From: Lysinibacillus odysseyi
GTDB taxonomy: Bacteria > Bacillota > Bacilli > Bacillales_A > Planococcaceae
Direction: 5' to 3'
Length of the DNA: 64,000 nt
Assembly: GCA_014595895.1 (NCBI GenBank)
Contig: JABUKB010000001.1
Coordinates: 186,001 to 250,000, forward strand
The position numbers were made by a program, and so were the translations under genes. This document shows positions 1 to 64,000 of the stretch, one piece after another. Position 1 is the first letter of the stretch. Each line of letters opens with the position of its first letter. Below the pieces are notes generated by a model. It did no database searches. It saw only the letters and a program-made list of their open reading frames with translations, and was not told the origin of the DNA.

Positions 1-335
1 AACGCGGCACCCATTCCACTTAAAAAGCGTGATATGAATAATAGCCAAATTGCATCCGCGAAGGCGAACATAATTTGCGAAACTCCAAGGAGTGCTAAGC
101 CAAAAATGATAAAGTTTTTTCGCCCGTAACGGTCTGATAAATCACCGGCAATCGGTGAAAATAAAAACTGGGCAAGTGCAAATCCTCCGATTAATAAACC
201 GTACACTTGTCCCCCAGCATTAAAAAGCTCTAAATACTTAGGCATGACCGGGATAATTAAGCCAACGCCACCCATGGTAATGAACATATTGAACATCAGT
301 ATGTAAAGAGCTACGTTATTTGTTTTTTGCGTCAT
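1..335 (-). CDS. MFS transporter, N-terminal part (gene runs off left edge)
   Basis: Reading the minus strand from the ATG at 335 gives an uninterrupted frame to the window edge (about 111 residues). It shows several hydrophobic helices and, in the loop after the second one, GDLSDRYGRKN, which is the major facilitator motif A (GxLaDrxGrk). An AAGGCGG ribosome binding site lies just upstream. The start resembles 12- or 14-helix drug/H+ antiporters of the Bmr/NorA type. The substrate cannot be told from this fragment, and the C-terminal half is outside the window. Confidence 0.85.
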   Translation of the reverse strand, partial: MTQKTNNVALYILMFNMFITMGGVGLIIPVMPKYLELFNAGGQVYGLLIGGFALAQFLFSPIAGDLSDRYGRKNFIIFGLALLGVSQIMFAFADAIWLLFISRFLSGMGAA

Positions 336-446
336 AAAAAACCGCCTTTCCAATACGGTAAGTAATTCCATTTAATCAATAGTATAAACAGTCTATCACA
401 ATCAACGGAGAAATCACTAGTTTTAAAGTAGTATCTAGGATGAAAA

Positions 447-480
447 AGCTGTCTTACCATTTTTACATGGTGAGACAGCT
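447..480 (-). terminator. Rho-independent terminator of the pot operon
   Basis: A 14-bp stem (AGCTGTCTTACCAT at 447-460 with ATGGTGAGACAGCT at 467-480, one G-T pair) is followed on the minus strand by TTTTT. It lies 6 bases past the potD stop. Confidence 0.88.
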
Positions 481-485
481 AAAAA

Positions 486-1562
486 TTAGTTTAAGCTCAT
501 TTTAAATTCAAGGAAATATTCATTGTATTTACCGAGCCATTCAAGACCGAGGTTTTCGTATACTTCAAGATGCTCACGCAAATCTTCGTCTGGGTAGAAG
601 CGTTCATCTGTCACGACCTCTTCATCTAATAACTCCATGGCTGCTGCATTTGGTGTAGAGTAGCCGACGTAATCTGCATTGGCTGCTGCTACTTCTGCAT
701 CTAACATAAAGTTGATGAAAGCATGTGCGCCTTCTATATTATCCGACGTTTTAGGGATGACCATATTATCAAACCATAGATTAGAGCCTTCAGTAGGAAC
801 AGCGAAGTCTAAATCCTCGTTTTCCCACATCATATCCGCTGCTTGACCAGACCAAGTTAACGCAACGGCAGCCTCGTTATTAATCATTAATGGTGTAATC
901 TCATCACCGATTATAGCTTTGACGTTCGGTGTAAGCCGCTTTAATTTATCCGTAGCTTCCCGCAATGCCTCGTCATCCTTTAGGTTTAAAGAATAGCCTA
1001 AAGAGTTTAAGCCCATACCAATGACTTCACGAGAACCATCTACTAAAAATACTTTACTTTTTAGGCGCTCATCCCATAAATCTTCCCATGACTCAAAGGT
1101 TAAATCTTCTGGCACCATTGTCGGATTGAACACAACTCCAACTGTGCCCCAGAAGTAAGGCATGGAGAATTTATTGTCTGGATCGAACGGTAAATCTAAA
1201 AAGTATGGATCGATATTCTTAGCATTTGGCAGTAAGGAATGATCCAACTCCACCAACATATCGTCCTCAATCATTGTTTCAATCATATATTCAGAAGGCA
1301 CAGCGATATCATAAGAAGAACCGCCCTGCTGCACTTTTGTATACATTGCTTCATTCGAATCGAATGTTTCATAAATAACATGTATACCTGTTTGTTCTTC
1401 AAATTGAGCGATTAAGTCTGGATCGATGTATTCACCCCAGTTGTAAATAGTCAAAGTATCGCTTGAACCATTCGAACCAACTGCTTCAAGTGAGCGTACA
1501 GCGAAGAATAACAGGAAGCATGCAATCATAATGGCAATCGTTGCCTGCACGAGTTGTTTCAT
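486..1562 (-). CDS. potD: Spermidine/putrescine ABC transporter substrate-binding protein PotD
   Basis: This 358-residue type-2 periplasmic-binding-fold protein captures polyamines outside the membrane and delivers them to PotBC. After an N-terminal hydrophobic segment (about residues 5-25, probably a signal anchor or lipoprotein signal) comes YNWGEYIDPDLI, the typical opening of the PotD/PotF family. Later segments such as ALTWSGQAADMM and FINFMLDAEVAA also fit that family. The start overlaps the end of potC by 4 bases, so the genes are translationally coupled. A Cys at position 15 could be a lipobox cysteine, but the signal would then be unusually short, so the mode of anchoring is open. 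Confidence 0.93.
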   Translation of the reverse strand: MKQLVQATIAIMIACFLLFFAVRSLEAVGSNGSSDTLTIYNWGEYIDPDLIAQFEEQTGIHVIYETFDSNEAMYTKVQQGGSSYDIAVPSEYMIETMIEDDMLVELDHSLLPNAKNIDPYFLDLPFDPDNKFSMPYFWGTVGVVFNPTMVPEDLTFESWEDLWDERLKSKVFLVDGSREVIGMGLNSLGYSLNLKDDEALREATDKLKRLTPNVKAIIGDEITPLMINNEAAVALTWSGQAADMMWENEDLDFAVPTEGSNLWFDNMVIPKTSDNIEGAHAFINFMLDAEVAAANADYVGYSTPNAAAMELLDEEVVTDERFYPDEDLREHLEVYENLGLEWLGKYNEYFLEFKMSLN

Positions 1563-2353
1563 CTGCCAGCCTCCGTTCTTTTGCCGCGATTGACTACAAA
1601 ATAGTAGCCGATTACGATTAGTACAGTTACCAAGAATACTAAGCCGGAAATTGCATTAATCGTTAATGAAATACCGGCACGTGCCATTGAGTAAATTTCA
1701 ACAGATAGTGTCGAAAAGCCATTACCTGTGACAAAGAATGTAACCGCAAAGTCATCCAATGAATACGTAATCGCCATAAAGAAGCCAGCGAAAATACCAG
1801 GTGCAATATAGGGTAAAATAACGCGCGTTAGCACATCGCGTTTTGTTGCACCAAGATCGCGTGCTGCATCGATAAGAGAAGCATTCATTTCTAGCAATTT
1901 CGGTAAAACCATTAATACTACAATAGGTACACTAAATGCTACGTGTGAAACAAGAACGGAAGCAAAGCCGAGTTTGATCCCGATTATTGTAAATAAAATC
2001 AAGAAGCTCGCACCAATGACAACGTCAGGGGAGACAATCAGTACATTATTTAAAGAAAGTAAGGTACTGCGCATTTTCTTGTTTTTAATCGACACGATAC
2101 CAATAGCACCCAGCGTCCCGATAATTGTTGCAATTAAACCTGACAATAAAGCTACTAGCACTGTGTTCAGTAAAATGACGATAAGACGCGTATCATCAAA
2201 CACAGCTTGATAATGCTCGAGTGTAAAAGATTCGAAGCTATTCATCGAACCCCCACTGTTAAATGAATAAAAAATCAAATAGAAGATCGGCGCATAAAGC
2301 ACGGTGAACACCAGAATTAAATATGCTTTAGACACGGCAGATAACTTGTTCAT
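1559..2353 (-). CDS. potC: Spermidine/putrescine ABC transporter permease PotC
   Basis: This is a 264-residue membrane protein with about six transmembrane helices. The cytoplasmic EAA loop (AARDLGATKRDVLTRVILP, about residues 160-180), which docks on the ATPase PotA, is clear. It is the second permease of the importer. The gene starts immediately after the potB stop and overlaps potD by 4 bases, so the unit is tightly packed. The order potA-potB-potC-potD is the standard one for this importer family. Confidence 0.93.
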   Translation of the reverse strand: MNKLSAVSKAYLILVFTVLYAPIFYLIFYSFNSGGSMNSFESFTLEHYQAVFDDTRLIVILLNTVLVALLSGLIATIIGTLGAIGIVSIKNKKMRSTLLSLNNVLIVSPDVVIGASFLILFTIIGIKLGFASVLVSHVAFSVPIVVLMVLPKLLEMNASLIDAARDLGATKRDVLTRVILPYIAPGIFAGFFMAITYSLDDFAVTFFVTGNGFSTLSVEIYSMARAGISLTINAISGLVFLVTVLIVIGYYFVVNRGKRTEAGR

Positions 2354-3160
2354 TTATGCGCGACCTCCTTTCTTTTTTTGACCTGTAAACAACATAATAA
2401 CTACCATAAATAAAATTAAGAATACGGCAATTGTCGAACCCATTCCCCAGTTTTGAGAAACGAGGAATTGCTGTTCAATAGCTGTCCCGAGTGTAATCAC
2501 TTGGTTACCTGCAATCAGGCGCGTAATCATAAACAGGCTTAATGCAGGAATAAACGTTACTTGGATTCCGGATTTTACACCGTCAATTGTCAATGGAAAG
2601 ACGACGCGGCGGAAAGTTGTCCAAGCCGATGCCCCTAAATCACGCGCTGCATATATAAATGATGGATTTAATTTATCCAATGAGTTGAAAATTGGAATAA
2701 TCATAAACGGAATAAAAATATACACCGATACGAAAATAAAGCTGAAATCTGTAAAGAGAATTTGCTGTGGATCAAAACCAAATACTTCAATGACAGCGTT
2801 CAGCGGACCGTATAAACCGAAAATCCCGATAAATGCATATGTTTTTAACAACAGGTTAATCCAAGACGGAATAATAATCAGCATGAGCCATAGATGCTTA
2901 TGTTTTGTTTTTGTTAATAAATAAGCCGTTGGGTATGCGATGAGTAGCGTAAAGAATGTAATTAAAAAGGCATACCAAAAGCTCGTTAATGTCATCGATA
3001 AATAAGTTGATGTGAAGAAATTTTTATAATTGGCAAGTGTAAAATTGCCGTGTAAATCCAGCATTGAATAATAAATAATTAAGGCAATTGGTGCAATAAC
3101 AAACAAGGCAATGAAAATGAAATAAGGCGTTAACGCACCTTTTGTCGACTTATTAAACAT
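2354..3160 (-). CDS. potB: Spermidine/putrescine ABC transporter permease PotB
   Basis: This roughly 268-residue polytopic permease has an EAA loop ([19 protein letters not shown]). It is the first of the two channel subunits of the polyamine importer. I chose the ATG at 3160 (MFNKSTKG) because GGAG lies 9 bases before it. The ATG at 3175 is also in frame, but it sits on that GGAG and has no Shine-Dalgarno site of its own. With the 3160 start the gene overlaps the end of potA by 8 bases. The family assignment is firm and the start is likely. Confidence 0.92.
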
Positions 3161-4253
3161 AATCTTCTTCTCCATAAGCTTCTAAACGTTTATCAAATTC
3201 TTCCTCTGTTTCATTTAGACGCATGACGTGGATTGCCTCTGGGTCAAAGTCTAAACCGATTTCTGCGCCTACTTCTGCCTTTTTCAACGAGTGAACAAGC
3301 CATTCATTGCCATCTTTATCATAAGTCGATAATTCATAATGTACTCCGCGGAACAGCTGTGTATCGACACGTACTACCAGCTTGCCCTGTTCTACAGAAG
3401 TAATTTCCAAGTCCTCTGGACGAATGACAACATCGATTTTTTCATTTGGCTTCATCCCGGCGTCTACACATTCAAAGACACCGCCTGCAAATTGCACTTT
3501 ATAGTCTTCAATCATGACACCATCGACAATATTGGATTCACCGATAAAGTCTGCCACAAAACGATTAATCGGTTCATCGTAAATATCAACTGGTGTACCT
3601 GATTGCATAATATTTCCTTCTGATAGAACGAAAATTTCATCACTCATCGCTAATGCTTCTTCTTGGTCATGAGTAACGAAAATAAAAGTTTTCCCTAAAC
3701 GTTGCTGCAATTCGCGTAGCTCATATTGCATTTCTGTACGGAGCTTTAAATCCAGTGCTGATAATGGTTCGTCTAATAAAATCACTTCCGGATCGTTAAC
3801 AATGGCACGGGCGATTGCTACACGCTGACGTTGACCACCTGACATTTCACTGATTTCACGGCTACCGTAGCCTGCTAGGTTGACGAATTTTAAAGCTTCT
3901 TCAACACGTTGCGCAATGTCGGCTTCTTTTACCTTTTTAATGCGTAAGCCGAATGCTACATTTTCAAAAACATTTAAGTGAGGGAATAAGGCATAGTCTT
4001 GAAATACGGTATTCACTTGACGCTCGTTAGCAGGTACATCATTGATGCGTTTGTTGTTAAAGAAGACATCGCCTGTTGTTGCATCTGTGAAGCCAGCTAT
4101 AATACGAAGAATCGTAGTTTTTCCGCAGCCAGAAGGACCTAAAAGGGTATAAAATTTACCCCGCTCTAACTCAAAGTTAATATTTTTCAAAACGACTGTC
4201 CCGTCGTCATAAGCTTTTGTCACATTTTCAAAACGAATGATTGTGTTTTCCAA
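3153..4253 (-). CDS. potA: Spermidine/putrescine ABC transporter ATP-binding protein PotA
   Basis: This 366-residue ATPase drives polyamine import. It has a Walker A motif GPSGCGKT at residues 39-46, the ABC signature [13 protein letters not shown], Walker [12 protein letters not shown], and a C-terminal TOBE-type domain (about 280-355) typical of the PotA/MalK class. The start codon is TTG, set by AGGAGG seven bases upstream. The regulator gene upstream ends only 13 bases away, so regulator and transporter probably share one transcript. Confidence 0.94.
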
Positions 4254-4266
4254 GGGGAGTCCTCCT

Positions 4267-4809
4267 TTATAAATAAGATTCTGTCGCTACCAGCAGCAAT
4301 TTTGTCATCCCGTTATGAGCATTAAAAATTTGATGATTGGAAGACGCTTCATAATACACAGCATGACCTTCGCTTGCTATATATTCTTCTTTCCCTATAA
4401 CCACGCGAATGCGTCCTTTTAACACATAAATAAATGTCTCGGCCAGGGAAGGTTCGAAATGCTTGAACTGACCATTTTTTTGCAATGTCAAAATAACAGG
4501 TTCCATTTCCTTTTCGTTCGAAGTGGGGATAAGCCATTGCAATGTATATTTTTTATTGTGATCTATATGCTCTGTTTGATCTTCCTTCGTGTATACTACA
4601 GCTTGATCATACGAGCTATCGTCAAAGAAATCTTTTGGTTTTGAACCGAGTACTTCCAGCAATGTAAACAGTGTTTCTATGGATGGCGAATTTAAGTCTC
4701 GCTCAAGTTGTGAGATGTAACCTTTTGTTAAATCAGTCCGTTCACCAAGCTCTTCTTGTGTTAATCCTTTTTTGATACGCAACGCTTTAATTTTGGCTCC
4801 AATTTGCAT
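4267..4809 (-). CDS. XRE-family regulator with cupin domain, probable controller of the pot operon
   Basis: The 180-residue protein has an N-terminal helix-turn-helix (about 1-60: [33 protein letters not shown]) and a C-terminal cupin barrel (about 105-178). This is the architecture of PuuR and SinR-like cupin regulators. AGGAGG lies 9 bases before the ATG. It is first in the potABCD operon, so it probably senses a polyamine or related metabolite and regulates its own promoter. That role comes from position and family, not from a known homologue. Confidence 0.88.
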
Positions 4810-4852
4810 TGATTGCAGCCTCCTCCCGAGAGTTTAGTAATTTTAAACAATG

Positions 4853-4889
4853 AGTATAAAAGTTTACTTTTACAAAACTTTAAGTTTAC
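4853..4889 (-). promoter_or_regulatory. Candidate promoter and operator of the regulator-pot operon
   Basis: On the minus strand a TATACT -10-like box (4858-4853) is preceded by two copies of GTAAACTT (4867-4860 and 4889-4882) starting exactly 22 bp apart, about two helical turns. The nearer copy lies just upstream of the -10. This looks like a binding site for the XRE-cupin regulator encoded directly downstream. No good -35 box is visible. Confidence 0.4.
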
Positions 4890-5337
4890 AAATCAAAACC
4901 CATTATACAGACTTTATCATGAATTTCAATAGTATTTCAGAAAAATATTTAAAAATGTAAAAGGAAGATAAGGGAAGAAGATAAATTTACAAATTATGTA
5001 AAATATTAAGAGGTATAAAGGGAATTGAGGTGGAGTGCCAGACTTTAAAATATCGTCTGTAATAGCTGATGAAACTTTTAGAAAAGTATTCCTATAATAA
5101 TATTTACGAAATGGAAAATGGTATATACTCTTTTTGATTAGTCCACAAGGCAAGGTTCCGTATTAAATGGTCTTCTATAATAACAGGGACGGAATATAGA
5201 TGAGATTTTATGTTTGCTTCAGAATTTACAACATAGGGGATTATGTCTGCTGAATTGGTCTCGAGGACAGGCAACTTTATAAAAAACTTACATATAGTAT
5301 CGGCAGAGGAGGGAGCGTAATAAGACGAGGAGACCCT
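4890..5337. other. Intergenic stretch without a convincing gene
   Basis: About 450 AT-rich bases separate the pot regulator from the thioredoxin-like gene. Open frames on either strand are short, lack ribosome binding sites and read like random sequence. The only clear signal is the GAGGAG ribosome binding site at its right end. Confidence 0.5.
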
Positions 5338-5742
5338 TTGCCGTCTTTTGAAGAAATGACTGCACTGTATGATAATTACCATCGGTCATCCAGTGCGGTA
5401 ACCATTGTCTTTTTCTGGTCCATTAGCTGTCACCAATGTGTGCATGTGTTTAATGTAGCGCGTTATTTAAGCGAGTATTATAAAGATATTAATCTTATCG
5501 CTGTGCATATGCCGCTCTCCGAAGCCGATAAAAACCCTCAGGAAATTAAACAAAAATATAAGGGAATGTATGTGAAAGCCCCGCTCTATTTAGATCAGGA
5601 TTATCTGCTTTCCAAAAGATTCGGCAATCGTTTTGTGCCGAGCCTCTATGTCTTCGATGAGAATGGTCTCCGCTACTATCAAGGAGCTGCCACAAATGAA
5701 CGCTTCATAATACATCACATAGAAAAAATCGTAAAAAAGTGA
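5338..5742 (+). CDS. Thioredoxin-fold protein with CHQC active-site motif
   Basis: This 134-residue protein has the thioredoxin layout. A beta strand (VTIVFFWS) runs into a CxxC motif, C31-H-Q-C34, and a cis-proline segment RFVPSLYVFD lies near residue 105. The middle insert KYKGMYVKAPLYLDQDYLLSKRFG resembles the ResA/TlpA/YkuV group. No signal peptide is evident, so it is probably cytoplasmic, acting in thiol-disulfide exchange. The start is TTG, with GAGGAGA shortly upstream. It is a single-gene unit closed by a strong terminator. The CHQC dipeptide is unusual for this group, so I give no gene name. Confidence 0.78.
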   Translation: MPSFEEMTALYDNYHRSSSAVTIVFFWSISCHQCVHVFNVARYLSEYYKDINLIAVHMPLSEADKNPQEIKQKYKGMYVKAPLYLDQDYLLSKRFGNRFVPSLYVFDENGLRYYQGAATNERFIIHHIEKIVKK

Positions 5743-5759
5743 GTTTCTTAAATGGCGAA

Positions 5760-5794
5760 AACGCTATTCAGATTCGCGTCTGAATAGCGTTTTT
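5760..5794 (+). terminator. Rho-independent terminator
   Basis: A perfect 12-bp stem (ACGCTATTCAGA / TCTGAATAGCGT) with a TTCGCG loop is followed by TTTTTGT. It closes the thioredoxin-like gene. Confidence 0.9.
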
Positions 5795-5843
5795 GTGTGG
5801 GATAAGCTAAAATTGAGGAAATGATGTAGGGGCTGAAATAGAT

Positions 5844-6500
5844 ATGAGAAAAGAATTTGTTGTCATTGGTTTAGGTCGATTTGGTGGAAGTATTGTCAAA
5901 GAATTAGTGTCACAAGGAGCAAATGTGATGGCGATTGATTGGTCTCCAGAACGAGTAGATGATTTTGCGCAAATTGCAACACAAGCAGTAGTGGCAAATA
6001 CAACAGATGAGGCGGTCATTAAATCGCTAGGTTTATGGAATTTTGAACATGTCATTGTTGCTATTGGTGAGGATATTCAAGCAAGCATTTTAACTACGCT
6101 TATTTTGAAGGAGCTTGGCGTGCCGCAAATTACAGTCAAGGCGACGAATGATTATCATGAAAAAGTATTGCGAAAAATAGGTGCGGACTTTGTTGTGCAT
6201 CCTGAAAGGGATATGGGCATACGTCTTGCAAATCATATGATGTCGAATAACGTGCTCGATTATCTAGAGTTGTCTGACGAACACTCCATTATGGAATTGC
6301 GCGCAAGTGAGCGCATTGCGGGCAGTTCGCTTGCTGATTTGGATATTCGTGCAAACTATGGTATTAACATCGTGGGAATCAAGCGAGAAGAAGAGATTAT
6401 CGTTTCTCCCATGCCGACAGAGCCAATTTTAGTAGGGGATATACTGCTTGTAATCGGCGCAGATGTAGATATCAACCGATTTATGAAAAAAGCATTATAA
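5844..6500 (+). CDS. ktrC: K+ uptake regulatory (RCK) protein KtrC/TrkA family
   Basis: This 218-residue peripheral membrane subunit gates a Ktr potassium channel. It has an N-terminal Rossmann RCK_N domain with GLGRFGGS at residues 9-16, binding NAD(H)/ATP, and a C-terminal RCK_C domain (about 135-218), which in B. subtilis KtrC binds c-di-AMP. I assign KtrC rather than KtrA because the gene sits alone next to rnjA, as ktrC does in B. subtilis. Its channel partner (KtrD) is not in this window. Confidence 0.9.
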   Translation: MRKEFVVIGLGRFGGSIVKELVSQGANVMAIDWSPERVDDFAQIATQAVVANTTDEAVIKSLGLWNFEHVIVAIGEDIQASILTTLILKELGVPQITVKATNDYHEKVLRKIGADFVVHPERDMGIRLANHMMSNNVLDYLELSDEHSIMELRASERIAGSSLADLDIRANYGINIVGIKREEEIIVSPMPTEPILVGDILLVIGADVDINRFMKKAL

Positions 6501-6505
6501 TAAAA

Positions 6506-6540
6506 AGAGGACTGCCCGTTTCGATTGGGCAGTCCTTTTG
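6506..6540. terminator. Bidirectional terminator between ktrC and rnjA
   Basis: The stem AGGACTGCCC / GGGCAGTCCT has TTTTG on the plus side and CTTTTTATTA on the minus side. It can therefore end both convergent genes. Confidence 0.85.
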
Positions 6541-6541
6541 T

Positions 6542-8209
6542 TTATACTTCCATAATAATTGGTAGAATCATTGGACGACGCTTTGTTTTCTCGTATAAAT
6601 ACGGTCCTAACACGTCAGTAATTTCGCTTTTCAGTTCTGTCCATTGTGTAGACTTTTCTTGAACTGTTGAATTTAAATGCTGTGCAAGCATCTTTTGTGC
6701 TTCATTAATCATCGTGCCAGACTCACGCATATAGACGAAGCCGCGAGAAATAATATCTGGACCTGAGACGATTTTTTGATTCTCCAAATCGACACTTACC
6801 ACTACAATGACAAGGCCTTCTTCAGAAAGGATACGGCGATCACGCAATACAATATTTCCGATATCACCGATCCCGTTTCCGTCTATATACACATCGCCGG
6901 AAGGGATGCGACCTGCTACATGTGCTTCATTGGCACTTAAGGCAAGCACGTCACCATTTTCCATAACAAATGTATTTTCTTCAGGCACATCACAATCTAC
7001 AGCAAGTTCCGTGTGCATTTTTAGCATGCGATACTCACCGTGAATCGGCATGAAGAACTTCGGTTTGATTAAGCGCAGCATTAACTTCTGCTCTTCTTGA
7101 GAGCCATGCCCTGAGGTATGGATATTATTTAAAGAGCCGTGAATAACCTCTGCACCTGCACGGAATAATAAGTTAATAATTTTGTTGACGCTTGTTTGGT
7201 TACCAGGAATCGGTGAAGATGAGAATACGACCGTATCGCCTGGTTGAATTTGAATTTGACGATGTGTACCATTGGCAATTCGCGATAATGCCGCCATAGG
7301 TTCCCCTTGGGAGCCTGTACATAAAATCATCACTTCATTGGCCGGTAAACGATTTAAGTTTTGGGCATCGACAAATGTTTCTTTTGGCGCTGTAATATAG
7401 CCTAACTCTCGTCCAATCGTAATCGCATTGTCCATCGAGCGACCGAAAACAGCGATTTTTCGTCCATGTGCGACAGCTGCATCGGTTACTTGTTGCAAAC
7501 GATGGATATTCGATGCGAAAGTGGCGAAGATAATACGTCCATCCACTTTACGGAATACATCATTGATACTTTCGCCTACTTTACGTTCAGACATCGTAAA
7601 GTTAGGTACTTCAGCGTTTGTACTATCCGATAGTAAACATAAAACACCGTCACGACCGATTTCAGCCATTTTTGTTAAGTTAGCCGGCTCACCCACAGGT
7701 GTAAAGTCGAACTTGAAATCTCCTGTATGCACAATATTCCCAGGTGGCGTTTTGACCACTATACCGAATGCATCGGGAATACTATGTGTTGTACGGAAAA
7801 AGCTCACGGATGTTTTACGGAACTTGATGACATCCTCTTCTTTGATCTCGATGAGCTTTGTCGTGCGTAGCAGACCATGCTCGTCCAATTTATTGCGTAA
7901 TAAGCCAAGTGCTAGCTTGCCTCCATACACTGGTACATTGATTTGACGCAGGAAGTAAGGGATACCGCCAATATGATCCTCATGTCCATGTGTAATAAAT
8001 AGACCTTTAATTTTATCGACATTGCGTACTAGGTACGTATAATCAGGAATGACATAATCGATTCCTAATAAATCATCCTCCGGGAATTTGATCCCTGCAT
8101 CGATAATGATAATTTCATCTTGGAATTGTACTGCATAAGTGTTTTTGCCTATTTCGCCCAGTCCGCCAAGTGCGAAAACAGCTGCTTGATCGTTTTTAAC
8201 GAACTTCAT
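6542..8209 (-). CDS. rnjA: Ribonuclease J1
   Basis: This 555-residue enzyme is a metallo-beta-lactamase/beta-CASP 5'-3' exo- and endoribonuclease that matures and degrades RNA. The zinc motif HGHEDH is at residues 74-79, and later beta-CASP motifs ([38 protein letters not shown]) are all present. The length is standard. The gene begins 6 bases after the rpoY stop, and this two-gene operon is conserved in Bacillales. Nothing suggests a defect. Confidence 0.97.
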
Positions 8210-8215
8210 AATCGA

Positions 8216-8425
8216 TTAAGCATTCTCCAAACGGAAGTTAGGGCTGTTTTGTTCATATTCAAGGTATGCCCCTTCTAATAGTTGCACAAGTTCGATATTA
8301 TAATTGCGGTCTTTTAAATAGTCACGAACTTCGCGCTCTGATGAAGCTTCTAAATAAATTGTTTTTGTATTTTCGCGAACTGGAATTTCATTCACATTTT
8401 CTTGGAAATAAACTTTGTAAATCAT
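8216..8425 (-). CDS. rpoY: RNA polymerase epsilon subunit (YkzG/RpoY)
   Basis: This small 69-residue protein (MIYKVYFQENVNEIPVREN..) belongs to the DUF1447 family, now known as the epsilon subunit of Firmicute RNA polymerase. It lies directly upstream of rnjA as in B. subtilis. The frame is open further upstream, but AGGAG lies 7 bases before the ATG at 8425. A second ATG at 8428 is the only close alternative. The longer in-frame extension would be non-homologous and is rejected. Confidence 0.93.
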   Translation of the reverse strand: MIYKVYFQENVNEIPVRENTKTIYLEASSEREVRDYLKDRNYNIELVQLLEGAYLEYEQNSPNFRLENA

Positions 8426-8602
8426 CATAACTCTCCTTTGATTACGTACAGTGTAATGGCATCTTGTCTCGACCTTTACCAGTTCTTTACTGTGTAAATA
8501 AGCTGTCTGAAAGAATATTTGCAAAAATAATTGAAGAGAAAAGGGAGACACTGTAAAATGCATTTCCTTTATATTATCACGCAGCTACCTTAAAATAAAG
8601 AA

Positions 8603-8627
8603 AAGCCCTTCAAAAACTGAAGGACTT
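8603..8627 (-). terminator. Terminator of the small cationic peptide gene
   Basis: On the minus strand the stem AAGTCCTTCA / TGAAGGGCTT (one mismatch) is followed by the T-rich run TTCTTTATTTT. The stem overlaps the stop codon of the 23-codon reading frame, so frame and terminator fit together as one gene. Confidence 0.75.
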
Positions 8628-8697
8628 AAGCAATCGATTTTTTCCCGAGGATGCCCTTTAACTGTTTTAGCCATTTCTTTTTGAGTCGCTTTAGCAT
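8626..8697 (-). CDS. 23-residue cationic amphipathic peptide, unrecognised
   Basis: This is a short reading frame from the ATG at 8697 to TAA, preceded by AGGAG nine bases upstream. The peptide opens MLKRLKKKWLKQL and continues with a GILGKK stretch. It carries 9 Lys/Arg and no acidic residue. Leu/Ile/Trp at positions 2, 5, 9, 10, 13, 16 and 17 would line one face of a helix. A possible promoter (8720-8748) and a terminator overlapping the stop frame it as an independent gene between rpoY and the HAD gene. It could be membrane-active, RNA-binding, or a leader peptide. I recognise no family. Confidence 0.6.
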   Translation of the reverse strand: MLKRLKKKWLKQLKGILGKKSIA

Positions 8698-8719
8698 GGA
8701 ACATCACTCCTTATGAATT

Positions 8720-8748
8720 AATATACGGAATTTTCAGATATTTATAAA
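8720..8748 (-). promoter_or_regulatory. Possible promoter of the small peptide gene
   Basis: On the minus strand TTTATA (8748-8743) and TATATT (8725-8720) are separated by 17 bases. The -10 is close to consensus and the -35 matches 4 of 6. It lies 22 bases before the peptide start codon. Confidence 0.4.
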
Positions 8749-8782
8749 GGGCTATTTACGTTGCGAAAGGAAGTAGAAAAAG

Positions 8783-9553
8783 ATGAAAAAAGTTTTATTT
8801 TTTGATGTAGATGGAACGCTATACGACCACAATAAGCGTTTACCGTCATCAGCCAAAAAAGCATTGCAGCAGGCACGCGTTAACGGCTACGAACTAGCCA
8901 TTGCTACAGGGCGTGCTCCGTTTATGATTGAGCCGTTACTAGAAGAGTTAGAGATTGATACATATGTAACATTCAATGGACAATATGTTGTCTATAAAGG
9001 CGAAGTTATTTTTACAGATGGAATAGAGCGCGAGCAGCTAGAAGAAATTATTGCCTTTGGGGCAGCGCGTAATGAACCGGTTGTTTTTTTAGATGAAAAA
9101 GAAATGATTGCCTCTGTAGATGGTCATTTAAAAGTGGGAGACAGCTTGGCAACGTTAAAATATCCTTATCCACGAATTGATGCGAATTTTTATGCGACAA
9201 AACCTGTTTACCAGACGCTTATTTTTATGGAAGAGAAGGATGAAGCTCTTTACAGGCAAAAATTCCCGAATGTTCAATTTGTCCGTTGGCACCCGTATTC
9301 TTGTGATATTTTGCCGAAGGATGGATCAAAGGCACGCGGCATTGAAAAACTGCTTGCTCATGTCGGGAAAACGATGGATGACGCCATAGCGTTTGGAGAC
9401 GGTCTGAATGACTTAGAAATGCTGGAGGCTGCTGGAATAGGAGTAGCGATGGGGAACGGACATGCCAAAGCGAAGGCTGTTGCAGATATAATCGCTCCGC
9501 ATGTGGATGATGACGGTCTTTACAAGGCGATGAAGGAACTGCACATTATCTAA
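8783..9553 (+). CDS. ykrA: Cof-type HAD-superfamily phosphatase (YkrA-like)
   Basis: This 256-residue HAD hydrolase probably dephosphorylates sugar phosphates or similar small molecules. The nucleophile motif is DVDGT (D8 and D10), motif II lies around AIATGRA, and motif IV is FGDGLNDLEML near residue 205. A C2B cap lies between them, as in the Cof/YkrA group. The position between rpoY and def matches ykrA of B. subtilis. AAAGGAAG lies upstream of the ATG, and a terminator abuts the stop codon. The exact substrate is unknown. Confidence 0.88.
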   Translation: MKKVLFFDVDGTLYDHNKRLPSSAKKALQQARVNGYELAIATGRAPFMIEPLLEELEIDTYVTFNGQYVVYKGEVIFTDGIEREQLEEIIAFGAARNEPVVFLDEKEMIASVDGHLKVGDSLATLKYPYPRIDANFYATKPVYQTLIFMEEKDEALYRQKFPNVQFVRWHPYSCDILPKDGSKARGIEKLLAHVGKTMDDAIAFGDGLNDLEMLEAAGIGVAMGNGHAKAKAVADIIAPHVDDDGLYKAMKELHII

Positions 9554-9592
9554 AGAAAACCCGGGGCTACTAGAGCTCCTGGTTTTCTTTTT
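9554..9592 (+). terminator. Rho-independent terminator after the HAD gene
   Basis: AGAAAACC pairs with GGTTTTCT, with an inner GGGCT/AGCTCC helix, followed by TTTTT. It starts at the base after the stop codon. Confidence 0.85.
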
Positions 9593-9627
9593 GTGGGCAA
9601 ACGCTTGTATAAAGCATTTTCAGTGTG

Positions 9628-10182
9628 TTAGCGTTCGTATGGTGTGGCATTTTCGATTTCAGCAAAAGGCTCTTTATCGTTAATGCGATCAAAGAACATC
9701 ACACCATTTAAGTGGTCTAGCTCATGCTGGAATGCAATGGCTGACAATCCGTTAAGGCGCATTTTCTTTTCTTCGCCGTCTACTGTATGGAACTTGGCTG
9801 TAATGCGTGCATAGCGCGGTACATACCCAGGAATAGCGCGGTCGACAGATAGGCACCCTTCACCTGAAGTTAAATATGTCTGCTCCACAGAATGGCTAAC
9901 AATGCGCGGGTTAACGGCAACAAAGCTAATTAACTCACCTTTTTCATCTTCCAAGTGGAGGGCAAACATGCGCTTTAAGCTATTCACCTGGTTGGCAGCT
10001 AGGCCGATACCGCCTCGTAAATTATATTTTTCTGCTATTTCAGGATTTTGGCTATTTATTAAATACTGTAGCATATCATCTGCAAGCTGACGGTCCTCAG
10101 GTGTTAAAGGAAAAGTAAGTTCCTCGGCACGGGTACGTAGAACAGGATCGCCCTCACGAACGATATCTTTCATTAAAATCAT
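9628..10182 (-). CDS. def: Peptide deformylase
   Basis: This Fe2+/Zn2+ hydrolase removes the N-formyl group from nascent proteins. All three family motifs are present: GIGLAANQV (motif I), EGCLSV (motif II, metal Cys) and HELDH (motif III, two metal His and catalytic Glu). The roughly 184-residue length and insertions fit the type-2 deformylase (DefB) of Gram-positives. I chose the ATG at 10182 because AAGGA is 10 bases upstream. An in-frame TTG at 10188 is a possible alternative, but it is only 4 bases from that site. It lies just before pdhA, as defB does in B. subtilis. Confidence 0.95.
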   Translation of the reverse strand: MILMKDIVREGDPVLRTRAEELTFPLTPEDRQLADDMLQYLINSQNPEIAEKYNLRGGIGLAANQVNSLKRMFALHLEDEKGELISFVAVNPRIVSHSVEQTYLTSGEGCLSVDRAIPGYVPRYARITAKFHTVDGEEKKMRLNGLSAIAFQHELDHLNGVMFFDRINDKEPFAEIENATPYER

Positions 10183-11630
<1,448 letters not shown>

Positions 11631-11632
11631 TC

Positions 11633-12610
11633 ATGGCACAAATGACAATGATTCAAGCAATTACAGATGCTCTTCGTTGTGAGTTGAAAGACGACGAAAA
11701 CGTATTAGTATTTGGTGAGGACGTTGGGGTAAACGGTGGTGTATTCCGTGCAACTGAAGGTCTTCAAAAAGAATTTGGCAAGGAACGTGTATTTGATACG
11801 CCACTTGCTGAATCGGGAATCGGCGGTTTAGCGGTAGGTTTATCCCTTACTGGCTTCCGTCCCGTGCCAGAAATTCAGTTCTTCGGCTTCGTATTCGAAG
11901 TAATGGATTCAATTGCTGGTCAAATGAGCCGTACACATTACCGTACAGGCGGCACATATAATATGCCGGTAACGATTCGTTCGCCATTTGGCGGCGGTGT
12001 CCACACGCCGGAGATGCACTCAGACTCATTAGAAGGGTTAATGGCACAAACACCGGGCTTAAAAGTAGTCGTACCGTCTACACCGTACGATGCAAAAGGT
12101 TTATTAATCTCGGCCATCCGTGATAATGACCCAGTTGTATTTTTAGAGCACTTAAAATTATACCGTTCATTCCGTGAAGAAGTACCGGAGGAATCGTACA
12201 CAATTGAACTAGGGAAAGCGGATGTGAAGCGTGAAGGGACAGATTTAACAATCGTCACTTACGGTTTAATGGTGCATGAAAGTTTAAAAGCGGCAGAAGA
12301 ACTTGAAAAAGAAGGCTATTCAGTAGAAGTAATCGATTTACGAACAATCCAACCTTTAGATATTGAAACAATTATTGCTTCTGTAGAAAAAACAGGACGC
12401 GCTATCGTTGTGCAAGAAGCACAAAAACAAGCAGGTATTGCAGCGAATGTAGTAGCTGAAATTACAGAGCGCGCGATTTTAAGCTTAGAAGCACCTGTCC
12501 TACGTGTAGCAGCACCGGATACGGTTTATGCATTCCCTCAAGCGGAAGGCGTATGGTTGCCAAACTTTAAAGATGTCGTAGAAACAGCGAAAAAAGTTTT
12601 AACATTCTAA
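11633..12610 (+). CDS. pdhB: Pyruvate dehydrogenase E1 component, beta subunit
   Basis: The 325-residue partner of PdhA completes the alpha2beta2 E1 active site. The pyrimidine-binding domain opens with [13 protein letters not shown] and has [15 protein letters not shown]. The C-terminal transketolase domain (about 200-320) carries [18 protein letters not shown] lies near the end of pdhA, and the 2-base gap implies coupled translation. Length and motifs are normal. Confidence 0.96.
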
Positions 12611-12627
12611 TGAAGAGGTGAATTCAA

Positions 12628-13995
12628 ATGGCATTTAATTTCCGTTTACCGGATATCGGTGAAGGTATACATGAAGGCACAATTGTAAAATGGTTTGTAA
12701 AACCGGGAGACAAAGTACAAGAAGACGATATTTTATGTGAAGTACAAAATGATAAAGCGGTCGTAGAAATTCCGTCGCCTGTAGAGGGAACAGTAGAAGA
12801 AGTATTAGTAGAGGAAGATACAGTCGCTGTTGTAGGCGATATACTGATTCGTTTTGATGCACCAGGCTATGAAGACTTACAACTAAAAGGTCATGATCAT
12901 GCAGAACCAACACAACAAGGTGACGAAAAAACAGAAGCACAAGTGCAAGCAACTGCTGAAACAGGCAAGGAAATCGATAAAGAACCTGTTCCAGTAGAAG
13001 AAAAATCAGCACCAGCAGAAGCGCAAGTACCTGCAGGTGAGGTCGTATCAGCGAATGAAGTATCTGTAGCAGCACGTGTGGCAGCTATGCCATCTGTTCG
13101 TAAATATGCACGTGAAAAAGGCGTTGATATTCGTGAAGTATCAGGCTCAGGTAAAAATGGTCGTATTTTAAAAGAAGATATCGAAAGCTTCCTAAATGGC
13201 GGTCAAACTCAAGAAACAGCGGAAACGGCAGTGCAGCAAGACGAAGCAGCTACTGCACCGGCGGCATCGGCACCTGTTACGCTAGAAGGGGATTTCCCAG
13301 AAACACGCGAAAAAATGTCTGGTATCCGTAAAGCAATCGCCAAAGCAATGGTACATTCAAAACAAACAGCGCCACATGTCACATTGATGGATGAAGTCGA
13401 TGTAACAGCATTAGTTGCACACCGCAAGAAATTCAAAGAGATCGCAGCAGAGAAAGGTGTTAAATTAACGTATTTACCGTACGTTGTGAAGGCTTTAGTA
13501 TCGATGTTGCGCGAATATCCTGAATTCAACCGTTCGTTAGATGATGAAACACAGGAAATTATCCAAAAACATTATTATAATGTAGGTATCGCAGCTGATA
13601 CAGAGCGCGGACTACTAGTTCCGGTTATTAAACACGCAGATCGTAAATCCGTATTTGCGGTATCAGGCGAGATTAACGAATTGGCAACAAAAGCACGCGA
13701 AGGAAAGCTAGCACCACAAGAGATGAAGGGTGGCTCGATGTCCATCACAAATATTGGATCGGCTGGCGGACAATGGTTTACTCCAGTAATCAATCATCCG
13801 GAAGTGGCAATATTAGGTATAGGAAGAATTTCTGAGAAGCCAATAATAAAAAATGGTGAAATTGTACCCGCACCTGTGTTAGCATTATCATTGAGCTTCG
13901 ATCATCGAATGATCGATGGTGCTACTGCACAAAATGCTTTAAATCATTTGAAGCGTTTGTTAAGTGAACCAGAACTTTTATTAATGGAGGCGTAA
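12628..13995 (+). CDS. pdhC: Dihydrolipoamide acetyltransferase, E2 of pyruvate dehydrogenase
   Basis: This 455-residue E2 core transfers acetyl groups to CoA. Domains in order are one lipoyl domain (about 1-80, lipoylated K43 in NDKAVVE), a long Glu/Ala/Pro/Gln linker (about 85-140), a peripheral-subunit-binding domain (about 150-190, [20 protein letters not shown]), a second linker, and the catalytic domain (about 230-455) ending with [12 protein letters not shown], which holds the active-site His. It is third in the operon and AGAGGTG precedes its ATG. Confidence 0.96.
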
Positions 13996-13999
13996 TAAA

Positions 14000-15412
14000 A
14001 TGGTAGTTGGAGATTTCCCAATCGAAATTGATACTCTTGTCGTAGGGGCAGGTCCTGGAGGTTATGTAGCAGCTATTCGTGCTGCTCAAACTGGACAAAA
14101 GGTAACATTAGTAGAACGAGGCGCACTAGGTGGCGTTTGTTTAAATGTAGGTTGTATCCCATCAAAAGCATTAATCTCAGTAGGTCACCGTTATGAGCAT
14201 GCAAAACACTCTGAAGATATGGGTGTAGTAGCTACAGACGTAAAACTTGACTGGGCAAAAGCGCAAGCATTCAAAGACAGCGTTGTTTCTAAATTAGTAG
14301 GCGGCGTTGAAGGATTATTAAAAGGGAATAAAGTAGACATCGTAAACGGTGAAGCTTACTTTGTAGATGCAAACACTGTACGTGTAATCAATGGCGACAA
14401 TGCACAAACTTACACGTTCAAGAATGCAATCATCGCTACAGGCTCTCGTCCAGTTGAAATCCCAACATTCAAGTTCACTGAGCGCGTAATCAACTCTTCG
14501 GGTGCTTTATCTTTACCGGAAGTTCCTGGTAAATTAGTTGTCATCGGTGGCGGTTACATCGGTACGGAGTTAGGTTCAGCATACGCTAACTTAGGTTCGG
14601 CGGTAACGATTATCGAGGGCGGTAAAGACATCTTAGCTGGTTTCGAAAAGCAAATGACACAAATCGTGAAAAAAGGCTTGAAGAAAAAAGGCGTAGAAGT
14701 TGTTGTGAACGCATCAGCTAAAGGCGTAGAAGAAAACGAAAACGGCGTTATCGTAACTTACGAAGCTGGTGGCGAAGAAAAAACAGTAGAAGCTGATTAT
14801 GTATTAGTAACTGTAGGTCGTCGTCCAAACACTGACGAAATGGGTCTTGAAGAAGTAGGTATTAAGTTTGCAGAACGTGGTTTACTAGAAGTAGATAAGC
14901 AATGCCGTACTTCAGTTCCAAATATTTATGCAATCGGTGATATCGTACCAGGTCTTCAACTTGCACACAAAGCTTCTTACGAAGGTAAAGTAGCAGCTGA
15001 AGCAATTGCAGGCGAACATTCAATCGTAGATTACTTAGCGATTCCAGCAGTATGCTTCACAGATCCAGAGCTTGCAACTGTAGGCTATTCTGAAGAGCAA
15101 GCGAAAGCAGAAGGAATCGAAGTAAAAGCAGCGAAATTCCCATTCGCAGCAAATGGTCGTGCATTAGCACTTAACCAAACAGAAGGTTTCGTAAAATTAG
15201 TAGCACGTAAAGAAGATGGCTTATTAATCGGGGCGCAAATCGTAGGTGCTGGTGCATCTGATATGATCTCTGAAATGGCCTTAGCTATCGAAGCAGGTAT
15301 GACTGCTGAAGACGTAGCACTAACGATCCACGCTCACCCAACATTAGGTGAAATCACGATGGAAGCTGCTGAAGTATTACTAGGCAACCCAATCCATATC
15401 GTAACGAAATAA
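14000..15412 (+). CDS. pdhD: Dihydrolipoamide dehydrogenase, E3 of pyruvate dehydrogenase
   Basis: This 470-residue flavoprotein reoxidises the lipoyl arm with NAD+. It shows the FAD-binding GAGPGGY motif, redox-active C47-LNVG-C52 in [13 protein letters not shown], an NAD-binding [10 protein letters not shown], and the C-terminal HAHPTLGE with the catalytic His. It is the last gene of the operon and is followed by a strong terminator. Its E3 may also serve other 2-oxoacid complexes. Confidence 0.97.
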
Positions 15413-15429
15413 TTTTATAAGCAGTTCAA

Positions 15430-15468
15430 AACGCAGATCAAGTTGAAAAAACTTGATCTGCGTTTTTT
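15430..15468 (+). terminator. Terminator of the pdh operon
   Basis: A perfect 14-bp stem (ACGCAGATCAAGTT / AACTTGATCTGCGT) with a GAAAA loop is followed by TTTTTT. Confidence 0.92.
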
Positions 15469-15520
15469 ATATCTTAAAAGGAAAAAGAGGATTTAATTTT
15501 TGTAGATTCGCAACCCTCGC

Positions 15521-15526
15521 TATAAT
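15521..15526 (+). promoter_or_regulatory. Possible -10 box of the SDR gene
   Basis: TATAAT lies 22 bases before the chosen start codon. A -35 (around TTTTTG or TTGTAG) is poor. If it is used, transcription would begin just after the ATG at 15530, which supports the downstream start at 15548. Confidence 0.4.
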
Positions 15527-15547
15527 GAAATGGGAGGGGGACGAAAA

Positions 15548-16330
15548 ATGGATTTAAAATTACAAGATAAAGTAGCAATCGTTACAGGGGCCAGTAAAGG
15601 AATAGGTTTTCATACAGCCTTGCAGCTCGTCCAAGAAGGGGCTAAAGTCATTATTTGTGCACGTGGCGAAAAACACCTGCAAGTAGCAGCCTCGTGCATT
15701 CTAAAAGAAACAGGGCAAGAGGTTTTATGGGTAGCAGCCGATGTATCGAAAGAACAAGATTGCAAAAAAGTGATAGAGAAGGCAATAGAAGTTTATGGAC
15801 GAGTTGATATTTTAATAAATAATGCAGGAACAGCATCTGCGAATCCTTTTGAAAATGTGTCAAGCGAGCTTTGGCATTCTGATTTGGACTTAAAGCTATT
15901 TGGCGCTATTCATTGTGCAAAGGCAGCGATCCCTCATATGAAAAAACAGGGCGGCGGCTCCATAGTCAATGTAGCAGCCGTATTAGCGAAAACACCGCCA
16001 GCAAGCTCACTTCCGACAACGGTTAGCCGTGCGGCAGGTTTGGCGTTGACAAAAGCTATGAGCAAGGATTTAGGAATTTATAATATTCGCGTCAATGCGG
16101 TATGTATTGGTCTTATTCGCAGTGACCAAATCGAGAAACGTTGGCAAAAGAATGATTCAGAACTGTCGTGGGCAGAGTATTCTAAAAAAGTAGGCGAGAC
16201 GATTCCCCTAGGTCGTATCGGGGAAACGGAAGAAGCCGCCAATGTCATCACATTTTTATCCTCTGACGCAGCATCGTATGTAACGGGAACAGCAGTCAAT
16301 ATCGATGGAGGTTCGGGTGGCGCTTTATGA
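15548..16330 (+). CDS. Short-chain dehydrogenase/reductase family protein with atypical active site
   Basis: This 260-residue Rossmann protein has TGASKGIG (14-21) and NNAG (91-94), so it should bind a dinucleotide. The usual catalytic triad is not there. At the Ser position it reads NVAAV (141-145). Where YxxxK is expected it reads T157-T-V-S-R161. The C-terminal GRIGETEEAANVITFLSSDAASYVTGTAVNIDGG is typical of 3-oxoacyl-reductase-like SDRs. The start at 15548 is set by GGGAGGGGG; the ATG at 15530 lies upstream of that site. The substrate is unknown and a non-classical mechanism or a binding role is possible. Confidence 0.85.
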   Translation: MDLKLQDKVAIVTGASKGIGFHTALQLVQEGAKVIICARGEKHLQVAASCILKETGQEVLWVAADVSKEQDCKKVIEKAIEVYGRVDILINNAGTASANPFENVSSELWHSDLDLKLFGAIHCAKAAIPHMKKQGGGSIVNVAAVLAKTPPASSLPTTVSRAAGLALTKAMSKDLGIYNIRVNAVCIGLIRSDQIEKRWQKNDSELSWAEYSKKVGETIPLGRIGETEEAANVITFLSSDAASYVTGTAVNIDGGSGGAL

Positions 16331-16469
16331 AATATGTACTAAAAAGTAGTGCAAAAGTCAGGGTCTTCTAGAGTACAGGTAAATACCCGTATCCTGCAAT
16401 ACTTGCTATGTTTATCCGCTTCTGAATGGAAGGTCGCCGAGGGGTTTGGCATATATATATTCTGAGTGT

Positions 16470-16514
16470 ATTGTATAAATTTGTTCTTATACAATGCGCT
16501 TTTTTATTTTTAAA
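16470..16514 (+). terminator. Probable terminator after the SDR gene region
   Basis: A perfect 9-bp stem ATTGTATAA / TTATACAAT is followed after GCGC by TTTTTTATTTTT. The stem is AT-rich, so strength is uncertain. Confidence 0.6.
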
Positions 16515-16606
16515 CTTGTGCAGATAAATAATGTTAGGAATTTACCAAATTTTCTTAAAATAGCATGAATTCATATGAGAATATGTCTATTTTATGTCAA
16601 AACCAA

Positions 16607-16635
16607 TAGACATTAAATTTTGTAAGTCGTAGAAT
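16607..16635 (+). promoter_or_regulatory. Sigma-A promoter of lrgAB
   Basis: TAGACA and TAGAAT are separated by 17 bases, each with one mismatch to consensus, 27 bases before the lrgA start. Confidence 0.65.
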
Positions 16636-16662
16636 GTAGGTAAGAGATTGGGGGAAAGGGGT

Positions 16663-17121
16663 ATGAATGTTTTACGTATCATCCTGCAAATTTTAATTAT
16701 TTGGTTATTTTATTATGCTGGTGTATTAATTGTCGAATGGACAGGTGTGTTCATTCCTCCGAGTATTATTGGGTTGGTGCTGTTATGGGTGTGTCTTATG
16801 TTAAATATTGTTAAGGTGAAATGGATTCAAAATGGAGCAGGATTTTTGATCAGCTTTTTAACATTATTTTTCATCCCCACTACAGTTGGGATTATCGAAT
16901 ATCCCGAGCTATCGACCCTAGCAGGTGTTTTATTGATGTTAGCGGTTATTTTGAGTACTCTTGTGACCTTATTTATCACAGGGAAAACAGCTCAGTGGAT
17001 TGAAAAGAAGGAAACAGAGCTGGAGCATAGAAAGCAATTAATAGAGAAAGAGGAACCAATCATGGAGCTGAGCATGGAACAGGAGGTAATGCAGAGTGAT
17101 AGCGCTAGTCGTGATTATTAG
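16663..17121 (+). CDS. lrgA: LrgA/CidA family membrane protein
   Basis: This roughly 152-residue protein has four hydrophobic helices and a charged C-terminal tail. It carries the family segments FYYAGVLIVEWTGVFIPPSIIGLVLLW and FLTLFFIPTTVGII. LrgA/CidA proteins are holin-like. In B. subtilis the related YsbA/PftA is part of a pyruvate uptake system, and others affect autolysis, so the role is open. I chose the ATG at 16663 behind GGGGGAAAGGGG; an in-frame TTG at 16648 lies within or before that site. It overlaps lrgB by 26 bases. Confidence 0.88.
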   Translation: MNVLRIILQILIIWLFYYAGVLIVEWTGVFIPPSIIGLVLLWVCLMLNIVKVKWIQNGAGFLISFLTLFFIPTTVGIIEYPELSTLAGVLLMLAVILSTLVTLFITGKTAQWIEKKETELEHRKQLIEKEEPIMELSMEQEVMQSDSASRDY

Positions 17122-17773
17122 TACGGTTATCTTATTTTTACTTGGGCAGAAATTATATAATAAATTTCCAAACCCGTTTCTGTTACCAATATTAACGGTG
17201 ACCATTTTAACGGTTATTTTTTTGTTAATGGCGGATATTCCATATGCTATATATATGGAAGGCGGTCATATTATTCAGTTGATGCTAGGTCCGGCTGTTG
17301 TAGCCTTAGCCTTTCCACTGTATAACCAGCGCCAGTTAATTTTTAAGTATAAATATTCTATTTTATGCAGTTTATTTGTGGCAATGTTTGCCGGCTTGAT
17401 TAGTGTGTATTCACTCCTTCTATTATTTAAGGCCAGCGATACATTTATTTACACAGCATTGCCTAAATCCTTAACGACACCGGTAGCTATGCAGGTAAGT
17501 GATTCACTAACAGGCATTGCGCCACTGACAGCGGTACTTGTGATGATTGCCGGTTTTACAGGCGGCATTTTAGGGCCTATCCTATTTAAATTTGCTCATA
17601 TTGATACGGCTATTAGTCGGGGGATAGCGATGGGAAGCGCTTGCCATGGAGTAGGGATAGCAAAACTCAAAGAATATGGCGAAGAAGATTTATCGATCGG
17701 TTCATTATCCATGGGGCTGAGTGCCGTAATCGGAGCATTTGTTTGTCCTATTTTTGCGATGATTGTCATGTAA
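17096..17773 (+). CDS. lrgB: LrgB family membrane protein
   Basis: This 225-residue polytopic partner of LrgA has the conserved LPKSLTTPVAMQVSDSLTG and ITSGACHGVG-like segment (GIAMGSACHGVGIAK) of the family. The start is GTG, with AGGAGG inside the 3' end of lrgA. The pair is therefore co-transcribed and probably translationally coupled. It may function in pyruvate transport (as PftB) or murein hydrolase control, and the sequence does not decide. Confidence 0.9.
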   Translation: MIALVVIISTVILFLLGQKLYNKFPNPFLLPILTVTILTVIFLLMADIPYAIYMEGGHIIQLMLGPAVVALAFPLYNQRQLIFKYKYSILCSLFVAMFAGLISVYSLLLLFKASDTFIYTALPKSLTTPVAMQVSDSLTGIAPLTAVLVMIAGFTGGILGPILFKFAHIDTAISRGIAMGSACHGVGIAKLKEYGEEDLSIGSLSMGLSAVIGAFVCPIFAMIVM

Positions 17774-17776
17774 AAA

Positions 17777-17806
17777 AACTGCTAGGGAACTAAGCCCCTA
17801 ACAGTT
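17777..17806 (-). terminator. Terminator of speA
   Basis: On the minus strand AACTGTTAGGGG pairs with CCCTAGCAGTT, followed by TTTTTT. The stem overlaps the speA stop codon by two bases. Confidence 0.8.
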
Positions 17807-19274
17807 AGTAAATCGCGCGGCGTTCTTTAATGACGCGAATATTTTTTAGTGTTACATCTTCAGGTCCCTGTACAGGTAAACCTGCTTCTATATTCATTTG
17901 AATATATTTGATATTGTCTTCTGTAATGACTTCCCCCGGTATAAAGATTGGAATACCTGGAGGATAAACCATAATAAATTCAGCTGAAATACGGTCGTGT
18001 GCTTCCGCTAACGGAATCACTTCCGTCTCGGCATAGAAAGCATCGCGTGGAGACATCGCTAGTGCTGGTATCTCAGGTGCTTTGACATTCGGGATTGTTA
18101 TGGTTGCTTCTGAATCAAACGCTTGTGACATACGTATTAAGGCATTCACCAAGAGGTTCATTTCTTTTTTTGTATCGCCAAGGGTTACTAAACATAAAAT
18201 ATTATATAAGTCGGATAACTCGACTTCGATATTAGCTTGTTTGCGTAACCATTCCTCAGCTTGATGTCCAGAAATACCTAAATCTTTTACACTGATTAAT
18301 AGTTTGCAAGGATCCATATCAAATGTAGCAGAGGAATGCAGTTTTTCACGTCCTACACACGTTAAATGCGGAATCAGGTTGATACGCTTTCGTGTATCTT
18401 TCGCTAGGTGCAATGCCTTATCTATTAAATCATGCCCTTCCACAGCCAACTGGCGACGTGCACAGTCAAGTGATGCCAGCAATGGATAGGATGTAGATGT
18501 TGTCGTAAGCATAGAAAAAACAGCTTGCGCTCGTTTAGCTGATACAAGACCTTCTCGAATGTTTAAAACAGATGTGCCGGTCATAGAGCCACCTAGTTTA
18601 TGAACGCTTGTTGCAGCCATATCAGCACCTGCCTGCATAGCAGAAATAGGCAGTTCATCGTGGAATTTAATATGAACACCATGTGCTTCGTCTACAACAA
18701 CAGGAATACCATGGGCATGTACAATATCCACAATTTTCTTTAAGTCTGCTGCAAAACCAAAATAAGTCGGGTTAATAACTAAGACAGCTTTTGCATCTGG
18801 ATATTTTTCAAGGGCCTTTTCCACAGATTCCGGCGAGATGCCATGAGAGATACCTAGCTCTGTGTCAACCTCTGGATGGATAAAAATCGGAATAGCCCCA
18901 GCAAACACTATAGCTGACATAATTGATTTATGAACATTCCGTGGTACAAGAATTTTATCACCTGGACCGACGACAGTTAAAATCATCGTCTGAATAGCGC
19001 CACTAGTACCTTGAACGGAAAAGAATGTGTAATCAGCACCAAAAGCTTCAGCAGCAAGGTCTTGCGCTTCTTTAATAGCTGCTTTCGGTGAATGTAAATC
19101 GTCTAGTGGAGCAATATTGATTAAATCTATTGATAAAACGTTGTCGCCGACGAACTCACGGAAAGCAGGGTCCATACCTGTTCCCTTTTTATGACCGGGA
19201 ATATGAAATTGAATAGGATGTCTGTTTCTGTGTTTTAAAAGAACGTCGAACAAAGGAGTCTCTAACTGTGACAA
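17805..19274 (-). CDS. speA: Arginine decarboxylase (Orn/Lys/Arg decarboxylase class I fold)
   Basis: This roughly 489-residue PLP enzyme converts arginine to agmatine, the first step of polyamine synthesis in Bacillus. The PLP lysine motif is TSVHKLGGS, and the opening SQLETPLFDVLLKH..QFHIPGHKKGTGMDP matches B. subtilis SpeA closely. The frame extends to a GTG at 19286, but AGGTGG lies 8 bases before the TTG at 19274, which also aligns with the SpeA N-terminus, so I use that start. The gene lies after pdh as in B. subtilis. Specificity for Arg over Lys is by homology. Confidence 0.9.
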   Translation of the reverse strand: MSQLETPLFDVLLKHRNRHPIQFHIPGHKKGTGMDPAFREFVGDNVLSIDLINIAPLDDLHSPKAAIKEAQDLAAEAFGADYTFFSVQGTSGAIQTMILTVVGPGDKILVPRNVHKSIMSAIVFAGAIPIFIHPEVDTELGISHGISPESVEKALEKYPDAKAVLVINPTYFGFAADLKKIVDIVHAHGIPVVVDEAHGVHIKFHDELPISAMQAGADMAATSVHKLGGSMTGTSVLNIREGLVSAKRAQAVFSMLTTTSTSYPLLASLDCARRQLAVEGHDLIDKALHLAKDTRKRINLIPHLTCVGREKLHSSATFDMDPCKLLISVKDLGISGHQAEEWLRKQANIEVELSDLYNILCLVTLGDTKKEMNLLVNALIRMSQAFDSEATITIPNVKAPEIPALAMSPRDAFYAETEVIPLAEAHDRISAEFIMVYPPGIPIFIPGEVITEDNIKYIQMNIEAGLPVQGPEDVTLKNIRVIKERRAIY

Positions 19275-19317
19275 CGCAGGTACCACCTCACTTAATTGTA
19301 TTTATTAAAACAAAAGA

Positions 19318-19346
19318 ATTATAGCACCTAAAACGAAGCATGACTA
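19318..19346 (-). promoter_or_regulatory. Promoter of speA
   Basis: On the minus strand TAGTCA (19346-19341) and TATAAT (19323-19318) are 17 bases apart. A TGC directly before the -10 makes it an extended -10 element. Confidence 0.6.
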
Positions 19347-19539
19347 CAACTAAACTAACAAAATTTATATTGTTTCGCAAATTATTGTTTTAAAAGAGTA
19401 AACTATAAGGTTTTCAGAGGTGTTATGTTTTATTCAGATATGTATGAAGGGAAATTATTGTTGCTTTGGCGTGAAAAAAGACGCTAGACAATAGTTTAAA
19501 TATATTGCAGTGATCTATATAAAAGGGGGACACAGAAAG

Positions 19540-20502
19540 ATGAACTGGGAAACACGTGTAACGGAACTTTTAAACATTCAGTATCCAATTATCCAAGGGG
19601 GACTAGCCTACTTAGCTTATGCAGAGTTAGCAGCGGCTGTTTCCAATGCTGGCGGTCTTGGCCAAATTACCGCGATGAGCTTGCCTAATCCAGAAGCATT
19701 GCGTGCCGAAATCGAAAAGGTACGTACATTGACAGATAAGCCCTTTGGTGTCAACTTTGCCATCGGAATGTATGGTCAAGGGTATGAGCCAATGATAGAG
19801 GTAGCGCGTGATATGGAAGTGCCTGTTGTGACAATGACAGGTGGTAATCCAGCACCGATTTTCGATATTTTAAAAGATAGCAATTGTAAAAAACTTGTTT
19901 TGGTCGCAGCTCGTCGTCAAGCGCAAAAAGCAGAGGAATTGGGCGCAGATGCAGTAATGGTTGTAGGGCAAGAAGGAGGCGGTCATTTAGGACGGGATGA
20001 TGTCGGTACTATGGTTCTTGTTCCGCAGGTAGTCGATAGTGTATCAATCCCCGTCATTGCATCGGGTGGTATCGGCGATGGCCGCGGTTGGATGGCTGCT
20101 CATGCATTAGGTGCAGAGGGCATCGAAATGGGTACCCGTTTTATTGCCACACAGGAGTGCGTGCATGCTTCAGAAGTTTATAAGGAAGCATTAGTGACAA
20201 GTGCGGAAAATGACACAACAGTGATTAAGCGCTCGCTCGGAGCCCCAGCACGAGCATTGCGTAATGAATTTACGGATCAAATTTTAAAAATTGAAGCAGA
20301 GACGCCTACCTATGAGGCATTGAAAGAGCATATAAGCGGAAAAGCAAATACTCGTTATATTTATAATGGGGATGCTGCGCAAGGTTTCGGCTGGGCTGGA
20401 CAAGTGACAGGTCTGATTCAAGATGTACCTACTGTGCAGGAATTGATAGACCGAATGGTTGCACAAGCTAAAGAAATCCGTTTAAAATGGGGACAAGTAT
20501 AA
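19540..20502 (+). CDS. NAD(P)H-dependent flavin oxidoreductase / nitronate monooxygenase family
   Basis: This 320-residue TIM-barrel FMN protein belongs to the 2-nitropropane dioxygenase family, which includes nitronate monooxygenase and FabK-type enoyl-ACP reductase. Visible motifs are YPIIQGGLAYLA at the N-terminus, VGQEGGGHLGRDD (phosphate binding) and IPVIASGGIGDG (FMN). The ATG at 19540 follows AAGGGGG by 10 bases; the frame also runs back to a GTG at 19510 that lies before this site. It forms a likely operon with the YktA gene 16 bases downstream. The substrate is not fixed by sequence. Confidence 0.85.
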   Translation: MNWETRVTELLNIQYPIIQGGLAYLAYAELAAAVSNAGGLGQITAMSLPNPEALRAEIEKVRTLTDKPFGVNFAIGMYGQGYEPMIEVARDMEVPVVTMTGGNPAPIFDILKDSNCKKLVLVAARRQAQKAEELGADAVMVVGQEGGGHLGRDDVGTMVLVPQVVDSVSIPVIASGGIGDGRGWMAAHALGAEGIEMGTRFIATQECVHASEVYKEALVTSAENDTTVIKRSLGAPARALRNEFTDQILKIEAETPTYEALKEHISGKANTRYIYNGDAAQGFGWAGQVTGLIQDVPTVQELIDRMVAQAKEIRLKWGQV

Positions 20503-20518
20503 AGAAAGCGGGGATTTT

Positions 20519-20794
20519 ATGGAATACTCATACCCATTATCAACGGATTGGACAACACAAGAGATGGTCGATGTCGTAAAGTTTTTTGAAGTGGTAGAAG
20601 CTGCTTATGAAACAGGCATTAAACGCGAGCAGTTTTTAGCTGCCTATCGTCGATTTAAAGAAATCGTTCCTTCTCAAGCAGAAGAAAAAACAATTTTCCG
20701 CGAGTTTGAACAAGCGAGCGGTTATGTAAGCTATAAGGCAGTAAAATTAGCAAAAGAATTAGCGGATGGACAAGTGATCCGCTTAAAACAGTAG
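20519..20794 (+). CDS. yktA: UPF0223 family protein (YktA-like)
   Basis: This is a 91-residue soluble alpha-helical protein (MEYSYPLSTDWTTQEMVDVV..). The sequence and the position near speA and yktB match YktA of B. subtilis, a conserved Firmicute protein of unknown function. GCGGGG precedes the ATG. The terminator stem begins inside its last codons. Confidence 0.85.
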   Translation: MEYSYPLSTDWTTQEMVDVVKFFEVVEAAYETGIKREQFLAAYRRFKEIVPSQAEEKTIFREFEQASGYVSYKAVKLAKELADGQVIRLKQ

Positions 20795-20813
20795 CTTCGG
20801 CTGCTGTTTTTTT
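20788..20813 (+). terminator. Terminator overlapping the yktA stop codon
   Basis: ACAGTAGC and GCTGCTGT pair around a stable TTCG tetraloop, followed by TTTTTT. The stop codon lies within the stem. Confidence 0.85.
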
Positions 20814-20879
20814 ATTCATGAAGAATCGCTTTTCTCTAATAAAAAACAGATGTCCCCATTAAGAGGTCGCTTGTTTGCA

Positions 20880-21506
20880 TTATTTGCCGACAATGATGTT
20901 ATAAATTGGCAATAAGTCGTTGAATGTTTTTTCCGCATATTGCATAAACTCATCAAAAGTAAGATTGACCGCTTCTTCTGCCGAAAGATGGCGACCCAAT
21001 AAAAATTCTCCCTTTTTCACATCGCGTAAACGTAGTAACAGCTTTTCCAAATTTTCTGTGCGGTCATCTGCAAGAGAGGTTACGTGCGGTGATGTATGAT
21101 CACCTGAGAGCACATAATGATCTGGTAATTGTTTAATGGTGTTGATGTTTTGCAATAAGCGCTCAGCCATTTCCCTTTTTTTCGGTACCTCGTAAATAAC
21201 GGCTAATACAATAAAGATATGACTTTCCCATAAGCCAATTTGGAAATGGGGCAGAGCTTTATAGCCGCGCTTATAGGGGGCAAAGGCTACCCAAGAATCT
21301 GCAGGGGGGTTGACTGTCCGGCGTGCGTGTTTCGCTACATGATGGAAAAACTCATCCTCTGTTTGAGCGCTAAAATAAGCAGCAAATGTTTCGCCTAGCT
21401 CTTGGAATTTTGGGCGAATAAGTGCAGTTAAAGCCTCCATACGTGATTCTAGACCTTCTATTTGAAACACTTGGAAGTCTTCTTTGGTCCAATTTAAACT
21501 TGACAA
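20880..21506 (-). CDS. yktB: UPF0637 / DUF1054 family protein (YktB-like)
   Basis: This roughly 208-residue protein has the conserved HVAKHARRTVNPPADSWVAF and YKALPHFQIGLWESH segments of the YktB family, whose function is unknown. The frame reaches a TTG at 21515, but that codon touches the AGGAG site. The TTG at 21506 lies 9 bases after AGGAG and is the better start. The gene is convergent with yktA, as expected for this locus. Confidence 0.87.
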   Translation of the reverse strand: MSSLNWTKEDFQVFQIEGLESRMEALTALIRPKFQELGETFAAYFSAQTEDEFFHHVAKHARRTVNPPADSWVAFAPYKRGYKALPHFQIGLWESHIFIVLAVIYEVPKKREMAERLLQNINTIKQLPDHYVLSGDHTSPHVTSLADDRTENLEKLLLRLRDVKKGEFLLGRHLSAEEAVNLTFDEFMQYAEKTFNDLLPIYNIIVGK

Positions 21507-21611
21507 ATTTGTCAACTCCTTTCGAAAAAAATGTTTATTTTAATTGAGATTTGGGAAAAATTTTAGTAATAAAAGCTTTGTTAAAAAATTTTTTCAAAGG
21601 AAGTGATAATA

Positions 21612-21809
21612 ATGAAGCAGATGATTAAAATTATACGCAAAATGGATATCGAAAAGCAATATGAAGAGATCCTGCGATTAGAAATTGATTACGAACTAGC
21701 ATCACTCTACGCAGCAATGAAGGAAGATAATATGACAGAAATGGAAAAATCTAAAAAACGTTTAAAAGAGATCCATGAGGAGTTAGAAGGTTTGCATGCT
21801 TATGCATAA
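21612..21809 (+). CDS. Small conserved helical protein, function unknown
   Basis: This 65-residue charged protein (MKQMIKIIRKMDIEKQYEEIL..) is rich in Glu and Lys and probably forms a two-helix coil. AAAGGA lies about 10 bases before the ATG. It sits between yktB and the inositol-phosphatase gene, where B. subtilis has small genes of the ykzI type, but I cannot confirm homology. A strong terminator follows. Confidence 0.7.
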   Translation: MKQMIKIIRKMDIEKQYEEILRLEIDYELASLYAAMKEDNMTEMEKSKKRLKEIHEELEGLHAYA

Positions 21810-21830
21810 TCAAAATTTCATACCGATTTA

Positions 21831-21872
21831 AAAATCACTTGCTGGATGGTTCGGACAGCAAGTGATTTTTGT
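21831..21872 (+). terminator. Rho-independent terminator
   Basis: The perfect stem AAAATCACTTGCTG / CAGCAAGTGATTTT is followed by TTG and T-rich sequence. Confidence 0.88.
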
Positions 21873-21932
21873 TATACTAGGTATATACTGTAAAAAGTAT
21901 AACAGCGTAGCAGATGGAGGGTGGTAAGCAAG

Positions 21933-22724
21933 ATGGATTTACAACGATTAGATACATTTGCAAAGGAAATTATAATAGAAGCTGGCCGCAGAATTCGAGC
22001 AGCCTATTCATATGATTTAGAAATCGAAACCAAATCGAGTGCGAAAGATTTAGTAACAAATATTGACCGGGAAACAGAGCTGTTTTTTATTGAACAAATT
22101 AAAAACTTTGACCCCACACATAAAATAATTGGCGAGGAAGGCATGGGGGAAAATCCAAAAACATTAGAAGGTATTGTGTGGATTATTGACCCTATTGATG
22201 GCACAATGAACTTTGTGAAGCAGCATCGTCATTTCATGATTACCATTGGTATTTATAGAGATGGTGTGGGCATGTTGGGCTACATATATGATGTGATGGC
22301 AGACGATTTGTTTTATGCAATTACAGGGGAAGGGGCTTGGTACAATGAGACACCTCTTCGTAAACTACGATCTTTAGTATTGGAAGAAGCAGTAATTGGC
22401 ATCAACGCGGCATGGGTCACACCCAATTCAAAGGTGCATCATGAAAAATTGATTGATCTGATTCAAGTTGTAAGAGGGACGCGTTCTTACGGATCGGCTG
22501 CAATGGAAATTGCTTTTGTAGTGAGCGGCAAACTGGATGCCTATATTTCCATGAGACTAGCTCCATGGGATATTGGCGGTGGACTGATTATTGCGCAAGA
22601 AGTTGGTGCGTTGGCTACCAATTTAACGGGGCAACCATGCAGCTTAACCGAATCGGATGGCTTTATTATCGCTAACCCATCCATTCATCAGCATATTATC
22701 GACCACTATTTAGATCTTAAATAA
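21933..22724 (+). CDS. suhB: Inositol monophosphatase family protein (SuhB/YktC-like)
   Basis: This 263-residue Mg2+-dependent phosphatase has all family metal motifs: the acidic GEEGMGE, DPIDGTMNF (about residues 85-93) and WDIGGGLIIAQEVG near 210. B. subtilis YktC at this locus has inositol monophosphatase activity. The preferred start is the ATG at 21933. An in-frame GTG at 21921 lies inside the GGAGGGTGG Shine-Dalgarno region. The physiological substrate may be a sugar or nucleotide phosphate. Confidence 0.9.
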   Translation: MDLQRLDTFAKEIIIEAGRRIRAAYSYDLEIETKSSAKDLVTNIDRETELFFIEQIKNFDPTHKIIGEEGMGENPKTLEGIVWIIDPIDGTMNFVKQHRHFMITIGIYRDGVGMLGYIYDVMADDLFYAITGEGAWYNETPLRKLRSLVLEEAVIGINAAWVTPNSKVHHEKLIDLIQVVRGTRSYGSAAMEIAFVVSGKLDAYISMRLAPWDIGGGLIIAQEVGALATNLTGQPCSLTESDGFIIANPSIHQHIIDHYLDLK

Positions 22725-22728
22725 AAAA

Positions 22729-22764
22729 GAGCCACTTCGTTTTTTAAAAAACGGAGTGGCTTTC
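22729..22764. terminator. Terminator between suhB and the DUF5325 gene
   Basis: AGCCACTTCGTTTTTT pairs with AAAAAACGGAGTGGCT. The minus side has TTTTTTATT, so it fits the minus-strand gene best, but it can also end suhB. Confidence 0.8.
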
Positions 22765-22793
22765 GATTGATATAAGATCAGATGGACATGAAA

Positions 22794-23012
22794 TTATAAA
22801 AGTCCAGCTTGAACAAATTTTTTCTTTTGTTTGAACCCCATGACAAAAATTAGACACATAGCGAACAGGCAAGCGAACACACCAATGATGCCTGCTGTAT
22901 CGTATTGGTCTGTGCCTGCCATAAAGATGAACGATACAGCAACTCCTATGCCTACCATTGATAGAATAGCAGCTAGTGAGTATATAAACATAACAAATTT
23001 TGCTTTATTCAT
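22794..23012 (-). CDS. ylaF: Small membrane protein, DUF5325 (YlaF-like)
   Basis: This 72-residue protein consists of two transmembrane helices (about 8-32 and 42-60) and a basic C-terminal tail (GFKQKKKF). The position next to typA matches YlaF of B. subtilis. A GGGAGGGG site precedes the ATG. The function is unknown. Confidence 0.8.
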   Translation of the reverse strand: MNKAKFVMFIYSLAAILSMVGIGVAVSFIFMAGTDQYDTAGIIGVFACLFAMCLIFVMGFKQKKKFVQAGLL

Positions 23013-23066
23013 TTATACCCCTCCCTACATTTATATTAAGCAACAACAAAGTGATAATTTTCAGAA

Positions 23067-23095
23067 AAGACATTTCACTCTACATGTGCTATAAT
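23067..23095 (+). promoter_or_regulatory. Promoter of typA
   Basis: AAGACA and a perfect TATAAT are separated by 17 bases, with TGC before the -10 (extended -10), 42 bases before the start codon. Confidence 0.7.
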
Positions 23096-23136
23096 ATCAC
23101 AGTTAAACAATTGAAAAAAGAATATGGAGTGGAATA

Positions 23137-24987
23137 ATGACAAATTTACGTCAAGACATTCGCAATATCGCAATTATTGCGCACGTTGACCATGGTAAAA
23201 CGACACTAGTAGACCAATTATTAAAGCAATCAGGAACTTTCCGTTCAAATGAGCGTGTAGAAGAACGTGCAATGGATTCAGGTGATATCGAGCGTGAGCG
23301 CGGTATTACAATTTTAGCAAAAAATACAGCAGTAAACTATAATGGTACTCGTATCAACATCCTTGATACGCCTGGACATGCTGACTTCGGTGGAGAAGTA
23401 GAACGTATCTTAAAGATGGTAGATGGCGTTTGTTTAGTTGTCGATGCGTATGAGGGTTGTATGCCTCAAACACGTTTTGTATTAAAGAAAGCATTAGAAC
23501 AAAAAATTACACCAATCGTGGTAGTAAACAAAATCGATAAAGATGCTGCTCGTCCATTAGAAGTAGTAGACGAAGTATTGGAGCTATTCATTGAATTAGG
23601 TGCAGAAGATGATCAATTAGACTTCCCGGTAGTGTATGCTTCAGGTGTAAACGGTACGGCATCATTAGATCCGGACCCAGCAGCACAAGAAGAAAACTTA
23701 AGCTGTCTATTCGAAAAAATTATCGAAGCAATTCCAGCACCAGTAGATAACTCAGAAGAACCATTACAATTCCAAGTATCATTACTTGATTATAACGACT
23801 TCGTAGGCCGTATCGGTATCGGTCGTGTATTCCGAGGCACGATCTCTGTAGGGCAACAAGTTGCTTTAATGAAATTAGATGGCACGGTTAAACAATTCCG
23901 TGTAACAAAAATTTTCGGTTTCTTCGGCTTAAAGCGTGAAGAAGTTCAAACAGCTAAAGCTGGTGACCTAATCGCGGTTTCAGGTATGGAAGACATCAAC
24001 GTAGGTGAAACAGTATGTCCAATTGAGCATCAAGAAGCGTTAACACCATTACGTATCGATGAGCCAACTTTACAAATGACATTCTTAGTAAACAACTCAC
24101 CATTCGCAGGTCGTGAAGGGAAATGGGTAACTTCTCGTAAAATCGAGGAGCGCTTACGTGCCCAGTTACAAACAGACGTATCATTACGTGTAGAAGATAC
24201 GGATTCTCCAGATGCATGGACAGTTTCTGGTCGCGGTGAGCTTCACTTATCGATCTTAATCGAAAACATGCGTCGTGAAGGCTTCGAGCTACAAGTATCA
24301 AAGCCACAAGTTATTATTCGTGAAATTGACGGTGTGAAATCTGAGCCAATCGAACGCGTACAAATCGATGTACCAGAAGAAAATGTTGGTGCTATTATCG
24401 AGTCAATTGGTACACGTAAAGGTGAAATGTTAGACATGATTAACAACGGTTCTGGACAAGTTCGATTGATATTCCACGTACCAGCTCGTGGTTTAATCGG
24501 ATATACGACAGAGTTTATGTCATTAACAAAAGGTTTCGGTATTATTAACCATACATTCGACCACTATGCGCCACTCGTGCAAGGTCGTGTTGGTGGACGT
24601 CACCAAGGTGTATTAGTATCAATGGAAAATGGTAAATCAACGACTTATGGTATGATGGGTATTGAGGACCGCGGTACATTATTCGTAGAACCAGGGACTG
24701 AAGTATATGAAGGTATGATCGTTGGTGAGAATAACCGTGATGCAGATATTACTGTAAACATCACGAAGCAAAAACAAAAAACAAATATCCGTTCTGCTAA
24801 CAAAGACCAAACGAACGTTATTAAAAAGCCTCGTATCCTAACACTTGAAGAAGCATTAGAGTACTTAGGTGATGATGAGTATTTAGAAGTAACACCAGAA
24901 TCAATCCGTCTACGTAAGCAAATCTTAGATAAAAACGAACGTGAGCGTATTGCTAAAAAGAAAAAGAACGCTGAACTAGAAGCATAA
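23137..24987 (+). CDS. typA: Ribosome-associated GTPase TypA/BipA
   Basis: This 616-residue translational GTPase is involved in large-subunit assembly and stress growth. The G domain has [10 protein letters not shown] (G1), [11 protein letters not shown] (G3) and NKIDK (G4). EF-G-like domains II, III and V follow, and then the BipA-specific C-terminal domain. The length is standard. TGGAGTGG precedes the ATG. It lies with ylaF and ylaH as in B. subtilis. Confidence 0.97.
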
Positions 24988-25011
24988 TTCAGCTTTGGGA
25001 AGGGATGAAGG

Positions 25012-25425
25012 ATGTTGTTGAATGTAGCACTAAACTTTATACACGCCTCTGTTGCGACTGTCGATGCCGAGACAGAACGTGCATTTAATCGTATGTCAGG
25101 CATTACACGTTACGTTTACGAAAATTTTTCTAGCGTAAATGCAGCTGGAGAAGTGGATTATACAGTCCCTGGTTATATTACGTTCGTCCTTGTATTCGTT
25201 TTATCAGCGATTGTGTTCAAACTAGGTTTTGCGCGCGAATTGCCGCTCATTAAAAATATTATTATTTATGCATTTTTATTTGTAGGATGCATTATGTTAA
25301 CATTCTTTGCCTTCTTCCTGCCAATGGTGGAAGGATTGATTGTGGCTGCGTTGATTTTAATTATTTATAAATCACGTATGTGGCGCGATAAAAGAGATGA
25401 AAGAAAAGCGCAGCAAACTTCATAA
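25012..25425 (+). CDS. ylaH: YlaH-like membrane protein
   Basis: This 137-residue protein has an N-terminal soluble stretch (about 1-55), three transmembrane helices (about 55-75, 83-104, 106-120) and a basic tail. It follows typA by 24 bases, with AAGGG seven bases before its ATG, and belongs to the YlaH-like family of unknown function. It is probably co-transcribed with typA. Confidence 0.82.
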   Translation: MLLNVALNFIHASVATVDAETERAFNRMSGITRYVYENFSSVNAAGEVDYTVPGYITFVLVFVLSAIVFKLGFARELPLIKNIIIYAFLFVGCIMLTFFAFFLPMVEGLIVAALILIIYKSRMWRDKRDERKAQQTS

Positions 25426-25426
25426 A

Positions 25427-25467
25427 AAATGCCCTAGGCTCACTTTAGAGCTTAGGGCATTTTTTTA
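25427..25467. terminator. Bidirectional terminator
   Basis: ATGCCCTA and TAGGGCAT form the stem, with an inner GGCTC/GAGCT helix, and AAAAAA and TTTTTTT flank it. It serves ylaH and the convergent SH3 gene. Confidence 0.87.
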
Positions 25468-25468
25468 C

Positions 25469-26605
25469 TTAAAATACATCTTCTAAAATAATTTGCATTT
25501 CCTCATTCATTTCTAACCATACGACACCATAGCCAGGTGCTAAATGTAACTCACCGTAAAGTTCATTTGTCTTATCTTTAAACGTAACCTTTACGACATT
25601 TGAAAATTCCATATTGTCTGTTTCTGCTGAACCATCGATATATTCAACCTTGTAAGAAACTGGAACGCCACCGATTGATCCAGACCATGTTTTGCCTTCA
25701 GATAAAGGCAATGGAATAGCGAAAGTATATTCATCTACTAGTGTGATATTCATTGTATTATTCATGACACGATATTCATATAACGTCTCATCGTCAGCGC
25801 TGATTAAAACACGGCTATTACTAATTTTATTTAATTGGAAAAATTGAGAATCAGACTCGTTATCATAAGAAAGCGAATACTCATATTCCTTGTTATGAAT
25901 TGGTAATAAGCCACCTGTTACTTGAGGTTTTACTGGTGCTTTTGCTGATAAGAAATTGGCTGCTACATAGCCTTCGATATTGCCTGCTTTGACAAATGAC
26001 CAACCAGCAAGTGTTGTATAAACAGTTACTTTTGTACCGTTTGCGATTGTACCAACTGAGGCACCACTTGGGCTTGCAATGTTACGTGCGACAGCACCGC
26101 TACCTGAATTTACATAGGCAGTTTTCGTTGCTGCATTGCCGATGAAACTTGTTGCCACATAGCCAGTCACGTTACCATATTGCACAAATGACCAATCGCC
26201 GCCTACAGGTCCATAATCTTTGACAATCATGCTGTATTTTAAGTTGGCTACCGTTTTTGCACTGCGAGATGGTGTTGCCTTTACTACTAAACCTGATTTG
26301 GAACTCGCTATTTTAATAGTATGCTTTGGTGTGCTTAAAAATTTCACATCTACATAACCTTTTAATGTTTGAGATTCCACATAAGCCCAGCCATTCGCTG
26401 TTGAATATTGTGTCACTAATGTGCCTGAAGAAAGTTGTCCAAGATTTTTAGAGCTTTTTGTCGCTTGTTCATAAACGCTTACGCCGCTTTGTGAATTCAC
26501 AGTCTTTACTTCACGGAAAGAAGAAGCATCTGCGGACGGCGAGATAAAGCCAATAATACTAAAGGCTAGTACCAGGGTAATTAATGCTTTGAATAATTTG
26601 TTCAT
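25469..26605 (-). CDS. Secreted protein with three bacterial SH3 domains and a C-terminal domain of unknown function
   Basis: This roughly 378-residue exported protein has a signal peptide (MNKLFKALITLVLAFSIIGF.., cleavage near ADA-SSF). Three SH3b repeats follow (about 35-90, 95-155 and 160-218), each ending in a GYV(D/A) motif. These usually bind peptidoglycan or cell-wall peptides. The last 145 residues form a beta-rich domain I do not recognise. AAAGGAGG precedes the ATG at 26605, and the frame extends upstream only through that site. It sits where B. subtilis has ylaJ-ylaM, so it may be a lineage-specific insertion. Confidence 0.85.
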   Translation of the reverse strand: MNKLFKALITLVLAFSIIGFISPSADASSFREVKTVNSQSGVSVYEQATKSSKNLGQLSSGTLVTQYSTANGWAYVESQTLKGYVDVKFLSTPKHTIKIASSKSGLVVKATPSRSAKTVANLKYSMIVKDYGPVGGDWSFVQYGNVTGYVATSFIGNAATKTAYVNSGSGAVARNIASPSGASVGTIANGTKVTVYTTLAGWSFVKAGNIEGYVAANFLSAKAPVKPQVTGGLLPIHNKEYEYSLSYDNESDSQFFQLNKISNSRVLISADDETLYEYRVMNNTMNITLVDEYTFAIPLPLSEGKTWSGSIGGVPVSYKVEYIDGSAETDNMEFSNVVKVTFKDKTNELYGELHLAPGYGVVWLEMNEEMQIILEDVF

Positions 26606-26645
26606 TTTTGTTCCTCCTTTTCCAGTATTATACAATTTATAAAAA

Positions 26646-26676
26646 AAAGAAACAACCTAAAAAAGGCTGTTTCTTT
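26646..26676 (-). terminator. Terminator of the ylaI operon
   Basis: On the minus strand AAAGAAACAGCC pairs with GGTTGTTTCTTT (one mismatch), followed by TTTTT. Confidence 0.8.
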
Positions 26677-26684
26677 ATTATTAA

Positions 26685-26888
26685 TTAAAATTCTTCATCC
26701 ATTTTCGATGAAGTACGATAAAATTTAAATTTACCAGTGGCTAAACGTTTTCCAGTATTTTCTGCAATGCGATCATTACATGAATCGCACATAAATGTAT
26801 GAATTGGACGGTTACGCAGCTTTTTAGCTAACGGTAAATCGTCAGGTAGTTGGTGGATCGTATCACAAATAACGCATTTGACGCGCAT
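26685..26888 (-). CDS. ylaI: YlaI-like zinc-ribbon protein (DUF2197)
   Basis: This 67-residue protein has two CxxC knuckles, C5-VI-C8 and C34-DS-C37, that should bind one zinc, and an Arg/Lys-rich C-terminus. The ATG at 26888 follows AAGGAGGAGCTT. The frame is open further upstream, but that part overlaps the preceding gene in another frame and is not homologous. It is the second gene of a two-gene operon, 10 bases after the upstream stop. Confidence 0.85.
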   Translation of the reverse strand: MRVKCVICDTIHQLPDDLPLAKKLRNRPIHTFMCDSCNDRIAENTGKRLATGKFKFYRTSSKMDEEF

Positions 26889-26898
26889 AAGCTCCTCC

Positions 26899-27399
26899 TT
26901 ACTGAACGCGAATAGCGACCACGTCCGTGATGGGATTTTCTGTATTTGAACCATCTGCAAACAGCACATGCACAGGACCGCCTTCAGTGATTGGTTTACC
27001 ATCCTGACTGAACTTGAAAATAAGTGAACCCGCTTCTTCAATTGTGAAACTATGCTCGCTGCCATTTGCACATTCCAATACGACAGTTGTGGCTTCAGCA
27101 GAAATTTCAGCATTCTTTAAAAATGGTTTTAGCTCCATGCCAAATGTTCCTGTCTGCATGCCTTTACGGTCGAATTTGCGCTCTGTCTTTAATGTAGGAG
27201 GAAATACTGCACCTTCCATAATTTCACGTGACCAGTGAGCACCCACATCGCGTAAGTATTTTTCCTCAGAATCCTCCACCGATCTTTCCGTTACAAAATA
27301 TGTTTTTAAATCTAAACGACGGTCGTCAAAAATCCACACTGTTGGATCTAAAGTTAGTTTATATGTAACCGCACCTTTAATTGGAATAATTGAAGTCAT
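26899..27399 (-). CDS. Conserved Bacillaceae protein, often labelled peptidyl-prolyl isomerase
   Basis: This 166-residue soluble protein (MTSIIPIKGAVTYKLTLDPTVWIFDDRR..) resembles a family found widely in Bacillus. It is sometimes annotated as a peptidyl-prolyl cis-trans isomerase or a sulfite-oxidase-like protein. I see no cyclophilin, FKBP or parvulin motif, so I would not infer activity. GAGGGAGG precedes its ATG, and it is first in an operon with ylaI. Confidence 0.75.
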   Translation of the reverse strand: MTSIIPIKGAVTYKLTLDPTVWIFDDRRLDLKTYFVTERSVEDSEEKYLRDVGAHWSREIMEGAVFPPTLKTERKFDRKGMQTGTFGMELKPFLKNAEISAEATTVVLECANGSEHSFTIEEAGSLIFKFSQDGKPITEGGPVHVLFADGSNTENPITDVVAIRVQ

Positions 27400-27497
27400 A
27401 AAATATCCTCCCTCTGTATTCTTTCCTCATACAGTATACCGTTTTTTCTATAAAAGTAGAAATAGTAAATCAATTTTGCAGACATGTACAATCTTAC

Positions 27498-27526
27498 TTG
27501 CAATTTTAAGTACGAAAAGATAAACT
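27498..27526 (+). promoter_or_regulatory. Promoter of ylaN
   Basis: TTGCAA and TAAACT are separated by 17 bases, 46 bases before the start codon. Confidence 0.55.
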
Positions 27527-27572
27527 TTATTAGTATAGAATCGAAGAAATATCAAATAATGGGGGCGTCCTC

Positions 27573-27851
27573 ATGGATACGAATACACAAGCTTCCTTCG
27601 AGGAGAAAGCATTACAGTTATTACAAGCAGATGCAAGTAAAATTGCGCGTTTAATTAAGGTGCAGATGGATAATTTGACGATGCCTCAATGTCCACTGTA
27701 CGAAGAAGTACTAGATACACAAATGTTTGGCTTATCTCGCGAAATTGATTTTGCTGTTAAGTTAGGCTTAATTCAACGTGAGCAGGGTAAAGAGATTCTA
27801 GATGCGTTAGAAAAAGAATTGTCTTTGCTCCATGATGCTTATACAGATTAA
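27573..27851 (+). CDS. ylaN: UPF0358 family protein YlaN
   Basis: This 92-residue helical protein (..[35 protein letters not shown]..) matches YlaN, which is essential under some conditions in Bacillus and Staphylococcus and has been linked to iron homeostasis through Fur. It precedes ftsW as in B. subtilis. GGGGGCG lies before the ATG, and a terminator separates it from ftsW. Confidence 0.9.
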
Positions 27852-27913
27852 AGTGACACATTTCGCTTTTTCATTGAGCGCGATGTTGCATTTTCTTATG
27901 CAAATAAAAGAAG

Positions 27914-27949
27914 AACTCAAACAGCTTTCGCGCGTTTGAGTTTTTTTTC
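27914..27949 (+). terminator. Terminator between ylaN and ftsW
   Basis: AACTCAAAC and GTTTGAGT form the stem, followed by TTTTTTTT. Confidence 0.87.
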
Positions 27950-27966
27950 TAGGATGAGGTTTACAC

Positions 27967-29142
27967 ATGAAAAAATATATTGCTACATACTTACGGAACT
28001 TCGATTATCTATTGTTTTTCACCTACATTTTTTTATGTATATTTGGTTTAGTTATGATTTATAGCGCCAGCTTAATGGTAGGAATCTGGAAAGAAGGTTC
28101 ACCGGATTATTATTTTGATAAGCAGTTAACAAATTTAGCGGTGGCAGCCTGTGCATTTATCGTAGGCGCATTTATACCTTATAAACACTATAGTCGTAAT
28201 ATAGTAATGTTTTTTGCGATTATGGCTACTATTATATTCTTTGTTTGGGTGAAAGTGAAAGGAATCGGTTTGGCAGAGACAGGAGCCCAAAGCTGGATTT
28301 TAATTATGGGTGTTTCTTTTCAACCGTCCGAATTTGCCAAATTATTCATTATTCTATATTTAGCAGGCTCCTTCTATAATAAGAGTAAAAAATATTCATC
28401 CATTCAGCTTGTTAAACCGAAAGATATTTGGCAGCCTATTTTAGTCTGGCTTGTTATTTTAATTTGCGTAGCGACAGAAGTGGACTTAGGTGCCACAATC
28501 ATTTTGTTTGCTATCGCAATTTGTATTTTATTTTTAAGTGATATTAAAGGGCGCTCCCTTGTCAAGTTCTTCATGGTATTAGGAGTTGTAGGAACAATTG
28601 CTGGGGCGATTGCGTTACTTTTTAAATATGATTCCTTCTTCAATGAAAGCCGTATAGGACGTCTGCAAGTATGGGCGAATCCATTTGAGTTTCCGGAAGG
28701 GTCAGGATATCAAATCATAAATGGCTTTTTAGCGATTGGACAAGGCGGCCTAAGTGGTGTAGGTCTTGGACAGTCAACACAGAAATTAGGATATTTACCA
28801 GAGCCGCATAATGACTTTATTATAGCGATCATTGCCGAAGAGTTAGGAATCGGCGGCGTATTGATTGTGCTAATCGGTCTGGGAATTATTGTTTTCCGAA
28901 GCTTATTGATTGCTATGACGACAAAAGATCCGCTTGCTCGTATGATTGCAGGAGGGATCGGCTGTTGGATTGGCATCCAAGCTGCTATTAATCTTGGGGG
29001 TGTATCGGGATTAATCCCGTTAACCGGAGTAACGCTGCCTTTTATAAGCTATGGCGGTACTTCTATATTGATACTTTCTTTAGCCATGGGAATACTAATG
29101 AATGTTTCTATGTTTGATAAGAGAGATAAAAAAAGTAGTTAG
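27967..29142 (+). CDS. ftsW: FtsW/RodA/SpoVE family SEDS glycosyltransferase
   Basis: This 391-residue polytopic membrane enzyme polymerises lipid II at the septum with a class B PBP. About ten transmembrane helices are visible. Family landmarks are MIYSAS in helix 1, SFQPSEFAK, the long extracellular loop with NGFLAIGQGGLSGVGLG, and GLIPLTGVTLPFISYGGTS near the C-terminus. The locus (ylaN-ftsW-pyc) matches ftsW (ylaO) of B. subtilis. GATGAGGT precedes the ATG, and a terminator lies just upstream. Confidence 0.94.
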   Translation: MKKYIATYLRNFDYLLFFTYIFLCIFGLVMIYSASLMVGIWKEGSPDYYFDKQLTNLAVAACAFIVGAFIPYKHYSRNIVMFFAIMATIIFFVWVKVKGIGLAETGAQSWILIMGVSFQPSEFAKLFIILYLAGSFYNKSKKYSSIQLVKPKDIWQPILVWLVILICVATEVDLGATIILFAIAICILFLSDIKGRSLVKFFMVLGVVGTIAGAIALLFKYDSFFNESRIGRLQVWANPFEFPEGSGYQIINGFLAIGQGGLSGVGLGQSTQKLGYLPEPHNDFIIAIIAEELGIGGVLIVLIGLGIIVFRSLLIAMTTKDPLARMIAGGIGCWIGIQAAINLGGVSGLIPLTGVTLPFISYGGTSILILSLAMGILMNVSMFDKRDKKSS

Positions 29143-29153
29143 GGAGTTGGAGA

Positions 29154-32100
29154 ATGGTGCAAATTAACAAGGTATTAGTAGCAAATCGCGGCGAAATCGC
29201 AATTCGGATTTTCCGCGCGTGTACAGAACTGCGTTTAAAAACAGTTGCTATTTATTCACACGAGGATAATGGCGCATTCCACCGTTTCAAGGCAGACGAG
29301 GCATACTTGGTAGGAGAAGGAAAAAAACCTATTGATGCCTATTTAGATATTGATGGTATTATTTCCATCGCTAAAGATGCTGGTGTTGATGCGATTCACC
29401 CAGGCTACGGCTTTTTATCAGAAAATGTAGAATTTGCGCGTCGCTGTGAAGAAGAAGGGATCATCTTTATTGGTCCTACATCACAACACTTAGATATGTT
29501 CGGTGATAAAGTGAAAGCACGTGAACAAGCGATTGCGGCAGATATTCCTGTTATTCCAGGAACAGACGGACCAGTTGCCAATTTAGCAGAAGTGGAACAT
29601 TTTGCGGAGAGCTACGGCTTCCCAGTTATGATCAAAGCAGCATTGGGCGGCGGTGGCCGCGGAATGCGTTTAGTCGAACGCGCAGAAGACTTAGCCTCTG
29701 CCTATGAACGAGCGAAATCAGAAGCGAAAGCGGCGTTTGGTTCGGATGAGGTATATGTAGAAAAAGCTATTATTAAACCAAAACATATTGAAGTTCAAAT
29801 TTTAGGAGATGCACATGGTAATATCGTGCATTTATACGAGCGTGACTGTTCAATTCAGCGCCGTCACCAAAAAGTGGTAGAAATAGCTCCATCCAATTCG
29901 ATTTCCCAGGATTTACGTAATCGTATTTGTGATGCAGCCGTAAAGCTAATGAAAAATGTTAACTACTTAAATGCGGGAACAGTCGAGTTTTTAGTGGCGG
30001 GCGATGAATTTTACTTCATCGAAGTAAATCCGCGTATCCAAGTAGAACATACGATTACAGAAATGATTACTGGTATCGACATTGTGCATGCCCAAATTAA
30101 AATTGCACAAGGGAATGACTTATTCGGATCTGATATTGCGATGCCAAAGCAAGAGGACATCCCGCTGTTTGGATATGCGATTCAGTCACGTATTACAACA
30201 GAGGATCCGAAAAACAATTTCATGCCAGATACAGGAAAACTAATGGTTTACCGTTCTTCTGGCGGGTTTGGAGTGCGTCTGGATGCAGGGAACGGCTTCC
30301 AAGGGGCTGTCGTGACACCTCACTATGATTCGCTGTTGGTAAAATTATCGACATGGGGGATGACGTTCGAGGAAGCAGCACAGAAAATGGAACGTAATCT
30401 GCGTGAGTTCCGTATCCGCGGTGTCAAAACGAATATTCCTTTCCTTGAAAACGTTGTTGTACATGAAAAGTTTATCACTGGTCGTTTTGATACAAGCTTT
30501 ATCGACACAACGCCAGAATTATTTGAGTTCCCAGAAAGAAAGGACCGCGGGACAAAACTACTAAACTATATCGGAAATGTAACATTAAATGGTTTCCCAG
30601 GTGTAGAAAAACGTACAAAACCTATTTTTGTGCAACCAACGATGCCGAAATTTGAACCGCAAACGCTGTCAGGAACAAAACAAATTCTAGATACAGAGGG
30701 TGCAGACGGTCTCGTGAAATGGGTGAAGGAACAGAAGGATGTGCTAGTAACAGATACTACATTCCGTGATGCGCACCAATCCCTCCTTGCTACGCGTGTA
30801 CGTTCAAAAGATATGTTTGAAATTGCAGGGGCAACAAGCCAACTTCTGCATAATTACTTCTCGCTTGAAATGTGGGGCGGCGCAACGTTTGATGTGGCCT
30901 ACCGCTTCTTAAAAGAAGATCCATGGGCACGCTTAGAGCAACTGCGCAAGCAAATTCCGAACATCCTCTTCCAAATGCTATTCCGGGGCAGTAACGCAGT
31001 AGGCTACTCGAACTACCCGGATAATGTCGTGCGTGCGTTCGTTCAGGAAGCTGCACAGTCAGGCATTGATGTGTTCCGTATTTTCGACTCGCTAAACTGG
31101 GTAAAGGCAATGGAAGTTGCGATTGATGAAGTCCGCCAAAATGGCAAAGTAGCAGAAGCGGCCATTTGTTACACAGGCGATATTTTAGATGATTCACGTG
31201 CGAAATACACGGTGCAATACTATAAAGACATGGCAAAAGAACTCGAAAAAGCAGGTGCACATCTGCTAGCCATTAAAGATATGGCTGGCTTACTGAAACC
31301 TGAAGCAGCCTACCGTTTAGTTTCGGAGATGAAAGAGGCTACAGATTTACCGATTCACTTGCATACTCATGATACAAGCGGGAACGGAATTTACCTGTAT
31401 GCCCGTGCGATTGAAGCAGGTGTAGATATTATCGATACTGCGTTAGGAGCCGTATCCGGTTTAACATCGCAACCAAGCGCGAACTCGTTATACTATGCGA
31501 TGAGCAGTAATAATCGTCAGCTGCGAGCAGATGTTGAAGCACTGGAAAAATTATCGTATTACTGGGGAGATGTGCGAAAATACTACGTGGACTTTGAAAG
31601 TGGCATGAATGCGCCCCATTCAGAAGTGTATGTACACGAAATGCCAGGTGGTCAGTACAGTAACCTGCAGCAGCAAGCAAAAGCAGTAGGGCTAGGCGAT
31701 CGCTGGGATCAGGTGAAAGCGATGTACTCGCGCGTAAATATGATGTTTGGCGATATCGTAAAAGTTACTCCTTCTTCTAAGGTAGTAGGGGATATGGCAT
31801 TATTTATGGTGCAGAATGAGCTAAATGAGGAGAACATTTACGAACGTGGATTGGCTTTAGACTTCCCGGATTCTGTAGTTGAGTTCTTCCAAGGCTCTTT
31901 AGGGCAGCCGCATGGTGGATTCCCAGCCAAATTGCAAAAGGTTATTTTAAAAGACCGGGAAGCAATTACGGTACGACCAGGGGAGCTCCTTGCGCCAGTA
32001 GATTTTGACGCATTAGCGAAAGAGCTAGAAGAGAAAATCGGCCGTGCGCCGAGCCACCAAGATGTGTTAGCCTATGCACTTTATCCGAAAGTATTTGAAG

Positions 32101-32582
32101 AATATGCGGCGATGCATGCTCAGTTTGGGGATATTTCCGTCCTTGACACACCGACTTTCCTGTATGGGTTACGTCTGGGAGAAGAAATCAGTGTAGAAAT
32201 TGAAAAAGGAAAAACATTGATCATCAAGTTAGTATCCATTGGCGAGCCGCAACATGATGGCACACGTGTCATGTATTTTGAAATCAATGGGCAATCCCGT
32301 GAGTTAATCGTGCAAGATATGACAGTCGAAGTGACAGGGAATCAAGCACCAAAAGCAGACCCGTCCAATCCAGATCAAATCGGTGCTACAATGCCTGGTA
32401 CGGTACTCAAGGTAGTGGTATCCAAAGGTAGTCCGGTAAAACGCGGGGATCATTTAATGATTACAGAAGCGATGAAAATGGAAACAACAGTGCAAGCAAC
32501 AAAAGATGGAATCGTTAAAGAAATTCACGTGGCAGCAGGCGACGCGATTTCGACTGGCGATTTATTAATTGAATTAAGCTAA
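29154..32582 (+). CDS. pyc: Pyruvate carboxylase
   Basis: This 1142-residue biotin enzyme makes oxaloacetate from pyruvate and bicarbonate to refill the TCA cycle. Domains in order are biotin carboxylase (about 1-450, ATP-grasp loop KAALGGGGRGMR, EVNPRIQVEHTITE), the carboxyltransferase barrel (about 530-800, starting TDTTFRDAHQSLLATRVR), the allosteric tetramerisation domain, and a C-terminal biotinyl domain with EAMKMET near 1105. It starts 11 bases after ftsW, with GGGAG upstream, so it may share its transcript. Confidence 0.97.
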   Translation: MVQINKVLVANRGEIAIRIFRACTELRLKTVAIYSHEDNGAFHRFKADEAYLVGEGKKPIDAYLDIDGIISIAKDAGVDAIHPGYGFLSENVEFARRCEEEGIIFIGPTSQHLDMFGDKVKAREQAIAADIPVIPGTDGPVANLAEVEHFAESYGFPVMIKAALGGGGRGMRLVERAEDLASAYERAKSEAKAAFGSDEVYVEKAIIKPKHIEVQILGDAHGNIVHLYERDCSIQRRHQKVVEIAPSNSISQDLRNRICDAAVKLMKNVNYLNAGTVEFLVAGDEFYFIEVNPRIQVEHTITEMITGIDIVHAQIKIAQGNDLFGSDIAMPKQEDIPLFGYAIQSRITTEDPKNNFMPDTGKLMVYRSSGGFGVRLDAGNGFQGAVVTPHYDSLLVKLSTWGMTFEEAAQKMERNLREFRIRGVKTNIPFLENVVVHEKFITGRFDTSFIDTTPELFEFPERKDRGTKLLNYIGNVTLNGFPGVEKRTKPIFVQPTMPKFEPQTLSGTKQILDTEGADGLVKWVKEQKDVLVTDTTFRDAHQSLLATRVRSKDMFEIAGATSQLLHNYFSLEMWGGATFDVAYRFLKEDPWARLEQLRKQIPNILFQMLFRGSNAVGYSNYPDNVVRAFVQEAAQSGIDVFRIFDSLNWVKAMEVAIDEVRQNGKVAEAAICYTGDILDDSRAKYTVQYYKDMAKELEKAGAHLLAIKDMAGLLKPEAAYRLVSEMKEATDLPIHLHTHDTSGNGIYLYARAIEAGVDIIDTALGAVSGLTSQPSANSLYYAMSSNNRQLRADVEALEKLSYYWGDVRKYYVDFESGMNAPHSEVYVHEMPGGQYSNLQQQAKAVGLGDRWDQVKAMYSRVNMMFGDIVKVTPSSKVVGDMALFMVQNELNEENIYERGLALDFPDSVVEFFQGSLGQPHGGFPAKLQKVILKDREAITVRPGELLAPVDFDALAKELEEKIGRAPSHQDVLAYALYPKVFEEYAAMHAQFGDISVLDTPTFLYGLRLGEEISVEIEKGKTLIIKLVSIGEPQHDGTRVMYFEINGQSRELIVQDMTVEVTGNQAPKADPSNPDQIGATMPGTVLKVVVSKGSPVKRGDHLMITEAMKMETTVQATKDGIVKEIHVAAGDAISTGDLLIELS

Positions 32583-32586
32583 TAAA

Positions 32587-32620
32587 AAATAGGATGGGGC
32601 ACATAGCCTCATCCTATTTT
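32587..32620. terminator. Bidirectional terminator between pyc and ctaA
   Basis: AATAGGATGGGGC and GCCTCATCCTATT form the stem. TTTTTTATT lies on the minus side and TTTTGAGTTT on the plus side. Confidence 0.83.
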
Positions 32621-33531
32621 GAGTTTCGATCACTGCGGTAAACGAGCATTAGCATATAGCAGAATAAACCGAATAATAAAGTGATTAATAGTGAATGCAA
32701 TAAAGCAACAAGTAAGTTGAGTTTTGTTAGTACAACTAGCATACCTGCTAATACTTGTCCGATAACAATGAGAGATGCTAAAATCCAGCCTATGTAAAGA
32801 ACACGTTGTTCTTTGTAATTTTTCATTACATGATATGTAATATAGAAAATCCAAATAACAATTAATAGAACGGCAAGGCGATGACCCATTTGTACCCATT
32901 CATACATATTGTAAGGCAACGCAAATGGTTGATTATTACGGCAAAATGGCCAGTCAGGACAAACTAGGCTTGCATCAGTATGACGGACAAGTGCTCCTGT
33001 ATACACAACAATATAAGAGTAAAGCGTAACGCCAATAATATGCCATTTTAATTTTGGTCTAATAAATACCTTATCCGCATCGAATTTCGTATCTACTTCA
33101 AATACAATCATAGAAAGTAATAACACGGCTGTAAATGAAATTAAAGATATGCCAAAGTGTAAGGCAAGAATAAAGTCACCTTGACCCCATAAAACTTGCG
33201 CCGCACCAATTAAAGCTTGTAAAACAAGGAAGAAGATAGCGTTAAATCCTAAAAATTTTACTTCTTTAATATGTCCAAGTGAGCGCCATGTCCAAAATAC
33301 TAACGCGACAATGAAAAAGGAAACAGCACCAGTTGTAAGACGGTGTGAAAATTCAATCAATACTTCTGTTGTAATTTCCTTTGGAATCAATGATCCGTTA
33401 CAGTCCGGCCAATTTCGACCACAGCCCAATCCGCTGTCTGTTTTGGTAACGAGAGCCCCACCGATTAAAATAAACAACATACCAATTGTTGAGGCCATAG
33501 CAAGCCATTTTAAATATTTACTCTGTTGCAA
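32614..33531 (-). CDS. ctaA: Heme A synthase CtaA
   Basis: This 305-residue membrane enzyme oxidises heme O to heme A for the caa3/aa3 oxidases. Eight transmembrane helices are visible. Conserved heme-ligand histidines occur in EFSHRLTTG, LHFGIS, GHRLAVLL and LLHSLLI. The cysteine loop DSGLGCGRNWPDCNG in the first extracellular loop is typical of Gram-positive CtaA. The start is TTG, with GAGGTGG nine bases upstream. It is divergent from the cta oxidase operon. Confidence 0.94.
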   Translation of the reverse strand: MQQSKYLKWLAMASTIGMLFILIGGALVTKTDSGLGCGRNWPDCNGSLIPKEITTEVLIEFSHRLTTGAVSFFIVALVFWTWRSLGHIKEVKFLGFNAIFFLVLQALIGAAQVLWGQGDFILALHFGISLISFTAVLLLSMIVFEVDTKFDADKVFIRPKLKWHIIGVTLYSYIVVYTGALVRHTDASLVCPDWPFCRNNQPFALPYNMYEWVQMGHRLAVLLIVIWIFYITYHVMKNYKEQRVLYIGWILASLIVIGQVLAGMLVVLTKLNLLVALLHSLLITLLFGLFCYMLMLVYRSDRNSK

Positions 33532-33589
33532 GTTAGCTACCCACCTCTATTCCAATCATCGCTATTTTTGTAAGCGTCTATAATTTAAG

Positions 33590-33618
33590 ATGATAGCGAA
33601 TAAACTACTAAAAGACAA
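33590..33618 (-). promoter_or_regulatory. Promoter of ctaA
   Basis: On the minus strand TTGTCT (33618-33613) and TATCAT (33595-33590) are 17 bases apart, 59 bases before the start codon. Confidence 0.6.
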
Positions 33619-33655
33619 CTTCTATTAAGAAAACGATATATATTAAGGAAAGTTT

Positions 33656-33697
33656 TTCACAAATTGTTCATAATTTCGTCTTTTAACCTTCACAAAT
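33656..33697 (-). promoter_or_regulatory. Two ResD-like TTTGTGAA boxes upstream of ctaA
   Basis: ATTTGTGAA occurs twice on the minus strand (33664-33656 and 33697-33689). The copies are spaced 33 bp, about three helical turns, and lie upstream of the ctaA -35. TTTGTGAAT-like sites are bound by the respiratory response regulator ResD, which activates ctaA in B. subtilis. Confidence 0.55.
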
Positions 33698-34321
33698 CGA
33701 ATTGGAAAATGATTTACTATAGATATGTTGTTTATCGCCTACTTTATTCCATTAAACCGTTCATTAAACTTTCATTGAAATTTTAGGAAACGTGTAGAAA
33801 TCATTAGCAAATTTCGCTATAGTTAGAGTTAGCGGAATATGCTTACAAAAATGAAAGGCTAGCAGGTTATCCTATTATTCTCTTTCCTTTATACTGATTG
33901 AGAGGCGACATCATATGTATTGATTATAACTGCATTCATAAAGTTACAATCGATTTCATTAACATCGTACATCATTGTGGTTTGTTACTCAGTAGAAAAG
34001 GGAATTATTTGTTTCAGGACCAATATTTAGAAGAATGATAGACAAGCTAGTGTCATTTTGTGTAGGTGAAATTTTGTTATTGACGGTCAAGTACCGACAT
34101 GTGGAGGAATTAGGGATAAAGTTCAGTAAAGTAGTTTACCCACTTTTAAAAAATGTCTAAAAAATACAAATTTTGTTCATGAACTGAGCAAAGGTTGGGC
34201 TATTATCCATCGACATTCAGTGATAAGCTATTCATGTAAATTCAATTTAAGGAAATTTACGAGAACATTTGTCCTAGTTACACATGAAAATACAACAAAG
34301 AAAGAGGGGTTTTATTAAGCT

Positions 34322-35386
34322 ATGATGAAAGGGCTTAAGAAATGGCGTCTATTTGGATTGCTAGCTGCTTTAACAGTTTTCCTTTCAGCTTGTGGTGAAG
34401 ATTATCTTTCCACATTGAGACCATCTGGTCCAGTCGGTCAAGAACAGCTGAACATTCTTATTTTAGCAGTAGTAGTTATGACGTTCGTAGTTATTGTTGT
34501 TTCTACTATCTATCTAGTGGCTTTCGCAAAGTTCCGCCGTGCAAAAGTAGGCGAAAACTTTATGCCGAAACAAGTGGAAGGTAGCCATACACTTGAAGTG
34601 ATTTGGACAGTAATTCCAATCATCTTATTATTAATTTTAGCCGTTCCTACATTAACAGCTACTTATAAATTCGCAGACGTTGCTGCAATGGATGAGGTAA
34701 ATGAGAACGGAGATCCAACTGCACTTACAGTAAATGTAACTGCAAAATTATACTGGTGGGAATTTGAGTATCCAGCACAAGGCATTATTACAGCACAAGA
34801 ACTTGTAGTGCCAACGGGTGAAAAAGTATACTTCAATCTAAAGGCAGCTGATGTAAAGCACTCATTCTGGATTCCAGCAGTCGGCGGTAAAATGGATACA
34901 AACGTGGAAAACGTAAACAAATTCTATTTACAGTTTGATAAAGAGTCTGAAGGTTTAAAAGACGGCGTATTCTATGGTAAATGTGCTGAGCTTTGCGGTC
35001 CTTCACACGCTTTAATGGATTTCAAAGTAAAAACTTTATCACCTGAAGCATTCGATGCTTGGGTAGCAGCAATGCAAGATACTGAAGGCGCTACAGCTGA
35101 TGTTAACTCTACAGATGCTGGTGAAGCTGCATTCGCAAATAGCTGTTTAAGCTGTCACGCAGTTTCTGCAGTAGCAGGTGCTGGGGTTGGACCAAACTTA
35201 ACAGCATTCGGTGACCGTAACCGTGTAGCTGGTTTCAAGGATCATACTGTAGAAGATACAGTTGATTGGATCATGTATCCAGAAGAAAACAAACCAGGTA
35301 ACTTAATGACTGGTAAATACAATGTTACAGAGGAAGAAGCACAAGCAATCGCTGAATACTTAATGACATTAAAAGTAGAAGACTAA
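34322..35386 (+). CDS. ctaC: Cytochrome caa3 oxidase subunit II with fused cytochrome c domain
   Basis: This 354-residue subunit takes electrons and passes them through CuA. It has a lipoprotein signal (FLSAC, lipobox C24), two transmembrane helices (about 38-68 and 85-110), a cupredoxin domain with the CuA motif CAELCGPSH..M (about 220-232), and a C-terminal cytochrome c domain with the heme site CLSCH (about 276-280) and a distal Met in NLMTGKYN. The fusion identifies a caa3-type oxidase. It is first in ctaCDEF. Confidence 0.96.
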   Translation: MMKGLKKWRLFGLLAALTVFLSACGEDYLSTLRPSGPVGQEQLNILILAVVVMTFVVIVVSTIYLVAFAKFRRAKVGENFMPKQVEGSHTLEVIWTVIPIILLLILAVPTLTATYKFADVAAMDEVNENGDPTALTVNVTAKLYWWEFEYPAQGIITAQELVVPTGEKVYFNLKAADVKHSFWIPAVGGKMDTNVENVNKFYLQFDKESEGLKDGVFYGKCAELCGPSHALMDFKVKTLSPEAFDAWVAAMQDTEGATADVNSTDAGEAAFANSCLSCHAVSAVAGAGVGPNLTAFGDRNRVAGFKDHTVEDTVDWIMYPEENKPGNLMTGKYNVTEEEAQAIAEYLMTLKVED

Positions 35387-35422
35387 TAAATAAAGAGAGA
35401 AACTTTAAGGGAGGTAAAAGTT

Positions 35423-37354
35423 GTGAGCTCTGTTGCACAGAAAAAAGGCTTTGGAGCACAGGTATGGGACTTCTTAACGACAGTCGATCATAAAAAGATC
35501 GCTATTCTTTATTTAGCTTCCGGTACTCTGTTCTTTGCAATCGCTGGTTTTGAAGCAATATTAATGCGTATCCAATTGATGGTTCCGAATAATGATTTCA
35601 TGTCAGCTGGCCTATTTAATGAATTATTAACAATGCATGGTACGACGATGCTATTCCTAGCCGCAACACCAATTATATTTGGATTTATGAATGCCATCGT
35701 GCCGCTCCAAATAGGTGCGCGTGACGTAGCATTCCCATTTTTAAACTCACTAGGATTCTGGATGTTCTTCTTTGGTGCAGTTTTCCTTCACCTATCATTC
35801 TTCTTAGGTGGAGCACCTGATGCAGGTTGGACTTCTTATGCATCATTATCTTTATATTCTCCAGGACATGGTATTGACTTCTATGTACTTGGTTTACAAA
35901 TTTCTGGGGCAGGTACCCTAATCTCAGGTCTTAACTTCATCGTAACAATCATTACGATGCGTGCGCCAGGTATGACATACATGCGTATGCCATTATTCAC
36001 TTGGACTACATTAGTTTCAAGTTCATTAATTCTTTTCGCATTCCCTCCACTTACTGTAGGTTTATTCTTAATGTTAGTGGACCGTATGTTCGGAGCAAAT
36101 TTCTTCGATCATACAATGGGTGGTAACACAATCGTTTGGGAACACTTATTCTGGATCTTTGGTCACCCTGAAGTATATATCTTAGTATTACCAGCGTTCG
36201 GTTTATTCTCTGAAATTATTCCGGTGTTCGCTCGTAAACGTTTATTCGGATACTCTTCAATGGTATTCGCAACAATCTTGATCGGTTTCTTAGGATTCAT
36301 GGTATGGGCCCACCACATGTTCACAACTGGTATGGGTGCTACTGCCAACGCAATCTTCGCCGTTGCGACAATGGCAATTGCCGTACCGACAGGTATGAAA
36401 GTATTCAACTGGATCTTAACTATTTGGGGCGGATCTATTAAAGTTACAGTACCAATGCTTTATGCACTTGCTTTCATCCCGTCATTCGTAGCGGGTGGTG
36501 TAACAGGTGTCATGCAGGCAACTGCTCCACTTGATTACCAATTACACGATTCTTACTTCATCGTAGCTCACTTCCACTACGTAATCGTAGGTGGTATCGT
36601 AACTGCGTTATTCGGTTCAGCGCACTTCTACTGGCCGATTATATTTAACCGTGCATTAAGTGAAAAACTAGGAGTCCTTACTTTCTGGGTATTCTTCATT
36701 GGTTTCCACTTAACGTTCTTCTTACAGCATTTCTTAGGTTTAATGGGGATGCCACGTCGTGTATTCACTTACATGGCAGACCAAGGTTGGGATGCGTTCA
36801 ATATGATCTCAACAATCGGTGCGATTATGATGGGTGTAGGGGTAGTATTGCTTGTTATCAACGTATTACTTTCTATTAAATCACCACCAGTTAACCGCCG
36901 CGACTACTGGGGCGATGGACGTTCACTTGAATGGGCACTGGAAACTCCACTGCCATTCTATAACTTTAAACAAACACCACTTGTTCGTGGTTTTGACCCG
37001 TACTGGATTGAAAAAGAAGAAGGCAATGAAGAAGGTATGGTTTATGCTGAGCCACTAGGCGACATCCATATGCCAAACAACTCTATCATTCCTCTAGGGA
37101 TGACAATCGGTACATTTATTGCTGCTTTCGGTGCGTTATACAGCCCATGGGGTGATCAGGCAATTGCAGGAACTGCAGACTCACTTTCTAAAGCAGGATC
37201 ACTAACATTATTAATCGGTGGTCTAGGCATCACTGTAGCATGTATGATTATTCGTTCAGTTAAAGATGATTTAGGTTATCATGTAACTAAAGCAGAAGTA
37301 GAACAAACTGAGCGTGCACTTGCTGAATTCCGTGCTAAGGGAGGTAAACGTTAA
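35423..37354 (+). CDS. ctaD: Cytochrome caa3 oxidase subunit I
   Basis: This 643-residue catalytic subunit holds heme a and the heme a3-CuB centre. Landmarks are LTMHGTTMLF (heme a ligand), GHPEVYILVLPAFG (CuB His and crosslinked Tyr) and HDSYFIVAHFHYV (heme ligands). Additional C-terminal helices after the canonical twelve are present, as in Bacillus CtaD. The start is GTG behind AAGGGAGG. It ends with TAATG, overlapping ctaE by one base. Confidence 0.97.
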   Translation: MSSVAQKKGFGAQVWDFLTTVDHKKIAILYLASGTLFFAIAGFEAILMRIQLMVPNNDFMSAGLFNELLTMHGTTMLFLAATPIIFGFMNAIVPLQIGARDVAFPFLNSLGFWMFFFGAVFLHLSFFLGGAPDAGWTSYASLSLYSPGHGIDFYVLGLQISGAGTLISGLNFIVTIITMRAPGMTYMRMPLFTWTTLVSSSLILFAFPPLTVGLFLMLVDRMFGANFFDHTMGGNTIVWEHLFWIFGHPEVYILVLPAFGLFSEIIPVFARKRLFGYSSMVFATILIGFLGFMVWAHHMFTTGMGATANAIFAVATMAIAVPTGMKVFNWILTIWGGSIKVTVPMLYALAFIPSFVAGGVTGVMQATAPLDYQLHDSYFIVAHFHYVIVGGIVTALFGSAHFYWPIIFNRALSEKLGVLTFWVFFIGFHLTFFLQHFLGLMGMPRRVFTYMADQGWDAFNMISTIGAIMMGVGVVLLVINVLLSIKSPPVNRRDYWGDGRSLEWALETPLPFYNFKQTPLVRGFDPYWIEKEEGNEEGMVYAEPLGDIHMPNNSIIPLGMTIGTFIAAFGALYSPWGDQAIAGTADSLSKAGSLTLLIGGLGITVACMIIRSVKDDLGYHVTKAEVEQTERALAEFRAKGGKR

Positions 37355-37980
37355 TGGATATTAATCAAAAATTTACTCCACAAAACTGGCCAAAGCATGC
37401 TGAAACAGCAACACAAGAAGGAAAAAATAAATTCGTAGGGCTTTGGATTTTCCTTGCGTCTGATACAGTTTTATTTGCCAGCGTATTCGCAACATACTTA
37501 GCATTAAAGGATCAAGGTCCTGTAGGTATGGAGTTCGCAGCAAAAGATTTATATGAATTACCATTAGCATTTGCTATGACAATGCTACTTTTATTCTCAT
37601 CTTTAACATCTGTATATGCTATGTACCATATGAAGAACTATAACTTTAAAGGTGTTCAAACTTGGATGGCTGTAACGGTTCTTTTAGGTTTTGGATTCTT
37701 ATGTTTAGAGATTTATGAGTTCAATCATTATGTACACATTGGCTTTGGTTATACGCAATCGGCTTACTCTTCAGCGTTCTTTACGCTTGTAGGTACGCAC
37801 GGTCTGCACGTAGTTATCGGTTTAGTATGGATTTCAGCTTTAATAATTCGAAACGCTAAACGTGGGTTGAACTTATACAACGCACCGAAGTACTTTATGG
37901 CTTCGCTATACTGGCACTTCATTGACGTAGTATGGGTATTCATCTTCACAGTCGTTTACTTGATGGGAGTGTTAGGATAA
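37354..37980 (+). CDS. ctaE: Cytochrome caa3 oxidase subunit III
   Basis: This 208-residue, five-helix subunit III stabilises the oxidase core. Motifs such as FLASDTVLFASVFATY and the C-terminal LVGTHGLHVVIGL..YWHFIDVVWVFIF are typical. The gene starts and ends with TAATG junctions, so ctaD, ctaE and ctaF are translationally coupled. AGGGAGG lies before the ATG. Confidence 0.96.
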   Translation: MDINQKFTPQNWPKHAETATQEGKNKFVGLWIFLASDTVLFASVFATYLALKDQGPVGMEFAAKDLYELPLAFAMTMLLLFSSLTSVYAMYHMKNYNFKGVQTWMAVTVLLGFGFLCLEIYEFNHYVHIGFGYTQSAYSSAFFTLVGTHGLHVVIGLVWISALIIRNAKRGLNLYNAPKYFMASLYWHFIDVVWVFIFTVVYLMGVLG

Positions 37981-38321
37981 TGGCACACGATACATCTTTC
38001 GAAACACGTTCACATGTACAGCATGAGTATGATCGCGAACAAAATGCGAAATATATGAAAAATCAAGTAACACAGTTTGCGATTATGATTTTCTTAACAC
38101 TTGTAGCGTTTGCGATGACGGCTGCAGGTTATGCACCAAACTTCATCAGACCTTTAGTGTTATTATTAGCGGGTGTACAGGTTGTACAACAATTATATTC
38201 TTTCATGCATATGGAAGATAAAACAGCGCCACATATCGGAATTGTTCAATTCTTCATATGGAGCGGAGCGCTTATCGCATTCACATTCTTTGTTGCCTTT
38301 ACAACTATTATTTGGTGGTAA
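37980..38321 (+). CDS. ctaF: Cytochrome caa3 oxidase subunit IV
   Basis: This 113-residue small subunit has three transmembrane helices (about 35-56, 62-79 and 88-111), with an N-terminal polar segment. I start at the ATG at 37980, which overlaps the ctaE stop by one base. The frame also extends upstream into ctaE, but without homology or a site. It is the last gene before a strong terminator. Confidence 0.92.
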   Translation: MAHDTSFETRSHVQHEYDREQNAKYMKNQVTQFAIMIFLTLVAFAMTAAGYAPNFIRPLVLLLAGVQVVQQLYSFMHMEDKTAPHIGIVQFFIWSGALIAFTFFVAFTTIIWW

Positions 38322-38338
38322 GAGGAAAATAGAGCATG

Positions 38339-38384
38339 AAAGTGTAAGTAGAGCTGAATTTCAGCTTTACTTACACTTTTTTTA
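38339..38384 (+). terminator. Terminator of the ctaCDEF operon
   Basis: AAAGTGTAAGTA pairs with TACTTACACTTT, with an inner AGCTGA/TCAGCT helix, followed by TTTTTTT. Confidence 0.9.
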
Positions 38385-38467
38385 TGTAAACGAAATAACA
38401 GTCATTGTCAAACTGGTTGTCTCGTATTAAAATGCAGTACACTAAATAAATTGTCATACGATGTTCA

Positions 38468-38496
38468 TTGAGTTCTATCAACACCCGTTCTATAAT
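38468..38496 (+). promoter_or_regulatory. Promoter of ctaG
   Basis: TTGAGT and a perfect TATAAT are 17 bases apart, 32 bases before ctaG. The assembly genes can therefore be expressed apart from ctaCDEF. Confidence 0.72.
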
Positions 38497-38528
38497 AAAA
38501 GTATTGAAATTTAAAGGAGCGCAAAATT

Positions 38529-39440
38529 ATGTCAATAAGTATATTTGGTTTTCAAGCGCTATGGAGTCCATACTATTTTCTTATATTAGTACTTGTGACA
38601 GTTCTTTATTTTTTAGCTATGACGACTTGGCGACATAAAATTCGAGGTAGTGAACCCCTTCAAAAAAGTGAGGCAGTGAACTTTGTTTTAGGTATGGTGA
38701 TGTTGTATATTCTAAAAGGTTCGCCGATTGATTTGATGGGACATATTACGTTTACGATGCATATGACGCAAATGGCTTTCTTATTGTTATTAACTCCTAT
38801 TTTCTTTATAAAGGGCATTCCTCTTTGGGTCTGGCGTAAAGTAATAGAAGCACCGGTGATTGGTAGCGTGATCAAACTTTTGACGAGACCACTCATTTCA
38901 TTATTTACCTTCGTTTTTTTATTTAGTTTTTACCATTTACCATCCGTTTTTGATGTAGTGAAGCTCAGCATGACATTGCATGGGATTTATACAGTGCTAT
39001 TATTTATTACAGCTTGTCTAATGTACTGGCCGCTTTTAATTGAATTAGAAGGACAGCCGAAGATGAAGAATATTAATAAATTAGCTTATATAGCGGGGAA
39101 TGCTGTATTGATCACTCCAGCTTGTGCCCTCATCATTTTCGCATCAGAGCCATTATATGCGACATTCTATGAAGCGGAATATTGGTTACAGTCAATGGCG
39201 CTTTGTGTCCCGTTAGATACGCTGGCAGGTTTAAATTTATCGGGTCCGGAATTATTTAATAATATGGATCCTAGAAGTGACCAGCAAATCGGTGGTGTCC
39301 TGATGAAAATTGTCCAGGAAATTATTTTTGGAGTCATTTTATTCCGCGTATTTAACAAATGGTGGAAGAGTGAGCGTAAGAATCAAAATGAAATTACAGA
39401 ACAAGCATTACGTGATTTCCAAGACCGTGTGAATTATTAA
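38529..39440 (+). CDS. ctaG: Cytochrome c oxidase assembly factor CtaG
   Basis: This 303-residue protein has seven predicted transmembrane helices and belongs to the caa3_CtaG family, needed for copper-centre assembly of the caa3 oxidase in B. subtilis. Conserved features are HITFTMHMTQMAFLLLLTPIFF and the long GPELFNNMDPRSDQQIGGVLMKIVQE segment. AAAGGAGCG precedes the ATG. It has its own promoter and is followed 31 bases later by a DUF420 gene. Confidence 0.93.
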   Translation: MSISIFGFQALWSPYYFLILVLVTVLYFLAMTTWRHKIRGSEPLQKSEAVNFVLGMVMLYILKGSPIDLMGHITFTMHMTQMAFLLLLTPIFFIKGIPLWVWRKVIEAPVIGSVIKLLTRPLISLFTFVFLFSFYHLPSVFDVVKLSMTLHGIYTVLLFITACLMYWPLLIELEGQPKMKNINKLAYIAGNAVLITPACALIIFASEPLYATFYEAEYWLQSMALCVPLDTLAGLNLSGPELFNNMDPRSDQQIGGVLMKIVQEIIFGVILFRVFNKWWKSERKNQNEITEQALRDFQDRVNY

Positions 39441-39471
39441 TTTTGGTTAGCAGAGATAGGAGATTAGAAAA

Positions 39472-39933
39472 ATGGGTGTACCAATTTTACCAACAATTAG
39501 TACAGGCTTTATTGTACTAAGTGCTATTTTAGTAGCTATTGGATGGATTTTAATTGCAAAACGTAAAGTGGAGCAACATAAAAAAGTAATGTATGCAGCT
39601 GGTGTAGCTGCAGTTATTTTCTTTATTATTTATGCTTCTCGTACAATATTTATCGGTAACACGGCTTTCGGAGGTCCAGACAATTTAAAAGGCTATTATA
39701 CTTTCTTCTTAGTGTTCCATATCACTTTGGCGACAGTAGGAGCGGTATTTGGCATCATTAGTTTATGGACGGGATATAAAAATAATTTAAAAACTCACCG
39801 TCGTATTGGTCCCATTTCAAGTATTATCTGGTTCTTCACAGCTATTACAGGGGTGATGGTGTATTGCTTGCTTTACGTTATTTACGAAGGCGGCGAAACA
39901 ACATCTGTATTTAAAGCCATTCTCGGATTCTAA
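39472..39933 (+). CDS. ctaM: DUF420 membrane protein (CtaM/YozB-like)
   Basis: This 153-residue, four-helix protein (MGVPILPTISTGFIVLSAILVAIGW..) carries His residues in VEQHKKVM, VFHITLA and LKTHRRIG. The family matches YozB of B. subtilis and CtaM of Staphylococcus, which is required for function of the heme-A aa3 oxidase. Its place right after ctaG supports an oxidase assembly role. The symbol is by homology. Confidence 0.83.
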   Translation: MGVPILPTISTGFIVLSAILVAIGWILIAKRKVEQHKKVMYAAGVAAVIFFIIYASRTIFIGNTAFGGPDNLKGYYTFFLVFHITLATVGAVFGIISLWTGYKNNLKTHRRIGPISSIIWFFTAITGVMVYCLLYVIYEGGETTSVFKAILGF

Positions 39934-39936
39934 AAA

Positions 39937-39982
39937 TAAAGGGGTGTTTTATAAGTATGCATACTTATAAAACACCCCTTTA
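39937..39982. terminator. 46-base perfect palindrome, probable bidirectional terminator
   Basis: Two 23-base arms with no spacer (starting TAAAGGGGTGTTTTATAAG, centre at 39959/39960) form a perfect inverted repeat directly after the DUF420 gene stop. On the minus strand it is followed by TTTTTA; on the plus strand only the UUUA within the arm end follows. It may also work as a transcript-end stabiliser. Confidence 0.6.
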
Positions 39983-40003
39983 CATATAAAAGGTAAATAA
40001 AAA

Positions 40004-40023
40004 GGCAACCAATAGTGGCTGCC
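40004..40023 (-). terminator. Terminator of the YugN-like gene
   Basis: On the minus strand GGCAGCCA and TGGTTGCC form the stem (one mismatch) around a 4-base loop, followed by TTTTTATT. Confidence 0.8.
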
Positions 40024-40030
40024 GGTCATC

Positions 40031-40396
40031 TTATAGCTGTGCTAAAATTCCATGCTCAGCTAGTTCTTTAGCTGCTGCATCCAGTATTTGTTGACATTCT
40101 TTTACAAGATGAGATGGGAATACTTCTTCCGTATATTCAACACCGTGTGGATAATAGTATTTTCCGATAGCAGGTTTTAAAATTTTTAACGTTGCATTAT
40201 GAGCGCCAACATCGCCAGAAATAGCGCTGCAGAACACACGTAGGTAGAAACGACCTTCACGTACGTCAAAGCGGCGGTCAAATACCATACGATCGTAATC
40301 CCAAGCACCATGGCATTCTAAACCATATTTTTTTAAGATGTTTGAAAGGAATTCTTGGTCAACTACGATATTTTCAAGTTTTGTTTCTAAATACAT
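40031..40396 (-). CDS. YugN-like family protein (YlbA position)
   Basis: This 121-residue soluble protein (MYLETKLENIVVDQEFLSNILKKYG..) belongs to the YugN-like family of unknown function. B. subtilis carries a related gene, ylbA, at this place after ctaG. AAAGGAGG precedes the ATG. No catalytic motif is visible. Confidence 0.75.
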   Translation of the reverse strand: MYLETKLENIVVDQEFLSNILKKYGLECHGAWDYDRMVFDRRFDVREGRFYLRVFCSAISGDVGAHNATLKILKPAIGKYYYPHGVEYTEEVFPSHLVKECQQILDAAAKELAEHGILAQL

Positions 40397-40484
40397 ATCA
40401 AAATCCTCCTTTTAGCAAATCGTACATATACATATACTCTATCCCTAATAATAGAGCAAATTGGTAATTCTTGCAATGACAAGA

Positions 40485-40514
40485 TTGTGTCAACCCTAGC
40501 AGAATTGTTATAAT
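40485..40514 (+). promoter_or_regulatory. Promoter of the ylbC-like gene
   Basis: TTGTGT and a perfect TATAAT are 18 bases apart, 35 bases before the start codon. Confidence 0.5.
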
Positions 40515-40548
40515 TAAACTACATATGCTGTAAATTGGAGAGGATAAA

Positions 40549-41610
40549 ATGAGGGCACTTTTTCGAATATTAATTATAGCTACAGGTGTTGGTATTTTCC
40601 TTTACTATACAACTGTTGAAGAGCCAAATGTACCGTTAGAAGGTCCCAATACGCCTCAGCCAGCTATTCCAACAGAGGATGTTTATATCAATGATTATCA
40701 AGAAGTATTTCCGGATCCCCAGCAAGGATTGTCGTTGTTAATTGGGCAGTCAAGTAAAAAGGTATTGGCACAGTATGGGGAGCCTTCTCGTAGAGATATA
40801 GGTTCTTATGGCAATGAATGGTGGATTTATGATATGGGGAAAGTGATGATTAGTATAGACAATAATAAAGTGAATGAAGTCTATACGAATGCCGAGAATT
40901 CAGATATTAGTCCTTATAAAATAGCACAATCTATTGAGGATGTGTATCGTATAACGAGCTTTAATTCAGAGGTATCTGTTACATTAGGCGAGAATGTATA
41001 CATTTTTGAGATGGGCGAACAGGATATGAGGCAGCGTCTGCTTGTGCAATTTGATTCAGTCTATGCGCAACTATACTTAGATGAAGAGCGTGGAGTATTA
41101 GCAGGCATTCGTTTTTTAGACGGAAAAACGCTTGTAATCCATCAGCCTTATGGAATGCAATATATGGGTGAACTTCTTGAAAGAAAGCCCTTATCTTCTA
41201 GCAATCAACTTGCCTTGAATAAAATGAGTGCCCTTCAGTTGTCCACCTTGGTAAATAAGTTTAGAAGGCAGTACGGTTTAGCAGAATTGGGTAGGCTTGA
41301 GACGTTAGATGCTTTAGCAATGGCTCACAGTGAAGATATGTTTTTAAAGCAATATATGTCACATGAGTCTCCAACATCTGGTTCGCTCGAGAAACGCTTG
41401 CAGGCAGAGGGCATTGAGTACAAACAGGCTAATGAAAATATTGCTATGGCTTATTTTGATGCGATTGAAGCAGTACATGGTTTATTGAATTCGACAGAGC
41501 ATCGCAAGCATATGTTAAGCGAGGATTATACACATATGGGGACAGGTGTTTATTATGATTATTATACCCAAATATTTATTGAGCAACAGCAAACGGTAGA
41601 GAGCAAGTAG
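40549..41610 (+). CDS. ylbC: Exported CAP/SCP-domain protein (YlbC-like)
   Basis: This 353-residue protein has an N-terminal hydrophobic segment (about 4-22, signal or anchor), a CAP-associated N-terminal domain (about 60-200, with IGQSSKKVLAQYGEPSR) and a C-terminal CAP/SCP1 domain (about 225-345). The CAP domain has NKFRRQYGLAEL, AMAHSEDMF, MSHESPTSG and ANENIAMAYFD. Bacterial CAP proteins of this type are extracytoplasmic and often sporulation-linked, and their biochemical role is unknown. The position matches ylbC. GGAGAGG precedes the ATG. Confidence 0.88.
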   Translation: MRALFRILIIATGVGIFLYYTTVEEPNVPLEGPNTPQPAIPTEDVYINDYQEVFPDPQQGLSLLIGQSSKKVLAQYGEPSRRDIGSYGNEWWIYDMGKVMISIDNNKVNEVYTNAENSDISPYKIAQSIEDVYRITSFNSEVSVTLGENVYIFEMGEQDMRQRLLVQFDSVYAQLYLDEERGVLAGIRFLDGKTLVIHQPYGMQYMGELLERKPLSSSNQLALNKMSALQLSTLVNKFRRQYGLAELGRLETLDALAMAHSEDMFLKQYMSHESPTSGSLEKRLQAEGIEYKQANENIAMAYFDAIEAVHGLLNSTEHRKHMLSEDYTHMGTGVYYDYYTQIFIEQQQTVESK

Positions 41611-41825
41611 TAGCAGCTTTTTACCGTTTTTTCTATTTTGAGTGAGAATTTTTAATATTGGCGAAGAAATAGCTTCGTATCTACAGATATTGATAGAAAA
41701 GGCATTGTTACATAATATGACGTTGGCTTCTTTCTTTTTAACTATGCGGTTTCTTCTTGTGTTCATGCATATGCCATTTAGCACTTTTGGGCATTCGACA
41801 TATAGTAGGAACAGGAGGGAAGTCG

Positions 41826-43310
41826 ATGCAATTGTCTGAGCTACTGTCTGACTGGCCCTGTTTAGTGAAAGGCTCTATTCGAGTGGATGTCTTGCGCATG
41901 CAAGATGTTGCCCAACAAGTAGTGCAAGGGGACGTTTTTATAGCGCGCAAAGGAAGAAATAGCGATGGGAAGAAGTGGATAGACCAAGCGATAGCGAATG
42001 GAGCCAGCGTTATTGTAGTTGACGATGAAAAGTTTTTTGATCGTACACGTTTACCAGTCCCGATTGTCTGGGTGCCTAATTGTCAAACGTTTGATGCGAT
42101 GGCCAATGCGAAACTATGCGGCAATCCCGCAGAGGCATTATCCGTCATTGCCATTACAGGAACAAATGGCAAAACGACAGTAAGTCATTTTATCGGTCAA
42201 CTGTTAACTGCCTTGCAACAGCGCACAATGGTCATAGGAACGATTGGAATATATGAAAATAATAATGAAATTCCCGTAGCAGTAGAATCTTTGACAACAT
42301 TAAAACCACAGCACTTGCAACCATTATTGCAGCAAGCTGTGCGAAACAGGATTGACTATGTAGTGTTAGAAGCGTCATCTATGGGGCTGGCGCAATATCG
42401 TCTTGATTCAACCCGGATTGCGTTAGGTATTTATTTGAATTTAAGTGTTGATCATATTGAAGATCATGGTTCCATGACAAAATATAAGTTAGCCAAACAG
42501 CGATTGATGCAATTAAGTGAACAGCTCATTGTGAATCAAGACGATGATTATTGCCGGGGGATTGGCATTCTGTCACGAAAGAAGAAAATGTCATTTAGTT
42601 TGAAAGCAAAGGCCGATTTATCTGTTCAAAAAATAGCTACTGGTCCTTGGCAAACTACATGTTGCCTGTTTTACAAAGAACAACAGGCAGTTGTGACCTT
42701 GCCTGTAGTAGGAGATTATCAGTTAAAAAATGTTGCTGCAGCTGTTTCTGCGCTTCTGATGCTTGGTTTTTCCCTGGCAGAATTAAAGGAGCCCTTAGCG
42801 AACTTATCATTGCCACCAGGGCGCATGCAGCTATTTCCTTATAAAGAACGTATGGTCATCGTGGATTATGCCCATACGGCTGATGCATTGAAGCAATTAT
42901 TAACGGTAGTGAAGGAACAGACAACAGGCAAGATTACGGTCGTGTTTAGTTGTGGAGGAGAAAGGGATCAGGAGAAGCGTAAGGAAATGGGACTTGTCGC
43001 TTCTCAGCTCGCAGATTATATTGTCTTGACGACAGATAACAGCCGCTCAGAAGATCCTGAAAAAATTAATGCCCAAATTAGAGAAGGTTTTTTTGCTCTA
43101 CAACCCTATATAGAGCTATTAGACCGTCCATCAGCTATTGAGCATGCCATTAAGCGAGCACAAGTTGGCGATGCAGTCGTAATCGCAGGAAAAGGACATG
43201 AAACGACTCAAATTATTGGAAACGAGACATACCCTTTTTCGGATATAGCGTATGTAAAAGAGTTACTGGCGTCGCTTGATAACGAAAAAAGTAGCGGTAG
43301 CAGTCGCTAA
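41826..43310 (+). CDS. murE: MurE-like UDP-MurNAc-dipeptide:amino acid ligase, displaced from the mra cluster
   Basis: This 494-residue Mur ligase adds the third amino acid of the peptidoglycan stem. It has an N-terminal MurE-type domain (about 1-100), the ATP motif ITGTNGKTT (110-118), a carbamoylated-Lys region DHGSMTKYKLAKQRL, GRMQ, VDYAHTADAL, and the amino-acid-binding loop D404-N-S-R407-SEDP. Diaminopimelate ligases have DNPR here; this one has Ser for Pro but keeps Arg. The ATG at 41826 follows AGGAGGG by 6 bases. It lies where B. subtilis has ylbD/ylbE. The canonical murE slot after spoVD is empty in this window. Confidence 0.85.
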   Translation: MQLSELLSDWPCLVKGSIRVDVLRMQDVAQQVVQGDVFIARKGRNSDGKKWIDQAIANGASVIVVDDEKFFDRTRLPVPIVWVPNCQTFDAMANAKLCGNPAEALSVIAITGTNGKTTVSHFIGQLLTALQQRTMVIGTIGIYENNNEIPVAVESLTTLKPQHLQPLLQQAVRNRIDYVVLEASSMGLAQYRLDSTRIALGIYLNLSVDHIEDHGSMTKYKLAKQRLMQLSEQLIVNQDDDYCRGIGILSRKKKMSFSLKAKADLSVQKIATGPWQTTCCLFYKEQQAVVTLPVVGDYQLKNVAAAVSALLMLGFSLAELKEPLANLSLPPGRMQLFPYKERMVIVDYAHTADALKQLLTVVKEQTTGKITVVFSCGGERDQEKRKEMGLVASQLADYIVLTTDNSRSEDPEKINAQIREGFFALQPYIELLDRPSAIEHAIKRAQVGDAVVIAGKGHETTQIIGNETYPFSDIAYVKELLASLDNEKSSGSSR

Positions 43311-43760
43311 TTTTTTACCTATTTCATCTTCGATTACACATTCCATCACTAGCATACTGCGGCCCTTATTAATAAAATAGCCTTTTGCAACAAGTTCTTT
43401 ATTTGTTGTTGTAGCAATATAATTGATATTTAAATTGGTTGTCACCACGTTTTTACCTTCTTCGACTGCACGAGAAGCAAGCCCGCCCATTGCGGCATCA
43501 GCAATCGTAGCTAAAATGCCACCGTGCGGCAATTTAATTGTATTGTGAATAACGGGTGTAATGGGGATACGGACAATACTATGATCTGGATAAAAACTCC
43601 CTGTCATATGAAGTGCGGCATTGATATAGCGGCGGTGAATGCCTGTTTGTTTATCGCGGATGCCTTGTAATAAATGCATGAGTACCTCGGTATCCTCCGT
43701 ATCGGCCTCTGTTAAAATCGTCTGGAATAATTGTTCTATTTCTGCTAGTTGGGGCGTCAT
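43263..43760 (-). CDS. Hotdog-fold thioesterase family protein
   Basis: This 165-residue PaaI-like acyl-CoA thioesterase family protein has an N-terminal helical extension (about 1-55) and a hotdog domain with LPHGGILATIADAAMGGLA (the catalytic HGG..D region) and VTTNLNINYIATTT. Its last 48 bases overlap the end of the convergent MurE-like gene, so the two transcripts are antisense at their 3' ends. The substrate is unknown. It has no counterpart at this place in B. subtilis that I know of. Confidence 0.82.
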   Translation of the reverse strand: MTPQLAEIEQLFQTILTEADTEDTEVLMHLLQGIRDKQTGIHRRYINAALHMTGSFYPDHSIVRIPITPVIHNTIKLPHGGILATIADAAMGGLASRAVEEGKNVVTTNLNINYIATTTNKELVAKGYFINKGRSMLVMECVIEDEIGKKLATATATFFVIKRRQ

Positions 43761-43849
43761 AAAAATAAATCCTCGCTTTTTTAAATATTATTAATACCAA
43801 CTTTATCATAGTTTTTGTTATGATAGGTGTGAGAATGGAGTGATTTTTC

Positions 43850-44302
43850 ATGATTATGACGTCCGAATGGGCTTTTATATTAGATGAAGCAGATGTGCTC
43901 AGCGAAATGATTTTATCGTCGGAGGTAGCGGCAAGGTATCGTGCGGCATATGCTGCAGTATACAGCAACGAAGAACTGGTGGCGCAAATTCGTGCATTTG
44001 GTCGCCTCAAGGAGCAGTACGAAGATGTTCAAAGATTTGGGAAGTATCATCCAGATTATCAAACAATCATGAAGCAAATTAGAAGTGATAAACGTGCGCT
44101 AGATTTAAATGATGATATAGCAGCACTGAAAATAGCGGAAAATGATTACCAGGATTTGTTGGATGAGGTGAGTCTCCTTATTGGTAAATCGGTATCAGAG
44201 GCTGTAAAAGTACCTGTCGATAATCCATTCTTTGCTAGCAATGCAGGTAGCTGCAGTACAGGTGGCTGCGGTTCAGGTGGTAGCTGTGGCTGTTCTGCCT
44301 AA
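43850..44302 (+). CDS. ylbF: YlbF, RNase Y specificity-complex subunit
   Basis: This 150-residue helical protein ends in a Cys/Gly tail (CSTGGCGSGGSCGC). YlbF forms a complex with YmcA and YaaT that carries iron-sulfur clusters. The complex steers RNase Y, affecting competence, biofilm formation and sporulation. The helical DUF964-type core spans about 10-125. GGAG precedes the ATG at 43850 by nine bases. The four tail cysteines fit the known role in cluster binding. Confidence 0.9.
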   Translation: MIMTSEWAFILDEADVLSEMILSSEVAARYRAAYAAVYSNEELVAQIRAFGRLKEQYEDVQRFGKYHPDYQTIMKQIRSDKRALDLNDDIAALKIAENDYQDLLDEVSLLIGKSVSEAVKVPVDNPFFASNAGSCSTGGCGSGGSCGCSA

Positions 44303-44311
44303 AGGATTTAA

Positions 44312-44350
44312 AAAATGTCATTCAGATTGAGTTCTGAATGACATTTTTTT
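44312..44350. terminator. Bidirectional terminator
   Basis: AAATGTCATTCAGA and TCTGAATGACATTT form a perfect stem with T runs on both strands, between ylbF and the phosphodiesterase gene. Confidence 0.9.
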
Positions 44351-45264
44351 TAGATAAATTCCTGTTCTTCGTTTGTTAGTAAGGGCTCTGCAATATCAGG
44401 ACGATCTGTAATGATATGTGCCCCTGCTTGTGTTAAGCGGGCCATCGTTTCTAAATCGTTAATTTCTTTATAGAAGACATGGCAATTTAATTCCTGTAAA
44501 AATGTTAAAAATCTTGGAGAATCGAAATTCATCACACCTGATTTTGCAGGCACTAAAAATGCATCAGCCTTTGGACTGAATAAATGACCAAACTGACTTG
44601 TTAATGCTGTATAAGCTTTCGTCACATCTGTCTGACCAGCGCCTAACACCACACGGTTCTGTGCATATAGATTGAAACGATCAATTTGCTCGCTATAAGT
44701 AGATGTCACAATAATGCGACCTGTGTCTTGTAATTCTTCTAATAGACGCCATAATTTTGATGGCATCAAGCTTCCTTCATACGTATCTGGTGCATCCTTA
44801 ATATCGATGTAAATAATTTTATCGGGAAATGCTCCTAACAGTTCGCGTAATGTTACGATGTGCACAGGCTTTTCTTGATAAGGATAGTTTCCTTCAAGGT
44901 CTTGGAATTTTTCGCCGATGTTTAACTCACGTAACTCAGCTAATGTGAAGTCTTTGATTTCTCCTGAGGCACTCGTTGTTTGGTCAACTGATGCATCATG
45001 GAATAATACGATTTCTTCATCTTTTGTTAAGCGTACATCTACCTTGAAGCCGTCTACGCCATATTGTGCTGCTTGCTCAAAGCCTGGCAATGTATGACTT
45101 GGTGCTAACTGTCCGCCACCATGCTGTGCCAAAATAAGTGGACGTTCACCGCTTAAAATAGCAATGTCTTCACGTTTTTGTGGTTTTGCTACCGCTTTCG
45201 AACCTGCCCACACAGCTGCACTAGCAGCAGCAACAGCAAGCGCAATTTTTGTTTTCTTTCCCAT
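44350..45264 (-). CDS. Glycerophosphodiester phosphodiesterase family protein with altered metal motifs
   Basis: This 304-residue TIM-barrel protein has an N-terminal hydrophobic signal or anchor (about 6-26). GDPD enzymes have HRG..PENT and ExD metal sites. Here the first motif reads H48-GGGQLAPSHT, and the ExD position reads K74-V-D76, so the metal-binding Glu residues are replaced. LFHDASVDQTT and IIYIDIKD are kept. It may be a divergent phosphodiesterase or a non-catalytic relative. GGGGAGG precedes the ATG. Confidence 0.8.
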   Translation of the reverse strand: MGKKTKIALAVAAASAAVWAGSKAVAKPQKREDIAILSGERPLILAQHGGGQLAPSHTLPGFEQAAQYGVDGFKVDVRLTKDEEIVLFHDASVDQTTSASGEIKDFTLAELRELNIGEKFQDLEGNYPYQEKPVHIVTLRELLGAFPDKIIYIDIKDAPDTYEGSLMPSKLWRLLEELQDTGRIIVTSTYSEQIDRFNLYAQNRVVLGAGQTDVTKAYTALTSQFGHLFSPKADAFLVPAKSGVMNFDSPRFLTFLQELNCHVFYKEINDLETMARLTQAGAHIITDRPDIAEPLLTNEEQEFI

Positions 45265-45444
45265 ACATGAGCCTCCCCTTACATATCGTCAATGCTTTGG
45301 TTTTTATTTTACATATAAGATATCCAATAGGACAATTCCTATTAGTTCTCATTATAACGGAAAATACTACTTTCTGTCAGCTAATAGTCTGTTGCTATCA
45401 ATTTTAACTGTATGGTATGCTCAAAGTAGAAATGAGGGATTATC

Positions 45445-45717
45445 ATGACTGACAGACAAGGAATCATCGTCTATGTAAATCAACTAAAGCATGCGAAGTC
45501 CTTACGAAAATATGGACATGTGCATTTTATTTCTCGCAAGTTGAAATATGTAGTAATGTATTGCAATCAAGAAGATCTTGAAGCCACAAAAAATAAATTA
45601 CAACGCCTTCCCTTTGTGAAAGACGTTGTAGAATCATATCGCCCATTTTTAAAAACAGAGTTTGAAAATGCGAAGCCGGATAAGGCAAAGGAATATGATT
45701 ATAAGGTAGGTTTATGA
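45445..45717 (+). CDS. ylbG: UPF0298 family protein YlbG
   Basis: This 90-residue protein ([30 protein letters not shown]..) has a ferredoxin-like alpha/beta pattern typical of the DUF2129 family, of unknown function. It follows ylbF as in B. subtilis, though a phosphodiesterase gene is inserted on the other strand. A TTGCTA..TATGCT promoter-like pair lies at 45392-45421. The 3' end overlaps the convergent neighbour by 6 bases. Confidence 0.87.
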
Positions 45718-46104
45718 CATCGGTGGAATGTAGTGAGTCATGCGTAAAATGCCGATTAAGTATTGATAAAACTGAATTTGTTCCGAGAAAATAGATGAGT
45801 GTTTGATTTCCAATGTGACAGGACGCTCGTTTATATTAGCTAATGCTTGCTCGAACAATTCTAAACGCTTAGAAGGTTTTTCTTCATTATAAGGAATTCC
45901 TTCGCGACATACGTATATCGGCATGAATTTACTGTCACCGACTGGCTTAAACGCTACAGCTACTGAGCATACCTTTTGATTATTGTCATTTGTTGATGTG
46001 AAAATAAAGGCTTTATGAAAGCGCCCTTCATTTGTTTGAAGCAGCTCACAAAGCTCAAATACATCACCATAGCCTTGACCTAGTTCGATAAATTGTTGAA
46101 TCAT
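45712..46104 (-). CDS. Conserved Bacillaceae protein of about 130 residues (DUF7147-type)
   Basis: This 130-residue soluble protein ([22 protein letters not shown]..) ends with [17 protein letters not shown], a signature I recognise from a conserved Bacillaceae family near coaD, sometimes mislabelled methylthioribose kinase. No kinase motif is present. AAAGGAAG lies before the ATG. The function is unknown. Confidence 0.72.
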
Positions 46105-46159
46105 TTACGACACTTCCTTTCCAAACCATATCGTATCACGAGGTAGGGGGCAGAAGCAC

Positions 46160-47578
46160 ATGAAATTTGCAATTAGTTTTTTTACAGCATTGCTTATAGC
46201 TGCGGGAGCTTTATTATTTATGCAATACCAAGTATATTCCGATCAAGATGTGCCAACAAAGGATGCCTATACGTACTCCCAGGAAATTGAAATCACTTAT
46301 CGCGGGGGGAAACTGGATATTCGTCATCATTTTAAAAATTTGCCGGATGACCAAGTTGAAATTATATGGCCTGCAACAGCGATTGATCGTCAGTGTTTTT
46401 TGGAATCTGAGACGAGCTGTTCTCGTTTAAGTGAAGATAAAAAGGTATTTAAAGCGGGAGAAAAGCAAGCGCAGTCTATTTCTTATGTCATTCCCGTTGA
46501 AGGGGGCTTAACGTCACCAAAGTTATTGAAGAATATATTTACGCTGCTGCAAAATGGTGCTGTCGGCTTTTCTACGGTCCATATCTCCACAGATAGCGCC
46601 ACAAAAGGGCAATGGGTAACAGCAGTACCGATGATTGGGCAGCAATCACTATCTCTAGTCAATTACACAATGTTTAGCGGAAAAGGCGTTGTGAAGGATC
46701 TGTTTTGGCAAACAGGCGGTGTAGTGCTGCAAAAGAAAACAGATGGTGTGTCGGTTTATACAAGGAAGGGACTATCGGCAGAAGTGAGCGCTGCAATAGA
46801 TGATGTAGCGCGTATCAGTGATGAGCATATTGCGATTATTGAAGGGACAAGCACGCTAGAAGGGCATCGAATGCTATTCTTGCCAACTCTTACAGTCGAA
46901 ACCGTACAAAAACAGGTCATTATGGCGCAGATGGAGCAACAGTATGACTTCGGTAATTCACCGCTCTGGATTAAACATATTGTAGCAATGACCATTTCGG
47001 GTGAAACATACGGGACACCGCGTGCATTGCAAGTGGCAGAAACGCTGAATCAATTATTAGATGAAGAAATGAAGACAGACTGGAAAGAGCGTATCGCCCA
47101 GTTAAAAGGCCAGGAAATATCGGCGCAAGTATTAGATGAACAGCTGACAGAAGTGTTAGGTACGTACACGGAATACTTTTCGATGAACGTGGATACAGAG
47201 GAAACCTACCCGTTTGTTGTGAATGACCACCGATCAGTGTATGTAAATGGTCAGTTAGCTGATAATATCGACGTACTGCTCCATGAAGGGAAAATCCTTT
47301 ATACAGCCGATACGCTGTTGCAGCGATTAGGCTACACGACATCGATTGGCGAAAACGGCTATTATGTCAACAGTCCAACGCGTGTATTCCGTTTCCCGGA
47401 CAATAAGCATGGTTTCTATGTATTTAATCAACGGCGTTATAATATAGCGACGTCATTTCCTCTTCATATTGTAGGAGGCGATTATTATATTGAAGAAACA
47501 TGGATGCAGCGATTATTTTTAATAGAGTTATTGAAGGATGACGAAACCATCCAAATGACTACAACAGCACAACAATAA
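46160..47578 (+). CDS. Exported protein with C-terminal stalk-like domain, unrecognised
   Basis: This 472-residue protein has an N-terminal signal or anchor (MKFAISFFTALLIAAGALLFMQY). Residues 35-340 form an extracytoplasmic region I do not recognise, containing one Cys pair (RQCFLESETSC, possibly a disulfide). Residues about 345-410 (SVYVNGQLADNIDVLL..YTADTLLQRLGYTTS) resemble the copper-amine-oxidase-N-like stalk domain found in many Firmicute wall-associated proteins. It precedes rsmD by 6 bases and may share its transcript. I infer a cell-envelope role only. Confidence 0.75.
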   Translation: MKFAISFFTALLIAAGALLFMQYQVYSDQDVPTKDAYTYSQEIEITYRGGKLDIRHHFKNLPDDQVEIIWPATAIDRQCFLESETSCSRLSEDKKVFKAGEKQAQSISYVIPVEGGLTSPKLLKNIFTLLQNGAVGFSTVHISTDSATKGQWVTAVPMIGQQSLSLVNYTMFSGKGVVKDLFWQTGGVVLQKKTDGVSVYTRKGLSAEVSAAIDDVARISDEHIAIIEGTSTLEGHRMLFLPTLTVETVQKQVIMAQMEQQYDFGNSPLWIKHIVAMTISGETYGTPRALQVAETLNQLLDEEMKTDWKERIAQLKGQEISAQVLDEQLTEVLGTYTEYFSMNVDTEETYPFVVNDHRSVYVNGQLADNIDVLLHEGKILYTADTLLQRLGYTTSIGENGYYVNSPTRVFRFPDNKHGFYVFNQRRYNIATSFPLHIVGGDYYIEETWMQRLFLIELLKDDETIQMTTTAQQ

Positions 47579-47596
47579 GAAAGTTTGGTGATCGCT

Positions 47597-48647
<1,051 letters not shown>

Positions 48648-48649
48648 CG

Positions 48650-48685
48650 AAAAGGTCGACTCCGAAGAGGGGGCGACCTTTTTTA
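48650..48685 (+). terminator. Terminator after coaD
   Basis: AAAAGGTCG and CGACCTTTT pair, with an inner CTCC/GGGG helix, followed by TTTTTT. Confidence 0.88.
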
Positions 48686-49555
48686 CATAAAAATCAGCGC
48701 GTACAGTAGCGGAATAGCAATAGCGTAGAGTAGACGGATGAGAGCGTACATTTTTAAAGATAAAGCCTGTTCTCTTACAATGACAGCTACCTGTAAATGA
48801 ATGCTTAGGCTTTGCGTTGTTAATAGCAGCACGACCAGCAGGCGCAATGTATCCCCGCTTGTCAATAAATGCAACGTATGTAATCCGTTAGTAAACTCTA
48901 ATAAACTAGCAATCGCGCCTAAATAATTGTCTGTCATGATCGGATTCAGAGAAGTAGAAATCACGGCATAAATAGTTGTAAAAAAAATGATCGTAGAGCC
49001 TACGACCAATACAACAGGTGTGCTTTCGCGAATGCTTGTTGTAAAGCTCATTTTATAATAAATGGGCTGTATAGTTCTTTTAGTAACAGGAATAAAGAAA
49101 AGCAGCACAAGTGAAAAGCCGTGAACGAGCAGTAAATAATGATAGCTAAAGGTAACATCCTGCAATAAGTCCTGTCCGACAAAACCAATCACGAATAGCG
49201 GGCTCGGTGCATGACAGATACCAAGCAATAGATTCGCCTCGCGCCTGGAGAGTTCCTGCTGTTTCACTAAATTATTTAAAATGGCAGCTCCGCTGGGAAA
49301 CCCGCCGAACGCACTTAACATATAAATTTTCAAATAAAAGAGTCGTCCTTGCAAAGGCCATGCAGCAGACAATTTTAATAGCCAGTTGACTAATATTAAA
49401 TAACTTAGCAAATAAGGAAATAGAGCGTCCATAAATAAAGCTAAGCCCATGTCGGCTCCTTCATGGGCTACCCCCGGAAAGCACAATAATAACAATAATA
49501 AAGCGACGCAAATGAATAATTGAAACAATAAAATAAAAGCCACACGCCTTTGCAA
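48683..49555 (-). CDS. ylbJ: YlbJ-like sporulation-associated membrane protein (short form)
   Basis: This 290-residue protein has seven to eight transmembrane helices and belongs to the nucleoside-recognition/YlbJ group. Matching segments are FGGFPSGAAILNNLV, GICHAPSPLFVIGFVG and LEFTNGLHTL. It lies between coaD and ylbL as ylbJ does. B. subtilis YlbJ is around 400 residues, so this copy lacks a large part. The TTG start at 49555 has no good Shine-Dalgarno site, so the true start is uncertain. Function is unproven; sigma-E control is known for B. subtilis ylbJ. Confidence 0.72.
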   Translation of the reverse strand: MQRRVAFILLFQLFICVALLLLLLCFPGVAHEGADMGLALFMDALFPYLLSYLILVNWLLKLSAAWPLQGRLFYLKIYMLSAFGGFPSGAAILNNLVKQQELSRREANLLLGICHAPSPLFVIGFVGQDLLQDVTFSYHYLLLVHGFSLVLLFFIPVTKRTIQPIYYKMSFTTSIRESTPVVLVVGSTIIFFTTIYAVISTSLNPIMTDNYLGAIASLLEFTNGLHTLHLLTSGDTLRLLVVLLLTTQSLSIHLQVAVIVREQALSLKMYALIRLLYAIAIPLLYALIFM

Positions 49556-49559
49556 TTTT

Positions 49560-49588
49560 TTGTCAACTTTTAATGGAAGTGCTACACT
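49560..49588 (+). promoter_or_regulatory. Promoter of ylbL
   Basis: TTGTCA and TACACT are 17 bases apart, 36 bases before the ylbL start codon. Confidence 0.6.
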
Positions 49589-49624
49589 GAATAATAGTCT
49601 GAAGTTCAGGAGGTATGTTTTACA

Positions 49625-50683
49625 ATGGAAGAAAAGAAAATACCATCTTGGGTGAAAGTAGGAATCATCGTCCTTGTAGCGATCCTTCTGTTTTTTTATC
49701 CGCTTGATTATTATGTAATGAAACCTGGAAGTGCGTACGATATTTCACAATATTTAACGGTAGATGATGGGGACCGGGATGATGATGGAACATTCAATAT
49801 GATGACAGTCACAATGTCACAAGCAACTCCATTTATGTATGTATATGCACAACTGAAAGATTATTATGATTTAGTAACAATTGATCAAGTAAGACAAGAG
49901 GAAGAGGATGAGGAAGAATACGATATCCGTCAGCATAAATTAATGACAGATTCCCAATTCAATGCCCTATACAATGCTTTTTCATATGCGAAATTAGATT
50001 ATAAAGTAACTTATAATGGCGTTTATGTATTGAATATTCTAGAGGGCGGAGCGGCAGATGGGACGTTGCAACCTGGTGATGAAATTGTAGAGATTGATCA
50101 ACAGGTAATTGAAAATCAAGATATGCTGACAAGACTAATCAATAAGAAGCAAGAATCAGATCATGTTGAACTTGTCATTAAGCGAAATAATGAATTGCTG
50201 ACCAAAGATATTGCCTTGAAAACAATTCCTAATACAGAAGGTCGAGTTGGATTAGGCATTACATTTGGTGAGAGCAAGTCCATTACAACAGATCCATATG
50301 TAACTGTAGATGCAGAGGGAATCGGTGGTCCTTCTGCTGGGTTAATGTTTACGCTTGAGGTTTTAAATCAATTAATGGATGAAGATTTGACAAAAGGCTA
50401 CCAAGTAGCTGGCACAGGGGCAATATTATTAGATGGTACGGTAGGACGGATAGGTGGGGTAGAGAAAAAGGTCGTAGCAGCGGATAAGGCTGGTATGGAG
50501 ATTTTCTTTGTACCAGATGATGAGGTCCCTTCTGATGTGAAGGCTAAAATGCCCTCTTACCAGTCCAATGCCCAAGCGGCCATAGCTACAGCAAAGGATA
50601 TCGGTACGACTATGGAAATCGTACCGGTCAAAACATTGCAAGATGCAATTGAGTATTTAAACACATTAAAGCCCAAAATTTAA
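49625..50683 (+). CDS. ylbL: YlbL, membrane-anchored PDZ/Lon-type serine protease
   Basis: This 352-residue protease has one N-terminal transmembrane anchor (about 8-25), a PDZ domain (about 125-195, YVLNILEGGAADGTLQPGDEIVEI) and a Lon-type S16 domain. The nucleophile motif is GGPSAGLMF, and the lysine lies in KKVVAADKAG, giving a Ser-Lys dyad. B. subtilis YlbL degrades the SOS division inhibitor YneA, and streptococcal SepM is related. AGGAGG precedes the ATG. The gene ends 4 bases inside the convergent tmcAL. Confidence 0.92.
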   Translation: MEEKKIPSWVKVGIIVLVAILLFFYPLDYYVMKPGSAYDISQYLTVDDGDRDDDGTFNMMTVTMSQATPFMYVYAQLKDYYDLVTIDQVRQEEEDEEEYDIRQHKLMTDSQFNALYNAFSYAKLDYKVTYNGVYVLNILEGGAADGTLQPGDEIVEIDQQVIENQDMLTRLINKKQESDHVELVIKRNNELLTKDIALKTIPNTEGRVGLGITFGESKSITTDPYVTVDAEGIGGPSAGLMFTLEVLNQLMDEDLTKGYQVAGTGAILLDGTVGRIGGVEKKVVAADKAGMEIFFVPDDEVPSDVKAKMPSYQSNAQAAIATAKDIGTTMEIVPVKTLQDAIEYLNTLKPKI

Positions 50684-51879
50684 TAGCGAATAGGCGGGGT
50701 TTTTATATCCTCGTCTATTTTTTTTGCACTAAACTGCTGTAAGCCAATGTTGTACATCATCGTCGCATGAAGATCGAGGTCTAGCATAGGGTCTTTGACA
50801 GCAGCTACCCGGCTAATAAGAGGAACAGACACATCTTTTTTAATAGTGCTTAAATATTCTTGCCCTTTAGATGTCATGCCAAGTAGACGAATATAGCTGG
50901 GTCTGTCAAACGCATGCAGCTGTTCTTTGGTAATGCCTGTATAAATATGGGTAAGCATACGTTGCAAGCGCGTCCATGTATAGCGTTTAGACTTTAAATT
51001 AGTCATAAAGGAGGTATAGCTGTCGCTAGTTTTGGCATGCTTAATTAAGGCATATTCTAGACCTTCCTGTACATCCGCATATTGTGTCAATTGAGCAGGA
51101 GTATGGCGTAGGATACTATATTTTAAAAGAGGCCATAAGTACTCCCAATGCATAAAATGCCCGTGATTTTGCTGCCACTCTTTTAATAAGTCAGCGGAGT
51201 ATGCAGGTAAAAACTGGCTGACTGCTTGGTGCTCACGTAAAGCCTTGCGAATGCCTGTTGCACTGGCAATTGCTTTCGTGTTATCGATATCTTCATGATA
51301 ACCCGCCTCGATACGGGGAATAGTAAAGGCACGTATCGAGCTATGCAACTGTTTGGCAGCTTCTATATAATGGTAGCCTAAAATATTATTTGGCTGGCTA
51401 AGGTCAATATAGTCATTAGGATATTGCTGTTTCAGCTGTTCATAAGCATAGAAGAGAGCCTGTGGATAGCTGCTGCCTGTTTTGATGGCTTGTTGGATTA
51501 TCCGGTCGTACTGCTCGCGATGGCTTGTGATGACATCAAAAGTGTTCAGGAAGGGTTCAATCGTACCTTGCTCACTGCCAAAGGCAAAGGAGGAACAACC
51601 AATCAGATCTAATAATGTAATCGCACCGCGTGCAAATTCATTGGAAAAAGCTGTACTGTAGACATAGGGCAACTCAATGACAATATCGACTCCGTTAGCT
51701 AAGGCCATTTTCGTACGGGTCCATTTATCGACCATTGCAGGCTCGCCCCTTTGAAGGAACTGTCCACTCATTACCGCAATGGCTATGTCTGCCTGACTCG
51801 CTCTCTTTGCCTCCGTTACATGGTGAAGATGTCCATTGTGGAAGGGATTATATTCGACGACTAATCCAACTGCTTGCAT
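50680..51879 (-). CDS. tmcAL: tRNA(Met) cytidine acetate ligase TmcAL
   Basis: This 399-residue enzyme (YlbM) uses ATP and acetate to form N4-acetylcytidine at the wobble base of elongator tRNA-Met. The N-terminus holds the nucleotidyltransferase motif GLVVEYNPFHNGHLHH, followed by IAVMSGQFLQRGEPAMVDKW. The C-terminal part is helical. AGGAGGG lies before the ATG. The position next to ylbL and yceD is conserved. Confidence 0.94.
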   Translation of the reverse strand: MQAVGLVVEYNPFHNGHLHHVTEAKRASQADIAIAVMSGQFLQRGEPAMVDKWTRTKMALANGVDIVIELPYVYSTAFSNEFARGAITLLDLIGCSSFAFGSEQGTIEPFLNTFDVITSHREQYDRIIQQAIKTGSSYPQALFYAYEQLKQQYPNDYIDLSQPNNILGYHYIEAAKQLHSSIRAFTIPRIEAGYHEDIDNTKAIASATGIRKALREHQAVSQFLPAYSADLLKEWQQNHGHFMHWEYLWPLLKYSILRHTPAQLTQYADVQEGLEYALIKHAKTSDSYTSFMTNLKSKRYTWTRLQRMLTHIYTGITKEQLHAFDRPSYIRLLGMTSKGQEYLSTIKKDVSVPLISRVAAVKDPMLDLDLHATMMYNIGLQQFSAKKIDEDIKTPPIRY

Positions 51880-52020
51880 TTTTACACCCCTCCTAGTAAA
51901 ATTAAGTGTTATGTGATAGTGTTTTATACAAAAGAGTTATTAGAAAATTTTGCGTATAAAATCAAAATATCAATTAATACTGATTATAAAGTTGTTTTGT
52001 GGTAGTGACAAGAAATTATC

Positions 52021-52049
52021 TTGACATCTATTTTTGTAAGCTATATAAT
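52021..52049 (+). promoter_or_regulatory. Consensus sigma-A promoter of the yceD-rpmF operon
   Basis: TTGACA and TATAAT, both perfect, are separated by exactly 17 bases. This is the best promoter in the window, as expected for a ribosomal protein operon. Confidence 0.9.
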
Positions 52050-52078
52050 CAACATTGTTGTCTTGAGGTGATTAATGA

Positions 52079-52615
52079 ATGAAATGGTCAATTCATCAAT
52101 TATCGAAATACCGTCAAAACGGTATGCCGATTGATGCAGAAGTACAATTGGATAATGTGATGAAACGTAATAAAGACATTCGCCACATTTCACCCGTTCA
52201 TGTAAAAGGGCTATGTACTTTTGGTGCATCGCAAATGACTTGTCAATTTACGATGACTGCAACATTGACGCTTCCATGTGCTCGCACGTGGGAAGATGTT
52301 GAATATCCAATTGAAGTGGAAGCAGTTGAAGTTTTCAGCTGGATCGACGAAGAGAATCGCGGAAATGTCGAGGAAAGCGATATCCATTATGTTGATGGAG
52401 AAGTAATCGACATGGTACCAGTGCTAGAAGAGTTAGTACTTTTAGAAATTCCGATGCAAGTATTCAAAGAGAATACCGAGGGACAAGTGCATGGAGGAAA
52501 AAACTGGTCTTATTCGACAGATGAAGATGTTGAGTTGCAACGTAAAAATGACGAACCAAAACTGGATCCAAGACTGGCTGCTTTAGCTAAGTATTTTGAT
52601 CAAACAGATGAATAG
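52079..52615 (+). CDS. yceD: YceD/DUF177 family protein (YlbN)
   Basis: This 178-residue protein, co-transcribed with rpmF across most bacteria, is linked to 23S rRNA accumulation. It has the conserved CTFGASQMTCQFTMTATLTLPCARTWEDVEYP core and the C-terminal LDPRLAALAKYF typical of DUF177. GAGGTG lies 8 bases before the ATG at 52079. The upstream ATG in another frame leads to a short dead end. The paired Cys residues near 46-68 may bind metal. Confidence 0.92.
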   Translation: MKWSIHQLSKYRQNGMPIDAEVQLDNVMKRNKDIRHISPVHVKGLCTFGASQMTCQFTMTATLTLPCARTWEDVEYPIEVEAVEVFSWIDEENRGNVEESDIHYVDGEVIDMVPVLEELVLLEIPMQVFKENTEGQVHGGKNWSYSTDEDVELQRKNDEPKLDPRLAALAKYFDQTDE

Positions 52616-52639
52616 ATAATCTGTAAGGAGGTGCCAATA

Positions 52640-52813
52640 ATGGCTGTACCATTTAGAAGAACATCTAAAACTGCAAAAAGAAAGCGTCGTACGCATTTCA
52701 AATTATCTGTACCTGGTATGGTAGCTTGCCCAAACTGTGGTGAAGCTAAATTATCACACCGCGTGTGCAAAGCTTGCGGACAATACAAAGGTAAAGAAGT
52801 AGTAGCGAAATAA
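52640..52813 (+). CDS. rpmF: Ribosomal protein L32
   Basis: This 57-residue protein has [19 protein letters not shown] at the N-terminus and a zinc ribbon [18 protein letters not shown] with four Cys. It is therefore the zinc-binding (C+) L32 form. AAGGAGGTG precedes the ATG at 52640. Tandem terminators follow. Confidence 0.97.
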
Positions 52814-52832
52814 TTCAGTATTTCAGCTATAG

Positions 52833-52872
52833 AAGGTGATCGAAGAGGCCATGGCTCTTCGATCACCTTTTT
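52833..52872 (+). terminator. First terminator after rpmF
   Basis: AAGGTGATCGAAGAG and CTCTTCGATCACCTT form a perfect 15-bp stem, followed by TTTTCTTTTC. Confidence 0.93.
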
Positions 52873-52896
52873 CTTTTCTTTAGAGAATTATAGGAT

Positions 52897-52931
52897 AAGT
52901 CTGTACCGGTGGAAGGTGCAGACTTTTTTAT
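52897..52931 (+). terminator. Second terminator after rpmF
   Basis: AAGTCTGTACC and GGTGCAGACTT pair (one mismatch), followed by TTTTTA, 25 bases after the first terminator. Confidence 0.82.
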
Positions 52932-53005
52932 AGTGAAGGTTTATGTAATTGCTTTTGGTTCTGTGACTTCCAAGCTCTAGCGTTTCAACAGCTTTTATCA
53001 TTAAT

Positions 53006-53023
53006 TTAGCGAATATTCGCTAA
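53006..53023. promoter_or_regulatory. 18-bp perfect palindrome, candidate operator
   Basis: TTAGCGAATATTCGCTAA is a perfect inverted repeat, 5 bases before a TTGTCA -35-like box (53029-53034) of the enoyl-CoA hydratase gene. It is too short and too poor in flanking T for a terminator. Confidence 0.55.
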
Positions 53024-53097
53024 CTTTATTGTCAAAGTTGTGTCATTTACGTTACAGTTAATGATTATAAGGATTTATTTTGAAGGGGATGGAATAG

Positions 53098-53862
53098 ATG
53101 GCTTATTTAATAAACTTAAACGATGGCATTTTGACATTTACGATTAACCGTGAAGAAAAACGCAATGCAGTGAATGATGAAGTGATGGATGGTTTAAATG
53201 AAGCCATTACATATGTGAAAGAACATGAAGATGTTCGCTTTTTAGTAATTACAGGTGCTGGTGAGAAATCATTCTGTTCAGGTGGAGATCTGTCTGTATT
53301 TCATGCGCTGGAAACAGAAGAACAGGCTTTTGGGATGCTGAGCAAGATGGGTAAGATTCTTTATGATTTAGCGACGCTGCCAGTGCCGACGATTGCACTG
53401 ATTAATGGAACCGCGGTAGGAGGAGGCTGCGAAATCGCCACAGCCTGTGATTTCCGGCTGATGGCCTCTCATGCAAAAGCAGGCTTTATCCAAGGGACGC
53501 TAGCCATTACATCTGGTTGGGGCGGCGGTACGTATTTATTTGAACGTGGACTACGCCATGACCGCGCTTTGAAAATGCTAGTGGATGCTAAGCCCTACGA
53601 GGCACAGGTATTATATGAAATCGGCTGGGCTATGCGTGTCTACTTTGAAGGAACAAAAGAAGAAGCACTCGCTGATTTTATAGAGCATATGAGAAAAATT
53701 CATCCATCTGTTCACCGTGCTTATAAAGAAATAGAACTGCGCAAATGGCGCGAACGAAATGTATATGCACGGGTAATGGAAGAGATTCGTACATGTGCTA
53801 AGCTTTGGGAAAGCGAAGCTCATCATGAAGCAGTCAATGGATTTTTAACAAAAAATAAATAA
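53098..53862 (+). CDS. Enoyl-CoA hydratase/isomerase family protein
   Basis: This 254-residue crotonase-fold protein has NREEKRNAVNDEVM and the oxyanion-hole segments ITGAGEKSFCSGGDL and INGTAVGGGCEIATACDFRLM. It probably acts on an acyl-CoA in fatty acid or amino acid breakdown, but crotonase relatives are diverse. GAAGGGG precedes the ATG. It stands alone between two terminators, and a perfect palindrome in its promoter suggests local repression. No such gene lies here in B. subtilis to my knowledge. Confidence 0.87.
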   Translation: MAYLINLNDGILTFTINREEKRNAVNDEVMDGLNEAITYVKEHEDVRFLVITGAGEKSFCSGGDLSVFHALETEEQAFGMLSKMGKILYDLATLPVPTIALINGTAVGGGCEIATACDFRLMASHAKAGFIQGTLAITSGWGGGTYLFERGLRHDRALKMLVDAKPYEAQVLYEIGWAMRVYFEGTKEEALADFIEHMRKIHPSVHRAYKEIELRKWRERNVYARVMEEIRTCAKLWESEAHHEAVNGFLTKNK

Positions 53863-53867
53863 TAGTG

Positions 53868-53901
53868 TGGGCGGCCTCTCAAAAGGGACGCCCATTTTTT
53901 T
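53868..53901 (+). terminator. Terminator after the enoyl-CoA hydratase gene
   Basis: TGGGCG and CGCCCA pair, with a possible inner CTC/GGG contact, followed by TTTTTTT. Confidence 0.8.
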
Positions 53902-53965
53902 AATAGATACATATTCTAATTTTCGGTGCTTTGCATATAGTAGTAAAAAATGTGAGGTGAGGGAA

Positions 53966-54355
53966 ATGGGAGAAAAAAGACGTAAAGATCAGTGGACGGT
54001 GTCAGATGATGAAAAGCTAGCGGAAATTGTAATTAGTTATGTTCAAAATGGCAAAACCCAATTAGAAGCATTTGAGGAGGCAGCGCAGCAACTCGGAAGA
54101 ACAAAGCAGGCATGTGGTTTCCGCTGGAACAAAACATTAAGATTACAATACGGACAAGTGCTGGAAAGTGTACGTAAACGTCCAAAGCAAATGATGCGCA
54201 GTCACTTGAAGTTAGCATTGACTAATTTCGAAGAATTGACAGAAGCATATCATTTATTAGATATAAAATATCGAGAGCTACAAACAGAACATGAAAAATT
54301 AGTGAAATGGCTTCACCAAGGAATGAACTTTGTGCAGAAAAAAGAGACCTATTAA
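53966..54355 (+). CDS. gerR: RsfA/GerR (YlbO) family sporulation transcription regulator
   Basis: This 129-residue protein has an N-terminal Myb/SANT-like domain (about 6-55: DQWTVSDDEKLAEIVISYV..LGRTKQACGFRWNKTLR) and a C-terminal coiled coil (about 85-120). In B. subtilis, GerR (YlbO) acts in the mother cell under sigma-E, and RsfA in the forespore. The position after rpmF supports GerR. The ATG at 53966 follows GAGGTGAGGG; the longer frame overlaps a terminator and is rejected. Confidence 0.85.
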   Translation: MGEKRRKDQWTVSDDEKLAEIVISYVQNGKTQLEAFEEAAQQLGRTKQACGFRWNKTLRLQYGQVLESVRKRPKQMMRSHLKLALTNFEELTEAYHLLDIKYRELQTEHEKLVKWLHQGMNFVQKKETY

Positions 54356-54425
54356 AAATAATTCGCATGTCTCGAAATCAAAATGACTATTCGTTATAAT
54401 ATAGAGAAATGATTCTCGCTGGATG

Positions 54426-54464
54426 AGATTGTCCGAGATAAATTGATTTCGGGCAATCTTTATT
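54426..54464 (+). terminator. Terminator after the gerR-like gene
   Basis: AGATTGTCCGA and TCGGGCAATCT form the stem (one mismatch), followed by TTATT. The T run is weak. Confidence 0.7.
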
Positions 54465-54492
54465 CATGCAGGCAAGGTATTGAGGTGGAATT

Positions 54493-55392
54493 GTGACAAT
54501 TCAAATTATCGGTGGCGGTGCTGTAGGGTTATTATTGGCAGGCTGTTTGGCGCAGCGATTCGAAGATATATCAATCCTAACCCGAAGGCCGCAACAAAAA
54601 GAGCATATACAACGTGAAGGCATCGTGATTTATACTACAGATGGCGAAAAAAGGCATCTAAAAGTAACGGGCACGGAGAGTATGAGCAAAAATCCAAGGC
54701 TTGTTATTATTGCAACGAAATATCATGCCCTAAAAAATATTTATCCGTTACTAACGCAATTGCCAGTGGATGTGCCATTATTGTTTATTCAAAATGGGTT
54801 AGCACATTATGAGGAAGCGTTATTGTTGCCGCAGCAGACTATTGTATTTGGTAGTGCGCAATTTGGTGCGCAACGAACGAGCGATGTTGAAGTCCATCAC
54901 CGAGGAATCGGTATTTTAAAGTTAGCGGTAGCGAGAGGGAAAAGGCAAGATGCGGCTTTTTTACAAGCGATAGAAGACGAGCATTTCCCGTTGCAATGGT
55001 TGGAAGATGCAGAAGCAATGCTATTTGAAAAAGCATTGTTAAATTGTTTTATTAATCCATTAACAGCAATCCTACAGGTGAAAAATGGCGTATTAGTAAA
55101 AAATGAAGCAGCAGCCATGTTATTAAAATCACTGTATGAAGAGCTGATGCTGGCTTTCCCTGCGATGAAGGAGCAATTTCCGTTTCAAGCAGTCCGTGGG
55201 TTATGCGAGAGGACGGCCGAGAATACTTCCTCCATGCTAGCAGACCGGTTAGCCAATTGTCCGACTGAGGTGGATACGATTGTAGGAGCTGTATTGCAGA
55301 AAGGTCTTGCCGAAGGGGCGCAAATGCCTATCCTGCAAACTCTATATCAATTATTAAAAGCGATGGAACAGCAAGAAAGTGGTGGCAAGTAG
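54493..55392 (+). CDS. Ketopantoate reductase family protein (PanE/YlbQ-like)
   Basis: This 299-residue protein has the NADPH-binding GGGAVGLLLAG (7-17), FIQNGLAHYE, and a C-terminal 6-phosphogluconate-dehydrogenase-like domain with FEKALLNCFINPLTAIL. It probably reduces 2-dehydropantoate to pantoate, feeding the CoA pathway that also uses CoaD. B. subtilis has PanE-like YlbQ at this place. The start is GTG behind GAGGTG. It overlaps the next gene by one base. Confidence 0.88.
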   Translation: MTIQIIGGGAVGLLLAGCLAQRFEDISILTRRPQQKEHIQREGIVIYTTDGEKRHLKVTGTESMSKNPRLVIIATKYHALKNIYPLLTQLPVDVPLLFIQNGLAHYEEALLLPQQTIVFGSAQFGAQRTSDVEVHHRGIGILKLAVARGKRQDAAFLQAIEDEHFPLQWLEDAEAMLFEKALLNCFINPLTAILQVKNGVLVKNEAAAMLLKSLYEELMLAFPAMKEQFPFQAVRGLCERTAENTSSMLADRLANCPTEVDTIVGAVLQKGLAEGAQMPILQTLYQLLKAMEQQESGGK

Positions 55393-55778
55393 TGTCGGTT
55401 TTTAAAATTTTTTTAACTATTATTTTATTTTGCCCCGTTCTTGTGATGATGCTATCATTTCTGATCTTCCGTAAAATGCGCATGAAAAAACGGTATGCCC
55501 TAGGTTTTTCAGCAGATATTACAGTATTTGTGCTGTTTTTTTCGGTACTGATTGCATTGTACAGTGTGTGGGGGAATACATACATATCTTTTTTGTTAGG
55601 AATCATGCTATGTGTAGGCCTTATTGTCACATTTCTTGATTGGCGTACAAAAAACGAGATTGATGTGCCATTGCTTTTGAAGAGAATATGGCGTCTTTAT
55701 TTTTTGTTGTTAAGTGCACTGTATGTTATCGTGTGCATGGTAGGATTAATCATGAATGTCGTAGGTTATATAGCGTAG
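55392..55778 (+). CDS. yllA: DUF3397 membrane protein (YllA-like)
   Basis: This 128-residue protein has four transmembrane helices (about 5-25, 42-60, 65-83, 97-123) and belongs to the DUF3397 family. The GTG start overlaps the stop of the PanE-like gene, with GGTGG upstream. Its place before bshC matches yllA in B. subtilis. The function is unknown. Confidence 0.83.
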   Translation: MSVFKIFLTIILFCPVLVMMLSFLIFRKMRMKKRYALGFSADITVFVLFFSVLIALYSVWGNTYISFLLGIMLCVGLIVTFLDWRTKNEIDVPLLLKRIWRLYFLLLSALYVIVCMVGLIMNVVGYIA

Positions 55779-55901
55779 GGGTTTAAGAATATAGTTAAAC
55801 AAGCTACAATAAGAAAATGAAACAGTACAAATATACTAGCATAGTAAACGGATAGCTTTCGTTATTACGTAATTGAGTTAGAAAGTAGAGGCGTATATTA
55901 C

Positions 55902-57518
55902 ATGGAACTGGAGCAAATATCATTGCCAGTGAAAAATACATTATTAGCGGATTATTGGGCACAGCACAGCCCTATACATTCGTTTTTTACTTATCGATAT
56001 GAACAAGCATCGTTTGAACAAAGAATCCAAAAATTAAGACATGCAACATATCAAAATGAGCAATTAAGCCAAGTAATTCGGGCGTATATGGAATCGTATG
56101 GGTTGTCTCCTAAGAGTGAGCAGCATTTACAGGAGTTAGAAAATGGTGCCGTAGCTGTCGTTGGCGGGCAGCAGGCAGGAGTGCTGACAGGACCGTTATA
56201 TTCTGTACATAAAGCCATTTCGGTATTGAAATTAGCACAGGAGCAACGTGAGCTATTGAAAACGCCAGTAGTGCCTATTTTTTGGATTGCAGGAGAAGAC
56301 CATGATTTAGAAGAAATCAATCATACGTATACCATTGTGGACGGACAAGTGAAAAAGCGTGGATACGGCAAGCGCTCCGCGAAAAAAACAATGGCTTCAG
56401 CAACGGAAATCGACCAGGCGGAGATGGCAAAATTCATTCAAGCTGTGTTCAAGGATTTTGGGGAAACCGCTTATACACAGCAACTGCTAAAAAAAGTATC
56501 TGCAGCAGCTGAAAACAGTCAAACATTTACGGAGTTTTTCACATACTTAATGCACGATTTATTTAATGAGTATGGATTACTAATGATTGATGCCGCATAC
56601 GCCCCATTCCGTCAATTAGAATCAGCCTATTTTGAACATCTTATTAGGCATAGCGAGGAAATTGCACACGTAGTCGTGAAGCAGGAGGAAGCATTATCAG
56701 CGGCAGGCTATGGCAAGCCTCTAGAAGCATCGGCAGACAATGCAAACCTATTTTATGTAGAGGATGGCGAGCGTTTTTTATTGCAGCGCCATGAACAAAA
56801 CTTTTCCAATGTCCAAGGACGTGTAAAGCTAAATCAAGAAGAATTATTAGCTCTAGCAAAGCAATCGCCAGAAAAAATAAGTAATAATGTCGTGACGCGC
56901 CCGCTTATGCAGGAGATGACGATTCCGGTATTAGCCTTTGTTGGAGGTCCGGGTGAATTAGCATATTGGGCAACATTGAAGGGCGCATTTGAAGTTCTTG
57001 ATTTAGAAATGCCTATTTTTGCTCCTCGTTTACATATAACGCTGATGCCACGCCAAATAGAGCGTTATTTAAACAAGTATGAGTTAACAGTAGAGCAGGC
57101 GGTGCAAGGGCAGGCTCAGGAGAAGCTAGAACAATTTATTGCAAGCGTCCAAGAAGTATCTGCATTAGAGCAAATTGAGCAGATGCAACAAGCACTCTTA
57201 GAGCAGTATGACGTATTGGCTCAGCACCTAGAGGAAAATGATTTACATTTAGAGCAAACAATCGAGAAAAATAAAGCATATCATGCGCAGCAACTAGCTT
57301 ATTTAACAAATAAGGTAAAGGAACAAACACTGCAAAAGCACGATGTGGCTATTCGGCGATTCAATATGGTGCAAGCGCATATAAATCCAAATGCCGGCTT
57401 GCAAGAGCGAGTGTATAGTCCGTACCTTTATATGAATGAATATGGAGAACATTTCATCAGTGATTTAATGCGCTTAAAATTAGAAATAAATAATAGGCAT
57501 AATGTAGTGAAATATTAG
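55902..57518 (+). CDS. bshC: Bacillithiol biosynthesis cysteine-adding enzyme BshC
   Basis: This 538-residue protein adds cysteine to glucosaminyl-malate, the last step in making the low-molecular-weight thiol bacillithiol. It shows the family segments VVGGQQAGVLTGPLYSVHKAI and PIFWIAGEDHDLEEINHTY and a C-terminal coiled coil (about 400-500). The last segment, RVYSPYLYMNEYG, is conserved. It precedes mraZ as in B. subtilis. A terminator follows. Confidence 0.95.
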   Translation: MELEQISLPVKNTLLADYWAQHSPIHSFFTYRYEQASFEQRIQKLRHATYQNEQLSQVIRAYMESYGLSPKSEQHLQELENGAVAVVGGQQAGVLTGPLYSVHKAISVLKLAQEQRELLKTPVVPIFWIAGEDHDLEEINHTYTIVDGQVKKRGYGKRSAKKTMASATEIDQAEMAKFIQAVFKDFGETAYTQQLLKKVSAAAENSQTFTEFFTYLMHDLFNEYGLLMIDAAYAPFRQLESAYFEHLIRHSEEIAHVVVKQEEALSAAGYGKPLEASADNANLFYVEDGERFLLQRHEQNFSNVQGRVKLNQEELLALAKQSPEKISNNVVTRPLMQEMTIPVLAFVGGPGELAYWATLKGAFEVLDLEMPIFAPRLHITLMPRQIERYLNKYELTVEQAVQGQAQEKLEQFIASVQEVSALEQIEQMQQALLEQYDVLAQHLEENDLHLEQTIEKNKAYHAQQLAYLTNKVKEQTLQKHDVAIRRFNMVQAHINPNAGLQERVYSPYLYMNEYGEHFISDLMRLKLEINNRHNVVKY

Positions 57519-57520
57519 AA

Positions 57521-57557
57521 AAAAAGGCATCTCTTCTTATAGAGGTGCCTTTTTTTA
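57521..57557 (+). terminator. Terminator between bshC and mraZ
   Basis: AAAAGGCATCTCT and AGAGGTGCCTTTT form the stem, followed by TTT. Confidence 0.88.
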
Positions 57558-57639
57558 TGTCTTTTTTACCTATAAAGAATATGTGATAGAGGTAAAAAGA
57601 CTCAAATCGTTGATATAACAACGTTTGTTAGGAGATTTT

Positions 57640-57684
57640 GTGGTAGGAAGTGGGGGGATGTGGTACATTATAATCTATAGTGGG
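57640..57684 (+). promoter_or_regulatory. 10-bp-spaced GTGG boxes upstream of mraZ, probable MraZ operator
   Basis: GTGG begins at 57640, 57650, 57660 and 57680, exactly on a 10-bp grid. A TATAAT box (57669-57674) occupies the missing fourth position. MraZ is known in other bacteria to bind direct repeats of TGGG-type boxes at this pitch in its own promoter, so this is the likely autoregulatory site of the division cluster. Confidence 0.65.
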
Positions 57685-57693
57685 GTGAATAGT

Positions 57694-58125
57694 ATGTTCA
57701 TGGGAGAATATCGGCATTCAGTTGATATAAAAGGACGTTTAATTGTACCTGCAAAATTTCGGGAGCAGTTAAGTGATGGCTTTGTCATTACACGCGGCCT
57801 TGATCATTGTTTGTTTGGTTATCCGATGGCAGAATGGCAAACCCTCGAAGAAAAATTAAGAGATTTACCAATGACTAAAAAAGATGCTCGTGCGTTTGTT
57901 CGTTTCTTCTTTTCAGGTGCCACCGAAGTAGAAATCGATAAGCAAGGGAGGATTAATTTGCCGACCACATTGCTTAGCTATGCCAATATAAAAAAAGAAT
58001 GTGTCATTATTGGCGTGGCATCACGTATTGAAATTTGGGCACAGGAAGCTTGGGACAAGTACTATACTGAGTCGGCGCAATCTTTTGATGATATTGCCGA
58101 AAATATCATTGGTTTTGATTTTTAA
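57694..58125 (+). CDS. mraZ: Transcriptional regulator MraZ
   Basis: This 143-residue protein has two AbrB-like (SpoVT/AbrB) half-domains: [24 protein letters not shown] at the N-terminus and [26 protein letters not shown] near 85-110. It forms rings that bind repeats in its own promoter. The ATG at 57694 matches the family start, and GGGGTG lies just upstream. It is first in the division and cell-wall cluster. Confidence 0.95.
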
Positions 58126-58145
58126 ACCAAAAGGAGAAAGTTTTT

Positions 58146-59096
58146 ATGTTTGATCATACAACTGTCTTGCTAAAGGAAACTGTAGATGGATTGAATATCA
58201 ATCCAGACGGCATTTACGTTGACTGCACATTAGGCGGCGCGGGGCACAGTGAGTATTTAGTAAAGCAATTATCACCTAAGGGACGCCTGATTTGCTTCGA
58301 TCAGGATACAGTAGCAATTGACAATGCCAAAATTCGTCTAGCGGATTATTTGGATCGCGTGACATTTGTGCATTCGAATTTCAGATATATAAAGGACGAG
58401 CTATACGCACTAAATATCCATGAAGTAGACGGTATTTTATATGATTTAGGCGTTTCATCACCACAATTAGATACGCCAGAGCGCGGCTTCAGCTATCATC
58501 ATGATGCACCGTTAGATATGCGGATGGACCAAACAGCTGATGTGACAGCCTATCATGTCGTAAATGAATGGTCTTATGAAAATTTAGTTCGTATTTTCTT
58601 CCGGTACGGAGAAGAAAAGTTTTCTAAGCAAGTAGCACGGAAAATTGAACAAGCACGTGAAAAACAACCAATTGAAACAACTGGAGAACTTGTGGAATTG
58701 ATTAAGGAAGGGATTCCCGCTGCTGCAAGACGGACAGGCGGTCACCCTGCAAAGCGTATTTTCCAAGCGATCCGCATCGCTGTCAATGATGAGCTGGGGG
58801 CAGCGGAAGATTCCTTAGTAGATGCAATTGATCTCATTAAAGTCGGAGGACGCATTAGTGTGATTACATTCCATTCGCTAGAGGATCGTCTTTGTAAAAC
58901 GTTATTTAAAGAGCAGTCTTCTTTACCCGATTTACCGCCGGGCTTACCTATCATTCCAGAACATATGAAGCCTACTTTAAAATTGGTGACGCGCAAACCT
59001 ATTTTGCCGTCAGAAGAGGAACTCTCGCAAAATAATCGGTCTCGCTCAGCGAAGTTAAGAATCGCTGAAAAAATTAATGATAAAGGACGTGAATAG
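58146..59096 (+). CDS. rsmH: 16S rRNA (cytosine1402-N4)-methyltransferase RsmH
   Basis: This 316-residue SAM-dependent enzyme (MraW) has [17 protein letters not shown] (SAM site), [20 protein letters not shown] and [16 protein letters not shown], all typical. AAAGGAG precedes the ATG. The ftsL start follows its stop directly. Confidence 0.96.
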
Positions 59097-59477
59097 ATGG
59101 CAGTTCGAGTGAAACAACCAGACTATATTCAACAACCGGTGTTACCAGAGCAACCACAACATCAACCGTCTATAAAAAAATCAAAAAAAACAAACAAACT
59201 AAAATATATTACAGTAACAGAAAAATTGTTATTGCTGGCTTTTGTTGTCGTATTTGGGGTGTTTGCAGTGATGCTGTTAAATACACAGGGCGAAATTCAA
59301 ACAACAACAATGGAAATTCAAAAACTTGAATCCGAAGCATCAGAAATCGCGAAACAAAATATTGATTTGAAAGTACAGGTTAGTGAACTTTCTACATACG
59401 AGCGTATATGGGAGAGAGCACAGGCACTTGGTCTAACATTGAATGAGAAAAATGTAAAGGTAGTGCCGAGTGAATGA
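59097..59477 (+). CDS. ftsL: Cell division protein FtsL
   Basis: This 126-residue bitopic protein has a cytoplasmic basic N-terminus (about 1-42), one transmembrane helix (about 43-62) and an extracellular coiled coil (about 65-105, EIQKLESEASEIAKQN). It forms a complex with DivIC and DivIB that activates FtsW-PBP2B. It begins at the base after the rsmH stop and overlaps pbpB by 4 bases. Confidence 0.93.
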   Translation: MAVRVKQPDYIQQPVLPEQPQHQPSIKKSKKTNKLKYITVTEKLLLLAFVVVFGVFAVMLLNTQGEIQTTTMEIQKLESEASEIAKQNIDLKVQVSELSTYERIWERAQALGLTLNEKNVKVVPSE

Positions 59478-61684
59478 AAAATCTAAAGTTTCGTTATCAA
59501 AAAGGAGCCTTTTCCATGTTTGTACTTTTTGGGGGGCTCCTTTTGCTTTTATTTTGTCGTTTCTTTTTTATTCAGTCGAATGGTGAAGTACATGGACATA
59601 ATTTACAAGCGGAAGCTGCGAGTAAATACGCAAGAGAAACATTGCTAGCGGCAGATCGCGGTAGAATTTTAGATCGAAATGGAAATGTTGTAGCAGAAGA
59701 TACACAAAGCTATCGCTTAATCGCTGTCCTTAGAGAAAGTGCTACAGTGAAAAAATCGGATCCGCGACATGTTGTGGATCCTCGGGAAACCGCACGTGTT
59801 TTAGCGCAATATATCAATTGGGAAGAAGATAAGATTTATGAACAGTTAACACCGGATAAAGATTTATACCAAGTGGAATTCGGTGCAGCAGGGCGCAATA
59901 TTAGCCATGAAGTGAAAGAGCTGATAGAAAAGCATGAACTGCCTGGCATTATTTTTGCCAGTGATAAAAAACGCTATTATCCAAATGGCTCGTTTGCGGC
60001 ACATTTAATTGGCTATGCGACAAAAGAGGAGCAAGAGGACGGCACCTATAAATCTGTGGGACGCATGGGTTTAGAAAAGACTTATAATGAAGAGCTATCT
60101 GGCGAGGATGGCAAAATTGAATATAGCAGTGACAAATATGGGTTTTTGCTTCCTAATAGCGACAAAATTATTCAACCCGCAAAAGACGGCAGTGATATTT
60201 ATTTAACGCTCGATAAGACCATTCAGAATTTTTTAGAAGATGCAATGACAAGGGTAGCAAAGGAGTACAATCCTGAATCGATGATGGCAGTGGTAGCAAA
60301 TCCTAAAACAGGAGAAATTTTAGCCATGTCTCAACGTCCGACATTTGATCCCGATACGCGTGAAGGACTAACAGAAAGCTGGTTGAATGATATTGTGGAA
60401 AATGTAATAGAGCCGGGTTCAACCATGAAGATGTTTACGTTAGGGGCTGCTATTGATTCAGGGAATTGGCATCCCAATGCCTTCTATAATTCAGGCAGCT
60501 ATACATTGTATGACCGCACAATCCGAGATCATAATGAGGTAGGTTGGGGTCCGATTACATATTTAGAAGGATTCCAGCGATCTTCGAATACAGCCATGGC
60601 CAATCAGCTAGAAATCATGGGCAGTGAAACATTCTATGATTATTTAAATAGGTTTGGATTTGGTCAGAAAACAGGCATTAATTTACCGAATGAAGCGGTT
60701 GGGACACTACTGAACGCTAATCCAATCGACCGAGTAACGACTACCTATGGTCAAGGTTCGACTGTAACGCCGATTCAGTTGATTCAGGCAGCTACAGCGA
60801 TTGCCAACGATGGCAAGATGATGCAGCCATATGTAATTGATAAAATTATTGACGTCAACACAGAAGAAGTGACTTATAACCAGGAGCCTGAGGTCAAGGG
60901 TGAGCCGATTTCATCGGAAACGGCGCAGCAGGTGAGGGAAATCTTAGCTTCTACAGTAACGTCCGAAAATGGGACGGCTAAAAAGTATCAAATAGAAGGT
61001 TATGAGGTTGCTGGTAAAACAGGTACGGCACAGTTGCCTAAAGCAAATGGCGGTTACCAGCGGGGAAGTCATCATTACCTGTATTCATTTTTAGGTATGG
61101 TACCTGCAGATGACCCTCATCTTGTGATGTATGTAGGGGTGCAAAAGCCGAATATGAGCAGCGCTATTACAGGAGCGCAACCAGTGTCGGAAGTATTTAA
61201 TCCCGTAATGGAAAACAGTTTGAAATATTTAAATATTAATCCGGAAAATGCAGCGGATGTAGAAACGGTACCTGTTGAGGAATATGAAAATAAAGAAACA
61301 GATATCGTACAAGTAGAGTTACAAAATGATGGGCTAACACCTATTATTATTGGCGAAGGCGGAAATATTATTGACCAATACCCACAGGCAGGGCTAAAAG
61401 TTCCTAAAGACAGCTTGGTGTTCCTAAAAACGGAGGGTGCCATTACACTGCCTGATTTTACAAATTGGTCATTGCGCAATATGCTGGTTTATAGAATGTT
61501 ATCCGGCGTATCGATTGAGCTGATTGGCGAAGGATATGTAAGCAGTCAAAGTGCTTCTGCTGGAACGGCCGTTACTGATTCATCACCGATTGTGGTAAAC
61601 TTAAAAACACCAAAAGAGCGGTATGTAGAAGCACCTGCTGATACAGAAATAACTCCTGAGACCGAGGAGCAGCCATTGGAGTAA
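59474..61684 (+). CDS. pbpB: Class B penicillin-binding protein 2B (septal transpeptidase)
   Basis: This 736-residue transpeptidase crosslinks septal peptidoglycan with FtsW. It has one N-terminal transmembrane helix (about 13-32), a PBP dimerisation domain (about 55-230) and a transpeptidase domain with S316-TMK, S370-S-N and K515-T-G. Two C-terminal PASTA repeats (about 600-720) follow, the first starting at GLTPIIIGEGGNI. The start overlaps the ftsL end (ATGA). Confidence 0.95.
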   Translation: MKNLKFRYQKGAFSMFVLFGGLLLLLFCRFFFIQSNGEVHGHNLQAEAASKYARETLLAADRGRILDRNGNVVAEDTQSYRLIAVLRESATVKKSDPRHVVDPRETARVLAQYINWEEDKIYEQLTPDKDLYQVEFGAAGRNISHEVKELIEKHELPGIIFASDKKRYYPNGSFAAHLIGYATKEEQEDGTYKSVGRMGLEKTYNEELSGEDGKIEYSSDKYGFLLPNSDKIIQPAKDGSDIYLTLDKTIQNFLEDAMTRVAKEYNPESMMAVVANPKTGEILAMSQRPTFDPDTREGLTESWLNDIVENVIEPGSTMKMFTLGAAIDSGNWHPNAFYNSGSYTLYDRTIRDHNEVGWGPITYLEGFQRSSNTAMANQLEIMGSETFYDYLNRFGFGQKTGINLPNEAVGTLLNANPIDRVTTTYGQGSTVTPIQLIQAATAIANDGKMMQPYVIDKIIDVNTEEVTYNQEPEVKGEPISSETAQQVREILASTVTSENGTAKKYQIEGYEVAGKTGTAQLPKANGGYQRGSHHYLYSFLGMVPADDPHLVMYVGVQKPNMSSAITGAQPVSEVFNPVMENSLKYLNINPENAADVETVPVEEYENKETDIVQVELQNDGLTPIIIGEGGNIIDQYPQAGLKVPKDSLVFLKTEGAITLPDFTNWSLRNMLVYRMLSGVSIELIGEGYVSSQSASAGTAVTDSSPIVVNLKTPKERYVEAPADTEITPETEEQPLE

Positions 61685-61693
61685 TCTTAGAGC

Positions 61694-61722
61694 GCATACA
61701 CTTCTAATTTATCACATAAGAT
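61694..61722 (+). promoter_or_regulatory. Sigma-E-like promoter of spoVD
   Basis: GCATACA and CATAAGAT are 14 bases apart, close to the sigma-E pattern KMATATT-14-CATACAMT, 24 bases before the spoVD start codon. The B. subtilis spoVD gene is known to depend on sigma-E. Confidence 0.5.
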
Positions 61723-61745
61723 TAATATAAAAACGGAGTGTGTAG

Positions 61746-63653
61746 ATGAAGTGGCGAGTTGGCGAGTCAAAAAGGCTTCGTATATTTATCGCGGCTCTCA
61801 TAGTATATGGGGTCATTGTAGTAGTACGTTTAATGTATATTCAGTTGTGGCAGCATGAGGAACTCACTAAATTAGCAAAAGAAAACTGGGACAGGGAAAT
61901 TCCCTTTCAGGAACAGCGCGGTGATATAGCTGATCGACATGGAGAGGTAATTGTCACGAATGAGCTTGCTCCTACCTTATATTTTATGCGTTCACAAAAT
62001 AAGGATGTGGCTTCTGTAGCCAGACAATTGGCGCCTATTTTAAAAGTAGACGAAGCAAAACTGCTAGAAAAGCTGCAGCGACCAGCTTATTTAACAAAGC
62101 TCGCTCCTGAAGCGAAAAATTTATCAGTAGAGCAAATCACCCAAATCCAGCAACTGCAAATTGATGGGTTATATAGCGGTGTAGACTATGTGCGGACCTA
62201 CCCTTATGGAACACTACTTTCTAGGCTTATCGGGTTTACTGGTTCAGATACGCAAGGGCTTGCGGGAATTGAATATGCCTATGATGATGTGCTGACAGGA
62301 AATGCTTCTGCTATTCGTCTCTTTACAGATGCGCAAGGGAAAAAGATGGAGCAAACAGAGGATGAATGGCGACAAGGGGAAGCGGGTGCTACTGTGGAAC
62401 TAACGGTAGATTTAGCCTTGCAGCAAATCATCGAAAATGAATTGGAACAGGCTATGGTAATGTACGATGCAGATCAAGCATTGGCTTTGGCGATGAACCC
62501 TAAAACAGGTGAAATATTAGGTATAGCTTCTCACCCTACTTATGATCCCGCGCAGTATGCAAGTGTCGACAGTAGTATCTATAATCGAAATTTACCTGTT
62601 TTTATGACGTATGAGCCAGGCTCGACTTTTAAAATTATTACATTGAGTGCGGCCATCGAAGAAAAGGTAGTAGATTTAAAGGATGAGTTTTATGACAAAG
62701 GGTACACAATGGTAGAAGATGCCAGACTACGCTGCTGGAAAAGAGAAGGACATGGGCACCAAAACTTTTTAGAAGTAGTAGAAAATTCCTGCAACCCTGG
62801 CTTTGTCGAATTAGGGAGACGACTAGGGCCGGAGAAATTATTAGCTTATATTCATGATTTTGGCTTTGGTGAAAAGACAGGGTCTACTATTGCTGGGGAA
62901 GCGAGTGGCATTTTATTTAAGCCGGAAGCGTTTGGACCTGTTGAATCGGCTACTACTGCCTTTGGGCAAGGTGTGTCTGTTACACCTATTCAACAAGTGC
63001 AGGCAGTAGCTGCTGTAATCAATGGTGGAACATTGTATGAACCTTATATTGTGTCACGTATTGTCGGCTCGAATGGTAAAGTACTGAAAGAAAATAAACC
63101 TCGCGCCAAAAAACGGGTTGTTAGTGAAGAAACATCTAAAATTGTTCGGGAAGCACTAGAATCGGTTGTGGCAAATGGCTCAGGTCGCCAAGCATACCGT
63201 GATGGGCTACGTGTGGGAGGAAAAACAGGAACAGCGCAAAAGGTCGAAAATGGGCGCTATAAAGATGGCGATTATATTGTATCGTTTATCGGGTTTGCCC
63301 CTGCTAACGATCCTGAAATATTAATTTATGTAGCGGTCGATTCTCCTAAGTCCCATTTACAATTTGGTAGTGTAATAGCGGCCCCGATTGTGGGGCATAT
63401 TTTAGAGGAGGCCGCGCCAATTCTAAAACTGCCTTATGCGACAGATCAATTGGAGAAGAAGTTTGTGTGGGGCGATGAAGAAACAGAGCGTATGCCAAAC
63501 TTTGTGAATATGACAGTCGAGGAAGTAACAAAGCAGTTTTATAATTATCATATTCATTGGTATGGGGATGGCGACCGTATAGAAAGTCAATTGCCGGCAC
63601 CTGGGCAATTAATCAAACAAGATGATGCGATTCATTTATACTTAACAAACTAA
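61746..63653 (+). CDS. spoVD: Sporulation-specific class B penicillin-binding protein SpoVD
   Basis: This 635-residue transpeptidase builds the spore cortex with SpoVE. It has an N-terminal transmembrane helix (about 10-30), a dimerisation domain, a transpeptidase domain with S293-TFK, S348-C-N and K493-T-G, and a single C-terminal PASTA repeat (about 578-635). One PASTA versus two separates it from PBP2B. CGGAGTG precedes the ATG. The next gene is mraY, not murE. Confidence 0.93.
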   Translation: MKWRVGESKRLRIFIAALIVYGVIVVVRLMYIQLWQHEELTKLAKENWDREIPFQEQRGDIADRHGEVIVTNELAPTLYFMRSQNKDVASVARQLAPILKVDEAKLLEKLQRPAYLTKLAPEAKNLSVEQITQIQQLQIDGLYSGVDYVRTYPYGTLLSRLIGFTGSDTQGLAGIEYAYDDVLTGNASAIRLFTDAQGKKMEQTEDEWRQGEAGATVELTVDLALQQIIENELEQAMVMYDADQALALAMNPKTGEILGIASHPTYDPAQYASVDSSIYNRNLPVFMTYEPGSTFKIITLSAAIEEKVVDLKDEFYDKGYTMVEDARLRCWKREGHGHQNFLEVVENSCNPGFVELGRRLGPEKLLAYIHDFGFGEKTGSTIAGEASGILFKPEAFGPVESATTAFGQGVSVTPIQQVQAVAAVINGGTLYEPYIVSRIVGSNGKVLKENKPRAKKRVVSEETSKIVREALESVVANGSGRQAYRDGLRVGGKTGTAQKVENGRYKDGDYIVSFIGFAPANDPEILIYVAVDSPKSHLQFGSVIAAPIVGHILEEAAPILKLPYATDQLEKKFVWGDEETERMPNFVNMTVEEVTKQFYNYHIHWYGDGDRIESQLPAPGQLIKQDDAIHLYLTN

Positions 63654-63733
63654 GCCTTTTAAAATGATGGCAAAACAACTATTATAGTGAAGGATGTTTA
63701 AATATTTACTAGTACCTTAAAGGAGATTTCATA

Positions 63734-64000
63734 ATGAGTTTGGCAACAACCATGATAGTTTTAGCGACAGCATTTATTATGACTGTCCTATTGGCACCAA
63801 TCGGTATACCGATGTTACGCCGTCTGAAATTTGGGCAAAGTATTCGGGAAGAAGGGCCCCAATCGCATCTGAAAAAAGCAGGCACACCAACAATGGGTGG
63901 CTTAATCTTTTTAGTATCGATTATTTTTGCAACAATCGTATGTGGATATTTCTTTGATCTCTTCACAACACAATCCATTGTTTTACTACTTGTTTTTGTA
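63734..64000 (+). CDS. mraY: Phospho-MurNAc-pentapeptide transferase MraY, N-terminal part
   Basis: The first 89 codons are open to the right edge, from an ATG preceded by AAAGGAG. They encode a first transmembrane helix (about 2-22), then [24 protein letters not shown], the conserved first cytoplasmic loop of MraY, and the second helix. The enzyme makes lipid I. The gene continues outside the window. Confidence 0.95.

Follow-up and report, generated by a model that had tools for sequence, protein, structure and literature searches.

A second MurE ligase that tracks sporulation across the family of Lysinibacillus odysseyi, a candidate for the cortex-type enzyme

In the window, i.e. the whole 64,000-nucleotide stretch of DNA analysed here, a murE gene (hereafter copy A) occupies positions 41826..43310 of the plus strand, with its ATG at 41826, its stop codon ending at 43310 and an AGGAGGG ribosome-binding site (41813..41819, plus strand) 5' of the start. 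The encoded protein of 494 aa is a full-length MurE, which scores 419.6 bits against TIGR01085 (cut-off 257.3) and matches all three Mur ligase Pfam domains. The Walker ATP-binding motif GTNGKTT (residues 112-118; 42159..42179, plus strand) and the carbamoyl-lysine position K224 (42495..42497, plus strand) are both invariant in 32 homologues, and the DYAHT, GGxRD and GKGHE motifs are intact as well. In the loop that selects the third residue, which reads TTDNSRSEDP, alignment to the MurE of E. coli and S. aureus places the motif DNSR at D404, N405, S406 and R407 (43035..43046, plus strand; contact roles from PMC3829189), with the Asn and Arg of the canonical DNPR retained (N405, R407) and Ser in place of its Pro. 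The ligase as the first-pass annotation had described it, full length, with intact catalytic and carbamoyl-Lys regions and with DNSR in the amino acid-binding loop, is thus confirmed. Of note, a thioesterase-like gene of the minus strand (43263-43760) runs tail to tail into copy A and shares its last 48 bases (43263-43310).

Copy A is preceded by a ylbC-like (CAP-domain) gene (40549..41610) and followed by a ylbF-like gene (43850..44302), both on the plus strand, and both are conserved neighbours. With the genera of the family numbered and g1 being that of the window, the order ylbC - murE-A - ylbF is kept in g1, g14, g16, most of g11, Psychrobacillus and Sporosarcina; ylbF adjoins copy A at every locus with flanks examined and ylbC nearly always does, four loci in g11 having no ylbC next to copy A. 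The dcw cluster lies at the end of the window, with pbpB, spoVD (61746..63653, plus strand) and then, directly after in the genome, mraY. Since the outgroups Fictibacillus, Halalkalibacter and Paenibacillus all have murE between spoVD and mraY, the usual dcw slot of murE is empty here. The earlier designation of the ligase as relocated therefore suits the empty slot and the position between ylbC and ylbF but not the tree, in which the dcw MurE of Bacillaceae does not group with copy A. A derivation of copy A from the dcw gene was considered and found unsupported, the Bacillaceae dcw MurE being 41-44% identical to the other MurE of the genome (hereafter copy B) and 33% identical to copy A.

The first-pass annotation held that a lysine-containing vegetative wall and a diaminopimelate (DAP)-containing cortex require two ligases, and named a genome with this murE alone as its main refutation. 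The genome does not fit that refutation: the whole-genome search for paralogues returned exactly two MurEs, copy A and copy B, together with one MurF and one MurD. Copy B is located on the same contig as copy A (contig 1, 156776-158242), encodes 489 aa with the loop sequence TTDDPRYEEF and is 33% identical to copy A. Its best PDB match is the L-Lys-adding MurE of S. aureus, with 484 bits against 324 for the next best, whereas the top PDB matches of copy A are mostly DAP ligases, with the S. aureus enzyme (4c12) ranking tenth. In a tree of 57 MurEs, copy B joins the S. aureus MurE with a support of 100/100, and copy A falls outside this clade to form a clade of its own (99/94). Besides, copy B is the sole MurE in several genera without sporulation, e.g. 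g7, g9, g10 and g17, and by family logic it can thus be taken as the lysine ligase.

Regarding the substrate loop, the motif was aligned for 76 copy-A and 71 copy-B sequences. Copy A conforms to D-N-[PASC]-R, with Asn in 75 of the 76 sequences, Arg in all 76 and Pro in 58, relatives showing DNPR, DNAR, DNSR or DNCR at the site of the window's DNSR; copy B reads DDPR in 71/71. Within the DNPR motif of the M. tuberculosis and E. coli enzymes, Asn and Arg bind the distal carboxylate of DAP, and Asp holds its distal amino group (PMC3829189). The reading of DNSR as lying between the DAP and the lysine patterns does not hold up, as the change from Pro to Ser affects the third residue, which is outside both contacts with the DAP carboxylate and which can be Pro, Ala, Ser or Cys in relatives; it thus does not mark a step on the way to lysine. 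Neither is Pro treated here as essential to a DAP ligase, given that it makes no substrate contact and that P408A was the most active of the MurE loop mutants in S. aureus (PMC3829189). On the aligned sequences, what tells the two copies apart is the second position of the motif, Asn in copy A and Asp in copy B: both known DAP-carboxylate contact residues are kept across the copy-A clade and copy B has lost the Asn. The retention of Arg, put forward initially as the discriminating feature, was rejected because the DDPR of all 71 copy-B sequences also has it. As Arg is found in both copies and as changing DNPA to DNPR in S. aureus gives no DAP activity (PMC3829189), specificity cannot be established from the motif by itself. 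DNSR is also seen in the MurE of a contig labelled Bifidobacterium breve (L203), which counts against the reading proposed below for copy A.

The distribution of copy A was surveyed in 250 genomes of the family of the window organism, in which sporulation was predicted from SpoIVA as the only marker. Genus names were obtained from 100% matches to plasmid contigs for g5 (Psychrobacillus, P. glaciei), g8 (Planococcus, P. kocurii), g12 (Paenisporosarcina, P. antarctica) and g15 (Lysinibacillus, L. irui), g13 including P. lenghuensis by the same means, and g3 was named Sporosarcina from the tree position of S. highlanderae. The allusion of the first-pass annotation to Lysinibacillus-type organisms is accordingly right for the family but not for the genus, g1 being separate from g15. 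SpoIVA was matched in 186 of the 250 genomes and had no match in 64. Six genera (g7, g8, g9, g10, g13 and g17), amounting to 64 genomes, gave no copy-A match, their best matches (1e-54 to 1e-67) being at the level of copy B; since the SpoIVA-positive list holds none of these genera and the total is 64, they are the SpoIVA-negative genomes. Conversely, copy A is present in 182/182 genomes with an intact SpoIVA, i.e. the SpoIVA-positive ones outside genus g2, including 13 Sporosarcina genomes that at first seemed to lack it and in which a profile search found it, mostly aligned in two pieces. In genus g2 (4 genomes), the SpoIVA matches are weak or broken-looking in three, and copy A is absent in three and strongly diverged in the fourth. 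This diverged copy (L169, genome G020), of 429 aa, still has CATATAGTA 30 bp upstream. About 4-6 independent losses of copy A underlie the correlation with SpoIVA: the copy-B tree gives 6 changes, with 4 independent contrasts when well-supported branches are counted and 6 when every branch is; all of them agree in direction, but a sign test on the four supported contrasts is not significant (p 0.125). The weight of the argument therefore lies in the combination of co-occurrence with the promoter.

Immediately upstream of copy A, the window carries CATATAGTA (41799..41807, plus strand), a -10 box of the mother-cell (sigma-E/K) type, preceded at 14 bp by a -35-like element, TTAGCAC (41778..41784, plus strand), which was recognised by phylogenetic footprinting and at the site of which relatives have GTGTCA or GTGACA. 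CATAnnnTA is the -10 sequence of sigma-K and CATACnnT that of sigma-E, both of which are mother-cell sigma factors. When upstream regions were aligned genus by genus, a single conserved block emerged before copy A, namely approximately GTG[A/T]CA, a spacer of 14-17 bp, and CATAnnnTA or CATACGAT. Within 100 bp upstream, CATAnnnTA occurs before 65 of 77 copy-A genes, 1 of 71 copy-B genes and none of 22 other MurE genes, for an expectation of about 3/77 in shuffled copy-A upstream regions; when CATAnnnTA or CATACGATG is allowed and the search extended up to 180 bp where the sequence permitted it, the box precedes 72 of 76 copy-A genes and is represented in each of the 12 genera. The same class of -10 box is present in about 12 of 20 spoIVA upstream regions of the family, for which start codons were only roughly placed. 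A scan with the strict B. subtilis sigma-E consensus found little in g1, g11 and g14, where the box emerged only on alignment, and a genome-wide search with a strict -35/-10 pair found nothing. A looser pair gave few matches per genome, in several genomes no more than in the reversed control, and recovered no wider regulon; no regulon is consequently claimed, and the promoter is assigned to the mother-cell type rather than to sigma-E or sigma-K specifically.

According to published wall analyses, Planococcus, which is non-sporing, has L-Lys-D-Glu, Paenisporosarcina L-Lys-D-Asp, Sporosarcina L-Lys-Gly-D-Glu and Lysinibacillus Lys-Asp, and Psychrobacillus species contain ornithine (jointly PMC7294307, PMC5786688, PMC6971209 and the title of a reference cited in PMC11376405). 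Copy B is missing from 24 of the 250 genomes, namely 19 Psychrobacillus, 4 of g2 and G183. Each of the 19 Psychrobacillus genomes carries copy A, as does G183, and nearly all of the B-less genomes still predicted to sporulate keep it. Copy A thus tracks sporulation and not vegetative wall chemistry. Of the two copies, Planococcus kocurii has only B and Psychrobacillus glaciei only A. A very divergent third MurE, or C-type (L159, L160, L095, L096, L164 and L165; motifs ATNGKTS, DDHFANSGN and GCQGMDYGA), occurs in exactly the 24 genomes without copy B; in L160 it has neither DNPR nor GKGHE. Psychrobacillus walls containing ornithine, the C-type may be an ornithine-adding ligase. Other MurE-like paralogues, with a DDLN-like motif, occur here and there in g2, Psychrobacillus, Planococcus and g13 (L086, L088, L093, L161, L166-L168, L170 and L172-L174). 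Two MurE-like proteins of Planococcus and g13 (L171 and L175) have DHPG at the motif, lack GKGHE and probably act on a different substrate.

Taken together, a cortex-type ligase is the best explanation for copy A, as its presence tracks sporulation, its promoter is of the mother-cell type and its position in the tree is apart from the lysine clade. The candidate cortex ligase of the first-pass annotation therefore stands as a conclusion, on these grounds and not on that of the Arg, which copy B has too. Copy A is very probably a sporulation-specific, meso-DAP-adding MurE making the cortex precursor, for which we infer DAP specificity, timing and compartment. In sporulating cells, the mother cell would transcribe it from the sigma-E/sigma-K-type promoter just upstream, and copy B would add L-Lys for the vegetative wall, so that the switch in wall chemistry would consist in which ligase is expressed, the single MurF detected being expected to accept both tripeptides.

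Several other readings have to be weighed against this one. The divergence of copy A, the loss of Pro in some lineages and the empty dcw slot could all be those of the ancestral DAP ligase of the vegetative wall, a remnant from before the change to lysine that drifts without any present role. This is hardly credible for a gene kept in 182 genomes with a conserved promoter and lost exactly where SpoIVA is lost. Moreover, comparisons of close species give a dN/dS of 0.02-0.10 for copy A, just slightly higher than for copy B, and these substitution rates place copy A under strong purifying selection; since the DNAR and DNSR lineages are included in this range, these variants are maintained as working enzymes. 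It is also very unlikely that copy A supplies a precursor for the forespore, the germ-cell wall or some spore structure other than the cortex; co-occurrence with sporulation certainly names no layer, but CATAnnnTA belongs to the mother-cell class, and sigma-E in the mother cell controls the cortex genes of B. subtilis (PMC3533761).

A copy A that is sporulation-specific and yet adds L-Lys, or is relaxed enough to add both Lys and DAP, would merely provide extra precursor in the mother cell and leave the chemistry unchanged. That specificity is not settled by the residues of the motif (PMC3829189), that Arg is found in copy B too and that a second, mother-cell-only enzyme could serve dosage all speak for it. 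We nonetheless consider it unlikely, as the Asn and Arg contacts are kept in essentially all copy-A proteins while copy B has lost the Asn, as copy A groups outside the L-Lys clade and as Psychrobacillus, where copy B is missing, retains it. The separate Lys- and DAP-adding activities reported for Bacillus sphaericus also argue against it. Beyond the DAP-adding cortex ligase itself, a wider proposal, the chances of which we judge evenly balanced, is that the whole family keeps a mother-cell MurE so that the cortex would always have diaminopimelate, whatever the vegetative wall uses; the lysine genera would pair copy A with copy B, the B-less genomes would have the C-type as ornithine ligase, and the third residue would be fixed in the spore wall and free to change in the cell wall.

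In the 1970s, Linnett and Tipper reportedly described separate Lys-adding and DAP-adding activities in Bacillus sphaericus, with different ones in growth and in sporulation. Our literature search found no paper assigning a spore-specific murE gene. The novelty seems to lie in the gene itself, in its promoter and in the way it co-occurs with sporulation throughout the family; the two-enzyme switch was reportedly described long ago by biochemical means in B. sphaericus. If copy A is the cortex-type ligase, a gene would be assigned to this activity, and the old puzzle of a cortex that retains diaminopimelate where the cell wall lacks it would become a simple genetic question. It would also provide, within one cell, a natural pair of MurEs for the choice between Lys and DAP, which the structure and mutants of the S. 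aureus enzyme left open (PMC3829189). Besides, within the family of the window organism, sporulation can be read cleanly from a genome by the presence of copy A.

Compared with meso-DAP-adding MurE (E. coli b0085 and the dcw murE of Bacillaceae), copy A shares the three-domain Mur ligase architecture, the Walker motif, the carbamoyl-Lys and the DN-x-R contacts, but it is only about 31-34% identical to them, lies at the ylbC-ylbF locus instead of dcw, is a second copy in its genome, has Ser for the Pro of DNPR and is preceded by a sporulation-type promoter. With L-Lys-adding MurE (S. aureus PDB 4c12 and copy B, the latter in the same genome), it has in common the fold and the type of reaction; it differs by its position outside the Lys clade and by DNSR instead of DNPA or DDPR, and copy B for its part has no mother-cell -10 box. 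Like SpoVD and other sporulation-specific peptidoglycan enzymes, copy A would be dedicated to sporulation, controlled by the mother cell and paralogous to a vegetative wall enzyme; unlike them, it would act in the cytoplasm on the precursor and change the chemistry rather than the assembly. As for the activities reported for B. sphaericus, they follow the very two-enzyme logic proposed here, except that they were measured in extracts and had no gene assigned in the literature searched.
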